Assembly (NCBI RefSeq): GCF_001434665.1
Contig: NZ_AZDG01000003.1
Span: forward strand, 1 to 64,000
Direction: 5' to 3'
Origin: Companilactobacillus tucceti DSM 20183
GTDB lineage: Bacteria; Bacillota; Bacilli; Lactobacillales; Lactobacillaceae
DNA: 64,000 nucleotides
Part shown: in pieces, positions 1-64,000 of the stretch
How the letters are laid out: the number at the start of each line of letters is the position of its first letter
How positions within the stretch are numbered: the first letter of the stretch is position 1
The notes under the pieces: generated by a model
What the model was told of the DNA's origin: nothing
The model's input: the letters and a program-made list of their open reading frames with translations, nothing else
The model's database searches: none
Program-made: the position numbers and the translations under genes

Positions 1-57
1 ATAACCCAATAATAGAAGTGCTTTTATTTTATTGTCTCAAAAAATAGTTGCAGTACC

Positions 58-88
58 GAGTTGTGGCTTTTGCCACTGCTCCTTTTTT
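58..88 (+). terminator. intrinsic terminator of a gene left of the window
   Basis: A hairpin with arms GAG-TT-GTGGC and GCCAC-TG-CTC and a TTTT loop is followed by T6 on the plus strand. No plus-strand gene lies before it in the window, so it probably ends a gene outside the left edge. Confidence 0.6.
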
Positions 89-117
89 AACGCTAAAAAA
101 TAAAATTATTCCAATAT

Positions 118-483
118 TTAGTTACCTACTGCAAAATAATGTCCTTCTGGATCCGCAAAACTAAAGACTTTTTGATTCCCTTGTACTGAAACAGTACTGA
201 TATCCTTAGCATACTTAGCAACTTGTTCATGAGTTTCTTCAATATCATCAACAACAAACATCAACGAAGGCATTTCAAGAGAAACCATCGGTGAATACTT
301 TTTAACAAATTCCGTATTGTACAAATTAATTTCAACTTGATCCAATAAAGACAATTTCAATGAAAAACTATCATCAACCATTCTAGTTTTACTGATAATT
401 TTAGCATCTAAGGCCTTTTCAAAAAATTCACCTATCATCGCAACATCATCCACATACAACATCAATTCAAATTTTTTCAGCAC
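118..483 (-). CDS. VOC (glyoxalase/bleomycin resistance) family protein
   Basis: The 121-residue protein has the length and beta-alpha-beta-beta-beta pattern of a VOC domain. It opens with a strand ending in LMLYVDD, followed by a helix, and ends with the typical ADPEGHYFAV strand. VOC proteins bind a metal or a small hydrophobic ligand and include lyases, dioxygenases and antibiotic-binding proteins; nothing here fixes the substrate. The start is GTG, supported by GGAGG seven bases upstream. It lies behind a terminator that follows the next minus-strand gene, so it is probably transcribed alone. The family call is good; the specific role is unknown. Confidence 0.75.
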   Translation of the reverse strand: MLKKFELMLYVDDVAMIGEFFEKALDAKIISKTRMVDDSFSLKLSLLDQVEINLYNTEFVKKYSPMVSLEMPSLMFVVDDIEETHEQVAKYAKDISTVSVQGNQKVFSFADPEGHYFAVGN

Positions 484-504
484 GCTAATTCCTCCACAAA
501 AAAA

Positions 505-527
505 GATATACTCACAAAGAGTATACC
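505..527 (-). terminator. intrinsic terminator
   Basis: On the minus strand GGTATACTC and GAGTATATC pair around TTTGT and are followed by T7. It separates the small membrane protein gene from the VOC gene. Confidence 0.7.
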
Positions 528-540
528 TTAAAGTTTTTAA

Positions 541-735
541 TTAGCTTGTTTTATGTTTATATCCGTGATGTTTAGCCACAATATCCCAAAAATATGCAAC
601 GCAAGATACTGCTGCGGCAATGAAACTGATTATTGCTAATGGTTTAGATACGAATAACGCTATAATGCCCGCAATAATAAACAAAGCAAGTAGGATCAAA
701 TATATTCGATCTCTTTTTTCAGCTTTCATTATCAT
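541..735 (-). CDS. small membrane protein (64 aa)
   Basis: The 64-residue product has a charged N-terminus (KAEKRDR), two closely spaced hydrophobic segments at about residues 11-27 and 32-49, and a basic, histidine-rich tail (KHHGYKHK). This is a two-pass membrane hairpin. I do not recognise the family. The first ATG has a purine-rich stretch upstream but no strong Shine-Dalgarno; the ATG at the third codon is an equally good start. It is followed by a terminator and preceded by another small membrane gene on the same strand. Confidence 0.6.
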   Translation of the reverse strand: MIMKAEKRDRIYLILLALFIIAGIIALFVSKPLAIISFIAAAVSCVAYFWDIVAKHHGYKHKTS

Positions 736-834
736 GACTTCTTTCTTTAAGTCTAAAGTAAGATTTAAGAAACACTATCCTAAATCTGAAGCCATTATCG
801 GTCCTACTTGGGTATTATTCAAATTATTTAACCA

Positions 835-1113
835 TTAATCGTAGATTCTCTCATTTACCTTTTTAACAGTTCTTCTATGATACAAATCTTGTCCTTGACC
901 CCAGAATATAAAGCTTAATGAAATATAAACTAGCGAAACTAAAATATCTACAAAATTCAGCTGTAATCTATCAGTTGATAGTAACCAAATAACAAAAACT
1001 ATTGAAATGATAGGTACAATAGCTCCTATCCAAAAGCTAGAATTATTAGCTAAGACATATTTTTCTAACAATAAGATCCCCAATGATCCCACAACAAATA
1101 AAATTTCTTGCAT
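835..1113 (-). CDS. hypothetical membrane protein (92 aa)
   Basis: The 92-residue protein has three hydrophobic segments (about residues 4-22, 29-45 and 55-72) and a basic C-terminal tail containing YHRRTVKKVNERIYD. GGGGGAAAGG just upstream of ATG is a strong ribosome site. The topology suggests a small integral membrane protein; no family motif is visible. It follows the divergent TetR/ABC locus and could belong to it, but nothing shows this directly. Confidence 0.65.
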   Translation of the reverse strand: MQEILFVVGSLGILLLEKYVLANNSSFWIGAIVPIISIVFVIWLLSTDRLQLNFVDILVSLVYISLSFIFWGQGQDLYHRRTVKKVNERIYD

Positions 1114-1204
1114 ATGCCTTTCCCCCTACTTGATTTTTTGCGCACGAATAATATCCTAACACAATTATTTTTATCGCATAAAGGTTTAAACTCAGAAAAC
1201 GTAT

Positions 1205-1762
1205 TCAAACAAACTTATCGCACTCAGAACTATCATTTACGACTAATTTACGTAATGGTTGCAGCTCATCTGCAAAAACAATTTTAATGATAACTTGTGT
1301 CAATTCAGACGGAGTTTCCTTCATTCCATTCTTGACCCATATCTTCATAATACTTTGCATTCCAGACATCAAATAGGCAGATTGATATTGATCCAAATTT
1401 TTTCCATTTTGGTTCATTGAATTCTGCATTCTTTCAAGTATTCTAGTTTTACCTTCTACAAAAACTAAATTACTGAGCTTTTTTTTGTTATAAAATGCTG
1501 TCAGCAAGCTCTCCAATGCAGAAGTTGGTTCCACTTTTTCAGGAGTATCAACCGAATTTAAAAAATCTAATTCAATATCATCAACACAGTGATAAATATC
1601 TTCATAGTATCGATAGAATGTCGTTCTATTAACATCAGCTTTTTTGCACACTTCCGTCACCGTTATATTGTTGATAGGCTTATTTTCTAAAAGATCTAAA
1701 ACCGTTTCTTGAACAACTTTCTTTGTGTAACGTGCTCGACGATTATTCTTGATTCCAACCAT
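1205..1762 (-). CDS. TetR/AcrR family transcriptional regulator
   Basis: The N-terminal 60 residues form a TetR DNA-binding domain, with the helix-turn-helix around ITVTEVCKKADVNRTTFYRYY. The remaining 125 residues are a ligand or dimerisation domain of the type seen in DhaS-like regulators. I place the start at 1762 (MVGIK) because GGAGG lies five bases upstream; the longer reading begins inside the ribosome site. It is divergent from the ABC exporter gene at 1946 and is the likely local repressor. A GCAACA (1779-1784) and TGTTGC (1798-1803) inverted repeat next to the start is a candidate operator. Confidence 0.8.
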   Translation of the reverse strand: MVGIKNNRRARYTKKVVQETVLDLLENKPINNITVTEVCKKADVNRTTFYRYYEDIYHCVDDIELDFLNSVDTPEKVEPTSALESLLTAFYNKKKLSNLVFVEGKTRILERMQNSMNQNGKNLDQYQSAYLMSGMQSIMKIWVKNGMKETPSELTQVIIKIVFADELQPLRKLVVNDSSECDKFV

Positions 1763-1945
1763 TTTGTCCTCCAAATATGCAACAAATTAAATTAATATGT
1801 TGCTTTAAAAACAATTTGTCTTAAATTGATGATTGCGTAATAGATATAAAATTCTTATTATATGAGACATGGTGTTGCAATAATGATATTCTAACAAAGA
1901 ATTAAAATTTAAACATTACAAATTTAAAACAAAAGGATTAATAAA

Positions 1946-2305
1946 ATGCTGGAATTAAAACATATTAAAAAATATTTCTATGTCGGCGATTCTGTAACTA
2001 AAGCTTTAGATGACGTCTCCGTGTCATTTAGATCTAAAGAATTTGTCGCGATACTAGGGCCAAGTGGCTCTGGTAAAACTACTATGCTTAATGGAATTGG
2101 TGGATTAGACATCTATGATTCAGGTGACTTGATCATTAAGGGAAAATCCACAAAGGATTTCTCTGAATCCGACTGGGACGCCTACCGTAACAATTCAGTT
2201 GGCTTCATTTTTCAAAGCTATAACATTATCGGACATTTAAGTATTCTTGATAACGTCGAAATGGGAATGACTTTAAGTGGGGTTTCCAATGGTGAAAAAC
2301 GTTAA
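1946..2305 (+). pseudogene. ABC exporter ATPase-permease, 5' part before an in-frame stop
   Basis: This is the N-terminal 119 codons of an ABC ATPase of the MacB/LolD type. Walker A GPSGSGKT is at residues 38-45 and the Q-loop FIFQS near 88-92. A TAA at 2303-2305 then interrupts it. The same frame continues directly after the stop with ABC signature and Walker B sequence, so a single base change in one codon, not a frameshift, splits the gene. The first half alone lacks the signature motif and Walker B and cannot hydrolyse ATP. It starts at ATG after AAAGGA. A sequencing error at one base would give the same picture. Confidence 0.8.
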
Positions 2306-2347
2306 AAAGCAGTCAAAGCTTTAGAGCGTGTTGGCTTAGGACCACAT

Positions 2348-4270
2348 ATGGATAAAAAACCCAACCAACTTTCTGGTGGTCAAATGCAACGTGTAGCAAT
2401 TGCACGTGCGATCGCTAATGATCCTGAAATTCTACTTTGTGATGAACCAACCGGTGCTTTAGATACTGAAACTAGTGTTCAAATTATGGAACTCATCAAA
2501 GAATTGTCAAAAGAACGCTTAGTTATCATGGTCACACATAATCCCGATTTAGCTGAGCAATATGCTAATCGTATTATTGAATTCGCTGATGGTAAGATTC
2601 AAAATGATTCAAACCCTTATACAGAAGATTTGAAAGATGATAAGTTTTCTCTAAAGAAAACCAAAATGACCTTTTGGACGGCGCTTAAACTTTCATTTAC
2701 AAATATCAAGACAAAAAAGGCTCGAACATTCTTAACAGCCTTTGCCTCTAGTATTGGTATCATCAGTATTGCAATTGTTTTGGCTTTATCATCTGGATTC
2801 CAAACCCAAATTGATAAAACACAATCAAATACATTAGCTCAATTTCCGATCACTATCTCACAGGTAGCGTCAAATCAAACTGCCCCAAGTACCAAAGATA
2901 AGAAAACATCCAAATCGAACAAAGTAACGGCTAAATTAAGCGAGGCCGACAAAGCTACTCATGTTAACAAAATCAATAAAAAGTATACAGATTACGTTGA
3001 TAACATCGATCCAAAATTAAGTAAAACAATCACTTATACTTATTCGACAGGAATGAATTTACTACGTGAAGTAAATGGAAAAGTTAAGACTGTCAAATTT
3101 TCAAATGCGGACAGTAAAGCTAGTTCCACTAGCTCTATGACAAGCGCTATGGCAACATCTACTGGTGTTGGCGGCTCAGTTTACCCTGGTGGTAAAAACG
3201 GCCAATCATTTTTAAAGAAACACTATAAAGTCATTTCTGGATCACTTCCAACTAACGCTAACGACATTGTTTTAATAGTAGATAAAGATAACTCTACTAA
3301 TATCAATGCTCTAAAGAATCTTGGCTTTTCAGTTAAAAATGGTCAAAAAATAAACTTTGATAAACTGATTGGTACAAAAACTAAGGTAGTTTCAAATAAT
3401 AATTATTATCAAAAACTACCTACTGGCAACTTCGTACCTAATAGTGCTGATTCTTCAATGTACAATAAAGATGACAATACAACTTTGAAAATATCAGGTA
3501 TTTTACGTGTTAAATCAAAATCATCTGAAAATATCCTTGCTTCTGGTATTGCCTATAGTGACCAACTAACTAAAAACATTATTAAACAAAATGAAAGTTC
3601 TGATATAGTAACCGCTCAAAAATCGAGTGACAACAACGTTATAACGGGTGAAACAGTTGATTCGACTACTAAAGATGGACTAGTTAGCTACCTTGGTGGC
3701 TCTAAAACACCAGCAAGTATTATGATTTATCCAAGTACTTTCAAGAACAAAGATAAAGTATTGAATTACCTAGATAAGTACAATAAAGGTAAGAGTAAAT
3801 CAGATAAAATCATCTATACTGATTTAGCTGGTTCTGTTTCTAATTTAACTGGTGGACTAATGGACGCTATAACGTACGTCTTGATTGCCTTTGCCGGAAT
3901 TTCATTAGTTACAAGTATGATTATGATTTCAATCATTACCTATACTTCCGTTCTTGAACGTACTAAAGAAATTGGTATTCTAAAAGCCTTAGGTGCTAGA
4001 AAGAAAGATATTACTCGCGTCTTTGATGCTGAAACTACTATTCTCGGTGTAGCTTCTGGTGTTCTTGGTGTAGTAATTGCTTGGTTAGCAACTTTCCCAA
4101 TAAATGCTGTACTTAAGAGCATGACCGATTTGAGCAATGTGGCTCAATTAAATCCAATGCACGCATTGATTTTAATAATAGTAAGTACAATACTTACAGT
4201 CCTTGGTGGACATATTCCAGCTCGTATGGCTGCTAAAAAAGATGCTGCAACAGCACTTAGATCAGAATAA
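2348..4270 (+). pseudogene. ABC exporter ATPase-permease, 3' part after an in-frame stop
   Basis: In frame with the upstream piece, this part carries the ABC signature LSGGQMQRVAIARA, Walker B ILLCDEPTGALD and the H-loop (MVTHNP). A FtsX/MacB-type permease follows: one membrane helix near the fusion point, a large extracytoplasmic domain rich in Ser, Lys and Asn, and three C-terminal helices including an FtsX core (ERTKEIGILKALGARKKDI). The intact gene 1946-4270 would encode 774 residues, typical of the fused ATPase-permease exporters of lactobacilli, which export peptides or confer resistance to them. The ATG at 2348 has no Shine-Dalgarno, so the second half is unlikely to be made well by itself. 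Confidence 0.8.
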
Positions 4271-4279
4271 TAGCTATAA

Positions 4280-4314
4280 AAAAGAAGGCCGTGACATGCG
4301 TCACAGCCTTCTTT
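4280..4314 (+). terminator. intrinsic terminator after the ABC exporter
   Basis: AAGAAGGC-C-GTGAC and GTCAC-A-GCCTTCTT form a long stem followed by TTTT. The A-rich left flank would also let it work on the minus strand. Confidence 0.8.
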
Positions 4315-4328
4315 TGCATTTCCAAGTT

Positions 4329-4356
4329 TTTATAGCCTAACGTGTAACAAAAGACA
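4329..4356 (-). repeat. right-end remnant of a class II stem-variable element
   Basis: On the minus strand the sequence reads GTCTTTTGTTACACGTTAGG then CTATAAA. This matches the right arm and right end of the elements at 52010-52052 and 62050-62180. The left arm and core are missing, so this is a truncated copy. Confidence 0.5.
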
Positions 4357-4401
4357 TTTTTTAAATTTTATACGATAATAGAAATATCTTGGAGGGATAT
4401 T

Positions 4402-5061
4402 TTGAAAAAAGAAATAACTGTTAGAGAATTATTTGAATTACTAAGTAAAAAGCTTGGACGACAAAATTGGTGGCCAACTAAAAGTACTGAAGAAATGCTA
4501 GTGGGTATGGTTTTGATTCAAAATACTAATTGGAAAAATGTAGATCGTTCACTAGAAAATCTACGTAAAGCAACAAATTTCAACTTGAACAAATTACTTA
4601 GTCTGCCTCTAGATCAACTAAGAGAATTAATTCAGCCAAGTGGATTTTTCAATAATAAATCAATATATCTACAATCATTATTAACAGCCTATCGCGACAA
4701 TTTTGATGAATGGGAAAAATTATCTACTAAGCTTTTGCGTAAGAAATTATTATCCCTAAAAGGAATTGGCAATGAAACTGCCGATGTCTTACTACTATAT
4801 TACTTCCACCGCTCAACTTTTGTAGCTGACAATTACTGTATGAAACTTTTTAAAACTCTAAATGCCTTCGATAAGAAACCAACTTATATGCAATTAAAGA
4901 ATTTAGTAGAATCAGATTTCAACTATACTCCAGATGAAGCTGGAGAATTTCACGCTTTGATTGATGAATTCGGAAAATTAAAAAGTAACTTTTTTGAAGA
5001 TTACCAACTTATTTTACCTAAATCACTTACCCATAATTCCATAAAAGAACACGTGGGCTAA
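4402..5061 (+). CDS. endonuclease III-like HhH-GPD DNA glycosylase family protein
   Basis: The 219-residue protein has the HhH-GPD fold: a helix-hairpin-helix LKGIGNETAD at about residues 118-127 and the catalytic-type aspartate in VADNYC about 20 residues later. The four C-terminal cysteines of the iron-sulfur cluster in classical Nth are absent, so it belongs to the cluster-less branch often annotated as a DNA repair protein. The expected role is base excision of damaged bases. GGAGGG lies upstream of a TTG start. Its last 39 bases overlap the 3' end of the convergent TetR gene. Confidence 0.75.
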   Translation: MKKEITVRELFELLSKKLGRQNWWPTKSTEEMLVGMVLIQNTNWKNVDRSLENLRKATNFNLNKLLSLPLDQLRELIQPSGFFNNKSIYLQSLLTAYRDNFDEWEKLSTKLLRKKLLSLKGIGNETADVLLLYYFHRSTFVADNYCMKLFKTLNAFDKKPTYMQLKNLVESDFNYTPDEAGEFHALIDEFGKLKSNFFEDYQLILPKSLTHNSIKEHVG

Positions 5062-5625
5062 CCCATTGGAATATTTTTTTGTGACTAAATTTTTAGTCTT
5101 TCTTGAAGTAGCCGGGCTCATGAAATAAGTCAAGATCATATCAACATACATCAAAATGACTTCATCTTTAATATCATCGGATATATCCCCTTCTGCTCGA
5201 CCTTGCTTTAAAATATTTTTCCAAAAATTCTCTTTCCCATCATCATAGGCTTTCATAACTCGATCATCCCCATTTGATCCCTGGAATTCATCGATCATAA
5301 AACTCATAAAATCAGCATTAATATGTTCCACTTCACTGCTTCCAAAATTCAAAATACTCTCAATTTTTTCCTTGAAACTCAAATCTGATTCTTCCAATCT
5401 CTGATTATAACCAGCATAACCATCAACAATCATTTTAATCATCACTTCCCTAGCTAATTCGATTTTACTGGGAAAATACTTATATAAAGTTACCTGCGAT
5501 GAATTTGCCTCCTTTGCTATTTCTGCAATGGAGGTATTTTTGTAACCATTAGTACTAAAAGCCAAACTTGCGGCATTTAATATGTCTAATTTCTTCTTCT
5601 CTTTACGTTTTATATTATTTGCCAT
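5023..5625 (-). CDS. TetR/AcrR family transcriptional regulator
   Basis: The 200-residue protein has an N-terminal TetR helix-turn-helix (TSIAEIAKEANSSQVTLYKY, about residues 31-50) and a longer helical sensor domain. It is divergent from the two-gene ABC exporter at 5866-8402, the usual arrangement for a local repressor of an efflux system. The 240-base gap holds an inverted repeat ATAGTTCA (5706-5713) and TGAACTAT (5775-5782), a possible but widely spaced operator pair. AGGAGAAAGAT lies before the ATG. The family is certain; the ligand is unknown. Confidence 0.85.
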   Translation of the reverse strand: MANNIKRKEKKKLDILNAASLAFSTNGYKNTSIAEIAKEANSSQVTLYKYFPSKIELAREVMIKMIVDGYAGYNQRLEESDLSFKEKIESILNFGSSEVEHINADFMSFMIDEFQGSNGDDRVMKAYDDGKENFWKNILKQGRAEGDISDDIKDEVILMYVDMILTYFMSPATSRKTKNLVTKKYSNGLAHVFFYGIMGK

Positions 5626-5865
5626 ATCTTTCTCCTAAAATTATTTTTTCACCATATTTCACTTTCTTTATTGTCAAATCAATATAGTTATATTTAGTCG
5701 ATCAGATAGTTCACTTTGCCCACTTTTTATGGTTGACACTACCCTTTCGCACAACTAATATACTCTTTGATAAATGAACTATTCAAGGGAAATATTTCAT
5801 TTTATTAGTAAAAATTCAAGTTTAATGCTTATAAAACTTAATTTGATATAAAGGGGATCATAACG

Positions 5866-6774
5866 ATGACACAAGAAAAAAATGCGATCTTACATATTGA
5901 TCATCTACAAAAAAGATTTGGTAAGTTTCAGGCCTTAAAAAACGTCACCTTTGATGTTTATCCAGGTGAAGTGTTCGGATTCATTGGCCCTAACGGAGCT
6001 GGTAAATCAACTACCATAAGAACCTTGCTTGGAATATTACGAGCATCCGGTGGTACTGCCACTCTTTTTGGAAAAGATGTTTATAAAGATTCAGTATCAA
6101 TTCATAAAAAATTGGCTTATGTACCTGGGGATGTCTACCTGTGGCCTAATTTAACTGGTGGAGAAATAATCGACTTATTTTTAAAATTAGGAAATACTAA
6201 ACACTCCGCCAGGACAGACGAAATGATCAAGCGATTTCAATTAGATACTACTAAAAAAGCAAGAACCTATTCTAAAGGTAATCGTCAAAAAGTTGCCTTG
6301 GTGGCAGCATTTTCGACTGATGCCGACTTCTATATCTTTGACGAACCTACTTCAGGTTTAGATCCTTTGAATGAAGAAATATTTCAAAAATCAGTTCTAG
6401 AATTAAAAGAGGCTGGAAAAGCTGTCCTATTATCAAGCCATATTTTATCTGAAGTAGAAAAGATGTGTGATCGAATTGGTATTATCCGTGACGGCGTGAT
6501 AGTTGAAACTGGTTCTTTATCTGATATGCGTCATTTAACTAGAACAGTTATTCAATATCAAACGATCAATCCAACAACTGAACTAAAAGATTTTAAAGGT
6601 GTCCATAATGTAACTTTGGAAACTGATGGACTTACAACTTTTTCAGTAGATTCTGACCAAATTAGTCCCGTCATGGATTACCTATCAAGTAAGAAAATTG
6701 TTTCACTTCAATCAACCCCTCCAACTTTGGAAGATTTATTCATGAGATATTACAACTCAGATGAAGGGAGATAA
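5866..6774 (+). CDS. ABC transporter ATP-binding protein
   Basis: The 302-residue ATPase has Walker A GPNGAGKST (41-49), a signature region YSKGNRQKVAL (about 134-144), Walker B FYIFDEPTSGLDP and an H-loop SSHILSE. A C-terminal domain of about 80 residues follows, as in DrrA/CcmA-type exporters. It forms an operon with the permease five bases downstream. Together they resemble exporters of antibiotics or lipophilic compounds controlled by a divergent TetR regulator. The ribosome site AAAGGGGATCA is unusually G-rich and complementary to the C-rich motifs of the small RNAs at 25.3-27.1 kb. Confidence 0.88.
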   Translation: MTQEKNAILHIDHLQKRFGKFQALKNVTFDVYPGEVFGFIGPNGAGKSTTIRTLLGILRASGGTATLFGKDVYKDSVSIHKKLAYVPGDVYLWPNLTGGEIIDLFLKLGNTKHSARTDEMIKRFQLDTTKKARTYSKGNRQKVALVAAFSTDADFYIFDEPTSGLDPLNEEIFQKSVLELKEAGKAVLLSSHILSEVEKMCDRIGIIRDGVIVETGSLSDMRHLTRTVIQYQTINPTTELKDFKGVHNVTLETDGLTTFSVDSDQISPVMDYLSSKKIVSLQSTPPTLEDLFMRYYNSDEGR

Positions 6775-6779
6775 GTATC

Positions 6780-8402
6780 ATGGAAAATCGTAACTATCAT
6801 CGAACATTGTTTTTAACTCGTTTTAGTTTAAAACGTGACTGGTTTAAGTTAACCACTTGGTCAGTATTATTAGTTGTATTATTTGCATCTATTGCTGCAA
6901 AGTTCACTTCCATTTATGACACACAGGCTTCAATTGATGAGATAGTTAAAACACTAAAATCTCCCTCAATGATTTCTCTATTTGGTAAATTGCCTGGAAG
7001 TGGTCCTTACACTACAGCTGACGTTTTTGCTGGCGAAATGACCGTCTTCATGGCAATCATGGCAGCAATTATGAATTTTTCAATTATTATTAAAAATACT
7101 CGTGGAGATGAAGACTCCGGATTACTAGAAATAGTTCAGTCTCACTCAGTTGGTAAGTTGTCTAACCTATCTTCATCTTTAATTGAATTACTAATAATAA
7201 ATACAATTATTGGATTTCTATACAGTATTGGTTTACAAATAGCTGATTTACCAGGTACCGATCTTAATGGTAATTTCCTTCTAGGATTAGGACTTGGCGC
7301 AGCCGGATTCATGTATGCAACTATTGCTGCTTTCTTCTCACAATTAGTTGATAATTCTCGTTCAGCCATTATTTTGTCTTATATTGTTTTAGGTGTAATG
7401 TACATTGCTAGAATGACTACCGATGTATCTCACCCAAAAGCAACTTGGTTTATTCCTTTCGGTTGGGTAGAAAAATTCTCTACCTATCAAGATAATAATT
7501 GGTTACCAGTATTTTTGATGTTGACACTATCATTAATTCTTTCAATAGCATCACTATGGATAAACAATCATCGTGATATTGGTTCAGGAATTATTGCAAC
7601 TAAACCTGGTCGTGCTAATGCCTCTGTCTTTTTAAGAGGACCCCTTAGCCTATTTTGGAGACTTCACAGAACTTCCATCATTGTTTGGGTTATCGGTTTA
7701 TTGATTTTAGGATTTACTTATGGTTCTATTTTCAATACTATCGGTGATATTCTAAAAACAAATCCAGCTATGAAACAATTAGTTGGTGCTTCAGAGATCA
7801 ATAAAGCAAATGTCATGATAATCAAACAATTCGTGGCTCTTCTTATGATCGTCTTTGGAGTCTTAGCTTTATTCCCTGGCATGCAGATAATAAATTATCT
7901 TAAATCCGGTGAAAACAAAGGCTACTTAGAGTTGATACATTCAAAACCAGTAAGTCGTAATTACTTATTTACAAGTGTTCTAATTCTTGGCGCATTAACA
8001 AGTATAGTTGCATTATTTGCCGGAATGTGGGGCTTACAATTGGGTGGAGCTTCTGTTATGAAGCACCCTATTGAATTATCAGTATTCTTAAAGGGATTCT
8101 ATGCTTATATTCCTCCAGTATTGATAATGCTTGCGATTACTGCTTTTATAGTTGGTTGGTTGCCAAAGATCACATCAGTTAGCTATTTATATGCTGGATT
8201 TGCATTATTTGTAGAATACTTTGGTAAATTGATAGACTTACCAAAATGGGTTTCTAAGTTAACTCCATTTGGATATATAACAAAAGTACCCGTCCATAAA
8301 ATGGATATTGAAACTTTTTGGTGGCAATTAGCGATTGCTGCAATATTAATTATCTTAGGTTATATTGGATATCATATTCGTGACTTGAATAGTTCTAACT
8401 AG
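6780..8402 (+). CDS. ABC transporter permease (ABC-2 exporter type, 12 TM)
   Basis: The 540-residue protein has about twelve hydrophobic segments in two homologous halves. Each half starts with a helix near an RFSLKRDW or HRTSIIVW-like amphipathic stretch, as in exporter permeases annotated as tetronasin or polyketide exporters. It starts five bases after the ATPase gene with GGGAG as ribosome site, so the two are translationally linked. The pair would form an exporter of one double-length permease and two ATPases. Substrate not inferable. A strong terminator follows at 8423. Confidence 0.85.
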   Translation: MENRNYHRTLFLTRFSLKRDWFKLTTWSVLLVVLFASIAAKFTSIYDTQASIDEIVKTLKSPSMISLFGKLPGSGPYTTADVFAGEMTVFMAIMAAIMNFSIIIKNTRGDEDSGLLEIVQSHSVGKLSNLSSSLIELLIINTIIGFLYSIGLQIADLPGTDLNGNFLLGLGLGAAGFMYATIAAFFSQLVDNSRSAIILSYIVLGVMYIARMTTDVSHPKATWFIPFGWVEKFSTYQDNNWLPVFLMLTLSLILSIASLWINNHRDIGSGIIATKPGRANASVFLRGPLSLFWRLHRTSIIVWVIGLLILGFTYGSIFNTIGDILKTNPAMKQLVGASEINKANVMIIKQFVALLMIVFGVLALFPGMQIINYLKSGENKGYLELIHSKPVSRNYLFTSVLILGALTSIVALFAGMWGLQLGGASVMKHPIELSVFLKGFYAYIPPVLIMLAITAFIVGWLPKITSVSYLYAGFALFVEYFGKLIDLPKWVSKLTPFGYITKVPVHKMDIETFWWQLAIAAILIILGYIGYHIRDLNSSN

Positions 8403-8422
8403 CCTATAGAAAAAAATAAATA

Positions 8423-8460
8423 GCCTCTAACGATTCAGAATCGAATCGTTGGAGGCTATT
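8423..8460. terminator. bidirectional terminator hairpin
   Basis: AATAGCCTC-T-AACGATTC and GAATCGTT-G-GAGGCTATT form an almost perfect stem. It lies between the convergent ABC permease and membrane protein genes, and is also the inner hairpin of the truncated class I element beside it. Confidence 0.8.
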
Positions 8461-8501
8461 TGCGTTAATGCTCAAAAGCTAATCATGTTTTACTGCGCTC
8501 T
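8461..8501 (-). repeat. truncated class I stem-variable element (left half)
   Basis: On the minus strand, directly after the stop of the 8503 gene, the element reads GAGCG, a variable arm, then AGCTTTTGAGCATTAACG, matching the left half of the copies at 21459, 29245, 32670 and 49362. The right arm and the TTAAGCGG core are missing. Confidence 0.6.
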
Positions 8502-8502
8502 T

Positions 8503-8979
8503 TTAGATTTGGCCTATTTCCATTTGTACGCCACTATTCAGTTTGTCGCTTAAATAATTTTCAATATCTTTGTATGATTTATTAAAACTCATCTGAATTT
8601 GCTGAGGGCGGTTAGTATTAAAAACAACCGCAACCTTAGGTTTTCTACCAGTAATTTCTATTGGTATAAGGGTAACATGAATTATACGTGAATAATCAAG
8701 GACACCGGAATAAAAGCCATTCAAAATAATCTTATTATTACCAATGCCTCCGACTCCGTTCATTATGGTCAAGGTCAAAAATTCTGCGACCATAACAATA
8801 TAGGCTAATTGATTCACTGGTGAAAATAGCAACCAAGCACCCATTACAACCGCAAAAATCAACGTCGAAACTTTGTATATCGAACGAATCTCAATTTGTG
8901 ATTGCCAATAAATGTTATATACGGCACTCAAGAAGAACATTACATCAATAACTATTATTATTACATTCATGATTTTCAT
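8503..8979 (-). CDS. hypothetical membrane protein (158 aa)
   Basis: The protein has four hydrophobic segments in its first 85 residues (about 4-22, 35-52, 55-73 and a weaker one) and a soluble C-terminal domain of about 70 residues. That domain has the pattern ILNGFYSGVLDYSRI, then two strands, then a helix, common to small lactobacillus membrane proteins annotated only as hypothetical. The start ATG follows GAAAGGGGAT. It is transcribed toward the class I element and terminator. I do not recognise a function. Confidence 0.65.
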   Translation of the reverse strand: MKIMNVIIIVIDVMFFLSAVYNIYWQSQIEIRSIYKVSTLIFAVVMGAWLLFSPVNQLAYIVMVAEFLTLTIMNGVGGIGNNKIILNGFYSGVLDYSRIIHVTLIPIEITGRKPKVAVVFNTNRPQQIQMSFNKSYKDIENYLSDKLNSGVQMEIGQI

Positions 8980-9151
8980 CCCCTTTCTAATAATTGAAAA
9001 TGACTATCATGTTTAATACAAATCATTCGATACCTCTGTTTTTATAACTATTTTTGTTATTGTTAAGCCAACCTAATTTTATTTTTTATTTTGTTTAAAA
9101 TCTTATAAGACCATGTTATTATGTTTAAAGATTAATAAGGAGGTAGTAGGC

Positions 9152-10516
9152 TTGAAAGACAATGAGAAAAAACGTGAGAGCCTGATTCACTACGCAAATG
9201 GTCCTTCACTTGAAGAAATCAACGATACTGTTGAAGTACCTGATAATGCTGGCTTTTTTAAAACATTACTTGCCTATAGCGGCCCTGGAGCCTTGGTTGC
9301 TGTTGGTTATATGGATCCAGGTAACTGGGTCACATCTATCGCTGGTGGAGCGCAATTCAAATATAAACTGTTAACAGTTATTTTGATATCCAGTTTGATT
9401 GCTATGTTATTACAATACATGGCAGCAAAGCTAGGAATTGTAACCGGTCGAGATTTAGCACAATTAACCAGAGATAACACTAGTAAGGGTGTTGGTTTTA
9501 TATTATGGATAGTCACCGAATTAGCAATTATGGCAACTGATATTGCTGAAATTATAGGTTCGGCTATCGCCTTAAAATTATTATTTAATATTCCGATTCT
9601 TTGGGGTGTTTTGATCACCGCATTTGACGTTTTATTACTATTAGTTCTAATGAAACTTGGCTTCAGAAAGATCGAAGCAATTGTTGCCGCATTAATTATG
9701 GTAATTTTAGCGGTATTCATGTACGAAGTAATCTTAGCAAAACCTAATATGGGTCAAATGGTCGTAGGCTTTGTACCAGATCCAGTTATCTTACAAAACC
9801 AAAGCATGCTTTATATTTCTTTAGGTATTGTTGGTGCAACGGTTATGCCACATAATCTTTACTTGCATTCTTCAATTTCTCAAGCAAGAAAATATGATCG
9901 TAATGACTACAACAGTGTTAAAAAAGCTGTTCGTTTCTCTACTTGGGATTCAAATATTCAATTAACATTAGCTTTTGTTGTTAATACTTTATTATTACTT
10001 TTAGGTGCCGCACTTTTCTATGGAACTAAGAGTGATTTGGGTCGTTTTGTAGACTTATACAACGCTTTACAAGATCCAAAAATTGCTGGGGCAGTTGCTA
10101 GTCCTATCTTAAGTATTCTTTTCGCCGTTGCATTACTAGCATCTGGTCAAAACTCAACTATTACTGGTACCCTATCTGGTCAAATAGTAATGGAAGGTTT
10201 TGTCCACATGAAGATGAAATTGTGGGCTAGACGTGTTATCACACGTTTGCTTTCAATCATCCCTGTTATTGCATTCGCTGTTATTTATCGTGGTAACGAG
10301 GCAAAGATCGAATCACTTTTGACTTTCTCTCAAGTATTCTTGAGTGTGGCTTTACCATTCTCAATTTTCCCACTGATAAAATACTCAAGTAGTAAAAAGA
10401 TGATGGGTAAATTTGCCAACAACAATACTGTTAAATGGATCGGTTATTTAATCGCCGTTATTCTTACAATATTGAATATCTGGTTGATCTACACAACATT
10501 CGTACCTACTGTTTAA
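9152..10516 (+). CDS. mntH: Nramp family Mn2+/Fe2+ transporter MntH
   Basis: The protein has about 11 membrane helices and both Nramp metal-site signatures: DPGNW in helix 1 (after GYM) and [10 protein letters not shown] in helix 6. It imports Mn2+ or other divalent metals with protons. I place the start at TTG 9152 because AAGGAGG precedes it by about eight bases; the upstream in-frame ATG at 9113 has no ribosome site. That gives 454 residues. Lactic acid bacteria accumulate manganese, and a TerC-type protein, linked in other bacteria to Mn export or loading, follows after a terminator. No MntR site was recognised. Confidence 0.92.
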
Positions 10517-10542
10517 AAAGCTGCCAAATGGCAGCTTTTTTT
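10515..10542 (+). terminator. intrinsic terminator of mntH
   Basis: AAAAAGCTGCC and GGCAGCTTTTT pair around AAAT, followed by more T. It begins just after the mntH stop. Confidence 0.85.
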
Positions 10543-10596
10543 ATTTACAGTATAATTTCTTGAACATATCTAGTAGAATGAAAAATAAAGGGAGTT

Positions 10597-10644
10597 ATTG
10601 AAGCTATACATTTAGGGGAAATTTGTGTATTATATATCTTCAAT
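10597..10644 (+). promoter_or_regulatory. possible structured leader before terC
   Basis: ATTGAAG (10597-10603) pairs with CTTCAAT (10638-10644). Inside, ATACA and TGTAT close a smaller hairpin with AGGGG in its centre. TerC genes are often controlled by the yybP-ykoY Mn riboswitch, but the conserved GGGGAGUA and CUACC boxes are not convincing here, so I record only a hairpin. Confidence 0.25.
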
Positions 10645-10675
10645 GACAAAAACATAAAGTGAGGAAATGTTCTGA

Positions 10676-11440
10676 TTGAATGCAATTATTAATATGTACG
10701 CACCATTCTTTGACTTAAATAACTGGGCAACGGTTATTGAATCAGGTGAAGATTGGCTAATTATCTTCTCGTTGGTAATCATGGAGTGTATCCTATCAGT
10801 GGATAACGCAGTGGTATTAGCTGCTCAAACTCAATCTTTACCTGACAAAAAAGACCAAGAAAAATCTCTTTTCTACGGTTTGATCGGTGCTTATATTTTT
10901 AGATTCTTAGTAATTGGTATTGGTGTTTACCTAATTAATTTCTGGGCTATCAAAGCCTTTGGTGCTCTATATTTATTCTACTTGTTTGTAAAACACTTTT
11001 TCTTAGATAAAAACAAGAAGCAAACTGAGGCTCCTAAAAAGAAAGTTCAACATACAGGTTGGAAAAAACATCTTCACATTTCTAAATTCTGGCAAGTTGT
11101 TATATCAATTGAGTTGATGGATATTGTATTCTCAATTGATTCAGTTCTTGCTTCTCTGGCTGTTTCACATAACCCGGTTATCGTATTGATTGGTGGTATG
11201 ATCGGTATTCTGGCTATGAGAGGTATCGCTGAAATAATTATGGGACTTATGGGTAAAATACCAGAACTTCAAGGTATGGCTTATGTATTGATTCTCTTTA
11301 TCGCTATTAAGTTATTCTTATCCATCCCAATGATCGACATCCATATTCCAAATATGGTCTTCGTCATCTTCTTAGCTGGAGCAATAATAGTAACTTTGAT
11401 TATTCATTATATTAATAACAACAAGAAGCAAAAAAACTAG
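10676..11440 (+). CDS. TerC family integral membrane protein
   Basis: The 254-residue protein has seven or more membrane helices and the two acidic TerC signatures: MECILSVDNAVVLA (helix 2) and IELMDIVFSIDSVLA (helix 5). These aspartates and glutamates line the presumed metal path. TerC proteins are linked to tellurite resistance and, in Bacillus and other bacteria, to manganese export or loading of exported enzymes. The start is TTG with GAGGA about ten bases upstream. Its stop codon lies in the left arm of a perfect palindrome shared with the convergent AraC gene. Confidence 0.85.
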   Translation: MNAIINMYAPFFDLNNWATVIESGEDWLIIFSLVIMECILSVDNAVVLAAQTQSLPDKKDQEKSLFYGLIGAYIFRFLVIGIGVYLINFWAIKAFGALYLFYLFVKHFFLDKNKKQTEAPKKKVQHTGWKKHLHISKFWQVVISIELMDIVFSIDSVLASLAVSHNPVIVLIGGMIGILAMRGIAEIIMGLMGKIPELQGMAYVLILFIAIKLFLSIPMIDIHIPNMVFVIFLAGAIIVTLIIHYINNNKKQKN

Positions 11441-11462
11441 GACAGCTGTCCTAGTTTTTTTT
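11431..11462. terminator. perfect palindromic terminator holding both stop codons
   Basis: A6-CTAG-GACAGCTGTC-CTAG-T6 is a perfect palindrome. The terC TAG (11438-11440) and the AraC TAG (11451-11453 on the minus strand) occupy its two arms symmetrically. It can end transcription in both directions. Confidence 0.85.
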
Positions 11463-12287
11463 ATTTCTAAATCTTGATGGTGCAAAACCGGTATATTTTT
11501 TAAAAGTCTGACTGAAGTAACTCATTCTTCGAAAACCTAATCGTTTTGAAACCTCATTAATACTTAAATCAGTTTCTTTCAATAGCAACATTGCCTGTTG
11601 AATTTTTCTAGCATTCAAATAAACGGAAAAGCTCAACTTTGTTTCCTTTTTAAAAAGTTTACTAAAATAAAAATCTGACAAATAAACGCTTTTAGCTACT
11701 TGATCAAGCGTCAATCTTTTATCTAAATTATTATCAATAAATTCAATTGCTGAAATAATTGCTTCATTAGATGTAGATAAATTACTAAGTTGTTGTAATG
11801 CTGTGGCTTCGTTCTCGTCTAAACCATCAATAATATCTTCCACTTTAAGCTGATATTTAATTATAAATTTATCGACTCCAGTATTCTCGATCATTAATTG
11901 GGCTATATTCTCAATCATATTCTTTAAAAACATACTGTGTAACTTTAATTCTTTATAGATTGAAACATTGTCTTTGCTATTTCCACCAACGGGAAAAATT
12001 GTAGCTACTTTGCCGACTATTTGATCTACTTCACTGATCATAATCGATCTATCAGCGTACTCTATGTGGTAAAGAAGTTTGTGGCTTTGAATATTGGATA
12101 GATTAAATTTCTCATTTAATAGTGGTAAGAATTCATTCCCACTAGTATCACCAACAGTTTTCACAACTAAGGAATTATTATCTAAGACACAAATAACTAT
12201 ATTATTGGATATTGCATAGCTTTGCAGCAATCGAATTAGCATCTTTTCGTTACTCGAGAGTAAGGCGTTCAGATCAAATTCTTCCAT
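11451..12287 (-). CDS. AraC family transcriptional regulator
   Basis: The C-terminal 100 residues carry two helix-turn-helix motifs of AraC/XylS: LTLDQVAKSVYLSDFYFSKL and the second ending in RRMSYFSQTFKKYTGFAPSRF. The N-terminal 170 residues form a sensor-like domain I cannot name. I place the start at ATG 12287 (MEEF) with GGTGG five bases upstream, rather than GTG 12296. It lies a few bases after the DUF488 gene, so the two are probably cotranscribed. The last two codons before the stop are Lys-Asn, as in terC, because both ends are encoded by the shared palindrome. Confidence 0.82.
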   Translation of the reverse strand: MEEFDLNALLSSNEKMLIRLLQSYAISNNIVICVLDNNSLVVKTVGDTSGNEFLPLLNEKFNLSNIQSHKLLYHIEYADRSIMISEVDQIVGKVATIFPVGGNSKDNVSIYKELKLHSMFLKNMIENIAQLMIENTGVDKFIIKYQLKVEDIIDGLDENEATALQQLSNLSTSNEAIISAIEFIDNNLDKRLTLDQVAKSVYLSDFYFSKLFKKETKLSFSVYLNARKIQQAMLLLKETDLSINEVSKRLGFRRMSYFSQTFKKYTGFAPSRFRNKKN

Positions 12288-12299
12288 AATATCCACCGA

Positions 12300-12662
12300 C
12301 TATTTTATTTTCGTTTTTAAAAATTGTATTAATACCTTTGCATTATTATTTTCTTGGTCCTTGGCACTGTATAAAATCAATACATCTTGATCTTTAAGTG
12401 CAGACTTGACCTCTTCGATGAATTTATCAGTATTCTCGTTATTTTTTAACTCTTCCAAATACTTTTCTTTAAACTCATCAAATTTTTCTGGATCATGTCC
12501 AAACCATTTTCTTAGTTCAGTAGTAGGCGCAATTTCTTTTGCCCAAATATCTAAGTTAGCTCTAACTTTTGACATACCCCTAGGCCATACACGATCGATC
12601 AAGATCCTATATCCTTCAGGTAAATCTTTATCATATATACGTTTAACAATTAAATTATGCAT
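12300..12662 (-). CDS. DUF488 family protein
   Basis: The 120-residue protein has the DUF488 signature near its start (VKRIYDKDLPEGYRILIDRV followed by WPRG), KWFGHDP in the middle and LILYSAKDQENNNA near the end. DUF488 proteins are small, widespread and lack an assigned reaction. The first gene of a likely two-gene unit with the AraC regulator. ATG 12662 is preceded by GAGGCTC, a reasonable ribosome site. A truncated second DUF488-like N-terminus lies about 170 bases upstream at 12834-12890. Confidence 0.85.
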   Translation of the reverse strand: MHNLIVKRIYDKDLPEGYRILIDRVWPRGMSKVRANLDIWAKEIAPTTELRKWFGHDPEKFDEFKEKYLEELKNNENTDKFIEEVKSALKDQDVLILYSAKDQENNNAKVLIQFLKTKIK

Positions 12663-12735
12663 AATAATTTTGAGCCTCTTTTGATTTTATACTTGATAAT
12701 TATATCATAGTATATATTGATATTTTTCGTATAAG

Positions 12736-12767
12736 AGCCCTTTCTGAAAATAAATGGAAGGGCTTTT
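12736..12767 (+). terminator. hairpin with T tail in an intergenic region
   Basis: AGCCCTT (12736-12742) and AAGGGCT (12758-12764) pair, followed by TTTT on the plus strand. No plus-strand gene precedes it closely, so it may end a short unrecognised RNA or be a degenerate site. Confidence 0.4.
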
Positions 12768-12833
12768 ATTTTTTGTTTAATATTAGTGAACAAATCCTTA
12801 TTTTAGGGTGTCCGAATGAACATTTAAATTTAA

Positions 12834-12890
12834 CTAAAATTTGTCCATACCGGGCGTTCCCTTATCATATATACGTTTAGCGTACTTCAG
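12834..12890 (-). pseudogene. remnant of a DUF488 N-terminus
   Basis: The minus strand encodes YAKRIYDKGTPGMDKF then a stop, resembling the KRIYDK-x-LPEG start of the DUF488 protein at 12300-12662. Everything after is lost. Probably debris of a duplicated gene. Confidence 0.3.
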
Positions 12891-12975
12891 CGTTTTTTTT
12901 AGGACGCAAGCCTTTTGAATTAATGTTCCTATAATTGTATCATAGCAGATGTTGTTAAATTTTATAGGAGGTTTT

Positions 12976-14178
12976 ATGTCTACTGCTAAAGAAATAGTTT
13001 CATTTAGAAATGTAGCAAAGAAATACCGTGGCGGTTCCGTTGGTGTTGAAAACATCAATGTAACCATCAAAGAGGGAGAATTTGTTTGTTTTATTGGAAC
13101 TTCTGGTTCTGGTAAAACTACCACCATGCGAATGATAAATCGAATGATTGATCCTAGCAAGGGAAAGATCACATTCAAGGGACACAATATCAGACATTAC
13201 GATCCAGTTAGATTAAGACGTACTATCGGATACGTAATTCAAAACAACGGATTAATGCCCCATATGACTATTCAAGAAAATATCACGCTGGTTCCTAAAC
13301 TTCTCAAATGGCCACAAGAAAAAATGGATAAAAAAGCTCATGAGTTGATCAAGTTAGCTGATTTACCAGAAAGTTACTTAGATCGTTATCCAGCTGAATT
13401 ATCTGGTGGACAACAACAAAGAATCGGTGTCGTCCGTGCACTTGCTGCTGACCAGGATTTAATTTTAATGGATGAACCTTTTGGTGCGCTAGATCCGATC
13501 ACTCGTGATGACTTGCAGGAATTAATCAAACATCTTCAGGAAGAACTTGGTAAGACGATTGTCTTCGTTACCCATGATATGGATGAGGCTTTAAAACTAG
13601 CCACCCATATTGTAATAATGGATAGCGGTCATGTAATTCAAGATGATACGCCGGATAATATCCTGCAACACCCAGCAAACGACTTTGTCAAAGATTTATT
13701 GGGTGAAGAAAGACTATTGCAAGCTCAACAAAATACGCTCTCAGTAAGTGATATCATGTCGACTAACCCCGCTAAAATCACTTTAGGTAAATCCTTAGCT
13801 GAAGCTATTAGAACAATGAGTTTGCGTCACGTTGACTATCTTTTAGTAACTGACGACGATAATAAGCTAAAAGGTTATATTGATCTAGAAACAATCAATG
13901 AAAGATATTCAAAAGATGCTAGTGTAAGTGACATCTATAATTGTACAAGAATGAAATTCAGAAAAGATTCATACTTACGAGACACTAGTGAAAAAATCCT
14001 TAAACAAGGTTATAAATATGTTCCTATCGTTGACAAAGATAATTATTTGATTGGAACTGTTACAAGAGCATCACTAGTAAATATTATTTACGATGCTATT
14101 TGGGGTAAAGAAGAGCTAGATAACCCTGATGAAATCAAGCTTCCCGCTTCAATTGCTAAGGGAAGTGATAAATCGTGA
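12976..14178 (+). CDS. opuCA: glycine betaine/carnitine/choline ABC transporter ATP-binding protein OpuCA
   Basis: The 400-residue ATPase has Walker A GTSGSGKT, signature LSGGQQQRIGVVRA, Walker B LILMDEPFGALDP and two C-terminal CBS domains (about residues 255-375) that sense ionic strength in OpuA/OpuC transporters. It energises uptake of osmoprotectants. I choose ATG 12976 because AGGAGG lies just upstream; the longer reading from 12949 covers the ribosome site. TATAAT about 45 bases upstream is a possible -10. It heads a tightly packed four-gene operon, ATPase, permease, binding protein, permease, exactly as opuCABCD. Confidence 0.93.
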   Translation: MSTAKEIVSFRNVAKKYRGGSVGVENINVTIKEGEFVCFIGTSGSGKTTTMRMINRMIDPSKGKITFKGHNIRHYDPVRLRRTIGYVIQNNGLMPHMTIQENITLVPKLLKWPQEKMDKKAHELIKLADLPESYLDRYPAELSGGQQQRIGVVRALAADQDLILMDEPFGALDPITRDDLQELIKHLQEELGKTIVFVTHDMDEALKLATHIVIMDSGHVIQDDTPDNILQHPANDFVKDLLGEERLLQAQQNTLSVSDIMSTNPAKITLGKSLAEAIRTMSLRHVDYLLVTDDDNKLKGYIDLETINERYSKDASVSDIYNCTRMKFRKDSYLRDTSEKILKQGYKYVPIVDKDNYLIGTVTRASLVNIIYDAIWGKEELDNPDEIKLPASIAKGSDKS

Positions 14179-14813
14179 TTAACTTTCTCAACCAACATGG
14201 TTCTGAACTAATCATCAAAACTTGGGAGCAAATTTATATTTCAGCTCTAGCCCTGTTCTTAGGAATATTAGTTGCTGTACCACTTGGAATCATTTTGACC
14301 AGATATGAAAAAACGGCCAAATACGTTATGTCGATTTCAAGTATGCTACAAACTATTCCTTCACTAGCGCTACTTACCCTAATGATCCCGATCTTTGGTA
14401 TCGGTAAGTTACCTTCTATCGTAGCGTTATTTATTTATTCATTACTACCTATTTTACGTAATACATATATTGGAATGAATAAGGTCAATAAAAACCTTAT
14501 TGATGCTGCTAAGGGATTAGGGATGACTACCGCTCAGTCAATTTTTAAAGTTGAAATACCAATGGCGATGCCTATCATCATGGCCGGAGTCAGACTTTCA
14601 GCTGTTTATGTTATCTCATGGTCAACTTTAGCTTCTTATATTGGAGCTGGTGGACTTGGTGATTTCATTTTCAATGGATTAAACCTTTACAATCCTGCTT
14701 TAATTATTGGTGGTACCATCCCCGTGTCCATTTTGGCAATTTTAACCGACTATCTCTTAGGAAAATTTGAGAAAAAGGTCACTCCTGTTACGAAAAGCGG
14801 GGTGAAAAAGTGA
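14175..14813 (+). CDS. opuCB: osmoprotectant ABC transporter permease OpuCB
   Basis: The 212-residue permease has five or six membrane helices and the EAA loop of binding-protein-dependent permeases, here DAAKGLGMTTAQSIFKVEIP, which docks on OpuCA. It starts with GTG overlapping the opuCA stop by four bases (GTGA), and its stop overlaps the next start by four, so translation is coupled. It is about 40 percent alike to OpuCD by eye, which supports a heterodimeric channel. Confidence 0.92.
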   Translation: MINFLNQHGSELIIKTWEQIYISALALFLGILVAVPLGIILTRYEKTAKYVMSISSMLQTIPSLALLTLMIPIFGIGKLPSIVALFIYSLLPILRNTYIGMNKVNKNLIDAAKGLGMTTAQSIFKVEIPMAMPIIMAGVRLSAVYVISWSTLASYIGAGGLGDFIFNGLNLYNPALIIGGTIPVSILAILTDYLLGKFEKKVTPVTKSGVKK

Positions 14814-15733
14814 AATTCCTCAAAAAGATTTTTACCATTATTTCACTCTTAACCTTACTAACAGTTTCAGGTTGTGGATGGCCTGGACTTGGTGATTCTT
14901 CAAAAGACACTATTAAAGTCGCAAGTTTATCTACTACTGAATCAATGATCGTTTCAGAAATAATCATGCAATTGATTTCTCATGAAACGCATTATAAAAC
15001 AGCTTTAGTTAATAACCTTGGTTCCGGACAACTGATCCATGAGGCTTTAATGCGCGGTGATGCTGACATTGCTGCTGAGAACTTTACTGGTAATGAATTG
15101 ATCACTACATTAAATCATCCAGCAATCAAAAATCGTAAAAAAGCTAATCGAGTAGTTACAAAACTATATAAGAAGCAATTTGATGAAACTTGGTTCCCAA
15201 CTTATGGATTTTCGAATACATATAACATGTTGGTAACTCAAAAAACCGCTAAGAAGTATCATTTGAACAAAATCAGCGATATGAAAAAAATCGCCTCAAA
15301 AACAAATATTGGTGCTGATAACATTTGGATAAATCGTCCTGATGATGGCTATCCTGCTTTCGCACAAGCTTATGGTTTTGAATTTAAACGTGTTTATCCA
15401 ATGCAAATCGGACTAGTTTATTCCGCTGTAGCTGCCGGTAAAATGGACGCTGTTCTAGGATATTCCACTGATGGTCGTATTAAGAGTTATAACTTAAAAA
15501 TACTTCCAGACGATAAGAAATTCTTCCCACCATATGATGTAAGTATGGTTGTTAATAATCAGATCTTAAGAAATCATCCAAAACTTAAACCACTACTTCA
15601 TCGTTTAGATGGAAATATCTCATTATCTCAAATGCAAAGCATGAACTATGAAGTTGATAACAACTTACGAGAACCTTCTGAAGTTGCACATCAATTCTTA
15701 GTTAAAAATAATTACTTCAGAGGTGATAAATAA
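14810..15733 (+). CDS. opuCC: osmoprotectant-binding lipoprotein OpuCC
   Basis: The 307-residue protein starts with a lipoprotein signal ending in LTVSGC, giving a lipid-anchored cysteine near residue 22. The rest is an OpuAC-type binding domain: STTESMIVSEI near the start, GSGQLIHEALMRGDADIAAE, and a C-terminal lobe ending near the usual RLDGNISLSQMQSMN. It delivers betaine, carnitine or choline to OpuCB/OpuCD. It starts with GTG overlapping opuCB and its last base is shared with the opuCD start. Confidence 0.92.
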   Translation: MKFLKKIFTIISLLTLLTVSGCGWPGLGDSSKDTIKVASLSTTESMIVSEIIMQLISHETHYKTALVNNLGSGQLIHEALMRGDADIAAENFTGNELITTLNHPAIKNRKKANRVVTKLYKKQFDETWFPTYGFSNTYNMLVTQKTAKKYHLNKISDMKKIASKTNIGADNIWINRPDDGYPAFAQAYGFEFKRVYPMQIGLVYSAVAAGKMDAVLGYSTDGRIKSYNLKILPDDKKFFPPYDVSMVVNNQILRNHPKLKPLLHRLDGNISLSQMQSMNYEVDNNLREPSEVAHQFLVKNNYFRGDK

Positions 15734-16395
15734 TGGCTGATCAGCCGTTGTGGAATCAATTGATTTTTTATTTCACACATAATGGACTTTATATCTTGCA
15801 ACAATTCGGTCGCCACTTTTTAATTTCGTTCTACGGAGTTTTATTAGCTGCCGTTATTGGAATTCCTCTAGGAATTTATATTGCTAACCATTATCGATTA
15901 GGTGACTTTATTATCAGTGTCGCTAATGTTATTCAAACTATTCCATCCCTAGCCATGTTATCAATTGTCATGCTGGTGTTAGGATTAGGTGCAAACACTG
16001 TAATTGTCACAATTTTCTTATATTCAATTCTACCTATTTTAAAAAATACCTATACTGGTATGAAAAATGTCGACCCAAATATTATCGATTCTGCCAAAGG
16101 TATGGGTATGACAGGATTACAGTTGCTATATATGGTAAAACTTCCACTAGCAATGTCTGTCATTATGTCAGGTATTAGAACTGCTATGGTCGTTGCTATC
16201 GGAAATACAGCTATCGGTGCCTTCGTTGGTGCTGGTGGACTTGGTGATATGATAATTCGTGGAACAAATGCTACTGATGGAGCCCCACTTATTTTAGCTG
16301 GTGCTTTACCAACTGCATTAATGGCCGTTATTACTGACCTAGTAATCGGCTCACTTCAAAAATATTTCGAACCAAATAACCTCCATAAAAAATAA
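15733..16395 (+). CDS. opuCD: osmoprotectant ABC transporter permease OpuCD
   Basis: The 220-residue permease carries an EAA loop (DSAKGMGMTGLQLLYMVKLP) and the same helix pattern as OpuCB, including the ASYIGAGGLG-like segment here as GAFVGAGGLGD. The ATG shares its A with the opuCC stop. It is the last gene of the operon. No clear terminator separates it from the CIRCE element that follows within a few bases, so read-through into the Hsp20 gene is possible. Confidence 0.92.
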   Translation: MADQPLWNQLIFYFTHNGLYILQQFGRHFLISFYGVLLAAVIGIPLGIYIANHYRLGDFIISVANVIQTIPSLAMLSIVMLVLGLGANTVIVTIFLYSILPILKNTYTGMKNVDPNIIDSAKGMGMTGLQLLYMVKLPLAMSVIMSGIRTAMVVAIGNTAIGAFVGAGGLGDMIIRGTNATDGAPLILAGALPTALMAVITDLVIGSLQKYFEPNNLHKK

Positions 16396-16398
16396 TAT

Positions 16399-16425
16399 TT
16401 AGCACTCCCAACTTTAGAGTGCTAA
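16399..16425 (+). promoter_or_regulatory. CIRCE operator (HrcA binding site)
   Basis: TTAGCACTC, nine bases, GAGTGCTAA is a perfect match to the CIRCE consensus. It lies 60 bases before the Hsp20 start. HrcA repression of the small heat shock gene, relieved on heat stress, follows from established knowledge of CIRCE. A weak TTGAAT-N18-TACAAT promoter lies just downstream at 16430-16459. Confidence 0.95.
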
Positions 16426-16484
16426 ATATTTGAATTCTCCCCTCAGCAGGTACTACAATGTATTTGTAATGAGGAAAGGAAGTA

Positions 16485-16928
16485 ATGAGATTTATGACAA
16501 ACGAAATTATGGATCGTCCTAATGACATTATGAGAAACTGGTTTAATGACCAATGGAGCAATTTCCCAACATTTTTTGGAGATAACATTCCAACAACAGA
16601 TACACTAAAAACAGATATTAAGGAATCTGACAAGAACTACGAATTACATGTAGATATGCCAGCATTCGACAAAAAGAACATTGATATCAATTATCAAAAC
16701 AACACTTTAACAATTAGCGGACATCGTGACAGTTTCAATGATCACGAAGATAAAAACGGTGATATGATTATGAACGAACGTTCAGGCGGCCGCTTCACAA
16801 GACAATATCATCTACCCGCAGTTGATGAAAATAATATCAATGCAACATATGATAATGGTGTATTGAAGATTATTCTTCCAAAGATTGAAGAAAAGAAAAA
16901 TTCAGAACATCATATCGAAATTGACTAA
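16485..16928 (+). CDS. Hsp20 family small heat shock protein
   Basis: The protein has an alpha-crystallin domain at about residues 40-135, with the hallmark TDIKESDKNYELHVDMPAF start, the strand NTLTISGHRD and the closing NGVLKIILPK. Small Hsps hold unfolding proteins for refolding by ATP-dependent chaperones. AGGAAAGGAAG precedes ATG 16485 very closely; the next ATG at 16494 (MTNEIMDR) is also well placed and looks more like homologous N-termini, so the start is uncertain by three codons. The CIRCE site upstream places it under HrcA. Confidence 0.93.
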   Translation: MRFMTNEIMDRPNDIMRNWFNDQWSNFPTFFGDNIPTTDTLKTDIKESDKNYELHVDMPAFDKKNIDINYQNNTLTISGHRDSFNDHEDKNGDMIMNERSGGRFTRQYHLPAVDENNINATYDNGVLKIILPKIEEKKNSEHHIEID

Positions 16929-16936
16929 TATTTAAA

Positions 16937-16966
16937 AGAAATCGCTTAGGCGGTTTCTTTTTTTTT
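16937..16966 (+). terminator. intrinsic terminator of the Hsp20 gene
   Basis: AGAAATCGC and GCGGTTTCT pair around TTAG with T8 following. Confidence 0.85.
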
Positions 16967-17029
16967 ACACTTTTTTGTTGTATTTATTCATTAATTTTTT
17001 AATAATTAAGTCAGAGAGAAGGGATCCTA

Positions 17030-19060
17030 ATGAAGAATATAATGTATAAAACCGGAACAACTTTATTATTAATGTCCGCATTAATAGCTGGTGGAACAAT
17101 TGCTATTACTCACCCTACTAATGTTTTTGCTGCTACTACTAGTGATGACAGTAATACTAATGATGTTTTATTAGGTCAAAGTGATCCTGATTGGGATGCT
17201 TTACAATGGTCTATATATGCAATAAATGGCGACAAAAATAATTTAGTTCTATATATTGACGGCGGTACTTTATCACCCAACTATACTGGTTGGAAGGACG
17301 TTACAGGTGTAGATATAACTAAGATAAGTAAAATAGTATTTAATGATAAAACTACTGCTGGTAATTTAAATAAAATATTTGCTGGCTATTCAAATCTTAA
17401 AACTATTGAAAATTTAAATTATTTGGATACGGATAAAATAAAAGATTTCTCTTATATGTTTGCTAATGATTATTCATTAACTTCATTGGACTTGTCTGTA
17501 CTTAACATGACTTACGCAAATGACGCAGGTATACAAAATATGCTATCAGGTGATACCAAACTAGAATCATTAACTTTAAGTCAAAATAATGTTTTGAAGG
17601 GTAGTAACGGAAATGTCGGCCTGCCCAATACAATATCCACTGATACTACGACCTATGAAAATTGGAAACAATCCGACGATACCGATGGTTCAACGACTAG
17701 ATCAGCCGATGATTTAATGCAAACATATTTTCTTGATATAAATTTTCACAGACCAAGTGAAACTATAACTTGGGTCCCAGTAGTAAAAAGCTACAAGACA
17801 AAAATGTACCTACAATATGTTGATGCAGACGATACCACAAAAGTCTTATACGGTGACGAAAACAACAATGCTGGTACTACTACTTTTGATGAGAACTCAA
17901 ATGTAGACATTGTTAACTCATTTACTGGAAAATACAATCCTAGCGAAAACAACCTTTATTTCTCAGGTTATGAAGCAGATAAAACTGAAGACCCAACAAA
18001 TACTATTACTATTCCAGCACATGACTCAACAGCCCATGCTATCCCCGTTAAATTAAAGAAATTAGATCCTGTCAAAATAAACGTAAATATAACTGATGAA
18101 AATGGTACAACTTCAGACAAATCCTTTACTATTCCTGTGAATGACACTGATTATTCATACAAAAATATCGACTTCCCTAGCCAGGAATTGGATTTAGATA
18201 AATCAACTATAACTATAAATGGTACAGAAGAACCTCTAACAGACTACACAAAAGGTAGCAAGAGTTCAGATACTGATTTAAATAGCATTTTGTCATCTGA
18301 AATAACTAATTCAATGACTAAAAAAGATGCACTCGTTGACGGTTCAACAAAATCCGTTCCTATGTATCAAGATAGTAACAGTGGGAAGAATCCACTCTCT
18401 ATCAATGCTGTTTATAAGAAAACGGATTCCGGAGATTCAGGAAATTCCGGCAATAACAATAATAACAATGGCGGAAATGTTGATACAGGAACTATAACTG
18501 ATAACAAGCAAGTTATCGCTACTGGTGAAAAAACCGTTCCACTATATAACAGTAAAGGTGAACTACTACCTGCCTATGCTTTAGCCAAAAACTCAGATTG
18601 GCAAAGTGATAAGCAATTAGTTCTTAACGGTGTAACATATTACCGTGTTTCTACCAATGCTTGGGTAAAAGCTAGTGATGTTTATCCATTTAAGTACGAA
18701 GATTCATACGTTTCTGTACATAACGACAAGTTTGCTAAATTAGTTAACTTTAAAAATGTAGAAAGTAACCGTGGTCTACGTGCTTCAAGTGATTGGAAGA
18801 CGGATCGCTTTATAGACATTTCTGGAACTAAATATTATCGTGTCTCCACCAATGAATTTGTAAGTTCCGACAATGTTTATCCATATAAACCAATTTCAAA
18901 TAAAGTTGTGAATACTGATGGTACTGAAATCTATGATGATTATGGCACTGACACTGGTAAAACTTTAAAATCAGGTTCTTATAAGACTGATAGAATTGCT
19001 ACTATTAATGGAACCGACTATTACAGAGTTTCCACAAATCAATTCATTAAAGTAAGTTAA
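17030..19060 (+). CDS. exported BspA-like surface protein with three C-terminal SLAP repeats
   Basis: The 676-residue protein has a signal peptide (basic MKNIMYK, hydrophobic core, cleavage near VFAA). Residues 45-190 resemble BspA/DUF285 leucine-rich surface domains (FNDKTTAGNLNKIFAGYSNL, FSYMFANDYSLTSLDLS). Two beta-rich modules follow, then a Gly/Asn linker near residue 475. The C-terminus holds three repeats of about 55 residues, each ending YYRVSTN-x-(W/F)-(V/I)-K-like, the SLAP pattern that attaches S-layer proteins to the cell wall. A paralog with two such repeats lies at 49514-51625. AGAAGGGAT precedes ATG. Role: probably adhesion or envelope structure. Confidence 0.8.
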   Translation: MKNIMYKTGTTLLLMSALIAGGTIAITHPTNVFAATTSDDSNTNDVLLGQSDPDWDALQWSIYAINGDKNNLVLYIDGGTLSPNYTGWKDVTGVDITKISKIVFNDKTTAGNLNKIFAGYSNLKTIENLNYLDTDKIKDFSYMFANDYSLTSLDLSVLNMTYANDAGIQNMLSGDTKLESLTLSQNNVLKGSNGNVGLPNTISTDTTTYENWKQSDDTDGSTTRSADDLMQTYFLDINFHRPSETITWVPVVKSYKTKMYLQYVDADDTTKVLYGDENNNAGTTTFDENSNVDIVNSFTGKYNPSENNLYFSGYEADKTEDPTNTITIPAHDSTAHAIPVKLKKLDPVKINVNITDENGTTSDKSFTIPVNDTDYSYKNIDFPSQELDLDKSTITINGTEEPLTDYTKGSKSSDTDLNSILSSEITNSMTKKDALVDGSTKSVPMYQDSNSGKNPLSINAVYKKTDSGDSGNSGNNNNNNGGNVDTGTITDNKQVIATGEKTVPLYNSKGELLPAYALAKNSDWQSDKQLVLNGVTYYRVSTNAWVKASDVYPFKYEDSYVSVHNDKFAKLVNFKNVESNRGLRASSDWKTDRFIDISGTKYYRVSTNEFVSSDNVYPYKPISNKVVNTDGTEIYDDYGTDTGKTLKSGSYKTDRIATINGTDYYRVSTNQFIKVS

Positions 19061-19069
19061 TATTTAATC

Positions 19070-19103
19070 AAAAAAAGAAACCGCATATGCGATTTCTTTT
19101 TTT
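19070..19103. terminator. bidirectional terminator
   Basis: GAAACCGC and GCGATTTC pair around ATAT, flanked by A7 and T7. It lies between the convergent surface protein and tex genes. Confidence 0.8.
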
Positions 19104-19111
19104 ATTACAAT

Positions 19112-21322
19112 CTAAGCTTTTTCATTAATATTGTGATCTTTTCTCATCGTCAATTGAATACGATTGCGAACTTCATCGACACTTAATACCCAAACAGTCA
19201 CAATATCACCAATTGTAACCACTGTACTTGGATCACTAACATATCGATCTGCCAGTTGCGAAATATGAACTAATCCATCCTGCTTTACTCCAATATCAAC
19301 GAATGCGCCAAAATCAATTACATTGCGAACGGTACCTTGAAGTTCCATCCCGGGTTTAAGATCAGAAATACTCAACACATCTTGTCTAAGTAGCGGTGCA
19401 GGCATGCTATCACGAAGATCTCGTCCTGGCTTACTTAAACCTTCCATAATATCGGTCAAAGTTTCTTCACCAATATCTAATTTTTGAGCCCACTCGGCTT
19501 TATTCAATTTCATTAAATTCTGCTGAATTTCATCCGTACCGATCATGTCAGTGGACATTCCGATTCCAGCTAACAATTTTAATGTAGCCGCATAACTTTC
19601 TGGATGAATATCAGTATTGTCTAAAGGATTGTCTCCAGATATGATTCTCAAAAATCCCACTGATTGTTGGTAGGCTTTAGGTCCTAATCGTGGAACCGAT
19701 TTTAAAGATTTACGGTCGTTAAAAGTACCTTTATCATTTCTAAAATTAACAATATTCTTGGCCGTAGTGGTATTCAATCCAGAAATATGAGTCAACAATT
19801 CAGGGCTAGCTGTATTAACGTTAACTCCAACTTGATTTACCGCTGTTTCTACCACTCGGTCTAATTGTTCATCTAAATCTTTTTCCGGTACATCATGCTG
19901 GTACTGACCTACACCGATTGCTTTAGGATCAACTTTGATCAACTCAGCTAGAGGGTCTTGTAATCTACGACCAATACTAATTGCCGAACGTTCTTCAACA
20001 TGCAGATCACCAAATTCTTTACGGGCATTTTCACTTGCTGAATAAACTGAAGCCCCTGCTTCATTAACAATTACATAATAAACTGGACGTTTTAAAGTCT
20101 TTAAAATCTCACTAACAAATTCTTCTGATTCTCGACTGGCAGTTCCATTACCGATAGCAATCATTTCAACTTGATAGTCTTCAAGCAACTTCTTAAATTC
20201 TGCACTTGCAGCGGCTCTTTTTTCTGCACTTGCTGGCTTATGTGGATAAATTACTTGCTTAGCCAAAAAACGACCGTTGGCATCCATTATCGCCAATTTA
20301 CATCCAGTACGATAGGCCGGATCAAATCCCATGACCACTTTACCTTTTAGCGGTGATGCCATTAAAAGATGATATAAGTTATTACCAAAAACTTTAATTG
20401 CATGTTCATTTGCTTGATCAGACAGCTTACGACGAATTTCTCTTTCGATAGATGGGCCTAAAAATCGTTTATACGCGTCTGCAAAAGCATTCTCTACCTT
20501 TTCAACAGCCGGTCCTTGCCTTTTACCTATTATTTGAGAATATCCATAATTCAAAATTGCATCAGTATCGACTGAAATACCAACTGTTAATATTTTTTCA
20601 TGTTCGCCACGATTGATTGCCAAAATTCGATATGGTGGAATCTGCTTCAAAGATTGTTGGAAGTCATAATATGTTTCATAAGTTTGATTTTCGTCTTTTT
20701 CTTTGGCATTACGCTTAATTTTGCTAGTCAACTCACCATTTCGCCAAGTATATCTTCTTATCCATTCACGGAAGTTAGCTTTTTCACTGAATTTCTCAGC
20801 CAAAATTTCATTAACCCCGGTCCAAACGGATTCTAAATCAGGCAGATTTTTACTGGAATCTATGAAAGAACTTGCCTTATCATTCAAATTATCTGATGGG
20901 AAGCTCAATAACCAATTTGCTAAAGGCTCTAGACCTGCTTCTCTAGCAATGCTAGCCTTGGTTTGCTTTTTTTGTTTATACGGAAGATATAAATCTTCTA
21001 CTTGTTGTAATACTGTCGCTTGCTCAAACTGATTCTTCAATTTAGGTGTTAACTTACCTTGCTCTTGGATCAAATTCATTACATCTTCACGGCGTTGATC
21101 TAATTTCATCAATCGGTGCGCTTCATCTTCGATTTCACGAATTGCGACTTCATCTAGGGTACCAGTACGTTCTTTTCGATAACGGGCAATAAAGGGTACA
21201 GTATTCCCTTCATTCAACAGTTCTAACACTGCCTTAATCTGTGGAACTTTATACTGATCTAATTGTCGATGAACTGGTTTAGCAAAATCTACTATATCTT
21301 TTTCTGTCTTACTTGCTGACAT
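19112..21322 (-). CDS. tex: Tex family S1 RNA-binding transcription accessory protein
   Basis: The 736-residue protein has the complete Tex order: N-terminal helical domain with GNTVPFIARYRKE, a YqgF-like RNase H fold (VMGFDPAYRTGCKLAIMDA), helix-hairpin-helix motifs (LTHISGLNTTTAKNIVNFRN) and a C-terminal S1 domain (GMELQGTVRNVIDFGAFVDI). Tex binds nucleic acid and influences transcription and toxin expression in other bacteria. I place the start at ATG 21322 because GGAGG lies five bases upstream; the longer reading covers that site. It is monocistronic between a terminator and the asnS element. Confidence 0.92.
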   Translation of the reverse strand: MSASKTEKDIVDFAKPVHRQLDQYKVPQIKAVLELLNEGNTVPFIARYRKERTGTLDEVAIREIEDEAHRLMKLDQRREDVMNLIQEQGKLTPKLKNQFEQATVLQQVEDLYLPYKQKKQTKASIAREAGLEPLANWLLSFPSDNLNDKASSFIDSSKNLPDLESVWTGVNEILAEKFSEKANFREWIRRYTWRNGELTSKIKRNAKEKDENQTYETYYDFQQSLKQIPPYRILAINRGEHEKILTVGISVDTDAILNYGYSQIIGKRQGPAVEKVENAFADAYKRFLGPSIEREIRRKLSDQANEHAIKVFGNNLYHLLMASPLKGKVVMGFDPAYRTGCKLAIMDANGRFLAKQVIYPHKPASAEKRAAASAEFKKLLEDYQVEMIAIGNGTASRESEEFVSEILKTLKRPVYYVIVNEAGASVYSASENARKEFGDLHVEERSAISIGRRLQDPLAELIKVDPKAIGVGQYQHDVPEKDLDEQLDRVVETAVNQVGVNVNTASPELLTHISGLNTTTAKNIVNFRNDKGTFNDRKSLKSVPRLGPKAYQQSVGFLRIISGDNPLDNTDIHPESYAATLKLLAGIGMSTDMIGTDEIQQNLMKLNKAEWAQKLDIGEETLTDIMEGLSKPGRDLRDSMPAPLLRQDVLSISDLKPGMELQGTVRNVIDFGAFVDIGVKQDGLVHISQLADRYVSDPSTVVTIGDIVTVWVLSVDEVRNRIQLTMRKDHNINEKA

Positions 21323-21458
21323 ATGATCCTCCATTTTTACTCAAATTGATTATCGAAGATGATTTATATTTCTAGTTCATATTAAATTTTTATTGAATTA
21401 ACGCTAATGATTATATCATTTATCAACATAAACCCTTAACCCTAAGAAAAAACTTAAA

Positions 21459-21588
21459 TATGCGGCATAAACGTGTGACAACACATAGCTTTTTTTGCTT
21501 AAATCAAATAAAGTAGGTAATCCAGTTGGATTACCTACTTTATTTACTTTAATGCTCGAAAGCTGACCATGTGTTGTCACACTCTCTA
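21459..21588 (-). repeat. class I stem-variable element after asnS
   Basis: The closing arms ATGTGTTGTCACAC (21569-21582) and GTGTGACAACACAT (21473-21486) pair over 14 bases. Inside lie the cores CAGCTTTCGAGCATTAA and TTTAAGC-A7-GCT (minus strand) and a long inner hairpin at 21506-21545. Right end ACGTTTATGCCGCATATT. Same cores but different arms occur at 29245, 32670, 39262 and 49362. Confidence 0.8.
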
Positions 21589-21590
21589 TA

Positions 21591-22979
21591 TTAAAATTCA
21601 GCGTTTCCTGGTGTTCTTGGGTATGCAATGACGTCACGAATATTCTTCATACCTGTTAAGTACATAACTAGTCTTTCAAATCCGATACCAAATCCTGAGT
21701 GAACTGTGCCACCATACTTACGTAATTCAAGATACCATTTGTATTCGTCTGAATTTAAACCGAAATCTTTGATTTTTTCTTCCAAAACATCAAGTCTTTC
21801 TTCACGTTGTGATCCACCGATCAACTCACCAATTTCTGGGACAAGTAAATCAGCAGCAGCAACTGTCTTGCCATCATCATTTGCACGCATATAGAAAGCT
21901 TTGAAGTCTTTTGGATAGTCTGTTAAGAATACTGGCTTACCAAAGACCTTTTCACTTAGATAACGTTCATGTTCTGATTCAAGATCAAGTCCCCAACTAA
22001 CTGGAACATCAAAATCAACATCAGCTTTTTCAAGTAATTCAATAGCTTTTGTATAAGTAATTTGAGCAAAATCTTCTGAAACGGTATTTGATAATCTTTC
22101 AATCAAATGTTCATCTATATTATCGTTTAAGAATTGAATCTCTTCTTTAGCATGGTCGAATACATATTGAACAACATATTTCAACAACTCTTCAGAAACG
22201 TTGATTTCATCTTGCATATCGGCAAAAGCCATTTCAGGTTCGATCATCCAGAATTCTGAAGCATGACGACCAGTATGTGAGTTTTCAGCTCTAAATGTTG
22301 GTCCAAATGTATATACATTTCTTAAGGCCAAGGCAAAAGCCTCAACTTCAAGTTGTCCACTAACTGTAAGGTTAGTTTCTTTTTTGAAGAAGTCTTCGTT
22401 GTAATCAACTTTACCTTCATCAGTTTTTGGAACATTATTCATATCTAAAGTTGTAACTTGGAACATTTCACCAGCACCTTCAGCATCACTACTTGTGATA
22501 ATAGGTGTTTGGATGTATGAAAATCCGTGATGTTGTAAGTATTCATGAATAGCAAATGATGCTAATGAACGTACTTTAAAGATTGAATAAAAAGTATTAG
22601 TTCTAGGGCGCAAATGAGCAATAGTTCTTAAGTACTCATAAGTATGTGCCTTCTTTTGTAATGGGTAATCACTATCAGATGTACCTAATTCTTTAACCGC
22701 TGTAGCATGAATTTCAAATGGTTGTTGTGCACCTGGTGTCAAAGCTAGTTCCCCAACTACTTCGATTGTTGTACTGATTGGAAACTTTTTGATTTCATCA
22801 AAGTCTTCAAGATCGTTGCTAAAAACAACTTGAACATTTTTTAAAAATGAACCGTCATTAACTTCAATAAAACCAATTTTCTTTGAACCTCTGATAGTTC
22901 TGATCCAACCTTCAATGGTGATTTCTTCACCATCTTTAAATTCTTTAGTGAATAAATCTTTTGCTAAAACTTTTTCCAT
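21591..22979 (-). CDS. asnS: asparagine--tRNA ligase
   Basis: The 462-residue class IIb synthetase has an N-terminal OB-fold anticodon-binding domain ([20 protein letters not shown]) and the catalytic core with motif 2 [20 protein letters not shown] and motif 3 [20 protein letters not shown]. It charges tRNA-Asn with asparagine. AAGGAG lies before ATG 22979. It is preceded by a T-box leader with an AAC specifier and by about 350 bases of hairpin repeats between the T-box terminator and the ribosome site. The class I element starts only a few bases after the stop. Confidence 0.96.
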
Positions 22980-22996
22980 TACGAATTTCTCCTTTT

Positions 22997-23334
22997 AGTT
23001 GCCCTTAACGTCTACGACGTTTAGGGCAAATTATGCGAACGTCTAAAGACGTCCGCGTACCATATATATAAAATCAAAAACCTAAAAACACATTAATGTA
23101 GGTTACCCTTAATGCAAAAACTTAGGATTTTAAAAACTACTTTGAAATTAATAACCATTCACATAAGTTGCCCTAAATGCCACTAGCATTATAAAACAAT
23201 CGGGTCGCGGATGGTCTTTCGACCATTCGCATAAGTTGCCCTAAACGTCACTGGCATAAAAAACAATCGGTTCGCGGATGGCCTCTGGCCATTCGCATAA
23301 GTTGCCCTAAACGTCGCAGACGTTAAGGGCAACT
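22997..23334 (-). repeat. hairpin repeats (class IV) in the asnS leader
   Basis: Two direct repeats of 68 and 66 bases (23162-23229 and 23230-23295) are followed by a half unit (23296-23334). An inverted unit lies at 22997-23060. Each unit contains AGTTGCCCT(A/T)AACGTC and GACGTT(A/T)AGGGCAACT hairpin parts, then a GCGAA-hairpin-TCCGCG module whose stem differs between units (CTCTGGCC, TCTTTCGA, CTAAAG). They lie inside the transcribed leader, after the T-box terminator. Confidence 0.75.
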
Positions 23335-23337
23335 AAA

Positions 23338-23606
23338 AAATGACCCCCATCCCTCGGTAAAAGGGACGAAAGTCATTCGCGGTACCACCCAAATTTGTTT
23401 TCTTCCGAAAACATCTCAAACAAGCACAAACATGCTTTATGACTATAACGTGTCACATACGTCAAACCCTACTATTGGTTCAGGCCGATGTAAAAAGATG
23501 TTATTCGTAAATACTCGCATGTTAAGTTCACACTATCCTTAACTCACTGAAAATTAAGTAATTAGTACTTCTTCTTTTTAAAATCCTAAGTATTAAGTTA
23601 AAAAAA
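23338..23606 (-). promoter_or_regulatory. T-box leader of asnS (specifier AAC)
   Basis: On the minus strand GGGTGGTACCGCG (about 23377-23389) is the T-box sequence. The stem I region holds GAATAACATC, with AAC (23500-23502) as a plausible Asn specifier. The terminator pairs AATGACTTTCGTCCC with GGGATGGGGGTCATT and is followed by T6. Uncharged tRNA-Asn would favour read-through into asnS. Confidence 0.9.
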
Positions 23607-23635
23607 GAATAGCACGTTTTTTTGGTGGTTGTAAA
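23607..23635 (-). promoter_or_regulatory. promoter of the asnS leader
   Basis: TTTACA, 17 bases, TATTCT on the minus strand sits just before the T-box leader. The T-box start would be near 23600. Confidence 0.6.
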
Positions 23636-23660
23636 GTCTCCTTTACATTATTATTTAAAT

Positions 23661-25016
23661 TTAGGCTTTTTTGATTGTTCTCTTTCCATAGATAACTAAC
23701 AGCACTATCCAAAATGCTATTGTTACTAACATTGGTATTCTAGTTGATTTTAGAAAAAGTAATAAAACCAAGATGGATCCAAAGAATAATAAACTTAAAT
23801 AGTTACTAAAAGGATATAACGGCATCAAAAATGCTTTTGTGCCTTCTGGATGTTTCTTTCTATATAATAAATGACAAAAGATCAAAATCATCCAGATGAT
23901 AATAAAGTTGATCGTTGAAACTGTTGCAATTATTCCGAAAACATCTGATGGAATAAAGAAGTTTAATATAACTATCACTAATAATGCGGCTGCTGAAAAT
24001 ATTAATGCCCAAAGTGGTACACCATTTTTACCGATTATATTAAATTTTTTGGGAGCGTTTCCTTTTAAACTCAAAGAATACAATGTACGACTAGTACTGA
24101 ATAAGCAACTATTTGTTGCTGATAGAGCAGCCGTTAAAACTACGAAGTTCAAAATACCGGCTGCACCTTTAATCCCTATACCTGAGAAAACTTGTACGAA
24201 CGGACTAGCGGTTGTAGTGATTTTATCCCAAGGATAGACGCTCATAATAGCGATCATTGAACCAACATAAAACAACCCAATTCTAATTGGCAAACTATTG
24301 ATAGCTTTTGGCAAGTTAACTTCTGGATCACTAGTTTCACCCGCCGTTATGCCGACCATCTCAATTCCTACAAAGGCAAAGATAACCATTTGAAATGATG
24401 TAACAAAGCCCTCAAATCCTGTAGGGAAAAATCCACCTTGATTGAACAGATTACTAAAGCTAGCATTGCCACCGCCATCAACAGGAAAACGGAATATAGC
24501 CATTCCAAATCCTATAACGACAAGTAAAATAATGGCGACAACTTTAATGGTTGAAAATCCTGATTCCATTTCTCCAAACAATTTCACGTCGACAAAATTC
24601 ATTGCAAATAACAATATCAATATTACTAAGGCAGAAAGCCATTGCGGAACTTCTGGAAACCAATATCTAATATAAATACCCGACGCCGTTAAATCGGCCA
24701 TAGCAACGGTTATCCAACATAACCAATATGCCCAGCCAGCAGCGAATTCAAACCTATCTCCTAAATACCTTCTGATAAATTCCAAAAAGGAATGTTCATT
24801 GGTATCTGATAACAATAGTTCTCCAATCGCCCGCATCATAAAGAAACAAAATATTCCGGCAATCATATATGCCAAGATTATTGAAGGACCTGATTCATGA
24901 ATGGCATCTCCAGATCCTAAAAACAGACCTGTACCAATGGCTCCACCAATGGCAATCATTTGAATATGTCTGCTTCCTAATGAACGGGAAAGTGTGTTTT
25001 CAGTTTCTTCCTGCAT
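23661..25016 (-). CDS. APC family amino acid permease
   Basis: The 451-residue protein has twelve hydrophobic segments and the APC signature in helix 1 (IQMIAIGGAIGTGLFLGSG), as in LysP, GabP, CycA and related proton-coupled amino acid importers. The amphipathic N-terminus LSRSLGSRHIQ is typical. AAGGAGA precedes the ATG. A T-box leader immediately upstream shows that expression follows the charging of one tRNA, so the substrate is a proteinogenic amino acid, but I could not read the specifier with confidence. Confidence 0.9.
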   Translation of the reverse strand: MQEETENTLSRSLGSRHIQMIAIGGAIGTGLFLGSGDAIHESGPSIILAYMIAGIFCFFMMRAIGELLLSDTNEHSFLEFIRRYLGDRFEFAAGWAYWLCWITVAMADLTASGIYIRYWFPEVPQWLSALVILILLFAMNFVDVKLFGEMESGFSTIKVVAIILLVVIGFGMAIFRFPVDGGGNASFSNLFNQGGFFPTGFEGFVTSFQMVIFAFVGIEMVGITAGETSDPEVNLPKAINSLPIRIGLFYVGSMIAIMSVYPWDKITTTASPFVQVFSGIGIKGAAGILNFVVLTAALSATNSCLFSTSRTLYSLSLKGNAPKKFNIIGKNGVPLWALIFSAAALLVIVILNFFIPSDVFGIIATVSTINFIIIWMILIFCHLLYRKKHPEGTKAFLMPLYPFSNYLSLLFFGSILVLLLFLKSTRIPMLVTIAFWIVLLVIYGKRTIKKA

Positions 25017-25032
25017 CGAATCTCTCCTTAAT

Positions 25033-25217
25033 TAAAAAAAATACGCCCCTAGTACCCGTTAAGTACTAGGGGCGTCTTATACGCGGTTCCACCCAAGTTT
25101 TACAATGCAAAAGCATCGTGCCTCTTGTGCTGATAAAGGTAGCAACCTTTTTTAAAACACCAATTATTTAATAGCCAGCTTTCAGCCTAGACCGACTTCT
25201 CTTTAATTTATGAGATT
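25033..25217 (-). promoter_or_regulatory. T-box leader of the amino acid permease
   Basis: GGGTGGAACCGCG on the minus strand (about 25082-25094) is the T-box. A strong terminator follows, ACGCCCCTAGTACTT pairing with GGTACTAGGGGCGT, then T8. AGAGAAGTCGG and GGCTGAAAGCTGGCT upstream form stem I parts. The leader is short and the specifier is not assigned. A TATACT -10 lies at 25218-25223. Confidence 0.85.
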
Positions 25218-25259
25218 AGTATACTAAAAGCTAATAGAATTGAAAAGATAAATGTAAAT

Positions 25260-25316
25260 TTCACAAATTATTCATATTTTGTAAATAATTAATTCATAGT
25301 ATCAGAATATTATAGT
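25260..25316 (+). promoter_or_regulatory. response-regulator-like direct repeats and promoter of small RNA 1
   Basis: TTCACA (25260), N5, TTCATA (25271) and a third TTCATA (25293) are spaced 11 and 22 bases, followed by TATAGT (25311-25316). The same spacing precedes the other two RNAs. Spacing of one helical turn is typical of OmpR-family regulators. Confidence 0.6.
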
Positions 25317-25320
25317 AACT

Positions 25321-25413
25321 GTAGAAAAGAGATAAAGATATCCCTCTTCTCATCCCCTATAACATATATTTAATCCCCTATTAAAAGACGCTCCTCCCCA
25401 GAGCGTCTTTTTT
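25321..25413 (+). ncRNA. small RNA 1 of a three-copy csRNA-like family
   Basis: The RNA starts near GTAG, has a hairpin (AAGAG...CTCTT), a conserved unpaired linker with CATCCCC and TAATCCCC separated by about 13 bases, and a terminator hairpin (AAAAGACGCTC, loop CTCCCCA, GAGCGTCTTTT). The linker and the C-rich loop can pair with Shine-Dalgarno sequences. Design resembles streptococcal CiaR-dependent csRNAs. The linker is nearly identical in all three copies while the terminator stems differ. Confidence 0.7.
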
Positions 25414-25463
25414 ACTATTTTAAGTAATGTTAGTAGTAGTAAAAATCAATTTAGGTTATACTA

Positions 25464-25527
25464 TTCCTGTAGGGATTAGTAATATTCCTTACAGGGATGG
25501 TATTGAAAAATACCTAACTATTTTTTG
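25464..25527 (+). ncRNA. candidate fourth small RNA, possible sponge
   Basis: After TATACT (25457-25462) the sequence forms hairpin CCTGTAGGGATT/ATTCCTTACAGG (25466-25495) and terminator-like GGTATT-GAAA-AATACC (25499-25514), then TAACTATTTTTT. It contains GGGATTA (25472-25478) and GGGATG (25494-25499), exact complements of TAATCCC and CATCCC in the linkers of the three neighbouring RNAs and in the right antiparallel order. No good -35 is visible. Confidence 0.45.
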
Positions 25528-25568
25528 ATGGACTTGAGAATTTATAAATAAAAAGACCCGCCGAAGTC

Positions 25569-25625
25569 TTCATAAATTATTCATATTTTTGTAATAATTA
25601 CTTCATGACGAGCCTGTACTGTATT
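25569..25625 (+). promoter_or_regulatory. response-regulator-like direct repeats and promoter of small RNA 2
   Basis: TTCATA (25569), N5, TTCATA (25580) and TTCATG (25602) have the same 11 and 22 base spacing as the other copies, followed by TGTATT at 25620-25625. Confidence 0.55.
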
Positions 25626-25629
25626 AATT

Positions 25630-25725
25630 GTAGATAAGAGATTGATAATTTCTCTTTTCTCATCCCCCCTATAACATATATTTAATCCCCTAAAAAAAAG
25701 CATCTTCCCCAGATGCTTTTTTTAT
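25630..25725 (+). ncRNA. small RNA 2 of the csRNA-like family
   Basis: GTAG start, hairpin (AGAGA...TTTCTCT), linker CATCCCCCC...TAATCCCC, terminator AAAGCATCT-TCCCC-AGATGCTTT with T tail. The terminator tail overlaps the stop codon of the convergent lacI gene at 25722. Confidence 0.68.
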
Positions 25726-26720
25726 TTGTCTATAATTTTATCTAAGGGATCTTCGTCTTCATTGGGAATTATTTCACTTAATTCTCCGCGAACAATAAAT
25801 CTTGATGGAATTTCCTTTTTAATTATTTTATCTTCAAATAATAAATCAAACGCAGTTTCTCCAATACTGTCTAATCTATGGTCAACCGTAGAAAAATCAA
25901 GTAAGAAACTACTTGATAAATTCTCTTGACCAATAACTAAAGCTTGATGATTAATTTCTTCAAGCTTTTTTAATGCGCCTGCAGCAATTTGATCACCATT
26001 AGCGAAGATCACTTCTAAATCAGGATCATTTTCCACCAATTTGCCAGCTGCAGTAATTCCATCATACATATTCTTAGCATCACGGTATAACATACCTTCA
26101 GGAATAGCGTGACCAAAAACAGACTCATAAGACTGTGTTGTGAGCTTTGCACTTTGACTAACGACTTCACTTCGACTAACAGTCAATCCAATATGCGAAT
26201 ATCCAGCATCCTTTAAAATTTTTAAAACATTTCCAAATGATTTTTTTCTGTCTGTAAAAGCACATGATAAAGGATAATCAAAAGTATCCTCACAACAAAC
26301 TAAACCACCAAAACTTCGATACTTAATAATTTGACTGAATGAAATGGCTCTTGAGGTAAAGATCAAACCATCAAAAGCACGATGCTTTAACATATCTAAA
26401 TACTTCATTTCATACTTGGAGTCATAATTAGTTGGTAGTAACGTTACTTGATAATTTTCCATCAAGGCCTTTTCAGCTATTGCGTCAGCTAACTTTTGGA
26501 AATATGGATGATTTATATATGGCAAGATCACTCCAATACGATAAGACTTTCCCAAACTAAGAGCACGTGCCAAATCATTTCGATGATAGTTTAATTTTTC
26601 CATTGCAGATAAAATCTCTGACTTAGTTTGCTCAGAAACATATCCTTTTTGATTAAGTACCCTTGATACAGTAGATACTGAATGTCCAGAAGCCTTAGCT
26701 ACATCACGAATATTTGCCAT
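25722..26720 (-). CDS. LacI family transcriptional regulator
   Basis: The 332-residue protein has a LacI helix-turn-helix at its start (MANIRDVAKASGHSVSTVSR) with hinge helix, and a periplasmic-binding-protein-like effector domain. I place the start at 26720 because GAGGTG lies a few bases upstream; the longer reading covers it. No sugar gene is adjacent, so the regulon lies elsewhere or is autoregulatory. Two copies of an 18-base palindrome lie 70-130 bases upstream, between this gene and small RNA 3. Its 3' end overlaps the terminator of small RNA 2. Confidence 0.88.
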   Translation of the reverse strand: MANIRDVAKASGHSVSTVSRVLNQKGYVSEQTKSEILSAMEKLNYHRNDLARALSLGKSYRIGVILPYINHPYFQKLADAIAEKALMENYQVTLLPTNYDSKYEMKYLDMLKHRAFDGLIFTSRAISFSQIIKYRSFGGLVCCEDTFDYPLSCAFTDRKKSFGNVLKILKDAGYSHIGLTVSRSEVVSQSAKLTTQSYESVFGHAIPEGMLYRDAKNMYDGITAAGKLVENDPDLEVIFANGDQIAAGALKKLEEINHQALVIGQENLSSSFLLDFSTVDHRLDSIGETAFDLLFEDKIIKKEIPSRFIVRGELSEIIPNEDEDPLDKIIDK

Positions 26721-26788
26721 TTTATCACCTCTATTATTACTATAAAGCATAGAACCAGTTCCACAGCAAAAATTAGTAAAAGTTGTAT

Positions 26789-26806
26789 ATGTTAGTTAAC
26801 TAACAT
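26789..26806. promoter_or_regulatory. LacI-type operator, copy 1
   Basis: ATGTTAGTTAACTAACAT is a perfect 18-base palindrome with the central-axis symmetry of LacI/GalR operators, upstream of the lacI gene. An identical copy lies 44 bases away. Confidence 0.75.
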
Positions 26807-26832
26807 TTACGTAAGTGGTAGCAAATCAGTAT

Positions 26833-26850
26833 ATGTTAGTTAACTAACAT
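26833..26850. promoter_or_regulatory. LacI-type operator, copy 2
   Basis: Identical 18-base palindrome. The 44-base centre-to-centre distance is about four helical turns, which would allow a looped tetramer or cooperative binding. Confidence 0.75.
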
Positions 26851-26895
26851 CAATATTCTGAATAAAATAGAGGTTTATATACAAAAATAGTAAAA

Positions 26896-26952
26896 TTCAC
26901 ATTTTCTTCACATTTTACATATATTTGATTCACACTTTGCCTGTATATTAGT
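26896..26952 (+). promoter_or_regulatory. response-regulator-like direct repeats and promoter of small RNA 3
   Basis: TTCACA (26896), N5, TTCACA (26907) and TTCACA (26929) keep the 11 and 22 base spacing, followed by a TATATTAGT -10 region. This is the best conserved of the three sites. Confidence 0.62.
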
Positions 26953-26956
26953 AATT

Positions 26957-27062
26957 GTAGATGAGAGATACATAAAGTATTTCTCTTCTCATCCCCCCTA
27001 TAACATATATTTAATCCCCTAAAAATATAAAAAGAACATTCCTCCCCAGAATGTTCTTTTTC
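26957..27062 (+). ncRNA. small RNA 3 of the csRNA-like family
   Basis: GTAG start, hairpin GAGAGATAC/GTATTTCTC, linker CATCCCCCC...TAATCCCC, terminator AGAACATTC-CTCCCCA-GAATGTTCT with T tail. It shares the linker with RNAs 1 and 2, and lies downstream of the LacI operators. Confidence 0.7.
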
Positions 27063-27081
27063 CCTTTTATAAATAAAATTA

Positions 27082-27124
27082 AAAAGCTGTCGGACAACTT
27101 AATCGTTGTCGGCAGCTTTTTTTT
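27082..27124. terminator. bidirectional terminator
   Basis: AAAAAGCTG-T-CGGACAAC and GTTGTCGG-CAGCTTTTT form a long stem with A and T flanks. It contains the stop codon of the TetR gene. Confidence 0.75.
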
Positions 27125-27740
27125 GGCCTAAAAATACCGGAACTAAAATTTGATCAACTATATTAACTATCACATCTTTATTTAAAGTTTCATTGGAAAT
27201 AACTTCATTGATCAGTAATAAACCCGGTAAATTCAAAACTCTTTTTGATAGATTAGAAAAATTCAATTCTCCACGTTTATCGGCTTGTTTTAAAACTTTA
27301 GAAACCATATCCGTAAATTTATTCTCGTCACTTGTTGCACTTAATATTTTATCTAGTGGTATAGTTTTCAATCTATCCGCTAATAATCCACGAAGTTTAT
27401 CAGTTCCAAAGGTATCAAATACTACTGTCAATTGACCAAACAATTTAATAAGGTCTCCGCGCAAAGAACCAGTATCAGGAATTGTAACATCGATTTTAGG
27501 TCCGAATTTTATTATGGCACTAGCAACTAACTCCGATTTTTCAGACCATCTGCGATATAGGACTGGCTTAGCAGCATCAGCTCTTTTAGCAACTTCTGAC
27601 ATGGTAAAATCTTTGTATCCTACCTCATTTACTAAATCCCATGCGGCAGATAAAACTGCATCTTCTAATTCCTTGCCACGACGGCGTGTTGAGTGTTCTG
27701 AACTTAATTTTGACAAAATAATGTGCTCCATTTCTTGCAT
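27099..27740 (-). CDS. TetR/AcrR family transcriptional regulator
   Basis: The N-terminal domain carries a TetR helix-turn-helix (DFTMSEVAKRADAAKPVLYR) after RRRGKELEDAVLSAAWD; a C-terminal domain of about 130 residues follows. It is divergent from a 14-helix MFS efflux gene, with nested inverted repeats in between. ATG 27740 has no ribosome site, whereas TTG 27716 has GGAG eight bases upstream, so the true start may be 27716 (205 residues). Role: probable repressor of the efflux gene. Confidence 0.85.
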   Translation of the reverse strand: MQEMEHIILSKLSSEHSTRRRGKELEDAVLSAAWDLVNEVGYKDFTMSEVAKRADAAKPVLYRRWSEKSELVASAIIKFGPKIDVTIPDTGSLRGDLIKLFGQLTVVFDTFGTDKLRGLLADRLKTIPLDKILSATSDENKFTDMVSKVLKQADKRGELNFSNLSKRVLNLPGLLLINEVISNETLNKDVIVNIVDQILVPVFLGQKKAADND

Positions 27741-27741
27741 T

Positions 27742-27802
27742 TTAAGATACTACGGTATACTATTTCAAATATTAAGAAACTCTAGTATCTTAATATTTGA
27801 AA
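27742..27802. promoter_or_regulatory. nested inverted repeats between TetR and MFS genes
   Basis: TTAAGATACTA (27742-27752) pairs with TAGTATCTTAA (27783-27793). TTTCAAATATTAAG (27763-27776) pairs with CTTAATATTTGAAA (27789-27802). Both are perfect. They are likely operator sites for the TetR protein covering both promoters. Confidence 0.6.
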
Positions 27803-27817
27803 TTCGAGGTGTTTTGT

Positions 27818-29233
27818 ATGCAATTAACAAACAGTACTTCTAATAACCGCTCATCCATAATCAAGATCTCGATAATTTTAGTACTTGGTGCACTAGCACC
27901 AATGCTTGATACAACAATGACAAATGTTGCTATAAATACAATCATGAAAGATCTTAATAGTTCCGTCAACTTGGTACAATGGATAACAACTAGTTATATT
28001 TTAGCACTAGGAATCGTTGTTCCAATCGCAGGTTGGGCTGTCGATCGTTTTAGTGGGAAAAATATTTATTTATCTGCTCTTGCAATATTTCTAGGTGGTT
28101 CAATTGTTTCTGGTTTATCTAATTCTATTAATGTTTTAATTATTGGTCGAATAATCCAAGGAATTGGAGCCGGAGTTATCATTTCGATCATCTCTACTCT
28201 TGTAGTTAGAGCAGCAGGAAGTAAAGGGCTTGGCAGTATTATGGCAATAATCGGTTTGCCAGCCGTATTAGCTCCTATTCTAGGACCAACTTTTGGTGGA
28301 TTTATTATTAAAAATCTAAATTGGCACTGGATTTTTTACGTTAATATTCCCATTGCTATAGCTTCACTACTCTTAATTTATTTTACGATGCCAACTTTTG
28401 CTCCTAAAAATACTAAACATAGTTTTGATTGGCCAAGTATCATGCTTTTAGGTGGTGCATTTACATCACTGATCCTTGGTATAACCAAATTAAGCACAAG
28501 TGGAAAATTCACTAATTTTAACGTCATCGGACCTATTTTATTAGGATTAGTTCTTTTACTAAGTTACGTAATATACGCAGCTATTTTCCCTAAAAAAGCA
28601 CTCGTTAGTCTAAAATTATTTAAGTTTAAAAGCTTTACTGCCTCAAGTATTTTACTATTATTATCAGGTTTGACCGTTAATGGCGCAATGTTTCTCTTAC
28701 CTCTATACCTACAAAACATCAGAGGTTTAAGCGTTATTATGTCAGGTACTTATTTAATCTCACAAGGATTAGGTTTACTTATTGCACGTAGTCAAATTGG
28801 TAAATTAACTGACCAAATTGGCGCACGTTGGGTCGTTTTAATATCGATCATCATTGCTGTCATCGGTACTTTACCATTTGCTTTCTTCAATGCTAAAACA
28901 TCAGATTGGGCTATCTTAATAACACTATTTATAAGAGGAATTGCTCAAGGTGGTATGACTATACCTATTATGTCTGATGCATATACCGGTGTCCCTATTG
29001 AACTAGTATCTGAAGCAACTACTGCATCACGAATGCTTCAAAATATTGGCGGAGCTTTTGGAACTGCTTTGTTGGCCACTTGTATCCAAAACCAATTAAA
29101 TGGCGAAATAATTACTCCAGCACATTTAAATTCCGCATATCAAGGAGCTTTCATTTTTACAGTTATCATGACTCTTATAGCTGTTATTCCAGCCTGGTTT
29201 TTAAGTCATCATGCTGGTAAAAGTAAAATTTAA
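27818..29233 (+). CDS. MFS transporter, DHA2 (14 TM) drug efflux family
   Basis: The 471-residue protein has 14 hydrophobic segments and DHA2 motifs: LDTTMTNVAINTI in helix 1, a motif A-like GWAVDRFSGKN between helices 2 and 3, and motif C-like GLPAVLAPILGPTFGGFI in helix 5. It would export drugs or toxic compounds by proton antiport. I choose ATG 27818 (MQLTN) because GAGGTG lies seven bases upstream; the longer TTG reading covers it. It is divergent from a TetR gene and converges on the class I elements after ubiE. Confidence 0.88.
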   Translation: MQLTNSTSNNRSSIIKISIILVLGALAPMLDTTMTNVAINTIMKDLNSSVNLVQWITTSYILALGIVVPIAGWAVDRFSGKNIYLSALAIFLGGSIVSGLSNSINVLIIGRIIQGIGAGVIISIISTLVVRAAGSKGLGSIMAIIGLPAVLAPILGPTFGGFIIKNLNWHWIFYVNIPIAIASLLLIYFTMPTFAPKNTKHSFDWPSIMLLGGAFTSLILGITKLSTSGKFTNFNVIGPILLGLVLLLSYVIYAAIFPKKALVSLKLFKFKSFTASSILLLLSGLTVNGAMFLLPLYLQNIRGLSVIMSGTYLISQGLGLLIARSQIGKLTDQIGARWVVLISIIIAVIGTLPFAFFNAKTSDWAILITLFIRGIAQGGMTIPIMSDAYTGVPIELVSEATTASRMLQNIGGAFGTALLATCIQNQLNGEIITPAHLNSAYQGAFIFTVIMTLIAVIPAWFLSHHAGKSKI

Positions 29234-29244
29234 GTATGTATGAT

Positions 29245-29553
29245 ATGCAGCCTAAACGCGTAAACATACATAGCTTTTTTGCTTAAAGTAAACCAGCCCA
29301 GCAATCCTTCGGATTGTTGCTTCTACTTTTCTCAAATATGCAGCTTAAACGCGTAAACATACATAGCTTTTTCCGCTTAAAATAAACTAGCCCAGCAATC
29401 CTTTGGATTGTTGCTTCTACTTATCTCAAACATGCAGCTTAAACGCGTAAACATACATAGCTTTTTCCGCTTAAAGTAAACTAGCCCAGCAATCCTCCGG
29501 ATTGTTGGGCTAGTTTACTTTAATGCTCGAAAGCTGAACATGTATGTTTACGC
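29245..29553 (-). repeat. class I stem-variable element with three tandem right halves, after ubiE
   Basis: Closing arms GCGTAAACATACAT (29445-29458) and ATGTATGTTTACGC (29540-29553) are perfect over 14 bases and enclose the class I cores and an inner hairpin. The right half is repeated twice more (29245-29337, 29338-29431), each with the same right arm and an AATCC-TTY-GGATT hairpin. The ubiE stop codon (29548-29550) lies inside the left arm. Confidence 0.82.
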
Positions 29554-30255
29554 TCTTTTACCAAAATGTACAGCTGCCGACTTCAACATCAAATTCTCAA
29601 CACGAACGTCAATAAAACCAGCATTGTGATACATCTCAACTAGCTTAGAAATACTGACGAACTTATTAACTGAATCGTCTAAATACTGATACTCATCCTT
29701 TTTTGAGGCAAATACCTTCCCCATCATTGGCATGATTTTATCAAAATAAACTTTCCAGCCCAATCGAATAACTGGTGTCTCAACTTTAAAAGCTTCTAGG
29801 CAAATGATCTCTCCACCTGGCTTCAAAATACGATATATTTCTTTTAATACTTTATTAGCATCGGGAACGTTACGTAGTCCAAATCCAATTGTTACAACGT
29901 CAAAAGTTTGATCTGGAAAATTCAAATTCATTGCATCTCCTGCTAATAGTTCAACATTTTCCAATTTTGATTTAGCTACTTTGGACTGTCCGATCCTTAA
30001 CATTTCCTGACTAAAATCAACTCCAGAAATTTTGGCTTCAGGAAATTTATTTCCTAAAAGAATCGTCCAATCGGCTGTTCCACAACAAAGATCCAAAATT
30101 CTCCTTGGATGATTATCTATCATATCAGTAGCTTTTTTTCGCCATTTGTTATGAGTTCCTAAACTCATAATAGAATTCAATTTGTCATAATTATCGGCAA
30201 TTGAATTAAACGTATTTTCAACGTCCTTTTCTGGAACTTTATTAGTTAATCCCAT
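29548..30255 (-). CDS. UbiE/MenG family demethylmenaquinone methyltransferase
   Basis: The 235-residue SAM-dependent methyltransferase has motif I LDLCCGTADWT, the UbiE signature YDKLNSIMSLGTHNKWRKKA near the start, and FDVVTIGFGLRNVPD. UbiE/MenG performs the final C-methylation of menaquinone. No other quinone gene is in the window; two ApbE-like flavin proteins lie 7-9 kb away. AGAGGG precedes ATG. The gene follows a histidine phosphatase gene by ten bases and its stop codon lies within the class I element arm. Confidence 0.88.
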   Translation of the reverse strand: MGLTNKVPEKDVENTFNSIADNYDKLNSIMSLGTHNKWRKKATDMIDNHPRRILDLCCGTADWTILLGNKFPEAKISGVDFSQEMLRIGQSKVAKSKLENVELLAGDAMNLNFPDQTFDVVTIGFGLRNVPDANKVLKEIYRILKPGGEIICLEAFKVETPVIRLGWKVYFDKIMPMMGKVFASKKDEYQYLDDSVNKFVSISKLVEMYHNAGFIDVRVENLMLKSAAVHFGKRA

Positions 30256-30265
30256 TATTTACCCT

Positions 30266-30874
30266 CTAATCTATATCCGTTTGACGGCCATAATATGTTA
30301 AGAATCTCGTACCTGATTTGCTAAGTCGATATTTAGATACACCCGCATTATCAGGTTGAACGATTGCCGAAATATTTTGGGCACCAGTTATCACTTTTAG
30401 AAAAGAACGACTAATAAATCCATGACAAACAGCCATTATTTTCTTATCACCTTTTTTGGACATATCACTGATAAATTCATCAACACGCTTGTAAACATCA
30501 TCATAGTCTTCTCCATCAGAGACATATTTCTTATATTCTGGAAAAAGAAATTCATTCTCATCAAACACTTCTGGATATTCAGACATCAATTCTGCTTCGC
30601 TAGCGCCATCCCAACTACCATACCTTGCTTCGATCAATCGTTCATCCACTTTAACATCATGAACACCATGATTCAAAATCTCAGCAGTTTGTTTAGCCCT
30701 AATCAACGGACTAGTATATATTTCATCGAAATCCTCAATATTGATTTCCTTCGATAATCTTTCAGCCTGTGCAACACCAACATCATTTAAAGGCAAATCA
30801 GTCAAACCACCATTAAGCCTTTTCTGTGAATTAGAGTCGGTCTCTCCATGCCTTACAACGTATAATTCCACCAT
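30266..30874 (-). CDS. histidine phosphatase family protein (phosphoglycerate mutase-like)
   Basis: The 202-residue protein begins ELYVVRHGETDSN, the RHG catalytic motif with the phospho-accepting histidine at about residue 9, and has the second histidine in VCHGFISRSF. SPLIRAKQTAE is also typical. This superfamily covers cofactor-dependent phosphoglycerate mutases, GpmB-like phosphatases and others; the short length favours a broad-specificity phosphatase. Ten bases separate it from ubiE, so the two are cotranscribed. AGGAGTAG precedes ATG. Confidence 0.88.
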   Translation of the reverse strand: MVELYVVRHGETDSNSQKRLNGGLTDLPLNDVGVAQAERLSKEINIEDFDEIYTSPLIRAKQTAEILNHGVHDVKVDERLIEARYGSWDGASEAELMSEYPEVFDENEFLFPEYKKYVSDGEDYDDVYKRVDEFISDMSKKGDKKIMAVCHGFISRSFLKVITGAQNISAIVQPDNAGVSKYRLSKSGTRFLTYYGRQTDID

Positions 30875-30980
30875 AAAAAGTATCTACTCCTAACTATTTG
30901 TTAACGCTTTATCTTTACTTTTTTAGTATTCCATTGTTGACATTAGTTTTCAACTTTATTATAGTTAAGAAAATTAAACA

Positions 30981-31070
30981 GTCCTTTAACTTTGGTCCCG
31001 TGAGGCTAAAAAGGTTCACTTATGTCTTTTATTTCGTTTGCATACACACGGGATAGAGGACTTTTTTTTT
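30981..31070 (+). promoter_or_regulatory. PyrR-type attenuator upstream of the uracil permease
   Basis: GGTCCCGTGAGGCTAAAAAGG (from about 30994) matches the PyrR-binding loop consensus. A terminator follows: GTCTTTTATTTCGT (31024-31037) pairs base for base, with G-U pairs, to ACGGGATAGAGGAC (31048-31061) and is followed by T9. UMP-bound PyrR would favour termination, so the permease is repressed when pyrimidines are plentiful. Confidence 0.85.
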
Positions 31071-31073
31071 GCA

Positions 31074-31310
31074 GAGAGCGGAGCAAAACGGTCAGCTCTT
31101 GAGCATTACCTAGAACAGTGATTGTGCCAACGCAGTTGGTGCGATTGATGGTCGTAGTAAGCGCAGAGAGTTGTTTTGCGCAGCTCGTTTCAAATAAGAG
31201 AGCGGAGAAAGGACGCTCAAACCTTGAGCATTGCCTAGAACAATGATGATGGCGGTTTTTGCCATAATCATTGTTTGTAGCAAGCACAGAGGTTTGTCCT
31301 TTCGTAGCTC
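31074..31310 (+). repeat. two tandem structured elements in the uracil permease leader
   Basis: Copies at 31074-31190 and 31198-31310 both start GAGAGCGGAG, contain TTGAGCATT(A/G)CCTAGAACA and TAG(T/C)AAGC(G/A)CAGAG, and end AGCTCGTTTC. Closing stems differ: GCAAAAC/GTTTTGC in copy 1 and AAAGGAC/GTCCTTT in copy 2. The inner hairpins also differ but pair. They share GAGCATT and TAAGC cores with class I and CCTAGAA with class II. Confidence 0.75.
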
Positions 31311-31377
31311 GTTTCAGAAGCAAAGCGCACAGCTGCATTACCCAAGTTACCGGATTAAAATACAGGAGGATATTATT

Positions 31378-32664
31378 TTGGATACAAACGACAAGAATTA
31401 TCGAAATCCTGACGCGGTCATTGATTTATACGAGCGTCCACCGTTAGGTAGCTGGTGGCTCTTATCATTACAGCACTTATTCTCAATGTTTGGTGCAACA
31501 GTATTAGTACCATTGCTAATTGGACTAGATCCCGGTATCGCATTATTCAGTTCCGGTATCGGTACAATTCTTCATATTTTAATTACAAAAGGTAGAATTC
31601 CTGCCTATATGAGTTCTAGTTTTTCATTCATTGTTCCAAGTATCGCTTTAATGAAAACAGCCGGATATGCTGGAGTAGCTCAAGGTACAATCGCCGTTGG
31701 TCTTGTTTACTTAATAGTTGCCCTAATGATTGCATTCATCGGTTCTGATTGGATCGACAAGGCATTACCACCAATCGTTGTTGGCCCAATCATCATTGTT
31801 ATTGGACTATCAGTTGCGGGTAATGCGGCTGACAACGCTATGATGAACAACGGGCACTACGATTTAAAATACTTCATTATAGCTATGATCACTTTATTCT
31901 TAACGGTATTATTCAATATGTATTTTAAAGGATTTTGGAGTAACATTGCGATCCTCTTAGGTATCGTTTGTGGATATATTATCTCTGTTGCCTTTGGTAT
32001 CGTTGACTTTTCAAAGGTAATTTCAACACCTTGGTTCCAATTACCAAACTTTGAATTTCCATTTATAAGTTATACTCCTAAAAAAATCTATTGGGACGCG
32101 ATCCTAAGTTTTGCCCCGATAGCATTTGTTACTATGGCTGAACATCTAGGACACATTATGGTGCTTGACGAATTAACACATAGAAACTTTTTCAAGAATC
32201 CTGGACTACACAGAACACTTGCTGGTGATGGTACAGCTTCCATCTTTGCTGGTTTAGTCGGTGGTCCACCAATAACATCATATGGTGAAAACATTGGTGT
32301 TATGGCTGTTAATAAGATTTTTAGTGTTTACGTAATCATTGGTGCCGCTGTCTTTGCCGCACTATTTGGATTTGTCGGTAAATTAAGTGCTTTGATTCAA
32401 ACAATTCCCGGACCAGTAATTGGCGGTATCAGTTTTGTATTATTCGGTGTTATCGCATCTAGTGGTTTAAGAATCTTGGTTGATAACAAAGTTGACTTTA
32501 ACAAAAAGCACAATTTAATGATTGCATCTGCAATTCTAGTTATCGGTATCGGTAATGCCTACTTAAAGATTGGAACTTTCCAATTCACAGGTATTGGTGT
32601 TGCTACGATCGTAGGTATTTTATTAAACCTAGTTCTTCCTAAACGTGCTTTATCTGAACAATAA
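31378..32664 (+). CDS. pyrP: uracil/pyrimidine permease (UraA/PyrP, NCS2 family)
   Basis: The 428-residue transporter has the NCS2 fold with 14 segments. NCS2 marks include the N-terminal QHLFSMFGATVLVPLL and the substrate-site region FVTMAEHLGHIMVLDELTHR. These and the start VIDLYERPPLGSWW match uracil:proton symporters. I choose TTG 31378 because AGGAGG lies seven bases upstream; the longer ATG reading runs through the leader repeats. The PyrR attenuator and the two structured elements all lie in its leader, which supports pyrimidine transport. A class I element follows. Confidence 0.9.
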   Translation: MDTNDKNYRNPDAVIDLYERPPLGSWWLLSLQHLFSMFGATVLVPLLIGLDPGIALFSSGIGTILHILITKGRIPAYMSSSFSFIVPSIALMKTAGYAGVAQGTIAVGLVYLIVALMIAFIGSDWIDKALPPIVVGPIIIVIGLSVAGNAADNAMMNNGHYDLKYFIIAMITLFLTVLFNMYFKGFWSNIAILLGIVCGYIISVAFGIVDFSKVISTPWFQLPNFEFPFISYTPKKIYWDAILSFAPIAFVTMAEHLGHIMVLDELTHRNFFKNPGLHRTLAGDGTASIFAGLVGGPPITSYGENIGVMAVNKIFSVYVIIGAAVFAALFGFVGKLSALIQTIPGPVIGGISFVLFGVIASSGLRILVDNKVDFNKKHNLMIASAILVIGIGNAYLKIGTFQFTGIGVATIVGILLNLVLPKRALSEQ

Positions 32665-32669
32665 AATAA

Positions 32670-32800
32670 CAGAGTGGAAAAAAATATGCTCAGCTTTCGA
32701 GCATTAAGGCAAGTAGGCTCAGTAATCCGATTTTGGATTATTGAGCCTACTTATTTTAAGCGGAAAAAGCTATATTTTTTCCACGTTTATGCTATATATA
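32670..32800 (+). repeat. class I stem-variable element after the uracil permease
   Basis: GTGGAAAAAAATAT (32674-32687) pairs with ATATTTTTTCCAC (32772-32784) with one bulged A. Cores CAGCTTTCGAGCATTAAG and TTTTAAGCGGAAAAAGCT flank an inner hairpin at 32710-32751 (AGTAGGCTCA...TGAGCCTACT). Sense strand is that of the gene. Confidence 0.8.
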
Positions 32801-32805
32801 TATAC

Positions 32806-32841
32806 AAAAAGTCATCTGAAGATAATTTCAGATGGCTTTTT
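32806..32841. terminator. bidirectional terminator
   Basis: AAAAAGTCATCTGAA and TTCAGATGGCTTTTT pair around GATAAT between two convergent elements. Confidence 0.75.
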
Positions 32842-32854
32842 GTATTAGTTATTA

Positions 32855-32985
32855 ATTTTTATAGCCTAAACGTGTAAAAAAAGGCTGCAACCTCCACATA
32901 GCTACGAACCACAAATGATTGATAATACCAATCATTCGTGATTCTAGGCTATGCTTCGGTGGCAAACCGCCTTTTTTTACACTTT
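32855..32985 (-). repeat. class II stem-variable element after pepD
   Basis: GTGTAAAAAAAGGC (32872-32885) and GCCTTTTTTTACAC (32969-32982) pair over 14 bases. Inside, the minus strand has GGTTTGCCACCG, AAGCATAGCCTAGAA, a variable hairpin (ATGATTG/CAATCAT), TAGCTATGTGGAGGTTGCAG; right end ACGTTTAGGCTATAAA. Core shared with 62050-62180. Confidence 0.78.
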
Positions 32986-32986
32986 T

Positions 32987-34414
32987 TTATAAGTTTTGAC
33001 CTTTTTCCCAAGTTGTCTTTGATAATAGCAATCCATGCTTTACTAATTCATCAAATAACTTATATGTTCTCTTGGAAATTTCATTAGCTGTTTCAATATT
33101 GCTCTTTGTCAAAGTATCTGTAATATCTTTCTTACCAGAAACTTCTTCATCTGTAGCTGCAATTCTTGAACGAGCATATGATTGGCAAGCGCTTCTAAAG
33201 GCATTGATAGCTTCAACATATTCATGGAAATGAGGCTCGATCAATACTGACAATGTCTTATTCAACCAGTAAACGTTGTGAACATCAACCTCTTGAGTTG
33301 TATTCTTGTAGTCTTCTGGAGTGTCATTAGCGTTTGTATAGAATGGAACATATGGTGCATATGCAAAGAATCCCATTGCGATCCATTGTACAGCAGCATA
33401 TTCTGCTGGAACACCATTTCTAATTTGTAGAATAGACGAAATTTGATTACGGTCCATAGCAATCGAACGATACTTTCTTTGCTCATCAGCTGTACCTGAA
33501 GCGTATGTACCGAATGGATCATATGGTGTGCCGTTATAATGTGATGATAGGAATTTTTGTACATCTTCAATAGCCAATTTCTTAGCTGGTTTACGAGTCA
33601 ATGGCATATCTTGATCAGTTGGTTTTTGATCTGTGATTTCTGGATTGAATAGCTTTTGTCCATACCAAGTACGTGGAGTGTTGTAATAAGCATCATCTTC
33701 ACCTTGAGTACCAAAGATCTCACGGAAATTAAATTTACCAGGATTTGGATTCAAATGATATTTTTCAACAAATTCAACTAAATCTGTAGCAACTAAGAAA
33801 TTGTCTTTATCATTAGGATCAATTTCTTGAATCAAAGTTTGGTTAGGAACTATAGCATATGTATCTTCTGGCAAACGCATAGCTGCCCAGTGGTGTCCAC
33901 CAACGATTTCTAATAACCAAACATCATTATTATCATTAAATGCAATACTATTACTTTCACCGGTACCATATTTTTCAATTATAGCTCCGAGTCTTTCGAC
34001 ACCCTCTTTAGCAGTCTTGATATATGGCAAAACTAGTGAAACCATGGCTTCTTCGTCAACACCATCGTGAACTAATGGATCATACCCTAGAACACGTGTA
34101 TTTGTAGCAGTAGTTTCAGTTGCACTCATACCAACATTAAATTCATTAATACCTGATTCTTCCCATTGACCGTCACTTTGATCGGCTTGTGGTGTACAAG
34201 TATAGTGATATGCATTATCTGGTAGAGGTACACTGACACCTGTTACAACTGACTTGAATGTTGCATTCTTTTGATCTTTTGCCTCATGGACGATGTATTT
34301 GATTGGATTGATAGGACCATAACCATCTTGATTACGGGCTACAATAGTCGAACCGTCCATTGTTGCTCCCTTTCCTACTAATATTTCTGTACAATCGGAA
34401 CTCTTCTTCATCAT
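32987..34414 (-). CDS. pepD: C69 family dipeptidase PepD
   Basis: The 475-residue Ntn-hydrolase has the catalytic cysteine at residue 8 in DCTEILVGKGATMDGSTIVA, exposed after removal of a short propeptide. It also has SATETTATNTRVLGYDPLV and DVWLLEIVGGHHWAAMRLP as in PepD/PepDA dipeptidases of lactobacilli. It cleaves a broad range of dipeptides in the cytoplasm. GGGAGGCGG precedes ATG. A paralog with the same layout is at 40939-42375. A class II element follows immediately after the stop. Confidence 0.92.
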   Translation of the reverse strand: MMKKSSDCTEILVGKGATMDGSTIVARNQDGYGPINPIKYIVHEAKDQKNATFKSVVTGVSVPLPDNAYHYTCTPQADQSDGQWEESGINEFNVGMSATETTATNTRVLGYDPLVHDGVDEEAMVSLVLPYIKTAKEGVERLGAIIEKYGTGESNSIAFNDNNDVWLLEIVGGHHWAAMRLPEDTYAIVPNQTLIQEIDPNDKDNFLVATDLVEFVEKYHLNPNPGKFNFREIFGTQGEDDAYYNTPRTWYGQKLFNPEITDQKPTDQDMPLTRKPAKKLAIEDVQKFLSSHYNGTPYDPFGTYASGTADEQRKYRSIAMDRNQISSILQIRNGVPAEYAAVQWIAMGFFAYAPYVPFYTNANDTPEDYKNTTQEVDVHNVYWLNKTLSVLIEPHFHEYVEAINAFRSACQSYARSRIAATDEEVSGKKDITDTLTKSNIETANEISKRTYKLFDELVKHGLLLSKTTWEKGQNL

Positions 34415-34538
34415 TATTGTTCCGCCTCCCTTACAACACCAGTATAGGATTATATTTTTTTAAGTAAAGGGGGATTGTGAATATTTTCATTAAAAATATA
34501 GTCTAAAAAAGGCTTTAAATCAAAGATGAACTAATCAA

Positions 34539-36455
34539 TTAAACTCGGATTGTTTGGTTTTTATCAATTGCTTCTAATCTGGCTGTCAATTGTTCAATTT
34601 GTTTCTTCAAACTAGCACCAATATCTGTATCTCCCACTGTTGTACGTTTGACCGACTGTTCAATAACACGCTTAGTCGAGACAACATCGGTCATATCAGC
34701 AATAGCTTTTTTGCGAGTCGTAAATGGTTCATGTGTCACTAATTGGAACCCATATGAATTAGATAATAGAGTATATCCACCAATTCCCGTAGTCTTATGA
34801 TAAGGCTTTGACATACCACCATCGATAACAAAAATTTTACGATTAGCCATGATTGGTGAATGACCCAACTTGACTGGAGTATGACCGTTAATAATATGGC
34901 CATTTTCTGGATCTAGTCCAAATTCTTTTAGCAACTCATCAGCAAACCATTCTTCTTTTCTCAAAGAATAATATGGATTCTTAACTTCATGATGTGTTTG
35001 CGTATCTTCAACAAAATATCTTTCAAAGGTGGTCATTGCTAACTTACCAAATAATGGTGACATTTTACCTGTCCAAAGATACCAAATAATATCAGATTTC
35101 TTGCAATCAACTAAACTAGGTTTTTGAAAACCTTCCTTAAGAACTTTCTCGAAGAAATCAAATAAACTCTTGCCGGCATATGTTTTGCCATCAACGGTCC
35201 AACTAAGCATTTTTCCTTCTTCATCAACTGGCACACAACCGTGAAGCAATAAATTACCATTATATTTCAAATACATAGATCCGTTATTCATCATATATGC
35301 CATGTGATAACGTAATTTAGGTGCATCGATAAATTGTTGAGATAAATCGATCAAGATTTTCTCTTCTTCATCAGTCAATTTATATGGATCATCCGGATCA
35401 ACTAGTTGGAAACAACCATCAATAACTGGGTACTTCTTCCCATCAATTTCTACAGTCTTTCTGTCTGGACTCAATTTATCTAATAACATTCTGCCTGACA
35501 TTTGAAATTCAGGATTACGCTGAATAGCTTGACCTTCAAGTTTAAATTGCATAATTGCAATAGCTTGTTGAACACAATTGTCATAACAAGCATCGTCATC
35601 TGGTATTTTGGCGCCGGTATCTGACTTAGGTTTAAATGAATCCAGTGGCTTATAATTTTTTTCAGCAAATTCACGTAAATCACTTAATCCTATTCCATAA
35701 TTAGTCAATAAACGCAGGTTATTATAACGAGCACTGATTCTAATTAAGTTAGCCATGCAAAGTTTGGATCCAGCTGCACTACCGATCCACAAAATATCAT
35801 GATTTCCCCATTGAAAATCAAGGCTACCCCAACGTTTCATCAAATGGTCAATAATGTAATCAGGATGTGGTCCACGATCATAAACATCCCCAATAATATG
35901 AAGATGATCTACCACTAATCTTTGAATAGTATGACATGTGGAAATAATAAATGAATCAGCCATACCTAATCGAACGATACTATCCATTACTTCATAGTAA
36001 TATTTATATTTAGCATTATCGTTCGAATCAGCATAAAGAAGCTCCTCGGTTATATAAACAAAATCATCTTTAATAGCTTTTCTGACCTTGGAACGAGTGT
36101 ATTTGCTTGATGTATAACGAAGCATTTCAATCAATTCATTAAAGGTATCAATATACCATTGAGATAAACTAGCCTCATCTGGCATGCTTTCTTTAGTCTG
36201 CTTTAAAATTTCTGAAGGATAATATATTAAAAAGGCCAACTTTTTTTGACTATCAGCTGTAAGTCGACCAGTAAATAATTCGGAAATTTTTTGACGAGTA
36301 TTTCCAGAACCATTTCTTAAAATATGAGCAAATTCATCATATTCACCGTGAATATCACTTACAAAAGCTTCAGTTCCCTTTGGTAAGTTTAAAATCGCCG
36401 AAAGGTTGATAATTTCTGATTTAATTTCATTACTGGTTGTGAATATTTTTTCCAT
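34539..36455 (-). CDS. fbp: fructose-1,6-bisphosphatase class III
   Basis: The 638-residue protein has the length and metallophosphoesterase motifs of the Firmicutes class III enzyme: SDIHGEYDEFAHILRNG, GDVYDRGPHPDYIIDHL, WGNHDILWIG and INGHTPVK. It hydrolyses fructose-1,6-bisphosphate for gluconeogenesis. I place the start at ATG 36455 (MEKIFTTS) with AGGGATT directly upstream; the longer reading adds 33 residues that do not fit the family. It is divergent from the aldo/keto reductase gene. Confidence 0.94.
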   Translation of the reverse strand: MEKIFTTSNEIKSEIINLSAILNLPKGTEAFVSDIHGEYDEFAHILRNGSGNTRQKISELFTGRLTADSQKKLAFLIYYPSEILKQTKESMPDEASLSQWYIDTFNELIEMLRYTSSKYTRSKVRKAIKDDFVYITEELLYADSNDNAKYKYYYEVMDSIVRLGMADSFIISTCHTIQRLVVDHLHIIGDVYDRGPHPDYIIDHLMKRWGSLDFQWGNHDILWIGSAAGSKLCMANLIRISARYNNLRLLTNYGIGLSDLREFAEKNYKPLDSFKPKSDTGAKIPDDDACYDNCVQQAIAIMQFKLEGQAIQRNPEFQMSGRMLLDKLSPDRKTVEIDGKKYPVIDGCFQLVDPDDPYKLTDEEEKILIDLSQQFIDAPKLRYHMAYMMNNGSMYLKYNGNLLLHGCVPVDEEGKMLSWTVDGKTYAGKSLFDFFEKVLKEGFQKPSLVDCKKSDIIWYLWTGKMSPLFGKLAMTTFERYFVEDTQTHHEVKNPYYSLRKEEWFADELLKEFGLDPENGHIINGHTPVKLGHSPIMANRKIFVIDGGMSKPYHKTTGIGGYTLLSNSYGFQLVTHEPFTTRKKAIADMTDVVSTKRVIEQSVKRTTVGDTDIGASLKKQIEQLTARLEAIDKNQTIRV

Positions 36456-36595
36456 AATCCCTAGTAGACCTCTTTCTAATGTAAAGGTTTTATACGTTGA
36501 CACTATGCAACAACTTGAACTATACCAAATATTCAATTGTTTTCCAAGTTTCACAATATAAATTGCGTTAAAATATTATTTATGGAGGTATATTT

Positions 36596-37480
36596 ATGAG
36601 TTTAAATATTGAATCATGTGTAACTTTGAACAACGGTGTTAAAATGCCCCAATTAGGTATGGGAGTTTGGCAAGTTAACAATACCCAAGCTGCTCAATCA
36701 GTTGAATGGGCTTTGAAACATGGATATAAAGCAATCGACACGGCAAAACAATATGGTAACGAAAAAGGTGTCGGTATTGGTCTTAAAAAAGGACTCGCCG
36801 ATAACAACCTTAAGCGCGAAGATATCTTCTTAACTACTAAAATTTATAATGGTGATCAAGGCTATGAATCAACTTTGGAACAATTTGAAGGTCAATTAAA
36901 AAATCTACAAACTGATTATGTAGATCTATTATTGATTCACTGGCCAGTTGATGGAACTTACTTATCAACTTGGAAAGCCCTTGAAGAAATATATCGTCAA
37001 GGAAAAGCACGTGCAATTGGGGTCTCAAACTTTAATATCACTAAATTACAAGATATTTTAAAGACCGCTTCAGTTAAACCAGCTGTTAACCAAATGGAAT
37101 TTCATCCTCTTTGCCAAGAAGAAGACATCAAGAATTTCTGTGATGAACAAAATATTTATCTAGAAGCATGGTCGCCACTAGGAAGTGGCTCCGTTCTAAA
37201 AGATACAAGACTACAAAAAATTGCTGATAAATATAATAAATCAGTAGCTCAAGTTATTTTACGTTGGGACTTACAACGTGACATCATTACTATCCCTAAG
37301 TCATCTCATGAAGCTAGAATCGAACAAAACGCTGACATATTCGATTTCGAATTAAGCGATGACGATGTAAATGAAATCAATGGCTTTGATCTTGATAAGA
37401 GAAGTCTTTGGTATGGAAGCTTTACATGGCATGGTAATCCAGATGGTTATAAAGATTCCGTCGAAGAATGGGACGACTAA
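36596..37480 (+). CDS. aldo/keto reductase
   Basis: The 294-residue protein has the family signature GYKAIDTAKQYGNEKGVG with the catalytic Asp and Tyr, the Lys in LTTKI, DYVDLLLIHWP with the active-site His, and the NADPH-binding IPKSSHEARIEQN. It reduces aldehydes or ketones; the closest described group includes 2,5-diketo-gluconate reductases and glyoxal reductases. GGAGG lies eight bases before ATG. Monocistronic with a strong bidirectional terminator downstream. Confidence 0.92.
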   Translation: MSLNIESCVTLNNGVKMPQLGMGVWQVNNTQAAQSVEWALKHGYKAIDTAKQYGNEKGVGIGLKKGLADNNLKREDIFLTTKIYNGDQGYESTLEQFEGQLKNLQTDYVDLLLIHWPVDGTYLSTWKALEEIYRQGKARAIGVSNFNITKLQDILKTASVKPAVNQMEFHPLCQEEDIKNFCDEQNIYLEAWSPLGSGSVLKDTRLQKIADKYNKSVAQVILRWDLQRDIITIPKSSHEARIEQNADIFDFELSDDDVNEINGFDLDKRSLWYGSFTWHGNPDGYKDSVEEWDD

Positions 37481-37497
37481 TTAACAATTCACTGCAA

Positions 37498-37532
37498 ATA
37501 AAAAGCTTGGAAGATTTTATCTTTCAAGCTTT
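37498..37532. terminator. bidirectional terminator
   Basis: AAAAAGCTTG-G-AAGAT and ATCTT-T-CAAGCTTTTTT pair between two convergent genes. Confidence 0.8.
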
Positions 37533-37533
37533 T

Positions 37534-38331
37534 TTAATATTTTTTAATCAAGATATCACCTAAAGACCCTTCTCTAAAATTAATATTTCCAAGTTTCTTA
37601 TCGATCATCATTCCTGTTAAATGAGCTTCAGAAATTAATTTAGGAAATTCTTTTGTTCCAACAGCTAACCCAGCGATTGCCCAAACTCTAGCGTCAGTTA
37701 CATTACTATTGATCACTGTAACTTGTTGAATATGACTCTTATTACTTATTAGGGCATGTTTAACATCTTTATCTTGTAAAGTTGAAATGGATGCATTTTG
37801 TAAGTAATAAGTTGCCGCTATTTTATCAGAATCAGGTTTTGGGATATTAACTACCCAACGATAATCGCTTCCAGACTTAGTACTTATTTTAATGTTACTG
37901 GAATCATTGAACTTAACTGCTACAATGTCACTTTTATTCAATAGTGGTTTGAGATATTTATTGAATCCTTCATCAATTATCCATCCTTTGATAAGTTCTG
38001 TTGGATCATATTTACTTCCAAAGTTTGTACTGAAATAGTGATGCGTCATTTGTTCAGCAATGACCGTTTGAGTATAGATATCACTAAAAGCATCTGATTC
38101 TATCAAAGGTTTTTGACTACCTGATTGAAACTTAGAGATCAATGAATCCTTTCTTTCAGGAGAGAATTCCTTATCCATCTCAATTAAGTAATTTTCGATA
38201 TTTTTTGAAGCATTTTTAAAAAGTTCTTTTACAGATTCATTATTATCACTTGTAATTAGTTTGATTGAATATTGATTATTCGTTTCGCCAACCTTACAGC
38301 TTAACGAATTATATTTTTCTACCATAGGCAA
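37534..38331 (-). CDS. ApbE-like (FAD:protein FMN transferase family) protein, divergent
   Basis: The 265-residue protein follows the ApbE plan: EMDKEFSPERKDSLISKFQS resembles the fS-x-x-x-x-dSel motif, LIKGWIIDEGFNKYL the lvKGyavd motif, and TDARVWAIAGLAVG the C-terminal ADalaTalfvmG metal site. The Thr four residues after the Asp is Trp here, and the usual SGDY segment is replaced by ASIST. ApbE enzymes attach FMN to Thr in exported flavoproteins. It has no signal peptide, so it may be intracellular or a non-catalytic relative. It pairs with the paralog at 38415. Confidence 0.6.
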   Translation of the reverse strand: MPMVEKYNSLSCKVGETNNQYSIKLITSDNNESVKELFKNASKNIENYLIEMDKEFSPERKDSLISKFQSGSQKPLIESDAFSDIYTQTVIAEQMTHHYFSTNFGSKYDPTELIKGWIIDEGFNKYLKPLLNKSDIVAVKFNDSSNIKISTKSGSDYRWVVNIPKPDSDKIAATYYLQNASISTLQDKDVKHALISNKSHIQQVTVINSNVTDARVWAIAGLAVGTKEFPKLISEAHLTGMMIDKKLGNINFREGSLGDILIKKY

Positions 38332-38414
38332 GCTCCTTTTTATTTGATTGTATACATAAGTATAAAATCTATTTATGAAGTTCCTATGACTTTAAGGTGT
38401 CGTTAATAAGAAGT

Positions 38415-39173
38415 TTATGCTCGACCTAAAATTCCATCTCTAAAAGGAATACCGCCTTGATTACAATCAAACAAAATGCCTGTAAGTTTTGATTTCCAAA
38501 TAATGCGAGAAAATTTTTCCATACCTACTGACGCTCCGGTAACTGACCAAATATCAGCACCGACTAAATCATTACTAAAAACAGTGACTTGTTGAATACT
38601 GTTATCTGGATTATTTTTCTCAGCTACAGAAGTTGAAACTGCACCATTTTTCAAATAGTATCCCGTCATCATTTGAGGATTACCGGGATTTTTGATTCCT
38701 ATTTTCCAATAAAAATCATCATCTTTTTTTGTAGCCACTCGCATATCCCCACTACCGCCTAGAGAAATACCACTAATTTCCGAATTGCCTAATAAGGGAC
38801 ATAGATCTTTTTCAAAAATTCTTTCAATAGTCCATCCTTTGAGTAGGTTATGTGAATCTTCATCTAATTTATGGCTCAAAAAAGCTCGATTGGTTACTCT
38901 TGAAGAAATCTTTACTTGATCAATTACCGACTGAAATGTGTCATAATCCACAGAATCATCGTTATTGTTCTGAAATTCAGATATTAAAGAACTACCTCTA
39001 AATGGATAAGGCTCTTCAATAATTTCAGCAATTTCTTTTTCTACTGAATAACAGGTTTGGTGAAAAATATCTTGAGTAACTTCATCATAATTCTTAGTAG
39101 CCAATTTTATGATGAATGGAATGCCCATCGCTTCTATAATTCGACTTGGGAAATAATATTTAGTTGCTGTCAT
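38415..39173 (-). CDS. ApbE-like (FAD:protein FMN transferase family) protein, divergent paralog
   Basis: The 252-residue protein aligns with the neighbour throughout: MGIPFIIKLA at the start, YPFRGSSLISEFQNN, LLKGWTIERIFEKDL, IQQVTVFSNDLVGADIWSVTGASVG, and a shared end REGxLG or RDGILG. The metal-site Asp (ADIW) is kept, but the Thr at +4 is Val. The two genes are about 80 bases apart and may be cotranscribed. Identity between them by eye is around 30 percent. Function: FMN transferase or a degenerate relative; my confidence is in the family, not in activity. Confidence 0.55.
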   Translation of the reverse strand: MTATKYYFPSRIIEAMGIPFIIKLATKNYDEVTQDIFHQTCYSVEKEIAEIIEEPYPFRGSSLISEFQNNNDDSVDYDTFQSVIDQVKISSRVTNRAFLSHKLDEDSHNLLKGWTIERIFEKDLCPLLGNSEISGISLGGSGDMRVATKKDDDFYWKIGIKNPGNPQMMTGYYLKNGAVSTSVAEKNNPDNSIQQVTVFSNDLVGADIWSVTGASVGMEKFSRIIWKSKLTGILFDCNQGGIPFRDGILGRA

Positions 39174-39261
39174 AATATTTAACCCGCCTTCATCTTTATT
39201 TTCGGCGATTATATAAATAAAATGTGAAGTTTTTGTGATTTATGTTTAAACATATCCTCTT

Positions 39262-39478
39262 GCTGCTTAAACGTGTGATTAAACACAGCTTCCTCCGTTT
39301 AACTACTTTATCTTTTTAAAGAATTCTCGTTTTATTTCTTCTTATTCTTACTGCTGCTTAAACGCGTGATTAAACACAGCTTCCTCCGTTTAACTACAAA
39401 AATGGACCGCATTTACTTTGTAAATACGGTCCATTTTTTACGTTATACTCAGAAGCTGGGCGTGTTTAATCACGCTCT
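39262..39478 (-). repeat. class I-like element with duplicated right half, after pbuX
   Basis: Arms GCGTGATTAAACAC (39364-39377) and GTGTTTAATCACGC (39462-39475) pair over 14 bases around an inner hairpin (AAAATGGACCG...CGGTCCATTTT). A 44-base right-half copy with one change is repeated at 39262-39305. The core is GTAGTTAAACGGAGGAAGCT (minus strand), a variant of the TTAAGCGGAAAAAGCT core. Confidence 0.75.
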
Positions 39479-40779
39479 TAACTATGAAACTTCTTCTCGC
39501 CTTGAGGATTTAACAAAATATTTAACAAAATAGCTGCAAAACTTCCGACAACTAATCCGTTATTCAAAATTGTTTGTAAACTTGATGGCAAGATATGAAG
39601 TAATGTTGGTTGAACGGTAACTCCTAATCCCAATCCAATGGCTACGGCCATTATTAATAGATTATTGTTATCCATTCTCACTTTAGTTAGCATTTTGATT
39701 CCTTCAGCACCAACGGTACCAAACATTATCAACATTGCTCCACCTAGAACTGATGTCGGGATCAATGTGGCAATGGCACCGACTTTTGGTATCAATCCTA
39801 AAATAATTAGAAGAAAAGCGGAGAAATAAACGGGCTTGTTTTTCTTAATTCCTGATAATTGAACAATAGCAACATTTTGAGAAAAAGTTGAATATGGGAA
39901 GGTATTGAAGATTCCGCCTAAAATAGCGGCAATACCTTCAGAAGCATATCCATGTTGAAGATCCTTTTCATTTAGATCACGTTTAGTTATTTCGGCTAAT
40001 GCATAATAAACACCAGTAGATTCGATCATACATGTTAAAGCTGCTAAAATCATGATAATTATTGATGACCATTCAAATTTAGGAGCGGAAAAATAAAATG
40101 GTACTGGAAGTTGGAACCAATGTGCGTTGTGTACACTAGCAAATCCCATTGTTCCCATAAATCCGGCCATAACTGAACCGACAACAATTCCAATTAATAC
40201 AGAAATTTGTTTTATAAAACCTTTTCCTAAAATATTAATCAAAACAATGATCAAAGCAGTTGTAAACCCTAATATTAAATCAGTTGAACCACCAAAACCT
40301 TTAGCAGTAGCATCTCCACCACCAATATTTTGAAAGGCAACTGGGATCAAAGTAAAACCGATCAATGTGATCAAAGATCCAGTTACTACTGGAGGGAAGA
40401 AACGTTTTAATTTAGCAAAGAACTTTGATATTAATAGAATGAAAATTCCTGATGCAATAATACCGCCATACATATAAGCAATACCATAATGATGTCCAAT
40501 ATTTTGTAACGGCGTTACATACTCAACAGCTGAGCCTAAAACAACTGGCAATCCTATACCTGTGATAGGTGTACGCTTGATTTGAAGTAATGTTGCTACA
40601 CCACACATAAAAATATCTACAGAAATAAGATAAGTCATCTCCGTAGCAGTAAAGTTTAGAGCCGCACCAATTAAAATCGGTATTAAAATATCCCCAGAAT
40701 ACATTGCCAAAAGATGTTGAAACCCTAATAGAAGATTCTTTAAGAATGAATCTTCAGAATCCTGCATTTTTAAGTCCAT
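39478..40779 (-). CDS. pbuX: xanthine/purine permease (NCS2 family, PbuX-like)
   Basis: The 433-residue protein has 14 segments and purine NCS2 signatures: FQHLLAMYSGDILIPILIG, LPVVLGSAVEYVTP, MIESTGVYYALAEIT with the conserved Glu, and NTFPYSTFSQNVAIVQLSGI, a close match to xanthine permeases of Bacillus and lactic acid bacteria. It imports xanthine or related purines with protons. GAGGAAAAG precedes ATG. No purine riboswitch was recognised upstream. The stop codon abuts the element at 39262-39478. Confidence 0.85.
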   Translation of the reverse strand: MDLKMQDSEDSFLKNLLLGFQHLLAMYSGDILIPILIGAALNFTATEMTYLISVDIFMCGVATLLQIKRTPITGIGLPVVLGSAVEYVTPLQNIGHHYGIAYMYGGIIASGIFILLISKFFAKLKRFFPPVVTGSLITLIGFTLIPVAFQNIGGGDATAKGFGGSTDLILGFTTALIIVLINILGKGFIKQISVLIGIVVGSVMAGFMGTMGFASVHNAHWFQLPVPFYFSAPKFEWSSIIIMILAALTCMIESTGVYYALAEITKRDLNEKDLQHGYASEGIAAILGGIFNTFPYSTFSQNVAIVQLSGIKKNKPVYFSAFLLIILGLIPKVGAIATLIPTSVLGGAMLIMFGTVGAEGIKMLTKVRMDNNNLLIMAVAIGLGLGVTVQPTLLHILPSSLQTILNNGLVVGSFAAILLNILLNPQGEKKFHS

Positions 40780-40938
40780 ATTTTTACTTTTCCTCCTATA
40801 AATTACACAAATTATAGCATTTTTTCAGAAAATATATAACATAGCTTCCTTAAATAGGAATCTTTTTCTAAAATGGCTTAGTTCTTTTGTGATAGAATGT
40901 TCTATCGTATAACGTAATATTAGAGGAGGAATTATAGT

Positions 40939-42375
40939 ATGAAGAAGAATCATTTGGATGATGCATGTACAACTATTTTAGTTGGTAAAAATGCTAGTTT
41001 GGATGGATCAACAATGATTGCCAGAAACGATGATACTTTTCTACCCGTTTCACCACATAACTTTGTCTTAAATCCAGCTGTTAAAGGAGAAAAGAATCGA
41101 GTTGTTAAGTCATGGCTTAACAATTTTGAAGCTCCTATCCCTGAAAATGGTTATTCATGGCCTGCTGTTCCAAATGTGGACTATAAGAACGAAGGATATT
41201 ATGACGAAAGTGGTATCAATGGTAAAAACGTTGCAATGTCTGCCACAGAGAGTACTTACGGTAACGAACGTGCCTTATCAGTTGACCCACTTGTAAAAGA
41301 TGGTATGGACGAAGATGTTATTGTCAGAATGGTTTTGCCATTTGTTGACTCTGCAGTTGATGCTGTTAAACGTACTGGTGATTTGATCAAAGAATACGGT
41401 TCACCAGCCGGAAACTCACTTTTGTTCAGTGATAAAGATGACGTTTGGTATATGGAAATCGTTACTGGTCATCACTGGGTAGCACAAAGAATTCCTGATG
41501 ACAGTTACGCTGTTGCTGCCAATAGAGTATCAATTCAACAAGTTGACTTTAATGATACTAAACAATTCATGTGGTCAGATGGCATTCAAGAATTTGTCGA
41601 AAAGAATCATTTAAATACTGATAAAACTGGCTGGAACTTCCGTCATATTTTTGGTACTGACAATGTTAAAGATCGTCACTATAACACTCCACGTGTTTGG
41701 TTCGGTCAAAGATATTTCAATCCAGAAATAAAACAAGATCCTGAAGATGGTGAATTACCTTTCATCATGAAGACAGACCACAAAATCTCTGTTGAAGATA
41801 TCGAATATGTTTTGGGATCACATTACAACGAAACAAAATTTGATCCATTCAGTCCTGATGCTTCAGATGACGATAAGTATCGTTACCGCCCAATCGGTTT
41901 GAACCGTACACAAAATTCACACGTCCTTCAAATCAGAAATGACGTTCCTGAAGAAATTGCTGCTATTATGTGGTTATGTGTTGGTTTCCCTAGCTTCTCA
42001 CCTTATATTCCTTTCTATACAAATATGAATGATACAGCTAAGAGTTACCAAAATACATCTATGACATTTGATGTCACAAACTCTTACTGGATGTACAAGG
42101 GACTTTCAGCTCTAGTTGAATCTCATTACAATAATTTTGTTCAAGATGACACTGACTATATAACTGAACTAAATGAAAAATTCCGCGCAAGTATTATTGA
42201 AACTGACAAATTGTCAAAAGATCACTCTGGAGATGATTTAACTCAATTCTTAACTGACAGAAATCAAAAACTTGTCGCTGAAACTGAAGATAAGACTAAG
42301 AAACTTTATGGAGAACTATTTACTAAGTCGATCAACATGTCCAAATTGACATTTAATATGGATAAAAATCTTTAA
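40939..42375 (+). CDS. pepD: C69 family dipeptidase PepD (second copy)
   Basis: The 478-residue Ntn-hydrolase has the catalytic Cys at residue 10 in DACTTILVGKNASLDGSTMI, plus SATESTYGNERALSVDPLV and DVWYMEIVTGHHWVAQRIP. It aligns with PepD at 32987-34414 over its whole length at roughly half identity by eye, with differing C-termini. It cleaves dipeptides. GAGGAGGAAT precedes ATG. It is divergent from pbuX and ends in a strong terminator. Two PepD paralogs 6 kb apart suggest duplication and different substrate ranges. Confidence 0.92.
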   Translation: MKKNHLDDACTTILVGKNASLDGSTMIARNDDTFLPVSPHNFVLNPAVKGEKNRVVKSWLNNFEAPIPENGYSWPAVPNVDYKNEGYYDESGINGKNVAMSATESTYGNERALSVDPLVKDGMDEDVIVRMVLPFVDSAVDAVKRTGDLIKEYGSPAGNSLLFSDKDDVWYMEIVTGHHWVAQRIPDDSYAVAANRVSIQQVDFNDTKQFMWSDGIQEFVEKNHLNTDKTGWNFRHIFGTDNVKDRHYNTPRVWFGQRYFNPEIKQDPEDGELPFIMKTDHKISVEDIEYVLGSHYNETKFDPFSPDASDDDKYRYRPIGLNRTQNSHVLQIRNDVPEEIAAIMWLCVGFPSFSPYIPFYTNMNDTAKSYQNTSMTFDVTNSYWMYKGLSALVESHYNNFVQDDTDYITELNEKFRASIIETDKLSKDHSGDDLTQFLTDRNQKLVAETEDKTKKLYGELFTKSINMSKLTFNMDKNL

Positions 42376-42380
42376 ACTCA

Positions 42381-42413
42381 AAACACACCTTAATTTTTTA
42401 AGGCGTGTTTTTT
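42381..42413 (+). terminator. intrinsic terminator of the second pepD
   Basis: AACACACCTTAA and TTAAGGCGTGTT pair around TTTT, followed by T7. Confidence 0.85.
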
Positions 42414-42516
42414 TATTTTTTTTACAATTGAATCTATAATCAGTTTGATTAAAAAAAAATGAACCTTCTCTTCAGTTGCATGTATAATATTGGGTATGAG
42501 TTTTTAGGAGGAAATT

Positions 42517-43440
42517 ATGGAAGAAAGTAAGCTGCTTGCCAAGAAAACCCTGAGAAAGGGATTTATTCTTGCTTTCGCTGCATCTATGGTTTGGGGGGTC
42601 TCTGGTGCTATTCAACAAATCGTTGCCAAAGATTCTAATATTCCAGCGATGTGGTTCGTTGGTACCAGAACAACAATAGCCGGGGTCATTCTGCTGGTTA
42701 TCTCATTATTTGTACTACCAAAAAAGGAGTTCTTTTCAATTTTTAAATCGTGGAAAGATACTCTAACTTTGATTGCATTTGCTGTCTTTGGACTATTAGC
42801 CAATATGTATACATTTTTCTACGCTATTCAAACTGGTAATTCTTCGACTGCCACGATATTACAATACTTATCGCCACTATTCATCATGGTGGGTGCGGTC
42901 TTATTTATGCACAAAAAAGTTCTAAGAATTGATATTATTTCATTTGCATTGGCCTTATTAGGTGTATTCCTATTAATTACTAGAGGAGACTTTGGTCACC
43001 TCTCTATCCCTTTTGTATCACTACTTTGGGGAATCGGAAGCGGTATAACGGCTGCGCTTTATATCGTTATACAACAACGCCTTATTGCCAGACATAATGG
43101 ACTTTTAGTTACTGGTTGGGGTATGTTGGTCGCTGGTTTAGTTTCAAACTGTTTTACACCAATCTGGATTAATCACCCTCATCTGTCAACTAAGAGTATA
43201 CTAGGTGTAGGTGCTGTTATTCTGCTTAGTAATGTTATTGCATTCTTGTTGATGGTATTCAGTACTAAATACACTACCGCTGCTACAATAAGTATCACCG
43301 ATGCGGTGCAACCTTTCACTACCTTAGTATTGAGTGTCATGTTTCTTGCTTATAGCGTCAATTTTGTTGAAATTATAGGTTCAATAATTGTTATCTTCGC
43401 TATTTACATTCTAAACAGGTACGATACCAACACAAATTAA
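42517..43440 (+). CDS. EamA/DMT family transporter
   Basis: The 307-residue protein has ten hydrophobic helices in two repeated EamA halves, the first ending in TATILQYLSPLFIMVGAVLF and the second in TAATISITDAVQPFTTLVLS, both with the conserved small-residue and Pro pattern. DMT carriers export or import amino acids and metabolites. AGGAGG precedes ATG. The D-lactate dehydrogenase gene follows after 20 bases, so the two are cotranscribed; a carrier for a carboxylic or amino acid would fit but is inference. Confidence 0.85.
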   Translation: MEESKLLAKKTLRKGFILAFAASMVWGVSGAIQQIVAKDSNIPAMWFVGTRTTIAGVILLVISLFVLPKKEFFSIFKSWKDTLTLIAFAVFGLLANMYTFFYAIQTGNSSTATILQYLSPLFIMVGAVLFMHKKVLRIDIISFALALLGVFLLITRGDFGHLSIPFVSLLWGIGSGITAALYIVIQQRLIARHNGLLVTGWGMLVAGLVSNCFTPIWINHPHLSTKSILGVGAVILLSNVIAFLLMVFSTKYTTAATISITDAVQPFTTLVLSVMFLAYSVNFVEIIGSIIVIFAIYILNRYDTNTN

Positions 43441-43460
43441 TAAGGAGGTCACACCAAGTT

Positions 43461-44465
43461 ATGAAAATTTTTGCTTATGGAATTCGTGATGATGAAAAAC
43501 CATCTATGGAGAAGTGGGAGAAAGCAAATCCAGATGTAGAGGTTGGATATACAGATCAATTGTTGACACAGGAGACAGCTAAATTAGCTGATGGTGCCAA
43601 CGGTGTAGTAACACTTCAAACAACGCCTTACGAGAGAGGTGCACTTGAAGCTTTGAAGGAACAAGGTATCCAATCCATTTCTATTCGCAATGTTGGTGTT
43701 GATAATTTTAATTTTAAAGATTTAAATGATTTAGGCTTTAAGTTGACTAATGTACCAGTATATTCACCAAATGCTATTGCTGAACATACTATTCTATTAA
43801 TGGGTCGCTTGCTTCGTCGCGTCCCAGAAGTAGATACTAAGTTTGATAATGGTGACTTTACTTGGGCTCCAACTATTGGTAAAGAATACCGTGAACAAAC
43901 AGTCGGTGTTATCGGTACTGGTCATATTGGCCGCGTAGTTATCAAGATTTTGCAAGGATTCGGTGCAAAGGTTATTGCCTATGATGTTTACCACAATCCT
44001 GATATTGAAAAACAAGGATTATACGTAGACTCACTTGAAGATATTTACAAGCAATCAGACGTTATAACACTTCATGTCCCATTATTTGACAGCAACAAAC
44101 ATATGATCAATGAGAAAGCTATCGAACAAATGAACGACGGTGTATTCATCGTCAACTGTGCTCGTGGTGAATTGATCGATTCAGAGGCTTTGATCAAAGG
44201 GCTTGATGATAAGAAAATTGCCGGTGCCGGACTTGATGTTCTCGATAACGAAAACAGAGTCTTCGGTAAGAAATGGGGTAGCATTGATAACCTTCCAAGT
44301 TCAGATATTAAGAATTTGGCTGAACGTAAGAATGTTATCATCACACCACATAACGCCTTCTATACTGAAACAGCCGTTCACAATATGATCAAGATATCAT
44401 TTGATTCAAATAAGGCTTTGATTGAAGGCAAAACACCAGATACATTAATTGACACAAATAAATAG
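43461..44465 (+). CDS. D-lactate dehydrogenase (D-2-hydroxyacid dehydrogenase)
   Basis: The 334-residue protein has the NAD-binding GTGHIGRVVIKILQGFGA, the catalytic Arg in VNCARGELID, Glu in the AGLDVLDNE region and His in ITPHNAFYTETAV. The His-Asn-x-Phe-Tyr-Thr-Glu tail is typical of D-LDH of lactobacilli. It reduces pyruvate or another 2-oxo acid to the D-hydroxy acid with NADH. AAGGAGG precedes ATG. Cotranscribed with the EamA gene. A paralog is at 45675. Some family members prefer 2-hydroxyisocaproate; specificity not certain. Confidence 0.88.
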   Translation: MKIFAYGIRDDEKPSMEKWEKANPDVEVGYTDQLLTQETAKLADGANGVVTLQTTPYERGALEALKEQGIQSISIRNVGVDNFNFKDLNDLGFKLTNVPVYSPNAIAEHTILLMGRLLRRVPEVDTKFDNGDFTWAPTIGKEYREQTVGVIGTGHIGRVVIKILQGFGAKVIAYDVYHNPDIEKQGLYVDSLEDIYKQSDVITLHVPLFDSNKHMINEKAIEQMNDGVFIVNCARGELIDSEALIKGLDDKKIAGAGLDVLDNENRVFGKKWGSIDNLPSSDIKNLAERKNVIITPHNAFYTETAVHNMIKISFDSNKALIEGKTPDTLIDTNK

Positions 44466-44477
44466 TATTTAATTTTT

Positions 44478-44508
44478 GTAGTGCGACGTTAGTCGTGCTA
44501 CTTTTTTT
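44478..44508 (+). terminator. intrinsic terminator
   Basis: GTAGTGCGAC and GTCGTGCTAC pair with two G-U pairs, followed by T7. Confidence 0.8.
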
Positions 44509-44515
44509 GTTGCGT

Positions 44516-44692
44516 TGTCGCTTCCGGATTTGAGTAATTCCACCTGTTGTGCGAACGACTTCAGCCGAGGTCTGAAGTCTCGATTTGAAGCTTTGCTTAC
44601 GCAAATCTTCGAATCGTCGGTGGAGTAAGAACGCAAGCGTTCAACTCCACTTTCACAACTGGTTCCATTACTCAAATCCTCCAGCTGATATT
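44516..44692 (-). repeat. class III four-stem structured element, copy A
   Basis: On the minus strand GGATTTGAGTAAT (44667-44679) pairs with ATTACTCAAATCC (44526-44538). Inside are P2 (GTGGAGT...ACTCCAC, GAACGC-TT-GCGTTC), P3 (CGAAGATTTGC-GTAA-GCAAAGCTTC) and P4 (ACTTCAG-ACCTCG-GCTGAAGT), with conserved GACGA and AAATCGAG between them. Sister copies at 45402 and 61075 keep the layout with different stem sequences. Confidence 0.75.
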
Positions 44693-44804
44693 AATAGAAT
44701 AAATAAACCCATAAATATATAACAAGATTATTAAATGATTGTATCTGGAAGTGTTAAAAATATTTGAAACTAGATTAGGAAATTATTTACCTAAATGAAA
44801 GCAT

Positions 44805-44838
44805 AAAAAAAAGCAGGAAAAGTAAACATTTTCTGCTA
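44805..44838 (-). terminator. terminator of the tiny-peptide transcript
   Basis: Minus strand AGCAGAAAATGTTTAC and TTTTCCTGCT form a hairpin followed by T8. It lies downstream of the 22-codon reading frame. Confidence 0.65.
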
Positions 44839-44848
44839 GTTAAATAGT

Positions 44849-44917
44849 TTATTTATTATTTTCAACAACTTCATAAAAAGCTAGTAATTTTTGAATGGCC
44901 TCTTTTATGTTTATCAT
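44849..44917 (-). CDS. putative 22-residue peptide
   Basis: The frame encodes MINIKEAIQKLLAFYEVV plus ENNK, a short amphipathic helix. GGAGG lies 12 bases upstream, a long but usable spacing. Its upstream region is overlapped by the start of an opposite-strand RNA with a near-consensus promoter, and a terminator follows. This is the layout of small-peptide toxins with an antisense RNA, but the peptide lacks the membrane helix of Fst or TxpA types. Function unknown. Confidence 0.4.
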   Translation of the reverse strand: MINIKEAIQKLLAFYEVVENNK

Positions 44918-44919
44918 AA

Positions 44920-44948
44920 TTGATAAAATCCTCCGGCGATAGTATAAT
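44920..44948 (+). promoter_or_regulatory. strong promoter of an antisense-type RNA
   Basis: TTGATA (44920-44925), 17 bases, TATAAT (44943-44948): a near-consensus sigma-A promoter. It lies across the ribosome site of the opposite-strand 22-codon frame. Confidence 0.75.
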
Positions 44949-44954
44949 GCATTT

Positions 44955-45047
44955 GTACAAAAAAGCAGGAGTTATGCGAGAACTCCTGCAACGCAAGTCT
45001 AGTACGGTATTTGGTGAAGCTAACCTTTTAGGTTAGCTTTTTTTATT
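44955..45047 (+). ncRNA. candidate small antisense RNA (about 93 nt)
   Basis: The RNA has hairpin GCAGGAGTT-ATGCGAG-AACTCCTGC, a single-stranded middle, and terminator GAAGCTAACC-TTTT-GGTTAGCTTTTTTT. It is complementary to the minus-strand transcript between the 30- and 22-codon frames and covers the 3' end of the former. Type I antitoxin-like position. Confidence 0.55.
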
Positions 45048-45112
45048 GCCATGTAGGCTTTTGCTAATAATAAAATGACCTTAGCAATGTTAACCGCCGA
45101 CATGGACAACAT
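45020..45112 (-). CDS. putative 30-residue hydrophobic basic peptide
   Basis: The frame encodes a peptide with a hydrophobic core (IAKVILLLAKAYMAI) and a lysine-rich end (KKANLKG). This fits a small membrane-active peptide. It has no own Shine-Dalgarno but overlaps the end of a 25-codon frame that has one, so translation could be coupled. A second ATG at 45103 gives 27 residues. Its 3' end lies inside the terminator of the opposite-strand RNA. I do not recognise the sequence; it is not a canonical Fst toxin (no Pro, no Trp). Confidence 0.4.
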   Translation of the reverse strand: MLSMSAVNIAKVILLLAKAYMAIKKANLKG

Positions 45113-45167
45113 ATATATCGTTACAACTAACGACATACGCCGAATACCTTTCTAGAGTAGTATGCAT
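45090..45167 (-). CDS. putative 25-residue leader peptide
   Basis: The frame starts MHTTLERYSAYVVSCND and ends VVHVGG. GAGGTGG lies five bases before the ATG, the best ribosome site in this locus. The start codon sits in a GTAGT-TATGCAT-ACTAC hairpin that could hide it. It overlaps the 30-codon frame by 23 bases in another frame, as in coupled leader-toxin pairs. A -10-like TATACT and TATATT region lies about 110 bases upstream near 45270. Confidence 0.35.
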   Translation of the reverse strand: MHTTLERYSAYVVSCNDIYVVHVGG

Positions 45168-45401
45168 AACTACCACCTCGATTTTTTGAAATTAAACTGA
45201 GGGGTGTAGTACCGCACACGCTTGCTAAGCCAGTTTGATAGGGAGCGACCTTACCTCTTTGCTATAAATATAGTATATTCTATATTAATTTTATTCGCCT
45301 TTAAACTACTTGGCAATTTAGCAAACAAAAACTATCAACAATCCTCTGATTAGATGCTGATATTTTGTTACTTTTTTTATTTCCTAAATTACTATAAAAG
45401 C

Positions 45402-45570
45402 CGGAGTTCAAGAGGATGTGTGGTCAGCAGTTACAGTGGTGTTGGTTGCTTGCAACCTTACACCACTGACGTATTCCAAGATTTGCGGAGCAAAGCTTGA
45501 AATCGAGGTTCAAGACCAAGGCTTGAACCGTTCCAACAGCAGACCACACGTCCTCTTGACCGGAGGCGAA
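45402..45570 (+). repeat. class III four-stem structured element, copy B
   Basis: CAAGAGGATGTGTGGTC (45409-45425) pairs with GACCACACGTCCTCTTG (45542-45558), 17 pairs including one T-G that is a valid pair only in the plus-strand RNA. P2 CAGTGGTG...CACCACTG with GGTTGC-TT-GCAACC, P3 CAAGATTTGC-GGA-GCAAAGCTTG, P4 GGTTCAAG-ACCAAG-GCTTGAACC. Ends ACCGGAGGCGA as copy C. Confidence 0.75.
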
Positions 45571-45674
45571 ATCCCCTCTTCCATTTTTCAAAATTTGAGT
45601 TACACTAATAAACATTAACATTTAATTAGAAAAACATTAGATTTCTAATTAATTTTAAAGAAAGAGGGATTTTT

Positions 45675-46682
45675 ATGAAGATATACGTTTTTGGTCTCCG
45701 AGAAGACGAAATTGAACCTTTAAACCAATGGAAAGCCGCTAATACAGATGTCGATGTTGAATATACTGCTGATATTTTGACTGAAGACACGGCTAATTTG
45801 GCTAAAGGTGCAGATGGGGTTGTTGCGTTACAAACACAACCCTATAGTAGAAAAGCTCTTGAGATCATCCATGACCTTGGCATCAGCAAATTCTCAGTTA
45901 GAAACGTCGGATTAGACGGATTTAACTTTAAGGATTTAAATGACTTTGGTTTTACTTTAACGTATGTCCCTGTCTATTCCCCCAACGCTATCGCCGAGCA
46001 TGCATCATTTTTAGTTGGTCGCCTGCTTCGCCGTGTTCCAGAATTTGATAAGAAATTCCAAAGTGGAAACTTCAAATGGTTCCCTACTATTGGTACAGAA
46101 ATAAGTGGTAAGACCGTTGGTGTTATTGGAACTGGACACATTGGTAGTGTCTTCGCTCGCATTATGAAGTTCGGTTACGGAGCTAATGTTATTGCTTATG
46201 ATATCGACCCTAACCCTGCTCTAGAAAATCTAGGTATTTATGTGGACACACTTGATGAGTTACTGGAAAAATCTGATATTATTTCAATTCATACTCCACT
46301 TGCACCGAAGGATCATCATATGTTGGACGCTAATGCTATAGCCAAAATGAAAAACGGAGTATACTTGATAAACTGCGCTCGTGGTGGATTATTGGATAAT
46401 CAAGCCTTGATCGATGGCCTCGATAGTGGAAAAATTGCTGGAGCTGGATTAGATGTTTTGGAAAATGAAAATGGCATCTTCCAAAATGAATTTGATAGTA
46501 TCGAAGCTGTTGACGATGAGGTTTTCCAAAATCTCGCTCATCGTGACAATGTGATTATCACGCCACATACAGCTTTTTATACTGAACGTGCCGTTCACAA
46601 TATGATTTTTGATTCTATGAACGACAATAAGGCAATGATTTCTGGTAAAAAAGCAAAGAATATTGTTGATACTCATAAATAA
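45675..46682 (+). CDS. D-lactate dehydrogenase paralog (D-2-hydroxyacid dehydrogenase)
   Basis: The 335-residue protein aligns end to end with the enzyme at 43461, sharing GVIGTGHIG, NCARGGLLD, the AGLDVLENE region and ITPHTAFYTERAVHNM, so all catalytic residues (Arg, Glu, His) and the NAD site are present. GAGGGAT precedes ATG. The two genes are separated by 1.2 kb of non-coding elements and tiny frames, with no shared transcript expected. Probably one is the main D-LDH and the other a 2-hydroxyacid dehydrogenase of different preference; the sequence does not decide which. Confidence 0.87.
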   Translation: MKIYVFGLREDEIEPLNQWKAANTDVDVEYTADILTEDTANLAKGADGVVALQTQPYSRKALEIIHDLGISKFSVRNVGLDGFNFKDLNDFGFTLTYVPVYSPNAIAEHASFLVGRLLRRVPEFDKKFQSGNFKWFPTIGTEISGKTVGVIGTGHIGSVFARIMKFGYGANVIAYDIDPNPALENLGIYVDTLDELLEKSDIISIHTPLAPKDHHMLDANAIAKMKNGVYLINCARGGLLDNQALIDGLDSGKIAGAGLDVLENENGIFQNEFDSIEAVDDEVFQNLAHRDNVIITPHTAFYTERAVHNMIFDSMNDNKAMISGKKAKNIVDTHK

Positions 46683-46683
46683 T

Positions 46684-47010
46684 CTTGACAAGTAATTTAG
46701 CAAGGTGTAACTTATTCACCAATCAATTAAAACTTATTTAATTTTATTAGACGTTGAAGAGAAGAGTAGATCAATTAGTAGTTTGCATAATGACCGCTGG
46801 ATAGTGAAAAGGCGGAACGAAAACTTGATTGAAGATGAGCTTGGAGTCTTATCTAGGTGAAAGCCAAAGGTACGCAAGGATGCGATATCATCCCGGACAT
46901 GTTAGTGTCGTTGAGGTATTTTGTGTAAGCAAGATATGAATTAGGGTGGTATCACGGGTGATCGTCCCTACATTACAGATAAATTCTGTATATGTAGGGG
47001 CGATTTTTTT
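46684..47010 (+). promoter_or_regulatory. T-box leader of the MetE-like gene (specifier ATG)
   Basis: AGGGTGGTATCACGGG (46942-46957) is the T-box. Stem I contains GAAGAGTAG, GGATAGTGAAAAGG and the specifier region GATTGAAGATGAGC with ATG for Met. The terminator pairs ATCGTCCCTACAT with ATGTAGGGGCGAT before T7. TTGACA at 46684 may be the -35. Uncharged tRNA-Met should switch the gene on. Confidence 0.9.
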
Positions 47011-47054
47011 ATTGAATAAATTTTAAAAATAATAATTTTTGGAGGATTTTAAAT

Positions 47055-48179
47055 ATGACTATTACAAAACAAAAGATTGGATTTCAACATGTAGGAAGTT
47101 TCTTAAGACCAGCTGTACTAAAACAGGCTAGAAAAGATTTTACTGATAAAAAAATTAACAAAGAAGACTTAACTATTGTGGAAGATGAAGCCATCAGAGA
47201 TTTGGTAAATAAAGAAATAAATGCTGGCCTAGACTATGTAACTGACGGTGAATTTAGACGTTCTTACTGGCATCTTGATTTCTTCTGGGGATTCGAAGGT
47301 ATCGACCATATTCATTATGGGGAAGGATATAATTTTGCTCACGAAGAAACTCGCGATGATACAGCCATTCTTTCAGTAAAAATCAAGTTCAATAAAGATA
47401 CACACCCTTTTATCAAACACTTTAAGTTTCTAAAATCTTTAACAGACGGAACAACAGCTAAACCAAAGCAGACTATTCCCGCCCCTGCTCAACTTTATAT
47501 CGAATTAATTCGTGGCACTAATGCCGATAAAATCAAAGAATTCTACGACACTGATGAAGATCTCTTTGAAGATATTAAAAAAGCTTATCATGATGCAATT
47601 ATCGCTCTCTATGATGAAGGTGCACGTGTTATACAACTAGATGATTGTTCATGGGGATTATTCTTAGATGATAAATTCTTATCCACTCCTGACGGCAAGG
47701 CTTATGCCGAATCTGGAATTCAAGACATTCTTTTACAACTAAACAATGGCGCAATTAAAGATCTACCTGAAGGTCTGACAATAAATACTCACGTTTGTCG
47801 CGGAAATTATCATTCTGATTTTGCCTTTGCTGGTGGTTATGGACCAGTTGCTGATACTTTATTTGCCCATGAAAATGTCTCAACTTATTTTCTTGAATAC
47901 GATTCCTCCAGAGCCGGTAATTTTGAACCATTAGCCAAAGTTTCCGGAGATAAAAATGTTGTTTTAGGATTGATCACTTCTAAAGATGGAAAATTAGAGG
48001 ACCGTCAAGTTATCATCAATCGTATTAAAGAAGCAAGCCAATATTTACCATTAGATAGACTTTGGTTATCCACTCAATGTGGGTTTGCTTCTACCGAAGA
48101 AGGTAATACTCTTTCAGAAAATCAAGAATGGGATAAGTTGAAATTAGTTAAGTCAATTATTGATGAAGTATGGGGTTAA
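47055..48179 (+). CDS. MetE C-terminal-like methyltransferase (YxjG/YxjH type)
   Basis: The 374-residue protein matches the catalytic half of cobalamin-independent methionine synthase. It has HVGSFLRP at the start, TDGEFRRSYWHLDFFWGFEG, IQLDDCSWGLF, and the zinc ligands in NTHVCRGNY (His, Cys), FLEYDSS (Glu) and STQCGFAS (Cys). Such short MetE-like proteins transfer methyl groups to homocysteine from donors other than folate polyglutamate. A Met T-box upstream links it to methionine supply. GGAGG precedes ATG. Confidence 0.9.
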   Translation: MTITKQKIGFQHVGSFLRPAVLKQARKDFTDKKINKEDLTIVEDEAIRDLVNKEINAGLDYVTDGEFRRSYWHLDFFWGFEGIDHIHYGEGYNFAHEETRDDTAILSVKIKFNKDTHPFIKHFKFLKSLTDGTTAKPKQTIPAPAQLYIELIRGTNADKIKEFYDTDEDLFEDIKKAYHDAIIALYDEGARVIQLDDCSWGLFLDDKFLSTPDGKAYAESGIQDILLQLNNGAIKDLPEGLTINTHVCRGNYHSDFAFAGGYGPVADTLFAHENVSTYFLEYDSSRAGNFEPLAKVSGDKNVVLGLITSKDGKLEDRQVIINRIKEASQYLPLDRLWLSTQCGFASTEEGNTLSENQEWDKLKLVKSIIDEVWG

Positions 48180-48183
48180 TATA

Positions 48184-48201
48184 ATTGAAAACGTTTTCAA
48201 T
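48184..48201 (+). promoter_or_regulatory. cre site (CcpA operator)
   Basis: ATTGAAAACGTTTTCAAT is a perfect palindrome and a perfect match to the cre consensus. It lies 54 bases before the 25-codon peptide gene, downstream of the MetE-like stop. Confidence 0.85.
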
Positions 48202-48254
48202 TAGTGTTATAAAGAAGTTGTAGAAAAGGTTTATAAAAAGTTGGAGGTGTTATT

Positions 48255-48332
48255 ATGTGGAACTTAATTGCACGCATATTCAACGGAATTGTAGACTATA
48301 CCATCAACTTCGACTGGTGGGGATTCAAGTAG
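48255..48332 (+). CDS. putative 25-residue peptide with a DWW motif near its end
   Basis: The frame starts MWNLIARIFNGIVDY and ends INFDWWGFK. GGAGG lies seven bases before ATG, a strong ribosome site, and a perfect cre site precedes it. The peptide is amphipathic and hydrophobic. Its Asp-Trp-Trp near the C-terminus recalls the double-Trp ends of streptococcal ComS/XIP pheromones (for example GLDWWSL), but no Rgg/ComR regulator is nearby, so the link is only a resemblance. It may be cotranscribed with the YxeA-like gene 87 bases downstream. Confidence 0.55.
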   Translation: MWNLIARIFNGIVDYTINFDWWGFK

Positions 48333-48419
48333 AACTTACAAATCCGTAAGAGTATTGTAAGTAGAACAAATGTCTAAATAACAACAAAAACTTTAGTATA
48401 TTCTCAGGAGGTAAGATAA

Positions 48420-48806
48420 ATGAGAAATTTACTAAAGTTTTTATTTATATCAGTTATTGTTGCCGGAGGTTTGTATTTAGCAGTTTGTATTCATGCTAAA
48501 GATAGTACTGATCAATTCTCCCAAGCAATCAATCAATACAATTTTCTAGTTAAACGTGAATCACGTTACGTTAAAATCGATAATTCTGATGCTAAAGATA
48601 AGGATGGTTATGGTAACTATACTTACAATTTAATCAGTTATGATGAAAACGGAAACCCGCACAAAATAGAGTTTATGGGGATGGGAAAGCTGAAACAAAA
48701 CCATTACTTAAAATTAGACACTAAAGGTAGTTACGTTTATACATATAAAGAAGTATTCAAGAAAAATATGCCAAGCGATGTCTATACAAAGTTAAACACC
48801 CAATAA
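48420..48806 (+). CDS. YxeA family (DUF1093) exported protein
   Basis: The 128-residue protein has an N-terminal membrane or signal segment (LLKFLFISVIVAGGLYLAVCI) and a beta-rich domain with the YxeA landmarks GNYTYNLISYDENGNPHKIEF, LKQNHYLKLDTKGSYVYTYKEV and a C-terminal P-x-x-VYTKL. YxeA-like proteins are small OB-fold-like exported proteins of unknown role in Bacillus and lactobacilli. CAGGAGG precedes ATG. The upstream 25-codon peptide and cre site suggest a carbon-regulated unit. Confidence 0.82.
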   Translation: MRNLLKFLFISVIVAGGLYLAVCIHAKDSTDQFSQAINQYNFLVKRESRYVKIDNSDAKDKDGYGNYTYNLISYDENGNPHKIEFMGMGKLKQNHYLKLDTKGSYVYTYKEVFKKNMPSDVYTKLNTQ

Positions 48807-48835
48807 AAGCCGAATAATAATCGGCTTTTTTTATT
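48807..48835 (+). terminator. intrinsic terminator
   Basis: AAAAGCCGA and TCGGCTTTTTTT pair around ATAATAA. Confidence 0.85.
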
Positions 48836-48906
48836 TGTATCTGTATACTCCAATACCTTGTAAAGAGCGATACAATATAGTGGAAAATATAGAAAGGTAG
48901 ATTATC

Positions 48907-49401
48907 TTGGAAAATAATATCTATTTGAACAGACTCAAAAAATTACATATAGATTATCGAGTTATCACGCATAAGCCAGTTTTTCACATGGATGATCTGC
49001 CTGAAATAAAGAAAAAGTGCACCTTAGTCAAAAATTTATTTGTCTTTGATAAAAAACACGAAAAATATTATTTGATATTACAAACAGCAGATGACCGACT
49101 AGATTTTAAAAAATTAGCGAAACAATTAAATACCAGCAAAAGTAGCTTAAATTTTGCGGACACTAAAGTTTTAAAAACATTTTCCGGAATGGTCAGCCCA
49201 TTGATATTGGAAGCAGACATGCCTTTAAGAATATTGGCCAATCCTAATTTAGTAGGCAAAAACGATTTAGGATTCCATGCTGGCACTAATACAGAAACAA
49301 TAATTATGTCTTATCATGCCCTGTTAAACTTTTTAAACTCGTTGAATTATATGATTGAAGTTTTAGAGTGTAATGATACACGTTCAGCTTTCGAGCATTA
49401 A
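48907..49401 (+). CDS. YbaK/ProX-type aminoacyl-tRNA deacylase
   Basis: The 164-residue protein has the YbaK/ProRS INS fold: N-terminal YRVITHKPVFHMDDL, KNLFVFDKKHEKYYLILQTAD and ADTKVLKTFSGMVSPLIL, matching PrdX/ProXp-type deacylases that hydrolyse misacylated Ala-tRNA-Pro. TTG start with GAAAGG upstream. The last eleven codons (about 49366-49401) lie inside the left arm and core of the class I element, so its C-terminus and stop codon are supplied by the element. Confidence 0.85.
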   Translation: MENNIYLNRLKKLHIDYRVITHKPVFHMDDLPEIKKKCTLVKNLFVFDKKHEKYYLILQTADDRLDFKKLAKQLNTSKSSLNFADTKVLKTFSGMVSPLILEADMPLRILANPNLVGKNDLGFHAGTNTETIIMSYHALLNFLNSLNYMIEVLECNDTRSAFEH

Positions 49402-49495
49402 GGCAAACGCCCCTATCAATCCGATTTTGGATTGATAGGGGCGTTTGTTTTAAGCGGAAAAAGCTGTGTATCGTTGCACGTTTACGCTGCATATT
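49362..49495 (+). repeat. class I stem-variable element overlapping the end of the YbaK gene
   Basis: GTGTAATGATACAC (49368-49381) and GTGTATCGTTGCAC (49466-49479) pair in all 14 positions of the plus-strand RNA, two of them G-U. Cores TTCAGCTTTCGAGCATTAAG and TTTTAAGCGGAAAAAGCT; inner hairpin 49402-49449 (AACGCCCCTATCAATCC...). The left part is coding. Confidence 0.82.
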
Positions 49496-49513
49496 TATAC
49501 AGCCCACAACTTC

Positions 49514-51625
49514 TTACTTATATTCACTTACTTCACTAGCTTTAACAAATCCTTCAGTTGAAACACGATAGTACTTCTCGCCATTTATCGTTGTATATCG
49601 ATCAGTTTTCCATTCAGTAGATTTTTCTAAAGCTCGATCAGATAAATCACCATTTGGCCTTATAATTCTTGAGCGGTTGTCAGCATGAACTCGAATCTTA
49701 GAAATATTATCAGTATATACATAGACGTCACTAGCCTTTACCCAGGCATCCGTAGATACTCTATAATACTTTGTTCCATCAAGTATCATTTGTTTATCAT
49801 TTTTCCAATCAGAATTTTTAGCCAGTTGAATATTTGGAATTAAGACTCCATTACTGTTATAAAGTTTTGTTTCCTTATCGCCAAAGGTTGCTGACTTCTG
49901 GTTGATGTCAGTTATTTCTTTAGAAACAGTTGAACCACCATTATTATGGCTTTCTGACTGTTCATATTTGTCAAAGTAAATTTCAAAAGCATCGAAAGTT
50001 TGACCTGATGCCCCTTCTAAAATAGCAGAATCTACCTGTTCATTTACAAAATCTATAGTTCCATTAAAGATACTCTTAAAATCAGATCCATCTATATTAA
50101 ATCCACTTATAACAGTCGATAAAGAAAAACCATCACCCTCAGTAGCAGGATTACCTGAAGCAATTCTCTGTATGAATGCCTTAGATTTATCCAAGTCCAG
50201 GCTATCATTACTTGCCAATTTATCTAGTATTGATTGATCAACTTGAGCAGATGAACTGGTCAAACCATAAGGAATATCGACACTAAATGATTCACTGGGA
50301 TGACCATCCCCATATTCAACATCTATTTTTACTTTATATGGAGCTAACTTTTTCAAAACTATATTAAACTCCTGATCATTATTATCGGCAATTGACATTA
50401 AATCAGGTTGAGATTCGGAATTTTTAGGATCTGAATATCCTAATATTTTTGTTGTATTGATGGGATTGCCAATAATACCACTTTCATTTTTAGTCTCAAT
50501 TAAGTTTCCGTCTTGATCTATATAATTGACCTTATATTGAGATTTATCCTTTTCCACCAACGTCCAAGTTGTTTTCCCAACATTAGCGTTATTAGAGTAA
50601 TAAGTTTCTAAACTCGGAACAATATCACCCGATAAATTGCTAGACCAACCTTTATATCTATCCGTGTTATACTCGTCAATTTTACTATTTGTAATATTAG
50701 GATCAGCTGGTAATGTTATCGATTTTCTACGAATATCTTGCACATTATTACTTGTTTGAAACATAAAACTAGTCTTTGTGTCGCTACTAAGATTCATAGA
50801 TGAAACATCTAAGTCTTCCAAATTGATGTCACCATCAAACATCAACGAAGTGTCTGTAATTTTTCCAGTAAAAGAATTTTGAAGTGACACATCTGCTAAG
50901 TCTGAGCAGGATGCTAAAAATTGAGGAAGTTTAACACCATCCTTACTAAAGTTAGTCCCATCAAATTTAGCACTCTTTAAAGATTTACAATTATAAAACA
51001 TACTTGATGCATCAGATAATTTTGGAGCATTGATGTTGGTCATATCAACAGATTTCAGCCCGGTCTGATAAAACATACTCAAACTACTAGTAACATTTTC
51101 CCAATTAAACATATGCATATCTATACTCTCTAAGGAAGAGTCATTCGAAAACATATTTTGAAAATCTTCCGTTTTTGAAGTATCAAACTTAGCACCTAAA
51201 GCCACAGTCACAGATTTCAAATTTTCCAAACTATCAAATAGCGATGCTAAGCTGTTTCCAGTAATAATATTACCCTCAAATATAACTGATGTTATTTTGT
51301 TTCCTGCATTAATATTTGATCCATCATCAGATTTTAAACTACTCCAAAATTTAGCAACAGATTCGTCATTCCATGTACCAGATTGGATACGTAGAACCCC
51401 GTTAGAATCAATCGTCCAATCACTACCATTCTCACCACCGATTTTTCCATAATCATTACTTGTAGCAATATAATTCGTGGATATATCAGTATTAGCTGTA
51501 TCTACTTGTGGTGTAACATCTGCCTTTACAATATCTTGATCAATTCCAACTATTCCACCAATCACAAGAAATGGAGTAGCTAATAATATTTTATTTATCT
51601 TATGCCTCGCCCTACTTTTTTCCAT
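49514..51625 (-). CDS. exported BspA-like surface protein with two SLAP repeats
   Basis: The 703-residue protein has a signal peptide (basic MEKSRARHKINK, hydrophobic core, cleavage near VKA). A BspA/DUF285 leucine-rich region follows (FQNMFSNDSSLESIDMHMFN, ASSMFYNCKSLKSAKFDGTN, DLDVSSMNLSSD), then MucBP-like and other beta modules (YKVNYIDQDGNLIETKN), and two C-terminal SLAP repeats with TKYYRVSTDAWVKASDVY and EKYYRVSTEGFVKASEV. It is a paralog of 17030-19060. GGGAGAA precedes ATG 51625; the longer reading is rejected. Likely wall-attached adhesin. Confidence 0.8.
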   Translation of the reverse strand: MEKSRARHKINKILLATPFLVIGGIVGIDQDIVKADVTPQVDTANTDISTNYIATSNDYGKIGGENGSDWTIDSNGVLRIQSGTWNDESVAKFWSSLKSDDGSNINAGNKITSVIFEGNIITGNSLASLFDSLENLKSVTVALGAKFDTSKTEDFQNMFSNDSSLESIDMHMFNWENVTSSLSMFYQTGLKSVDMTNINAPKLSDASSMFYNCKSLKSAKFDGTNFSKDGVKLPQFLASCSDLADVSLQNSFTGKITDTSLMFDGDINLEDLDVSSMNLSSDTKTSFMFQTSNNVQDIRRKSITLPADPNITNSKIDEYNTDRYKGWSSNLSGDIVPSLETYYSNNANVGKTTWTLVEKDKSQYKVNYIDQDGNLIETKNESGIIGNPINTTKILGYSDPKNSESQPDLMSIADNNDQEFNIVLKKLAPYKVKIDVEYGDGHPSESFSVDIPYGLTSSSAQVDQSILDKLASNDSLDLDKSKAFIQRIASGNPATEGDGFSLSTVISGFNIDGSDFKSIFNGTIDFVNEQVDSAILEGASGQTFDAFEIYFDKYEQSESHNNGGSTVSKEITDINQKSATFGDKETKLYNSNGVLIPNIQLAKNSDWKNDKQMILDGTKYYRVSTDAWVKASDVYVYTDNISKIRVHADNRSRIIRPNGDLSDRALEKSTEWKTDRYTTINGEKYYRVSTEGFVKASEVSEYK

Positions 51626-51678
51626 CTTTATTCTCCCTGAAGTATATTTGTATAAGTACAATTATACTTAATGAAAAC

Positions 51679-51715
51679 AAAAAAAGCCCCCAAGTTCAGT
51701 AAACTTGGGGACCCA
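51679..51715 (-). terminator. intrinsic terminator of the 44-codon gene
   Basis: GGGTCCCCAAGTTT and AACTTGGGGGC pair around ACTG and are followed by T7 on the minus strand. Confidence 0.8.
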
Positions 51716-51724
51716 TTTAATTAA

Positions 51725-51859
51725 TTATTTAGCGTCCTTTTCAGCACGGCTCTTCAAAAATTCTTTAACTTCTTGTGTTTTGTTTACGCGTTCAGCACCA
51801 TTCTTAGCGTTAACGGGACGGCGGTGACCAGTATAACCTTTATGTGTATTTTGTGACAT
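51725..51859 (-). CDS. small conserved-looking basic protein (44 aa)
   Basis: The frame starts MSQNTHKGYTGHRRPVNAKN and ends KSRAEKDAK. GGGAGGAGGG lies 8-17 bases before the ATG, a strong ribosome site, and a terminator follows, so it is a complete small gene with its own transcription unit. The protein is hydrophilic, basic and probably partly disordered with a C-terminal helix (QEVKEFLKSRAEKDA). It has no signal peptide. I do not recognise the family. Confidence 0.7.
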   Translation of the reverse strand: MSQNTHKGYTGHRRPVNAKNGAERVNKTQEVKEFLKSRAEKDAK

Positions 51860-51962
51860 CTAGAATCCCTCCTCCCTCATTTGTATATTTCTAATTCAAC
51901 CATACCATTATAATGGACATGGACTCTTAATTCAAGAGCTACTTTTTAATAGTATATCATAC

Positions 51963-51994
51963 AAAAAGAAGCTGTGAATGCCACAGCCTCTTTT
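51963..51994 (-). terminator. intrinsic terminator after the MFS gene
   Basis: AAAAGAGGCTGTG and CACAGCTTCTTTT pair around GCATT. It follows the small class II element on the minus strand. Confidence 0.75.
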
Positions 51995-52004
51995 GCATTT
52001 TGAA

Positions 52005-52052
52005 CTTTTATAGCCCAAACGTGTAACAAAACGCCTTTTGTCACACTCTCTC
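52005..52052 (-). repeat. minimal class II stem-variable element after the MFS gene
   Basis: On the minus strand AGAGAGTGTGACAAAA-GGCG-TTTTGTTACAC is a hairpin without the inner core, then GTTTGGGCTATAAA. One pair is G-U in the minus-strand RNA and would be A-C on the other strand, so the gene strand is the functional one. Confidence 0.65.
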
Positions 52053-52072
52053 AATTGTTTTCAATAATTGAT

Positions 52073-53473
52073 TTAGGCTTTTTTAGCATGAACTCGGAAA
52101 GCCAATAGAAAACCAAGAAGAGCTAATACTAAAGTAAAGGCAAATCCATAATGTGCACCTTGTGTAAAAGCTAGTGACATTGAATGTCCACCATTAGCTA
52201 AGTAATTGGATTGTCCTGTACTCAATAAGATCGTAGCAATACCAGTAGCAACCGCACCAATAACCTGTTGGAACGTGTTAATAATGGCTGAACCATCAGC
52301 TGATTGATATTCATCAAGTGAATTCAATCCATATGTTTGTGATGGTGACATTGCTAGTGGAACACCGATCATTAAGACAATATGGGCAAAAATAATGTAA
52401 CCCAATGAACTATTTTCATTACTAAAAAGAAACATTACTGCACCAATAGCTGAAATCAAAAATCCTAAACGTGACATCAATTTAGCACCGATACTATCAT
52501 AGGCACGGCCAGCTAGGAATGAAACTAAAGCATTAACAATACCACCAGGAAGCATAACCATACCAGTTAAGGCAACAGCTATACCTAATCCATTTTGTAA
52601 ATACATTGGCAAAATGTACATGGCTGATAATGTAATACCAAAGTTTAACATAACTAAAACAGAGCCAGTAACGAATTCAGGCTTACTCAATACTGAGAAG
52701 TCTAGAGTTGGAGTTTTAGCATGTAATTGTTGTCTGATATATACAACTAAAAAAATCAAACCAATAACCAATGAAATCAAGGCTACAGGAATGCTCTTAG
52801 TCAAGAAACTAATACCAAAAACAATCAATCCAAAACTAATAGTAGAAAGAATAATAGCCAACCAGTCTACTTTAGGCTTTGTAACCTCGAAGACATTAAC
52901 TAAATTCTTTTCCATAAATGCTAAACCGATAACTAAGAAAATAATGAATGACCAGAAAATAAATCTCCATGACAATACACCTAAAATAATACCGGAAAGT
53001 GTAGGTCCAATAGCCGGTGCAAACATGATAACTAACGCTGCTACACCAAGAGCAGCACCCAATTTATTAGGTGGGAAAATTCTCATAGCAATTGAGAACA
53101 TCAGTGGCAAGATGATACCAGTAGCAATACCTTGAATCATTCTACCTACTAATAAAATAGGGAAATTCATAGCAACCGCGGCAATAATTGAACCAATAAT
53201 AAAGTCGATCAATCCAAATCTAACTAATCCTCTAGTTGAAAAATGCTTTGTTAATAAACTTGATAGCGGTAAGACAATGGCAATGACCAACATGTACCCT
53301 GTAACCAACCATTGAACCGTACCAGTTTCGATAGAAAAAGCTTTCATGATAGATGGTAAAGCAATATTTAGTGAAGTTTCACTGAACATACCAACAAATC
53401 CACCAATTAGAACACCCATTAAAGCAAGGTATGGATGTTTCACTTGTTCACTCATAGTTTGAGTTTTACTCAT
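52073..53473 (-). CDS. MFS transporter, DHA2 (14 TM) drug efflux family
   Basis: The 466-residue protein has 14 segments with DHA2 motifs: GMFSETSLNIALPSIMKAF in helix 1, QWLVTGYMLVIAIVLPLSS, and motif C GVAALVIMFAPAIGPTLSGI. It resembles LmrB/EmrB-type multidrug exporters. I place the start at ATG 53473 because GGAGG lies a few bases upstream. TGTTGCAACA, a perfect 10-base palindrome at 53490-53499, sits next to the ribosome site and resembles the GCAACA/TGTTGC repeat by the TetR gene at 1205, a possible shared operator (inference). Confidence 0.88.
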   Translation of the reverse strand: MSKTQTMSEQVKHPYLALMGVLIGGFVGMFSETSLNIALPSIMKAFSIETGTVQWLVTGYMLVIAIVLPLSSLLTKHFSTRGLVRFGLIDFIIGSIIAAVAMNFPILLVGRMIQGIATGIILPLMFSIAMRIFPPNKLGAALGVAALVIMFAPAIGPTLSGIILGVLSWRFIFWSFIIFLVIGLAFMEKNLVNVFEVTKPKVDWLAIILSTISFGLIVFGISFLTKSIPVALISLVIGLIFLVVYIRQQLHAKTPTLDFSVLSKPEFVTGSVLVMLNFGITLSAMYILPMYLQNGLGIAVALTGMVMLPGGIVNALVSFLAGRAYDSIGAKLMSRLGFLISAIGAVMFLFSNENSSLGYIIFAHIVLMIGVPLAMSPSQTYGLNSLDEYQSADGSAIINTFQQVIGAVATGIATILLSTGQSNYLANGGHSMSLAFTQGAHYGFAFTLVLALLGFLLAFRVHAKKA

Positions 53474-53616
53474 AAAATACCTCCAAATTTGTTGCAACAG
53501 TTGATTAATATACCAGAAAAAAATTGTTTTCGTAAGTTTTTTCTGAAAATAGTTTTGTTTTGGAGGGGGGAAATAATCAAAGATACTTTAATACCTTTTA
53601 TATTTAAAATCTTATA

Positions 53617-54864
53617 CTAATCTTTATTTGATACAAATGTTGACCAGTATTCTTCTATATCTTTATTTAACTGAGCCTTTTTTCCATTTTTTTCTTCAAC
53701 TCTATCTGGAAATTCAGATTCTTCAAATAATGGTATTTTATTTCCAAAATTTAATTCTCTACCTTTATTTATATGATTTATTAAAAAATTTAAAATCCGA
53801 ATTATCTTATTATAATTTTCACCTTTGTATATATCAGTATCTTTATTTATCTGAAATAAAAATTTATCGTTGTTATTTAGATAACGGGGGACATTGTTAT
53901 AATTATCGCAAATTACAAATATATCATCCTCTGTTCTAGTGGCCCAAGCTGCACCGCCTTCGAACATACAATATTCAGATTTTTGAAACTCTGATGTCGT
54001 ATAAAAAAACACCTCAGTATTGGTATTAATTATATTATTTTTAGATACCTTTTCTAGAACCTCATTTTCGTTCATCTGTGATCTATCTTCTCTACTTGTG
54101 TAAAACATCTCACTTTCATTCACTCCAATTGATTTCAATAAATAATAGAAAAAATCCATAATATTTTTATTTTTTCTTGAATGTGAAAAGAAAATCATAT
54201 GGTCCTTCTTTAAAACTTCTCCACGAACATTTTGCAATATTGTCTTTTTCATATTATTCAAATTACTTTCGTCTAAATGACCTTCATCAATAGACTTTTT
54301 AAATGTTTTATCTAAAACATTTGAAAGTTCTGTTTTAGCACTACTGTTAGATGTTTCATCTAATTTATCTCCACTTGATTTCATTAGATTTTTAACTTTA
54401 AGTCTAGAACTAATTAAATTAGAAATTTCTCTTTTTAAAATTCGAGCTAAAGATATAACTCTGTCATCATTTTCGTCCATATTTTGCCGACTAGTCGTGG
54501 CTATATCAGGGAAATCATCATCATCTAAAATATTGTAACTAATTTCCCCCTCAATGAAGTTTGCATAAATCTGATTATTATTTATAACTGGTAGGAAATC
54601 ATCTATTGCTAACTTGTTTCTTACATATACTCTCAGTTTTAGCGGATTGTATAATTTATTTTTTTTGAAATTATCATCATTCTTTTTTGCCACTTCTGAA
54701 TTAATACTTGAATGAATACCCATCCATCCTTTAATTTCACCTTCCTTATCCACTCCACTATCTGTTAAAAAATGTAATTCATCCTTTGCATCTGATCCAA
54801 TATTCTCCTGCACTATATCAGTGATACCTGTATATTCTTTATTCTTATATTTCTTATATGGCAA
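53617..54864 (-). pseudogene. S5-like and TIR domain part of a broken GHKL ATPase-TIR protein
   Basis: Residues 45-150 (GWMGIHSSIN, KLRVYVRNKLAIDDFLP, GEISYNILDDDDFPDIATTSRQ) match the S5-like domain of MORC/MutL-type GHKL ATPases. Residues 222-345 form a TIR domain: MIFFSHSRKN, YTSREDRSQ, and SEFQKSEYCMFEGGAAW, whose Glu (302) aligns with the catalytic glutamate of NADase TIRs. TTG 54864 has no ribosome site. The frame is continuous with the upstream piece through a single TAA at 54880-54882, so this is the C-terminal part of one protein. Confidence 0.75.
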
Positions 54865-54879
54865 ATTAAACGAATTACC

Positions 54880-55422
54880 TTAGTACGAACTATTTATTCT
54901 ATTAAAGGTATCTTCATCAAAACACAGTATTTTTACCATATTTTTAAAAGGAGTGACTTTCTTTATTTCTTTAAAATCTGAGTTTATATCTTCATCACTT
55001 GACACGATTTTTAATTTTATATTTTGATTTAACAAATTGTTAATAGAATAAAAATCAGACAATACATTATTTAAAGAGTCCACAGAAATTTTAGCATAGC
55101 CTCTCAAATCAACTTCACGCATACTTATCATTGTTCCGCTATCATATTTCAAAAATTTATCATTACAAAATTTGGGGTTGTTTATAAAAGACATTTCAGG
55201 TTCTTCATTATCAACAATATCTTTGCTTTTAGGAAAATTCATTTGATAAGTAAGTAATTGATCATTTTTACGTTTGGAAGAAACATAGTAATTTCTACTA
55301 AGGTAAAGTGCAGCTAATTTCCCAATACCTTTTCGTCCCATAACATTATCCGTGTCATCCTGATCAAGTCTCCTATTTCTTCCAATCTTTACATAATTTG
55401 TGTTTAATTCACTATACGACAT
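54880..55422 (-). pseudogene. middle part of the broken MORC-like GHKL ATPase
   Basis: This piece carries GRKGIGKLAALYLS, the G2 lid motif of GHKL ATPases, plus GTMISMREVDLRGY. Just upstream in this frame lies the G1 motif FDDGVGMSYSEL (N-terminal to its ATG). It ends at TAC-TAA (54880-54882) and the next codons in frame lead directly into the S5/TIR piece. It starts where the upstream piece has shifted frame at a T7/A7 tract. Part of one disrupted gene. Confidence 0.75.
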
Positions 55423-55637
55423 TCCAACTCCATCATCAAAAACTTCAATAGTGGCGTTTTTTTATCTCTCATATCTATATAAAGATTAACCGTACTTGCT
55501 CTAGCATCTAATCCATTAGCGACAAGCTCTGATAGTGCAGCCCATGCATTTGAATATAAATTTTTACCCAATAAAATTAAATCCGAGTATGAAAAAGAAA
55601 ACTTAATTTTATTTCCTATACTATTTTTTTTACCCAT
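55404..55637 (-). pseudogene. N-terminal part of the broken MORC-like GHKL ATPase-TIR gene
   Basis: The piece begins MGKKNSIGNKIKFSFSYSDL at ATG 55637 with AAGGGG upstream and contains the N-box ALSELVANGLDA of GHKL ATPases (ATP-Mg binding). At the A7 tract (plus 55457-55463) the frame is lost; one more A, or a -1 slip, restores IEVFDDGVGMSYSEL, the G1 box. Reconstructed, the gene 53617-55637 would encode about 670 residues: GHKL, S5-like, helical linker, TIR. It follows the methyltransferase by 13 bases, so both belong to one operon. Confidence 0.78.
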
Positions 55638-55650
55638 TTGAAACCCCTTA

Positions 55651-56808
55651 TTAAAGATTATTTTTAAAGAAATCAAAGATACTATCTGCAAGATGAATAC
55701 TCAAAACAGGGGGAACAGCATTTCCTATTTGAGAATTAATCTTATTTTTTGGCCCCACAAATGAAAAATCATCCGGAAATGATTGGATTCTTGCACCTTC
55801 TCTGGATGTTAAGGCCCTATCTTGCTTTGGATGTATACATCTTAATGAAGAAGGTGTAGACAAATTATTTGTTATCGTAGTAGACGGCTTATTCCACCAA
55901 AGCCTTCCATAAGTATTATTATATCCGGAACTTAAATATAATTCTTTAGGTAATTTCTTTTCCAATACAAGTTTATTAATATATGGCTTACTTTCACCCT
56001 CTGGAACTGCTGCAATTATTTTTTTCATTCTTTCTCCATAGACACCACTTATATGATCCTTTAGAATTTTTTGATTTCCTCTCATTAAATATTGATATCT
56101 TGATTTAGGTTTCATATGATAAGCATTTGTTCCTGATCCGCTAACTAAATATGGCAAGTCACTTATAGCATCAGAAACTGTGATATGTTTGGAATTAACA
56201 GGTGATGGAAATTTCCACTCCCTATTCAATTTCAAATCTTTTCTCACTCCTACCAAAAATACCCTCTTTCTACTCTGTGGAACTCCAAAATCTTCTGCAT
56301 TTAGCACCGATTCATACACTTTATATCCAAAATTCTCGCCAAACTCTTCTAGATTCTCAAAGCTACTTTTAACATCATCAATAACTGGATTTCCTAAATC
56401 ATTATGCATAGTTAATAAACCTAGAACATTTTCAAATATAAACATTTTGGGTTTCAAAATAGATAACATTCGTCTGTATTCTCTATACATTTTAGCTCTA
56501 TTGTCATACTGTCTTTTACCGACAGTACTAAAAGATTGGCACGGGGGACCTCCAATAACTAAATCTACATTATTTACATTAATATTCAATTTATCTAAAT
56601 AACTACGATCAACTTCACTAATATCAGTATTTAACATTGTTATATTAGAAAAGTTTTTTTTAAAAGCCACTGCCGCTGATTTATCCCATTCATTCGCAAA
56701 TAATACATCAAATCTGTCATCATCTACAAACCTATTTCTATATATCTTTTTTTGAAATCCAAATGTTAGTCCACCAACACCTGAAAACAAATCTACTACT
56801 CTTATCAT
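55651..56808 (-). CDS. C5 cytosine DNA methyltransferase
   Basis: The 385-residue enzyme has all C5-MTase motifs: I DLFSGVGGLTFGF (6-18), IV GGPPCQSFS with catalytic Cys 90, VI FENV (125-128), VIII GVPQSRKRVFLVG, and IX/X (RALTSREGARIQSFPDDF, IGNAVPPVLS). The target recognition region lies between VIII and IX. Residues are intact, so it is probably active. GGGAG precedes ATG. It is the first gene of the operon with the broken GHKL-TIR gene. No separate restriction endonuclease is visible. Confidence 0.93.
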   Translation of the reverse strand: MIRVVDLFSGVGGLTFGFQKKIYRNRFVDDDRFDVLFANEWDKSAAVAFKKNFSNITMLNTDISEVDRSYLDKLNINVNNVDLVIGGPPCQSFSTVGKRQYDNRAKMYREYRRMLSILKPKMFIFENVLGLLTMHNDLGNPVIDDVKSSFENLEEFGENFGYKVYESVLNAEDFGVPQSRKRVFLVGVRKDLKLNREWKFPSPVNSKHITVSDAISDLPYLVSGSGTNAYHMKPKSRYQYLMRGNQKILKDHISGVYGERMKKIIAAVPEGESKPYINKLVLEKKLPKELYLSSGYNNTYGRLWWNKPSTTITNNLSTPSSLRCIHPKQDRALTSREGARIQSFPDDFSFVGPKNKINSQIGNAVPPVLSIHLADSIFDFFKNNL

Positions 56809-56873
56809 TGTTTATGTTCTCCCAACCAGAAGTTAAAAAATTATTTAATATATTATCCATTTAGTATGTAATA

Positions 56874-58610
56874 TTACCTAATTGATTTAATCAATTCCTT
56901 TTGAAGTTTCTCATCAACAGCATACAAATACAAACCATTAACACCACGAGTAAGCAAAACATTCAATTCATTTCTCAATAATTCTTGTGCAACATTGACC
57001 TTAGTTCCATCCTCTAAAGTACGATTACGAATAGCGTTATTATTTTTACTATCCTTCGGACAAAATACAACTTTACCATCTCTAAATTTAACAGCTGGGC
57101 CAATAATTACACCTGCATAATTTAAATCAAACCCTTGAATCGTATAAGTTGAACCAACTTCATTAATAGTTTGTGGTTGTTCTGCCCAAGGTAAGTGTTT
57201 AACTTTCTTATCAGAAACTGGTAACTGTAAATTCCAAGGTAATTTCCAATCACCAATTCTAACATTCCAATATTTCTCTCCTTCAGGACTACCTTTTTGT
57301 TTATATGACCAATCAAATGTAGACAGCACTCTAGAAAGCCCATGTCCATATTCTTTATTCCGATTTTTATTTATAATCTTTTCATGAAGTTCTTTTGGAG
57401 AATTCATAATTTTAATATCATAATTAACATCTCTAGGTAAAGGTTGCAATATACCGTTATATACAAAGTCATTTATCCAATCTGTTGTTTCTTTGCTAGC
57501 CTTCATTCTTAACTGATGTGTCAATTCAACATAATTATCATCTTTTTTTGCTTGATCCTCTAAATCTAGAATTTTTTTATTTTCCCAGTACTCTTCTGTT
57601 TTTAGAATTTGTTTCCTATCAAAAACAACAACTATTGTTTTTGCAAACTTTCTTAAATCCTCTAATTGATTCTTGCCTCTATAACTTTGTTTACCTTGAG
57701 TCCATAAAAGATGTGCCTCATCAACAACAACGGTATCTGCTTTCTCTTCTGGATGCTTTTCATGCTCCAAAATAAAATGTGTTGGTTTACTAATCATGTC
57801 ATCATCAGAACTCTTCATCCACTGCAATTTAATTCCTAACTGACGATAAACTTTAAGTTGTTCATCATGATTTACCAGCAAGTAATCCTTAGGTTCATTC
57901 ACACCTTTTCCAGCAATAATTGTATGAAATAAATGACTTAATAATACCGTTTTTCCAGTCCCTGCTGTTCCTTCAATAAAAATTATTTGTCCAAAATTTT
58001 TATTTGATCCAGCTTTAAGAATTTTCTCAAAAATAATTGCCATAGCTTTCTCTTGTTCATCAGTTAATCTATGAAATGGCGAAATTTTATACAGTGCAGT
58101 ATCAATAGCGTTAGAAGAATCTACAGGAAATAAATATGTATATTTATCATGCAAATCATCCCAAATATCTCTAAATAATTTCATCATTAGAATAGAAGTG
58201 AAATATCTATTTTGAGCATTAAACTTTTGATTCAAAGTGTACTTAACACTTTCCATCCCATTAAGAGACATGATGAACTGATTTTCAATATCCAAAGTCA
58301 ACGACTTATTAAAAAAAGGATGACCTATCACTAACATCTCTGATTTCTTATTTCTTGATAGATATCTCCATTTATCTTCATCACTATTTAAATGTTCTTT
58401 AGTCCTACGAGTAATATCATCTGTTTCTCCAACATATGTCGTATATTTACCACTACTATCCTTTTGATAAATAATATAAACAGTCGGATACTTTGACAAT
58501 AAAATTTGATCTTTTTTTGTATCACTAATTAGTTCAGAACTGAAACTTTCCAAACCATCTTTACTATAATTTATTTTTTTTATAATTGGCTCGTTATTAA
58601 TGGCATCCAA
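56874..58610 (-). CDS. GIY-YIG nuclease plus DUF2075 helicase-like protein
   Basis: The 578-residue protein has an N-terminal GIY-YIG domain (VYIIY at 44-48, YVGETDDITRRTKEH at 59-73) fused to a DUF2075 P-loop domain: Walker A GTAGTGKT (214-221), Walker B VVVDEAH, and motifs ELTHQLRM, STYTIQGFDLNYAGVIIG and LNVLLTRGVNGLYLY typical of SF1-like DUF2075 proteins. TTG start with AGGTGA upstream, overlapping the stop region of the MazG-like gene, so they form an operon. This pair occurs widely in genomic islands; an anti-phage role is inference. Confidence 0.85.
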   Translation of the reverse strand: MDAINNEPIIKKINYSKDGLESFSSELISDTKKDQILLSKYPTVYIIYQKDSSGKYTTYVGETDDITRRTKEHLNSDEDKWRYLSRNKKSEMLVIGHPFFNKSLTLDIENQFIMSLNGMESVKYTLNQKFNAQNRYFTSILMMKLFRDIWDDLHDKYTYLFPVDSSNAIDTALYKISPFHRLTDEQEKAMAIIFEKILKAGSNKNFGQIIFIEGTAGTGKTVLLSHLFHTIIAGKGVNEPKDYLLVNHDEQLKVYRQLGIKLQWMKSSDDDMISKPTHFILEHEKHPEEKADTVVVDEAHLLWTQGKQSYRGKNQLEDLRKFAKTIVVVFDRKQILKTEEYWENKKILDLEDQAKKDDNYVELTHQLRMKASKETTDWINDFVYNGILQPLPRDVNYDIKIMNSPKELHEKIINKNRNKEYGHGLSRVLSTFDWSYKQKGSPEGEKYWNVRIGDWKLPWNLQLPVSDKKVKHLPWAEQPQTINEVGSTYTIQGFDLNYAGVIIGPAVKFRDGKVVFCPKDSKNNNAIRNRTLEDGTKVNVAQELLRNELNVLLTRGVNGLYLYAVDEKLQKELIKSIR

Positions 58611-58620
58611 AATTTGTCAC

Positions 58621-58938
58621 CTATTTCTTAGAAAAATTCCAACTTCTATGCTGATTAATTTGATTTTTTTTAAGCACTAATTCGTTAGGATCAATGTCTA
58701 GTTTATTGCACATATAGTATGCATATGTTAAAACATCTGCTAGTTCCATTTTTAGATTTTCTTTATCTTCATTTGAAAGATCCTCATCTTTAGATTTCCA
58801 AAGAAATATTTTCTCAACTTCTGAACTTTCAATTCCTAAAGCTCGAGAAAGATTAATTAAACTGTGATATTCATTCCAATTTTTTGAATCTCTAAATTTG
58901 ACAAGCTTATTAATTGTTTCTTCATATGAACAACTCAT
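58621..58938 (-). CDS. MazG-like nucleotide pyrophosphohydrolase
   Basis: The 105-residue protein is an all-alpha NTP-PPase of the MazG/RS21-C6 type. It has YEETINKLVKFRDSKNWNEY, two acidic pairs near EKIFLWKS, and the ELADVLTYAYYMCNKL metal-binding helix. It hydrolyses NTPs or dNTPs to monophosphates. I choose ATG 58938 (MSCSYEE) with GGAGG upstream over the longer reading. It lies directly before the GIY-YIG/DUF2075 gene in one operon; nucleotide depletion or sanitation linked to the helicase is a guess. Confidence 0.85.
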   Translation of the reverse strand: MSCSYEETINKLVKFRDSKNWNEYHSLINLSRALGIESSEVEKIFLWKSKDEDLSNEDKENLKMELADVLTYAYYMCNKLDIDPNELVLKKNQINQHRSWNFSKK

Positions 58939-58967
58939 ACAATAACCTCCATAAAACATATCAGTTT

Positions 58968-59015
58968 GATTATATCAAAAAAAACGACCCTCAAAAGAGA
59001 GTCGCCCAAAAACAC
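58968..59015 (-). repeat. direct repeat with terminator, left flank of the DUF262 gene
   Basis: The segment TTTGATTATATCAAAAAAA plus hairpin ACGACCCTC-AAAA-GAGAGTCG plus CCCAAAAACAC recurs at 60877-60925 with hairpin GATCCTC-AAAA-GAGGATC. On the minus strand each is an intrinsic terminator. The two copies bracket the DUF262 gene. Confidence 0.65.
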
Positions 59016-59023
59016 CTATCTCA

Positions 59024-59107
59024 AAAATAACTTCTTAACTTCATAAATGGCCATATCTTCACTGGTATAAGATTTAAATACTGCAGCACTTTTTATTGCG
59101 CTTCATT
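59024..59107 (-). pseudogene. short C-terminal coding remnant
   Basis: A minus-strand frame reads SAIKSAAVFKSYTSEDMAIY then EVKKLFLR and a stop, with no start codon or ribosome site. It resembles the end of a lost protein left between the DUF262 stop and the terminator. Low support. Confidence 0.25.
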
Positions 59108-59113
59108 TTTTAC

Positions 59114-60730
59114 CTATTTCCAAAAAGAAACAGCATCAGTCGCATATTTTACTTGAAGATCTTTAACTTCATCTTCAGTTATATTCGCACGTTTTGCCAT
59201 CATTCTCGTATAATCAAATTTTGAACGATTCAATATAGAAACTTTATTGGCTTTAGCCTGTTTAATACCGGCATATTCACTCTTAGTTAACAGTAATTTA
59301 TTACCAATCAGATTAGGATCACTAATATTTTCATTTAAATTAATAACTTTAACATTATTAATATCAATCTTTTCAATCTCATCTGAGTAGAAGGTGTCAG
59401 CTAAAATGTGCTTACTTGCTTTCTCAGTTTTAACTTGTGCTTGACCAAAATCAACTCCAAATTTATCGTCAGAAACCATGTCTTCAGCAATTGCTTGGTT
59501 AACTTCATCTACCGATTCATATTGATGATTGTTTACCCCTATAGCTATTTTCGAGAATGTCTTCTCGTATTTATTGGCAACTAAGCCACCTATTGTAAAG
59601 TTTCTGACAACAAAAGAATTAACTTTATGCACGACCGTTAAAATTTCACTTTCAGAATATCCATTTTCTACTAATGCCAAAATTATTGGATAGTACGTTT
59701 TAACACCTAAATCTGACAATGTTATTAGTTCTTTATTCAATACTTCATTGGAGAAATATTCTGTATTTTTAGGATCAGAAATAGCACCATAAACAGGGGC
59801 CAAATGATTCAAACTTTGAATAAGATTTTTAGCATCCGAACTACTTTGAACTTTTGAATAAATTCCTTTATACAATAATTTTTCTGTCACAAAGTTATTT
59901 TTGGAATTCCAATATGATCTCACAAACTTAGTAACATTTTTAGCTCCACCATTTAACGAGTCAACCATTGAATCCCAATATTCTTTAACATAATCAATAT
60001 CATTGCCTGAAATTCTTAACAAATGATTTTTCAAAAGATCACTAGCACTCAATTCAGTTCCACGATCGTTCAATGTCTCGAAGATAACGAATGCATCTGA
60101 ACGGCTTGTTGTTGATAAGGTAATTACGTAAAATTTTTCTAAAAAGCTTGTTAGAATATCGTACAGTACGGCTACTTTATCATTTGGCTGTTGTTTTTTT
60201 GAAACTTTATTCTCAATCATTCTGTAGATTGTTTGATACGTATTAAATACATTTTTTTCGGACGAACGCTTAGCAGATAAGTTCTTATCAAAGGGACCTT
60301 TACTCATAATATTACGTTCGAAATAATCATTTAAATCTTTACTTTGACCAAAACGATAATTTTCTTTTTGTCCAAAGTAATTATCTTGAAGGTCACTGGC
60401 TCTGACTTCGGCAATTGCGTTAGAATGATCTTTATTCAATTTCAAAAACATATCTCTAACAACAGATAAGAAAATAAAACTAGTTGTTATACGTTGTTGA
60501 CCGTCAATAACATATTTCTTTTTATCTTCAACATCACTATTTAACACGATTAGACCAAAGAAATGTGAATCTTGTTTTTCCTCAATAACTTCAGACAAAT
60601 CATTTATCATCTCTTCAACTTGATCCGTCTGCCAATCATATCCACGTTGATAAAGTGGAACTTGTAGATCTCCAAATTCTTTGAAAAAAGCTCCCATTTT
60701 AAATCTTTGTGTATTCACTTCTCCGGCCAT
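59114..60730 (-). CDS. DUF262 family (GmrS-like) protein
   Basis: The 538-residue protein has the DUF262 motifs: VPLYQRGYDW (23-32) and YVIDGQQRITT (about 73-83), which form the nucleotide-binding and DGQQR core shared with GmrSD type IV restriction enzymes and ParB/Srx folds. The rest is helical. The HNH-containing DUF1524 domain usual at the C-terminus is not recognisable, so it is a GmrS-like protein without the nuclease part, or the partner is missing. GGGAG precedes ATG at moderate spacing. It lies between direct repeats in the defence-like island. Confidence 0.8.
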   Translation of the reverse strand: MAGEVNTQRFKMGAFFKEFGDLQVPLYQRGYDWQTDQVEEMINDLSEVIEEKQDSHFFGLIVLNSDVEDKKKYVIDGQQRITTSFIFLSVVRDMFLKLNKDHSNAIAEVRASDLQDNYFGQKENYRFGQSKDLNDYFERNIMSKGPFDKNLSAKRSSEKNVFNTYQTIYRMIENKVSKKQQPNDKVAVLYDILTSFLEKFYVITLSTTSRSDAFVIFETLNDRGTELSASDLLKNHLLRISGNDIDYVKEYWDSMVDSLNGGAKNVTKFVRSYWNSKNNFVTEKLLYKGIYSKVQSSSDAKNLIQSLNHLAPVYGAISDPKNTEYFSNEVLNKELITLSDLGVKTYYPIILALVENGYSESEILTVVHKVNSFVVRNFTIGGLVANKYEKTFSKIAIGVNNHQYESVDEVNQAIAEDMVSDDKFGVDFGQAQVKTEKASKHILADTFYSDEIEKIDINNVKVINLNENISDPNLIGNKLLLTKSEYAGIKQAKANKVSILNRSKFDYTRMMAKRANITEDEVKDLQVKYATDAVSFWK

Positions 60731-60876
60731 TGTTCGCCCAATCTCCCTTTCAATCCTAAAAATTATTTTTCATCTCAAAACTTATCAGGCATTTCACAAA
60801 GAAACACCTACTTATCGTAAAAATTTCAAATTCTCTATTGATTTATTTCATTTTTGAATCTATAGACGTGCATATT

Positions 60877-60925
60877 TGATTATATCAAAAAAAGATCCTC
60901 AAAAGAGGATCGTCCAAAAACACTT
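60877..60925 (-). repeat. direct repeat with terminator, right flank of the DUF262 gene
   Basis: Second copy of the segment at 58968-59015: TTTGATTATATCAAAAAAA, hairpin GATCCTC-AAAA-GAGGATC, then GTCCAAAAACAC. Confidence 0.65.
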
Positions 60926-61070
60926 GTATCTTGAATATTTGTTCCGTCAATATTTGGAGCCATCTCTACTTTTGTATCATTGGCCAAAACGTCACTACTA
61001 TTAATGAAAGCTTTTAATTTTTTCTCAAGTTTGGTTATTTTTTCATGAGATAGCAAAAACAAAAAATAAC
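60880..61070 (-). pseudogene. coding remnant adjoining class III element C
   Basis: The minus frame reads LSHEKITKLEKKLKAFINSS then DVLANDTKVEMAPNIDG, a plausible soluble protein end, but its upstream part is element C and its downstream part is a terminator. It looks like the 3' remainder of a gene cut by the element or by deletion. Confidence 0.3.
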
Positions 61071-61074
61071 CTAG

Positions 61075-61255
61075 CCGGAAGGAACAAGAAAATTGGGCCG
61101 CTGTAAAGGTGATGTTAGGTCGGTGGATTTCCGGCCTTACAGCACAGGACGACTTTTGAACTTCGCGCATTTTGCGAAGCTCAAAATCGAGACCCGAGAC
61201 CGAGGCTCGGGTCGGTCCCATAGCGGACTAATTTTCTTGTTCCTGGAGGCGACAT
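61075..61255 (+). repeat. class III four-stem structured element, copy C
   Basis: GGAACAAGAAAATT (61081-61094) pairs with AATTTTCTTGTTCC (61230-61243). P2 GCTGTAA...TTACAGC, P3 GACTTTTGA-ACTTCGC...GCGAAGC-TCAAAATC, P4 ACCCGAG-ACCGAG-GCTCGGGT. Conserved GACGACTTT, AAATCGAGA, AGACC-N-(C/A)GGCT and the end GGAGGCGACATAG match copies A and B. Confidence 0.72.
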
Positions 61256-61334
61256 AGTACTATTTCAAAAACATACTTATTCCAACCAAACTTGAGAAAG
61301 AACCGATTTTTCTCAAGATCACACTTTTTTTCAC

Positions 61335-61862
61335 TTAATAACTAGTCCCTTTTCTCAATCCTTCCAGCAAACTAGGAACTCCATGCATAATATACGGAAC
61401 TAAAACCGCTACCAACAATATTATTCCAAAAACGACAGCCTTTTTATTCAAACTTTTGTTAAAAATATCCCATTTAATATTAGATACAAAACACAGAAAG
61501 CTAATAAATCCTATATCAGGCAACCAATCATCAACACTAGCAATTGATATTCCATTACTATAGATAACAATCAAACCAACTAATACAGCAAGTGATCCAA
61601 TTATAAAAATAGTTTCCGTCTTACTTAACCTTATTTTATCGTCTTCAAACTTATTCATGAGCTCTTCATCCCCTCGAATCAATTCATCTAAAGAGACATT
61701 GAATAAATCACTAATTGCAAGCACATTACTAAAACTAGGCAAGGTGGCACCATTTTCCCATTTTGAAATAGATTGTCGAGAAATATGTAATTTATCTGCC
61801 AACTCGTTTTGTGACATGTCATGTAGTTTTCGTTGCTTTTGTAATTGATCGCCAATTCTCAT
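61335..61862 (-). CDS. XRE family regulator with C-terminal membrane segments
   Basis: The 175-residue protein has an N-terminal Cro/C1 helix-turn-helix (LQKQRKLHDMSQNELADKLH then ISRQSISKWENG, residues 5-38) followed by three hydrophobic segments (about 85-103, 112-128 and 142-160). This architecture is common for membrane-tethered regulators in lactic acid bacteria. I choose ATG 61862 with GGGGGA upstream. No adjacent operon shows its target. It lies between element C and the NmrA-like gene. Confidence 0.82.
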   Translation of the reverse strand: MRIGDQLQKQRKLHDMSQNELADKLHISRQSISKWENGATLPSFSNVLAISDLFNVSLDELIRGDEELMNKFEDDKIRLSKTETIFIIGSLAVLVGLIVIYSNGISIASVDDWLPDIGFISFLCFVSNIKWDIFNKSLNKKAVVFGIILLVAVLVPYIMHGVPSLLEGLRKGTSY

Positions 61863-62011
61863 AATTGCGTCCCCCTTGATTGATACTAATTTTACTTGTA
61901 AGGCCAAACATTTTAGAGAACCTGACGGTTGCTTTTATAATGTAAAGCATTTAATAACCATTATGCCATCGTTACATCTATTTTTTAAATGATAAATTCA
62001 TTCCATAAAAA

Positions 62012-62044
62012 AAGGAGCCATGATATGAGTCACAACTCCTTTTT
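62012..62044 (-). terminator. intrinsic terminator after the class II element
   Basis: Minus strand AAAAAGGAGTTGTGACTC and ATGGCTCCTTTTTTT form a hairpin with GAGTTGTGAC/catgatatgagtcac-type pairing, followed by T7. It ends the NmrA-like transcript. Confidence 0.65.
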
Positions 62045-62047
62045 ACA

Positions 62048-62180
62048 AACTTTATAGACTAAACTTGTGACAAAAGACTGCAACCTCCACATAGCTACGA
62101 AACACGAATGATTGATAATACCCAATCATCCGTATTTCTAGGCTATGCTCCGGTGGCAAACCGTCTTTTGTCCCACTCTC
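62048..62180 (-). repeat. class II stem-variable element after the NmrA-like gene
   Basis: GACAAAAGAC (62069-62078) pairs with GTCTTTTGTC (62163-62172). Minus-strand cores GGTTTGCCACCGGAGCATAG, CCTAGAA, a hairpin (GGATGATTG/CAATCATTCG), TAGCTATGTGGAGGTTGCAG; right end ACAAGTTTAGTCTATAAA. Confidence 0.75.
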
Positions 62181-62182
62181 TA

Positions 62183-62821
62183 CTAATACCAAGCAGGTTT
62201 ATCACCATCAGTATTAGGTTTATTAACACCTAATGATTCTCTTACATGCTTATCAGGTGCTTGTGTTATATCAACAACTAATTGGGCAATTGATTTTCTT
62301 GATACTTCTGTACCCTTAAATGTCTCACCCTTTTGAGTAAGCTCAAAATCAACTTCATCCTTATTAGTCAACCAAGCTGGGCGAATAATAGTGTAATCAA
62401 GGTCTGAATCTTCAAGTACCTTGGCTGCTGCTGCATATGTTGTAATGTAATTTCCTAATGTACTATTATTCCACTCACCAAACTTACCAGGAACTTCATC
62501 ATAAATACCTAATGTAGAGATCCAGATTAAACGCTTCTTGCCAGCTGCGTGCATTGCTTCAACAACTGCCTTGGCTTGATCCTCAATATTACCACCGGCC
62601 AAGTTAGCGTAAACAATATCGACATCTTTCATAGAATCTTCAAGCGTTTTAACATCTGTGACATCCCCGCCAACAATTTCTACCAAATCATTCTTGATAT
62701 CACGTAAACGTTCTGGTTTTCTAAGATATAGTCTCAAACTATTATCTGTTGAATCCAAAAATATTTGTTCTGCCAAACGTGCTATCTTTCCATTTGCTCC
62801 TAAAACTAATACTTTAGCCAT
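62183..62821 (-). CDS. NAD(P)H-binding NmrA-like/atypical SDR protein
   Basis: The 212-residue protein has an N-terminal Rossmann motif VLVLGANGKIARLAEQIF and the atypical-SDR pattern: KDVDIVYANLAGG, KRLIWISTLGIYDEVPG and YTIIRPAWLTNK. It lacks the YxxxK catalytic pair of classical SDRs, so it is more likely an NAD(P)-binding oxidoreductase or redox sensor of the YwnB/NmrA type. GGAGG lies a few bases before ATG. Monocistronic, ending in a class II element. Confidence 0.88.
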   Translation of the reverse strand: MAKVLVLGANGKIARLAEQIFLDSTDNSLRLYLRKPERLRDIKNDLVEIVGGDVTDVKTLEDSMKDVDIVYANLAGGNIEDQAKAVVEAMHAAGKKRLIWISTLGIYDEVPGKFGEWNNSTLGNYITTYAAAAKVLEDSDLDYTIIRPAWLTNKDEVDFELTQKGETFKGTEVSRKSIAQLVVDITQAPDKHVRESLGVNKPNTDGDKPAWY

Positions 62822-62964
62822 AATATTCCTCCTATATTCCTATTCATACCTAATATAGTTGAGGTTGAGATTTATTACAAAAAATGTTTCTCGCAAAATT
62901 ACTGATAGACATAAAATTGACAATAATGTATTTATTTTTTAATACATATAATTATTTGCTCTAA

Positions 62965-63897
62965 TTATTTAACAATATCCTTTAAAACGTTATCAATCAT
63001 TTCTGTATAGGCAATTGGGCCTTTATATTGCCAACTCGAATCGTCACCATACTTGAATAAATGATCATTTTTTACAGCTGAAATATTTTGCCAAATAGGG
63101 TCTTTGAACATCGAAGCATCTTTATCACTATTAACTAAGAAAATATAGTCAGCATCTAACTTAGCAAGCTTTTCCAAGGAAACGGCCGACCAATCAGCAG
63201 TAGCTTTTTTTGAAACTTGTTTGATTAGGTCGGGTTCTTTTAATTTCAAATCTCCATAAAGTAATGATCCACTGGCGGATTTATCACTAACAATAAAAGC
63301 CGAGTTATTAGTTACCCAAAGTACAGCAACGGATTTATTTGGAGCTGCTTCTTCTAATTCAGAACGTGCTGAATCTACTTTTTTATCATATTTCTTCAAA
63401 ACTTTCTTAGCTTTATCAGTTTTATTAACTGCTTTAGATACATCCATAAATTGTACTCGCCAACTTACGTTATTACCATTTTTAACAACATAAGTTGGTG
63501 CTATTTTTTTGTATTGATTATATTTCCCATTGGCGACCGCACTATCAGTCCCCATTAAAATTAAATCTGGTTTTGCTTTAGTTACTGCTTCATAAGGTAA
63601 GGAATAATCGATCAAAGGAACATTTTTCAAGTCTTTCTTTAAATATTGTTGTGTCCCTGAGCCCTTTTTTACGGACCATTGAACGACTGGTTTAACCCCA
63701 ACAGAGACTAAGTAATCTTCTAAATAACTACCAACAACACGCTTTGGTTCTTCGGGTACGGAAACTTTATGATTCATCGAATCAGTCAGAGTTCTGTTTG
63801 AACTTTTCTTGCTATTACCGTTACCACAAGCAGTCAAAAATATCGTAAATAATAATCCAATATAGACAAACACTCTAATAATTTTATTTCTCTTCAA
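62965..63897 (-). CDS. iron-type ABC transporter substrate-binding lipoprotein (FhuD/FepB fold)
   Basis: The 310-residue protein has a lipoprotein signal ending FLTAC (Cys near residue 24) and the type III binding-protein fold: RVVGSYLEDYLVSVGVKPV at the start of lobe 1, PDLILMGTDSA, a long connecting helix (NKTDKAKKVLKKYDKKVDSA), and LAKLDADYIFLVNSDKD in lobe 2. Such proteins bind ferric siderophores, haem or cobalamin. Start TTG with GAGGGA upstream. The permease and ATPase are not in the window, and probably lie outside to the left on transcription order or elsewhere. Confidence 0.85.
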   Translation of the reverse strand: MKRNKIIRVFVYIGLLFTIFLTACGNGNSKKSSNRTLTDSMNHKVSVPEEPKRVVGSYLEDYLVSVGVKPVVQWSVKKGSGTQQYLKKDLKNVPLIDYSLPYEAVTKAKPDLILMGTDSAVANGKYNQYKKIAPTYVVKNGNNVSWRVQFMDVSKAVNKTDKAKKVLKKYDKKVDSARSELEEAAPNKSVAVLWVTNNSAFIVSDKSASGSLLYGDLKLKEPDLIKQVSKKATADWSAVSLEKLAKLDADYIFLVNSDKDASMFKDPIWQNISAVKNDHLFKYGDDSSWQYKGPIAYTEMIDNVLKDIVK

Positions 63898-64000
63898 ATT
63901 TCTTCCCTCATATCCAATAAGATACCTAGATTATCTGTGAAAGGGTTATCAAATGTCAATAAAATACGGTAAAATATATTACAATATTATGTATATAATA

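Follow-up and report, generated by a model that had tools for sequence, protein, structure and literature searches.

The structured element at positions 45397–45571 belongs to a new family of structured intergenic repeats, set apart from published repeats by their descriptions. A covariance model (R1) reveals at least 31 sense copies, two of them truncated, in the genome of Companilactobacillus tucceti DSM 20183, 150 of 402 first-look candidates having been scored; a first-pass annotation had described three, here called A, B, and C. These lie in the window, by which we mean the whole stretch of 64,000 nucleotides that was analyzed. Members of the family have a common branched fold, common ends, and one strand polarity, occur in high copy number, and mostly face each other where they lie close together. 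The element is confirmed as real, and the earlier reading of it as an unexplained structured element is supported. The best explanation, to which we give about an even chance, is that it is a copy of a large family of non-autonomous, structure-dependent mobile intergenic repeats; high copy number and the mostly head-to-head arrangement of close copies point to a mobile repeat and away from an ordinary gene for non-coding RNA.

Structure and strand of the element

The features are as follows (R1 was built from 15 copies of this genome, A, B, and C included).

44516–44688, minus strand: copy A, left member of the head-to-head pair A/B (covariance model R1, 174.5 bits; A is in the R1 build set)
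44689–45396, no strand: 708-nt middle of pair A/B (comparison with the orthologous G213 locus)
45397–45571, plus strand: copy B, right member of pair A/B (covariance model R1, 165.3 bits; B is in R1)
45408–45425, plus strand: 5′ arm of outer P1 of B, copy-specific sequence (minimum-energy fold; inverted repeat I12)
45434–45468, plus strand: stem P2 of B (fold; helix 4 of the 138-copy alignment, two-sided changes in six of seven pairs)
45470–45505, plus strand: stem P3 of B (fold; helix 5 of the same alignment, two-sided changes in 12 of 14 pairs)
45507–45529, plus strand: stem P4 of B with the AGACCNNGGCT loop (fold; helix 6 of the same alignment, two-sided changes in six of nine pairs)
45542–45559, plus strand: 3′ arm of outer P1 of B (fold; inverted repeat I12)
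61071–61254, plus strand: copy C (covariance model R1, 152.2 bits; C is in R1)

The three copies were found where the first-pass annotation had placed them, and folding of A, B, and C bears out its layout P1-P2-P3-P4-P1′, which is also present in further copies. The minimum free energies are −79.3 kcal/mol for A (z −9.0), −85.5 kcal/mol for B (z −8.1), and −92.0 kcal/mol for C (z −8.0), and none of 200 dinucleotide shuffles of each copy folded as well. The contiguous outer pairs of P1 number 13 (A), 18 (B), and 17 (C) in these folds, close to the 13–17 originally given. P1 was also said to have no common sequence, which is true between A, B, and C but not within subfamilies, where its sequence is shared; inner P1 is better conserved than outer P1 and reads CAGCTGT/ACAGCAG in the family. 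Mean column identity in the A/B/C alignment is 74%. Among the strings described as constant, AAATCGAG is indeed found in all three copies, whereas B reads GACGT in place of GACGA, and A reads GGAAGCGA in place of GGAGGCGA, the family reading being GGAGGCGGC.

The compensating changes reported for every stem are borne out on a larger scale. An unfitted alignment of 15 copies from this genome reveals two-sided changes in 41 of 57 pairs, and an alignment of 138 distinct copies in 51 of 57. In the latter, 95.3% of 7735 cells are standard pairs, compared with 74.7% after shuffling and 33–43% with slid partners, and the covariation score of 0.581 falls to 0.187 on shuffling and to 0.083 or less with slid partners; having been fitted to the model, this alignment leans towards structure. 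No variation in AAATCGAG or AGACC..GGCT is seen among the 15 own copies, which were found via that very pattern.

To learn which strand folds, G-T and A-C were scored equally, and the P1 positions flanked by Watson-Crick pairs were counted in 247 copies. These comprise 3989 Watson-Crick pairs, 145 G-T, 66 A-C, 342 other mismatches, and 93 gaps; the G-T/A-C ratio of 2.2 (bootstrap 1.7–3.0) indicates that one folded strand is favored. In a smaller set the G-T:A-C counts are 45:19 for outer P1, 27:9 for inner P1, 33:26 for P3, and 12:7 for P4, while P2 is reversed (25:59), one position being C-A in 52 copies. It is apparently the model-sense strand that folds, whether in the form of RNA or of single-stranded DNA; wobbles are few either way. 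Strand-symmetric selection on DNA only, in line with a first count by eye in which G-U and A-C were about equal, is given less weight, since the symmetric-scoring counts favor G-T in P1.

At gathering threshold, Rfam 15 has no match on the elements of the window, where its only match is a T-box outside them, and none on the element in 26 loci of relatives (14 loci and a further 12 that include types 2 and 3, described below), which agrees with the original statement that no known riboswitch, intron, or small RNA fits. The only Rfam match among the loci of relatives is to Bacillus-plasmid RNA, outside the element (L291:1759–1827). When E-values up to 5 were allowed for positions 44400–45700, four rows were returned, all far below gathering scores; the only one over B is a microRNA model (best E 0.19), which scores 14.3 bits where its gathering score is 500. 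The first-pass annotation had named beforehand two outcomes that would speak against it, a known Rfam or repeat family and loss of pairing in additional copies; Rfam 15 has no match, and pairing is retained in the further copies of the 138-copy alignment.

Copy C, for which no nearby partner was found, has a GmrSD-like gene on one side and an HTH gene on the other. It is overlapped by an ORF without a Pfam match (60880–61221, minus), an example of how annotation is affected by ORFs called through element copies. A 19-nt inverted repeat, TTTTTTCTCAAGTTTGGTT, which is 95% complementary, brackets this copy (61018–61036 and 61284–61302), and similar strings are found beside L001, a truncated copy, and L161. 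Other repeats are present in the window. One is a hairpin of the form TTAA-stem-AATCC-nnn-GGATT-stem-TTTAA, or parts thereof, with differing stems and similar tips (21499–21552, 29283–29319, 29377–29413, 29471–29523, and 32704–32759). A second hairpin, with AGCTTTCGAGCATTAA ... TTAAGCGGAAAAAGCT-like ends, occurs at 49385–49466, beside L001, and next to position 65668 of contig C51 of this genome (G000); one of its relatives is joined to an element copy that is truncated. Inverted repeats with GTTGCCCTAAACGTC (22993–23338, including 56-nt arms) adjoin the T-box leader (RF00230, 23359–23590, minus).

Occurrence and types

The pattern AAATCGAG-N3..9-AGACCNNGGCT occurs 17 times in this genome and not at all in the reversed control. 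Among the matches listed, it is frequent in contigs of Companilactobacillus nantensis, kedongensis, huachuanensis, insicii, baiquanensis, hulinensis, and keshanensis, and also scattered in unrelated bacteria, as expected by chance for 17 fixed bases in a very large collection. The R1 search of this genome returned 42 rows, from which 11 opposite-strand matches at the same places were dropped; the truncated copies L001 and L016, and duplicates of the same copy, were left out of the larger alignment set. Searches over more than 40 genomes were run with stricter filters. Of the 201 Lactobacillaceae genomes sampled, 47 have an R1 match (E ≤0.001, the E-values being rough), and these span 11 of 40 genera; in the genus of C. 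tucceti seven of nine match, this genome included; at the same threshold no copy was detected in the congeners G003 and G043. In the order sample 46 of 395 genomes match at 1e-5, and in the phylum sample one of 398 at 1e-8, namely the C. tucceti genome itself. In G212, equated with C. kedongensis, all 150 candidates that the scoring limit allowed match, and at least 111 copies are listed; the R1 matches number 143 in G015, 143 in G172, and 130 in G185, totals that may include opposite-strand shadows. A family with at least 31 copies here, more than 100 in a relative, and very clean covariation is absent from Rfam 15 and from the open-access literature searched. Copy B gave no blastn match with plasmids or phages, a weak test with a 175-nt query.

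Seventeen loci from the family and order searches were read individually and fall into three types, so that the family and order counts mix types; weak matches (35–50 bits) outside these loci may include unrelated long hairpins. Six loci are like type 1, the kind present in the window, although L281 and L168 among them lack the AGACC loop. The seven of type 2 (L283–L288 and L290) have no P4 and carry the motifs CTCAG..., GGCCGAG or similar, and CGTTCCAG. The four of type 3 (L289 and L291–L293) consist of P1-P3-P4 with AGACCNNGGCT and either CGGTCCCAC or CGGTGCCACC. The exact pattern AGACCTTGGCT-N3..8-CGGTCCCA is found in seven of 395 order genomes, five of them outside the family, and not in the reversed control. 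Among viral contigs, this 19-base type 1/type 3 pattern has one match, L294 (IMGVR_UViG_3300017957_000027, 1797–1820, minus). In G336 a type 3 copy sits within a 248-nt unit with GGGACTGGGAAATAA-like inverted ends, which is present at two sites with 99% identity (L299 and L303). In G458 the 5′ half of a type 3 copy is replaced, by eye, by an IS3-type OrfA-like part (L296 and L302), 502 nt being 98% identical at both sites.

Pairs, ends, and turnover

Of 76 fetched neighbors with gaps below 400 nt, 73 are head-to-head, three point in the same direction, and none is tail-to-tail; the median gap is 136 nt (range 11–364). Close head-to-head pairs account for 146 of 251 fetched copies, and 105 have no head-to-head partner within 400 nt; the loci of this census were fetched since they hold copies and are not a random genome sample, and one opposite-strand row was dropped. 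Among listed copies, all 27 neighbors within 1 kb are head-to-head in C. kedongensis, 25 of them with gaps of 87–149 nt, as are 6/6 in G015, 7/8 in G202, and 2/3 in G213. By comparison, none of the 67 copies listed for G172 has a listed neighbor within 1 kb, and a partner is present at only one of nine fetched G172 loci against seven of nine in G185, so that pairing is not universal. A head-to-head pair is also found at the type 2 loci L283 and L290 (judged by motif position), and two listed matches of G014 are likewise arranged.

The partners are not copies of each other. Their identity is 0.622 compared with 0.664 for random pairings in 24 C. nantensis pairs (0 of 10,000 permutations as low, to printed precision), 0.600 compared with 0.621 in 20 C. 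kedongensis pairs (P 0.015), and 0.588 compared with 0.610 in eight pairs of this genome (P 0.22); the highest value is 0.76. The idea of the pair as one duplicated unit was rejected on this ground. Instability of long palindromes could explain the low likeness of partners. Fixed heterotypic pairing of two subtypes was also considered and rejected: the signal in C. nantensis is weak (six same-cluster pairs against 11.6 expected, P 0.008, at K=4 only), with nothing at K=2 or 3 and none in C. kedongensis or this genome. A search for conserved middles by comparison of upstream flanks gave matches of little weight, largely because the 150-nt flanks run into the partner copy.

The copies begin with TAGCC and end with GGCGGCA, and only an A-rich stretch is evident in the profile of their upstream flanks. 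With a classical MITE in mind, these ends are common to the copies, while the arms of P1 vary from one subfamily to another. In C. nantensis, nine copies with up to 96% identity can be matched as far as both ends, beyond which, except for the A-rich 5′ stretch, their flanks are unrelated; no target site duplication was seen by eye in these flanks. Their P2 tips differ (GGAC-TTTA-GTCC, GTGC-TTTA-GCAC, and others), a few being mismatched. Likewise, five complete A-type copies of this genome, 93–98% identical over 115–167 nt in the comparisons listed, differ in the outer five to six pairs of P1, still paired; a sixth has no 5′ arm. Two G202 copies differ in the same way.

In 16 comparisons of copies at orthologous-looking sites, partly non-independent, the flanks are 70–96% identical, and the element is 0.87–0.90 identical in three and 0.53–0.76 in 13. 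Where the sequence is kept (L069/L079 and L221/L222), stems change on both sides, for instance in P4, and some stem changes are uncompensated. We read this turnover as copying, replacement or conversion between copies, and compensating change.

The pair A/B is flanked by two genes for D-2-hydroxyacid dehydrogenases (43461–44465 and 45675–46682). By eye, a terminator-like hairpin follows the first gene ahead of A, and a block between B and the second gene is common to four species. In G213 the model boundaries place the two copies of the orthologous locus only 11 nt from each other, so about 0.7 kb of the 708-nt middle is extra here; this middle may be a type I toxin-antitoxin region. C. kedongensis holds both A and B at this locus, split between two contigs, and G202 lacks the pair, its aligned blocks being separated by 105 nt. 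Elsewhere in G202 (C11:180695–181075), part of the A/B middle has a 74% match.

Possible origins and comparison with known repeats

As mobile units, repeats of about 155–200 nt, of which a single strand of one polarity folds into the branched four-stem structure, would be under selection for the fold and not for the letters of the stems. The likely reason would be a trans-acting enzyme that recognizes the folded single strand during copying. New copies with defined ends would settle in intergenic DNA, often near the ends of genes, and build up as head-to-head neighbors on either side of a short middle, while their sequence would turn over by replacement or conversion between copies along with compensating change. 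Mobility, present or past, is favored by the A/B pair, present in three genomes and missing from G202, and by size differences at other sites, inconsistent gene contexts, the 93–98% identity of sister copies in one genome, the nine C. nantensis copies that match up to both ends amid unrelated flanks, the retained structure, the favored strand, and a copy number ranging from none detected (G003 and G043) to at least 111 (G212). The prevalence of head-to-head neighbors is reminiscent of REPIN doublets. Against it, similarity extends into the flanks in L031/L085 and C/L003; filled and empty sites reveal no junction of a single element that is clean, since L070/L067 differ by the pair together with its middle, and L032/L027 by about 300 nt where the element measures 182 nt; and no within-species movement was seen. 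Unlike partners argue that the pair is not simply a copied unit, and compensating changes at a few orthologous sites also count against mobility, since a dead insertion would show none.

No enzyme was found with the Y1 and reverse transcriptase profiles in the carriers tested, and both proteins are absent from some carriers. Y1 transposase (PF01797, Y1_Tnp) is present in five of nine tested genomes and was not found in the carriers G000, G213, and G185. Of the 201 family genomes, 49 encode reverse transcriptase (PF00078, RVT_1), which was not found in the carriers G000, G185, G015, G102, G128, and G075; 12 of 47 element-positive genomes possess it, as expected without an association. Among the ORFs between two copies 3.4 kb apart in this genome, and 2.5 kb apart in G202, no transposase was recognized by eye. 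The enzyme may belong to the past or be encoded in unassembled DNA.

The main rival, ranked second, is a host-useful module at transcript ends: past a terminator the element would fold in the nascent RNA and stop, cut, or destabilize read-through, a pair serving both directions. This deserves to be taken seriously, even if we think it considerably more apt to be wrong than right. Among 20 of the at least 27 C. kedongensis pairs, 17 have within 31 nt a stop codon that belongs to a gene directed towards them, and the flanking orientations (+- 10, ++ 5, -- 5, -+ 0; crude ORF calls) include no divergent genes. The middles of 15 of these pairs fold at −20 kcal/mol or lower (no shuffle control), and most of the 15 look, by eye, like long terminator hairpins. 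The favored strand, as deduced from the G-T excess, is the one that read-through would transcribe, and compensating changes at orthologous sites would also fit a useful module. However, the pair A/B lies between the terminator-like hairpin of one gene and a block upstream of the next, which is also present, by eye, in the pair-less G202. Terminator-like sites within 160 nt of 246 copies number 21 upstream-antisense, 27 upstream-sense, 33 downstream-antisense, and 12 downstream-sense, against 1/249 for each strand of shuffled upstream flanks with the simple finder used; at 5–13% of copies per side and strand, the terminator is an enriched but not an obligatory neighbor. The congeners in which no copy was detected, the many copies with no head-to-head partner within 400 nt, and the rarity of pairs in G172 also weigh against this module.

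It is unlikely that stem complementarity is kept by template switching of DNA at hairpins (quasi-palindrome correction) together with gene conversion, with little selection on the folded product. Near-identical copies that differ in the P1 ends or the P2 tip are mostly still paired, and two-sided changes (1696 cells) far outnumber G-U (224 cells), both of which speak in its favor. Strand-symmetric DNA repair, by contrast, predicts no excess of G-T over A-C such as the 145:66 found in P1, and correction leaves unexplained that AGACC..GGCT and AAATCGAG rank with the best conserved parts, though the copies were partly found by these. A trans-acting or cis-regulatory RNA, whether a riboswitch or a small RNA gene, is suggested by the complex branched fold with conserved loops and is very improbable: the copies number dozens to over 100 per genome, Rfam has no match on the loci compared, no promoter-like motif is evident in the upstream flank profile, and the gene orientations around 40 pairs (+- 12, ++ 10, -- 10, -+ 6, two undetermined; crude ORF calls) do not reveal the constant position and orientation of a riboswitch or leader. 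Least probable of all, a derivative of REPIN/RAYT, IS200/IS605, or a group II intron would account for the inverted doublets, the lack of target duplications by eye, and the closeness to gene ends, and is opposed by the carriers in which neither Y1 transposase nor reverse transcriptase was found.

Mobile repeats and host use could also be combined. We tentatively suggest, as a conjecture more probably wrong than right, a genetic element of a new kind in which the head-to-head pair would be the unit that works: two unlike folds of the same polarity, often around a terminator. It would be spread by machinery that recognizes single strands and is neither Y1 nor reverse transcriptase, and the host might use it as a two-way insulator of gene ends across the Lactobacillaceae, types 2 and 3 being relatives there and in other Lactobacillales. 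The family offers many natural replicates in which the persistence of a fold can be followed through the rewriting of its stems. It also opens the questions of a mover without Y1 transposase or reverse transcriptase and of face-to-face structured repeats as insulators of bacterial transcription units.

No description of the repeat was found in the open-access papers searched, through which alone known repeat families were compared. Its best reading is as analogous to REPINs without being one. REPINs or BIMEs with their RAYT (PMC3116915) are likewise high-copy and intergenic, form inverted doublets with a spacer, are predicted to fold as single-stranded DNA or mRNA, and show compensating changes in their hairpins. 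The REP unit is short, whereas about 175 nt form one branched fold in the present family. Inverted doublets are present here; the near-identical doublet members of REPIN/RAYT systems were not found among the 24 C. nantensis, 20 C. kedongensis, and eight own pairs. REPIN partners are described as better conserved (PMC3116915), whereas in two of the three species tested here partners resemble each other less than random pairings do. RAYT systems use a Y1 (HUH) transposase, and none was found in three carrier genomes. BOX, RUP, and SPRITE of Streptococcus pneumoniae (PMC3049150) are small interspersed repeats of the same order of size; BOX and RUP are tightly folded, and SPRITE is terminator-like and near the 3′ ends of genes. 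Compared by description only, BOX and RUP have terminal inverted repeats and target duplications (PMC3049150), neither of which is evident here.

Surveys of non-coding RNA in 50 and 26 genomes have been published (PMC11109978 and PMC8632094, respectively), and stem-loop families have been tabulated with one lactobacillus in the table (PMC2267715). The string "Lactobac" is absent from the main text of PMC11109978. Its MRSC-65-2 and other mobile or repeat candidates, which are read as selfish structured nucleic acid, resemble the present family in often having dozens of copies per genome and strong covariation; MRSC-65-2 is one long stem, whereas the element here has four stems and conserved loops. 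Lacto-int, Lacto-usp, and Lacto-rpoB (PMC2864571) are also structured motifs of Lactobacillales. The motifs of that study with an Rfam number have no match at the elements, and Lacto-int has no Rfam number in the table seen.
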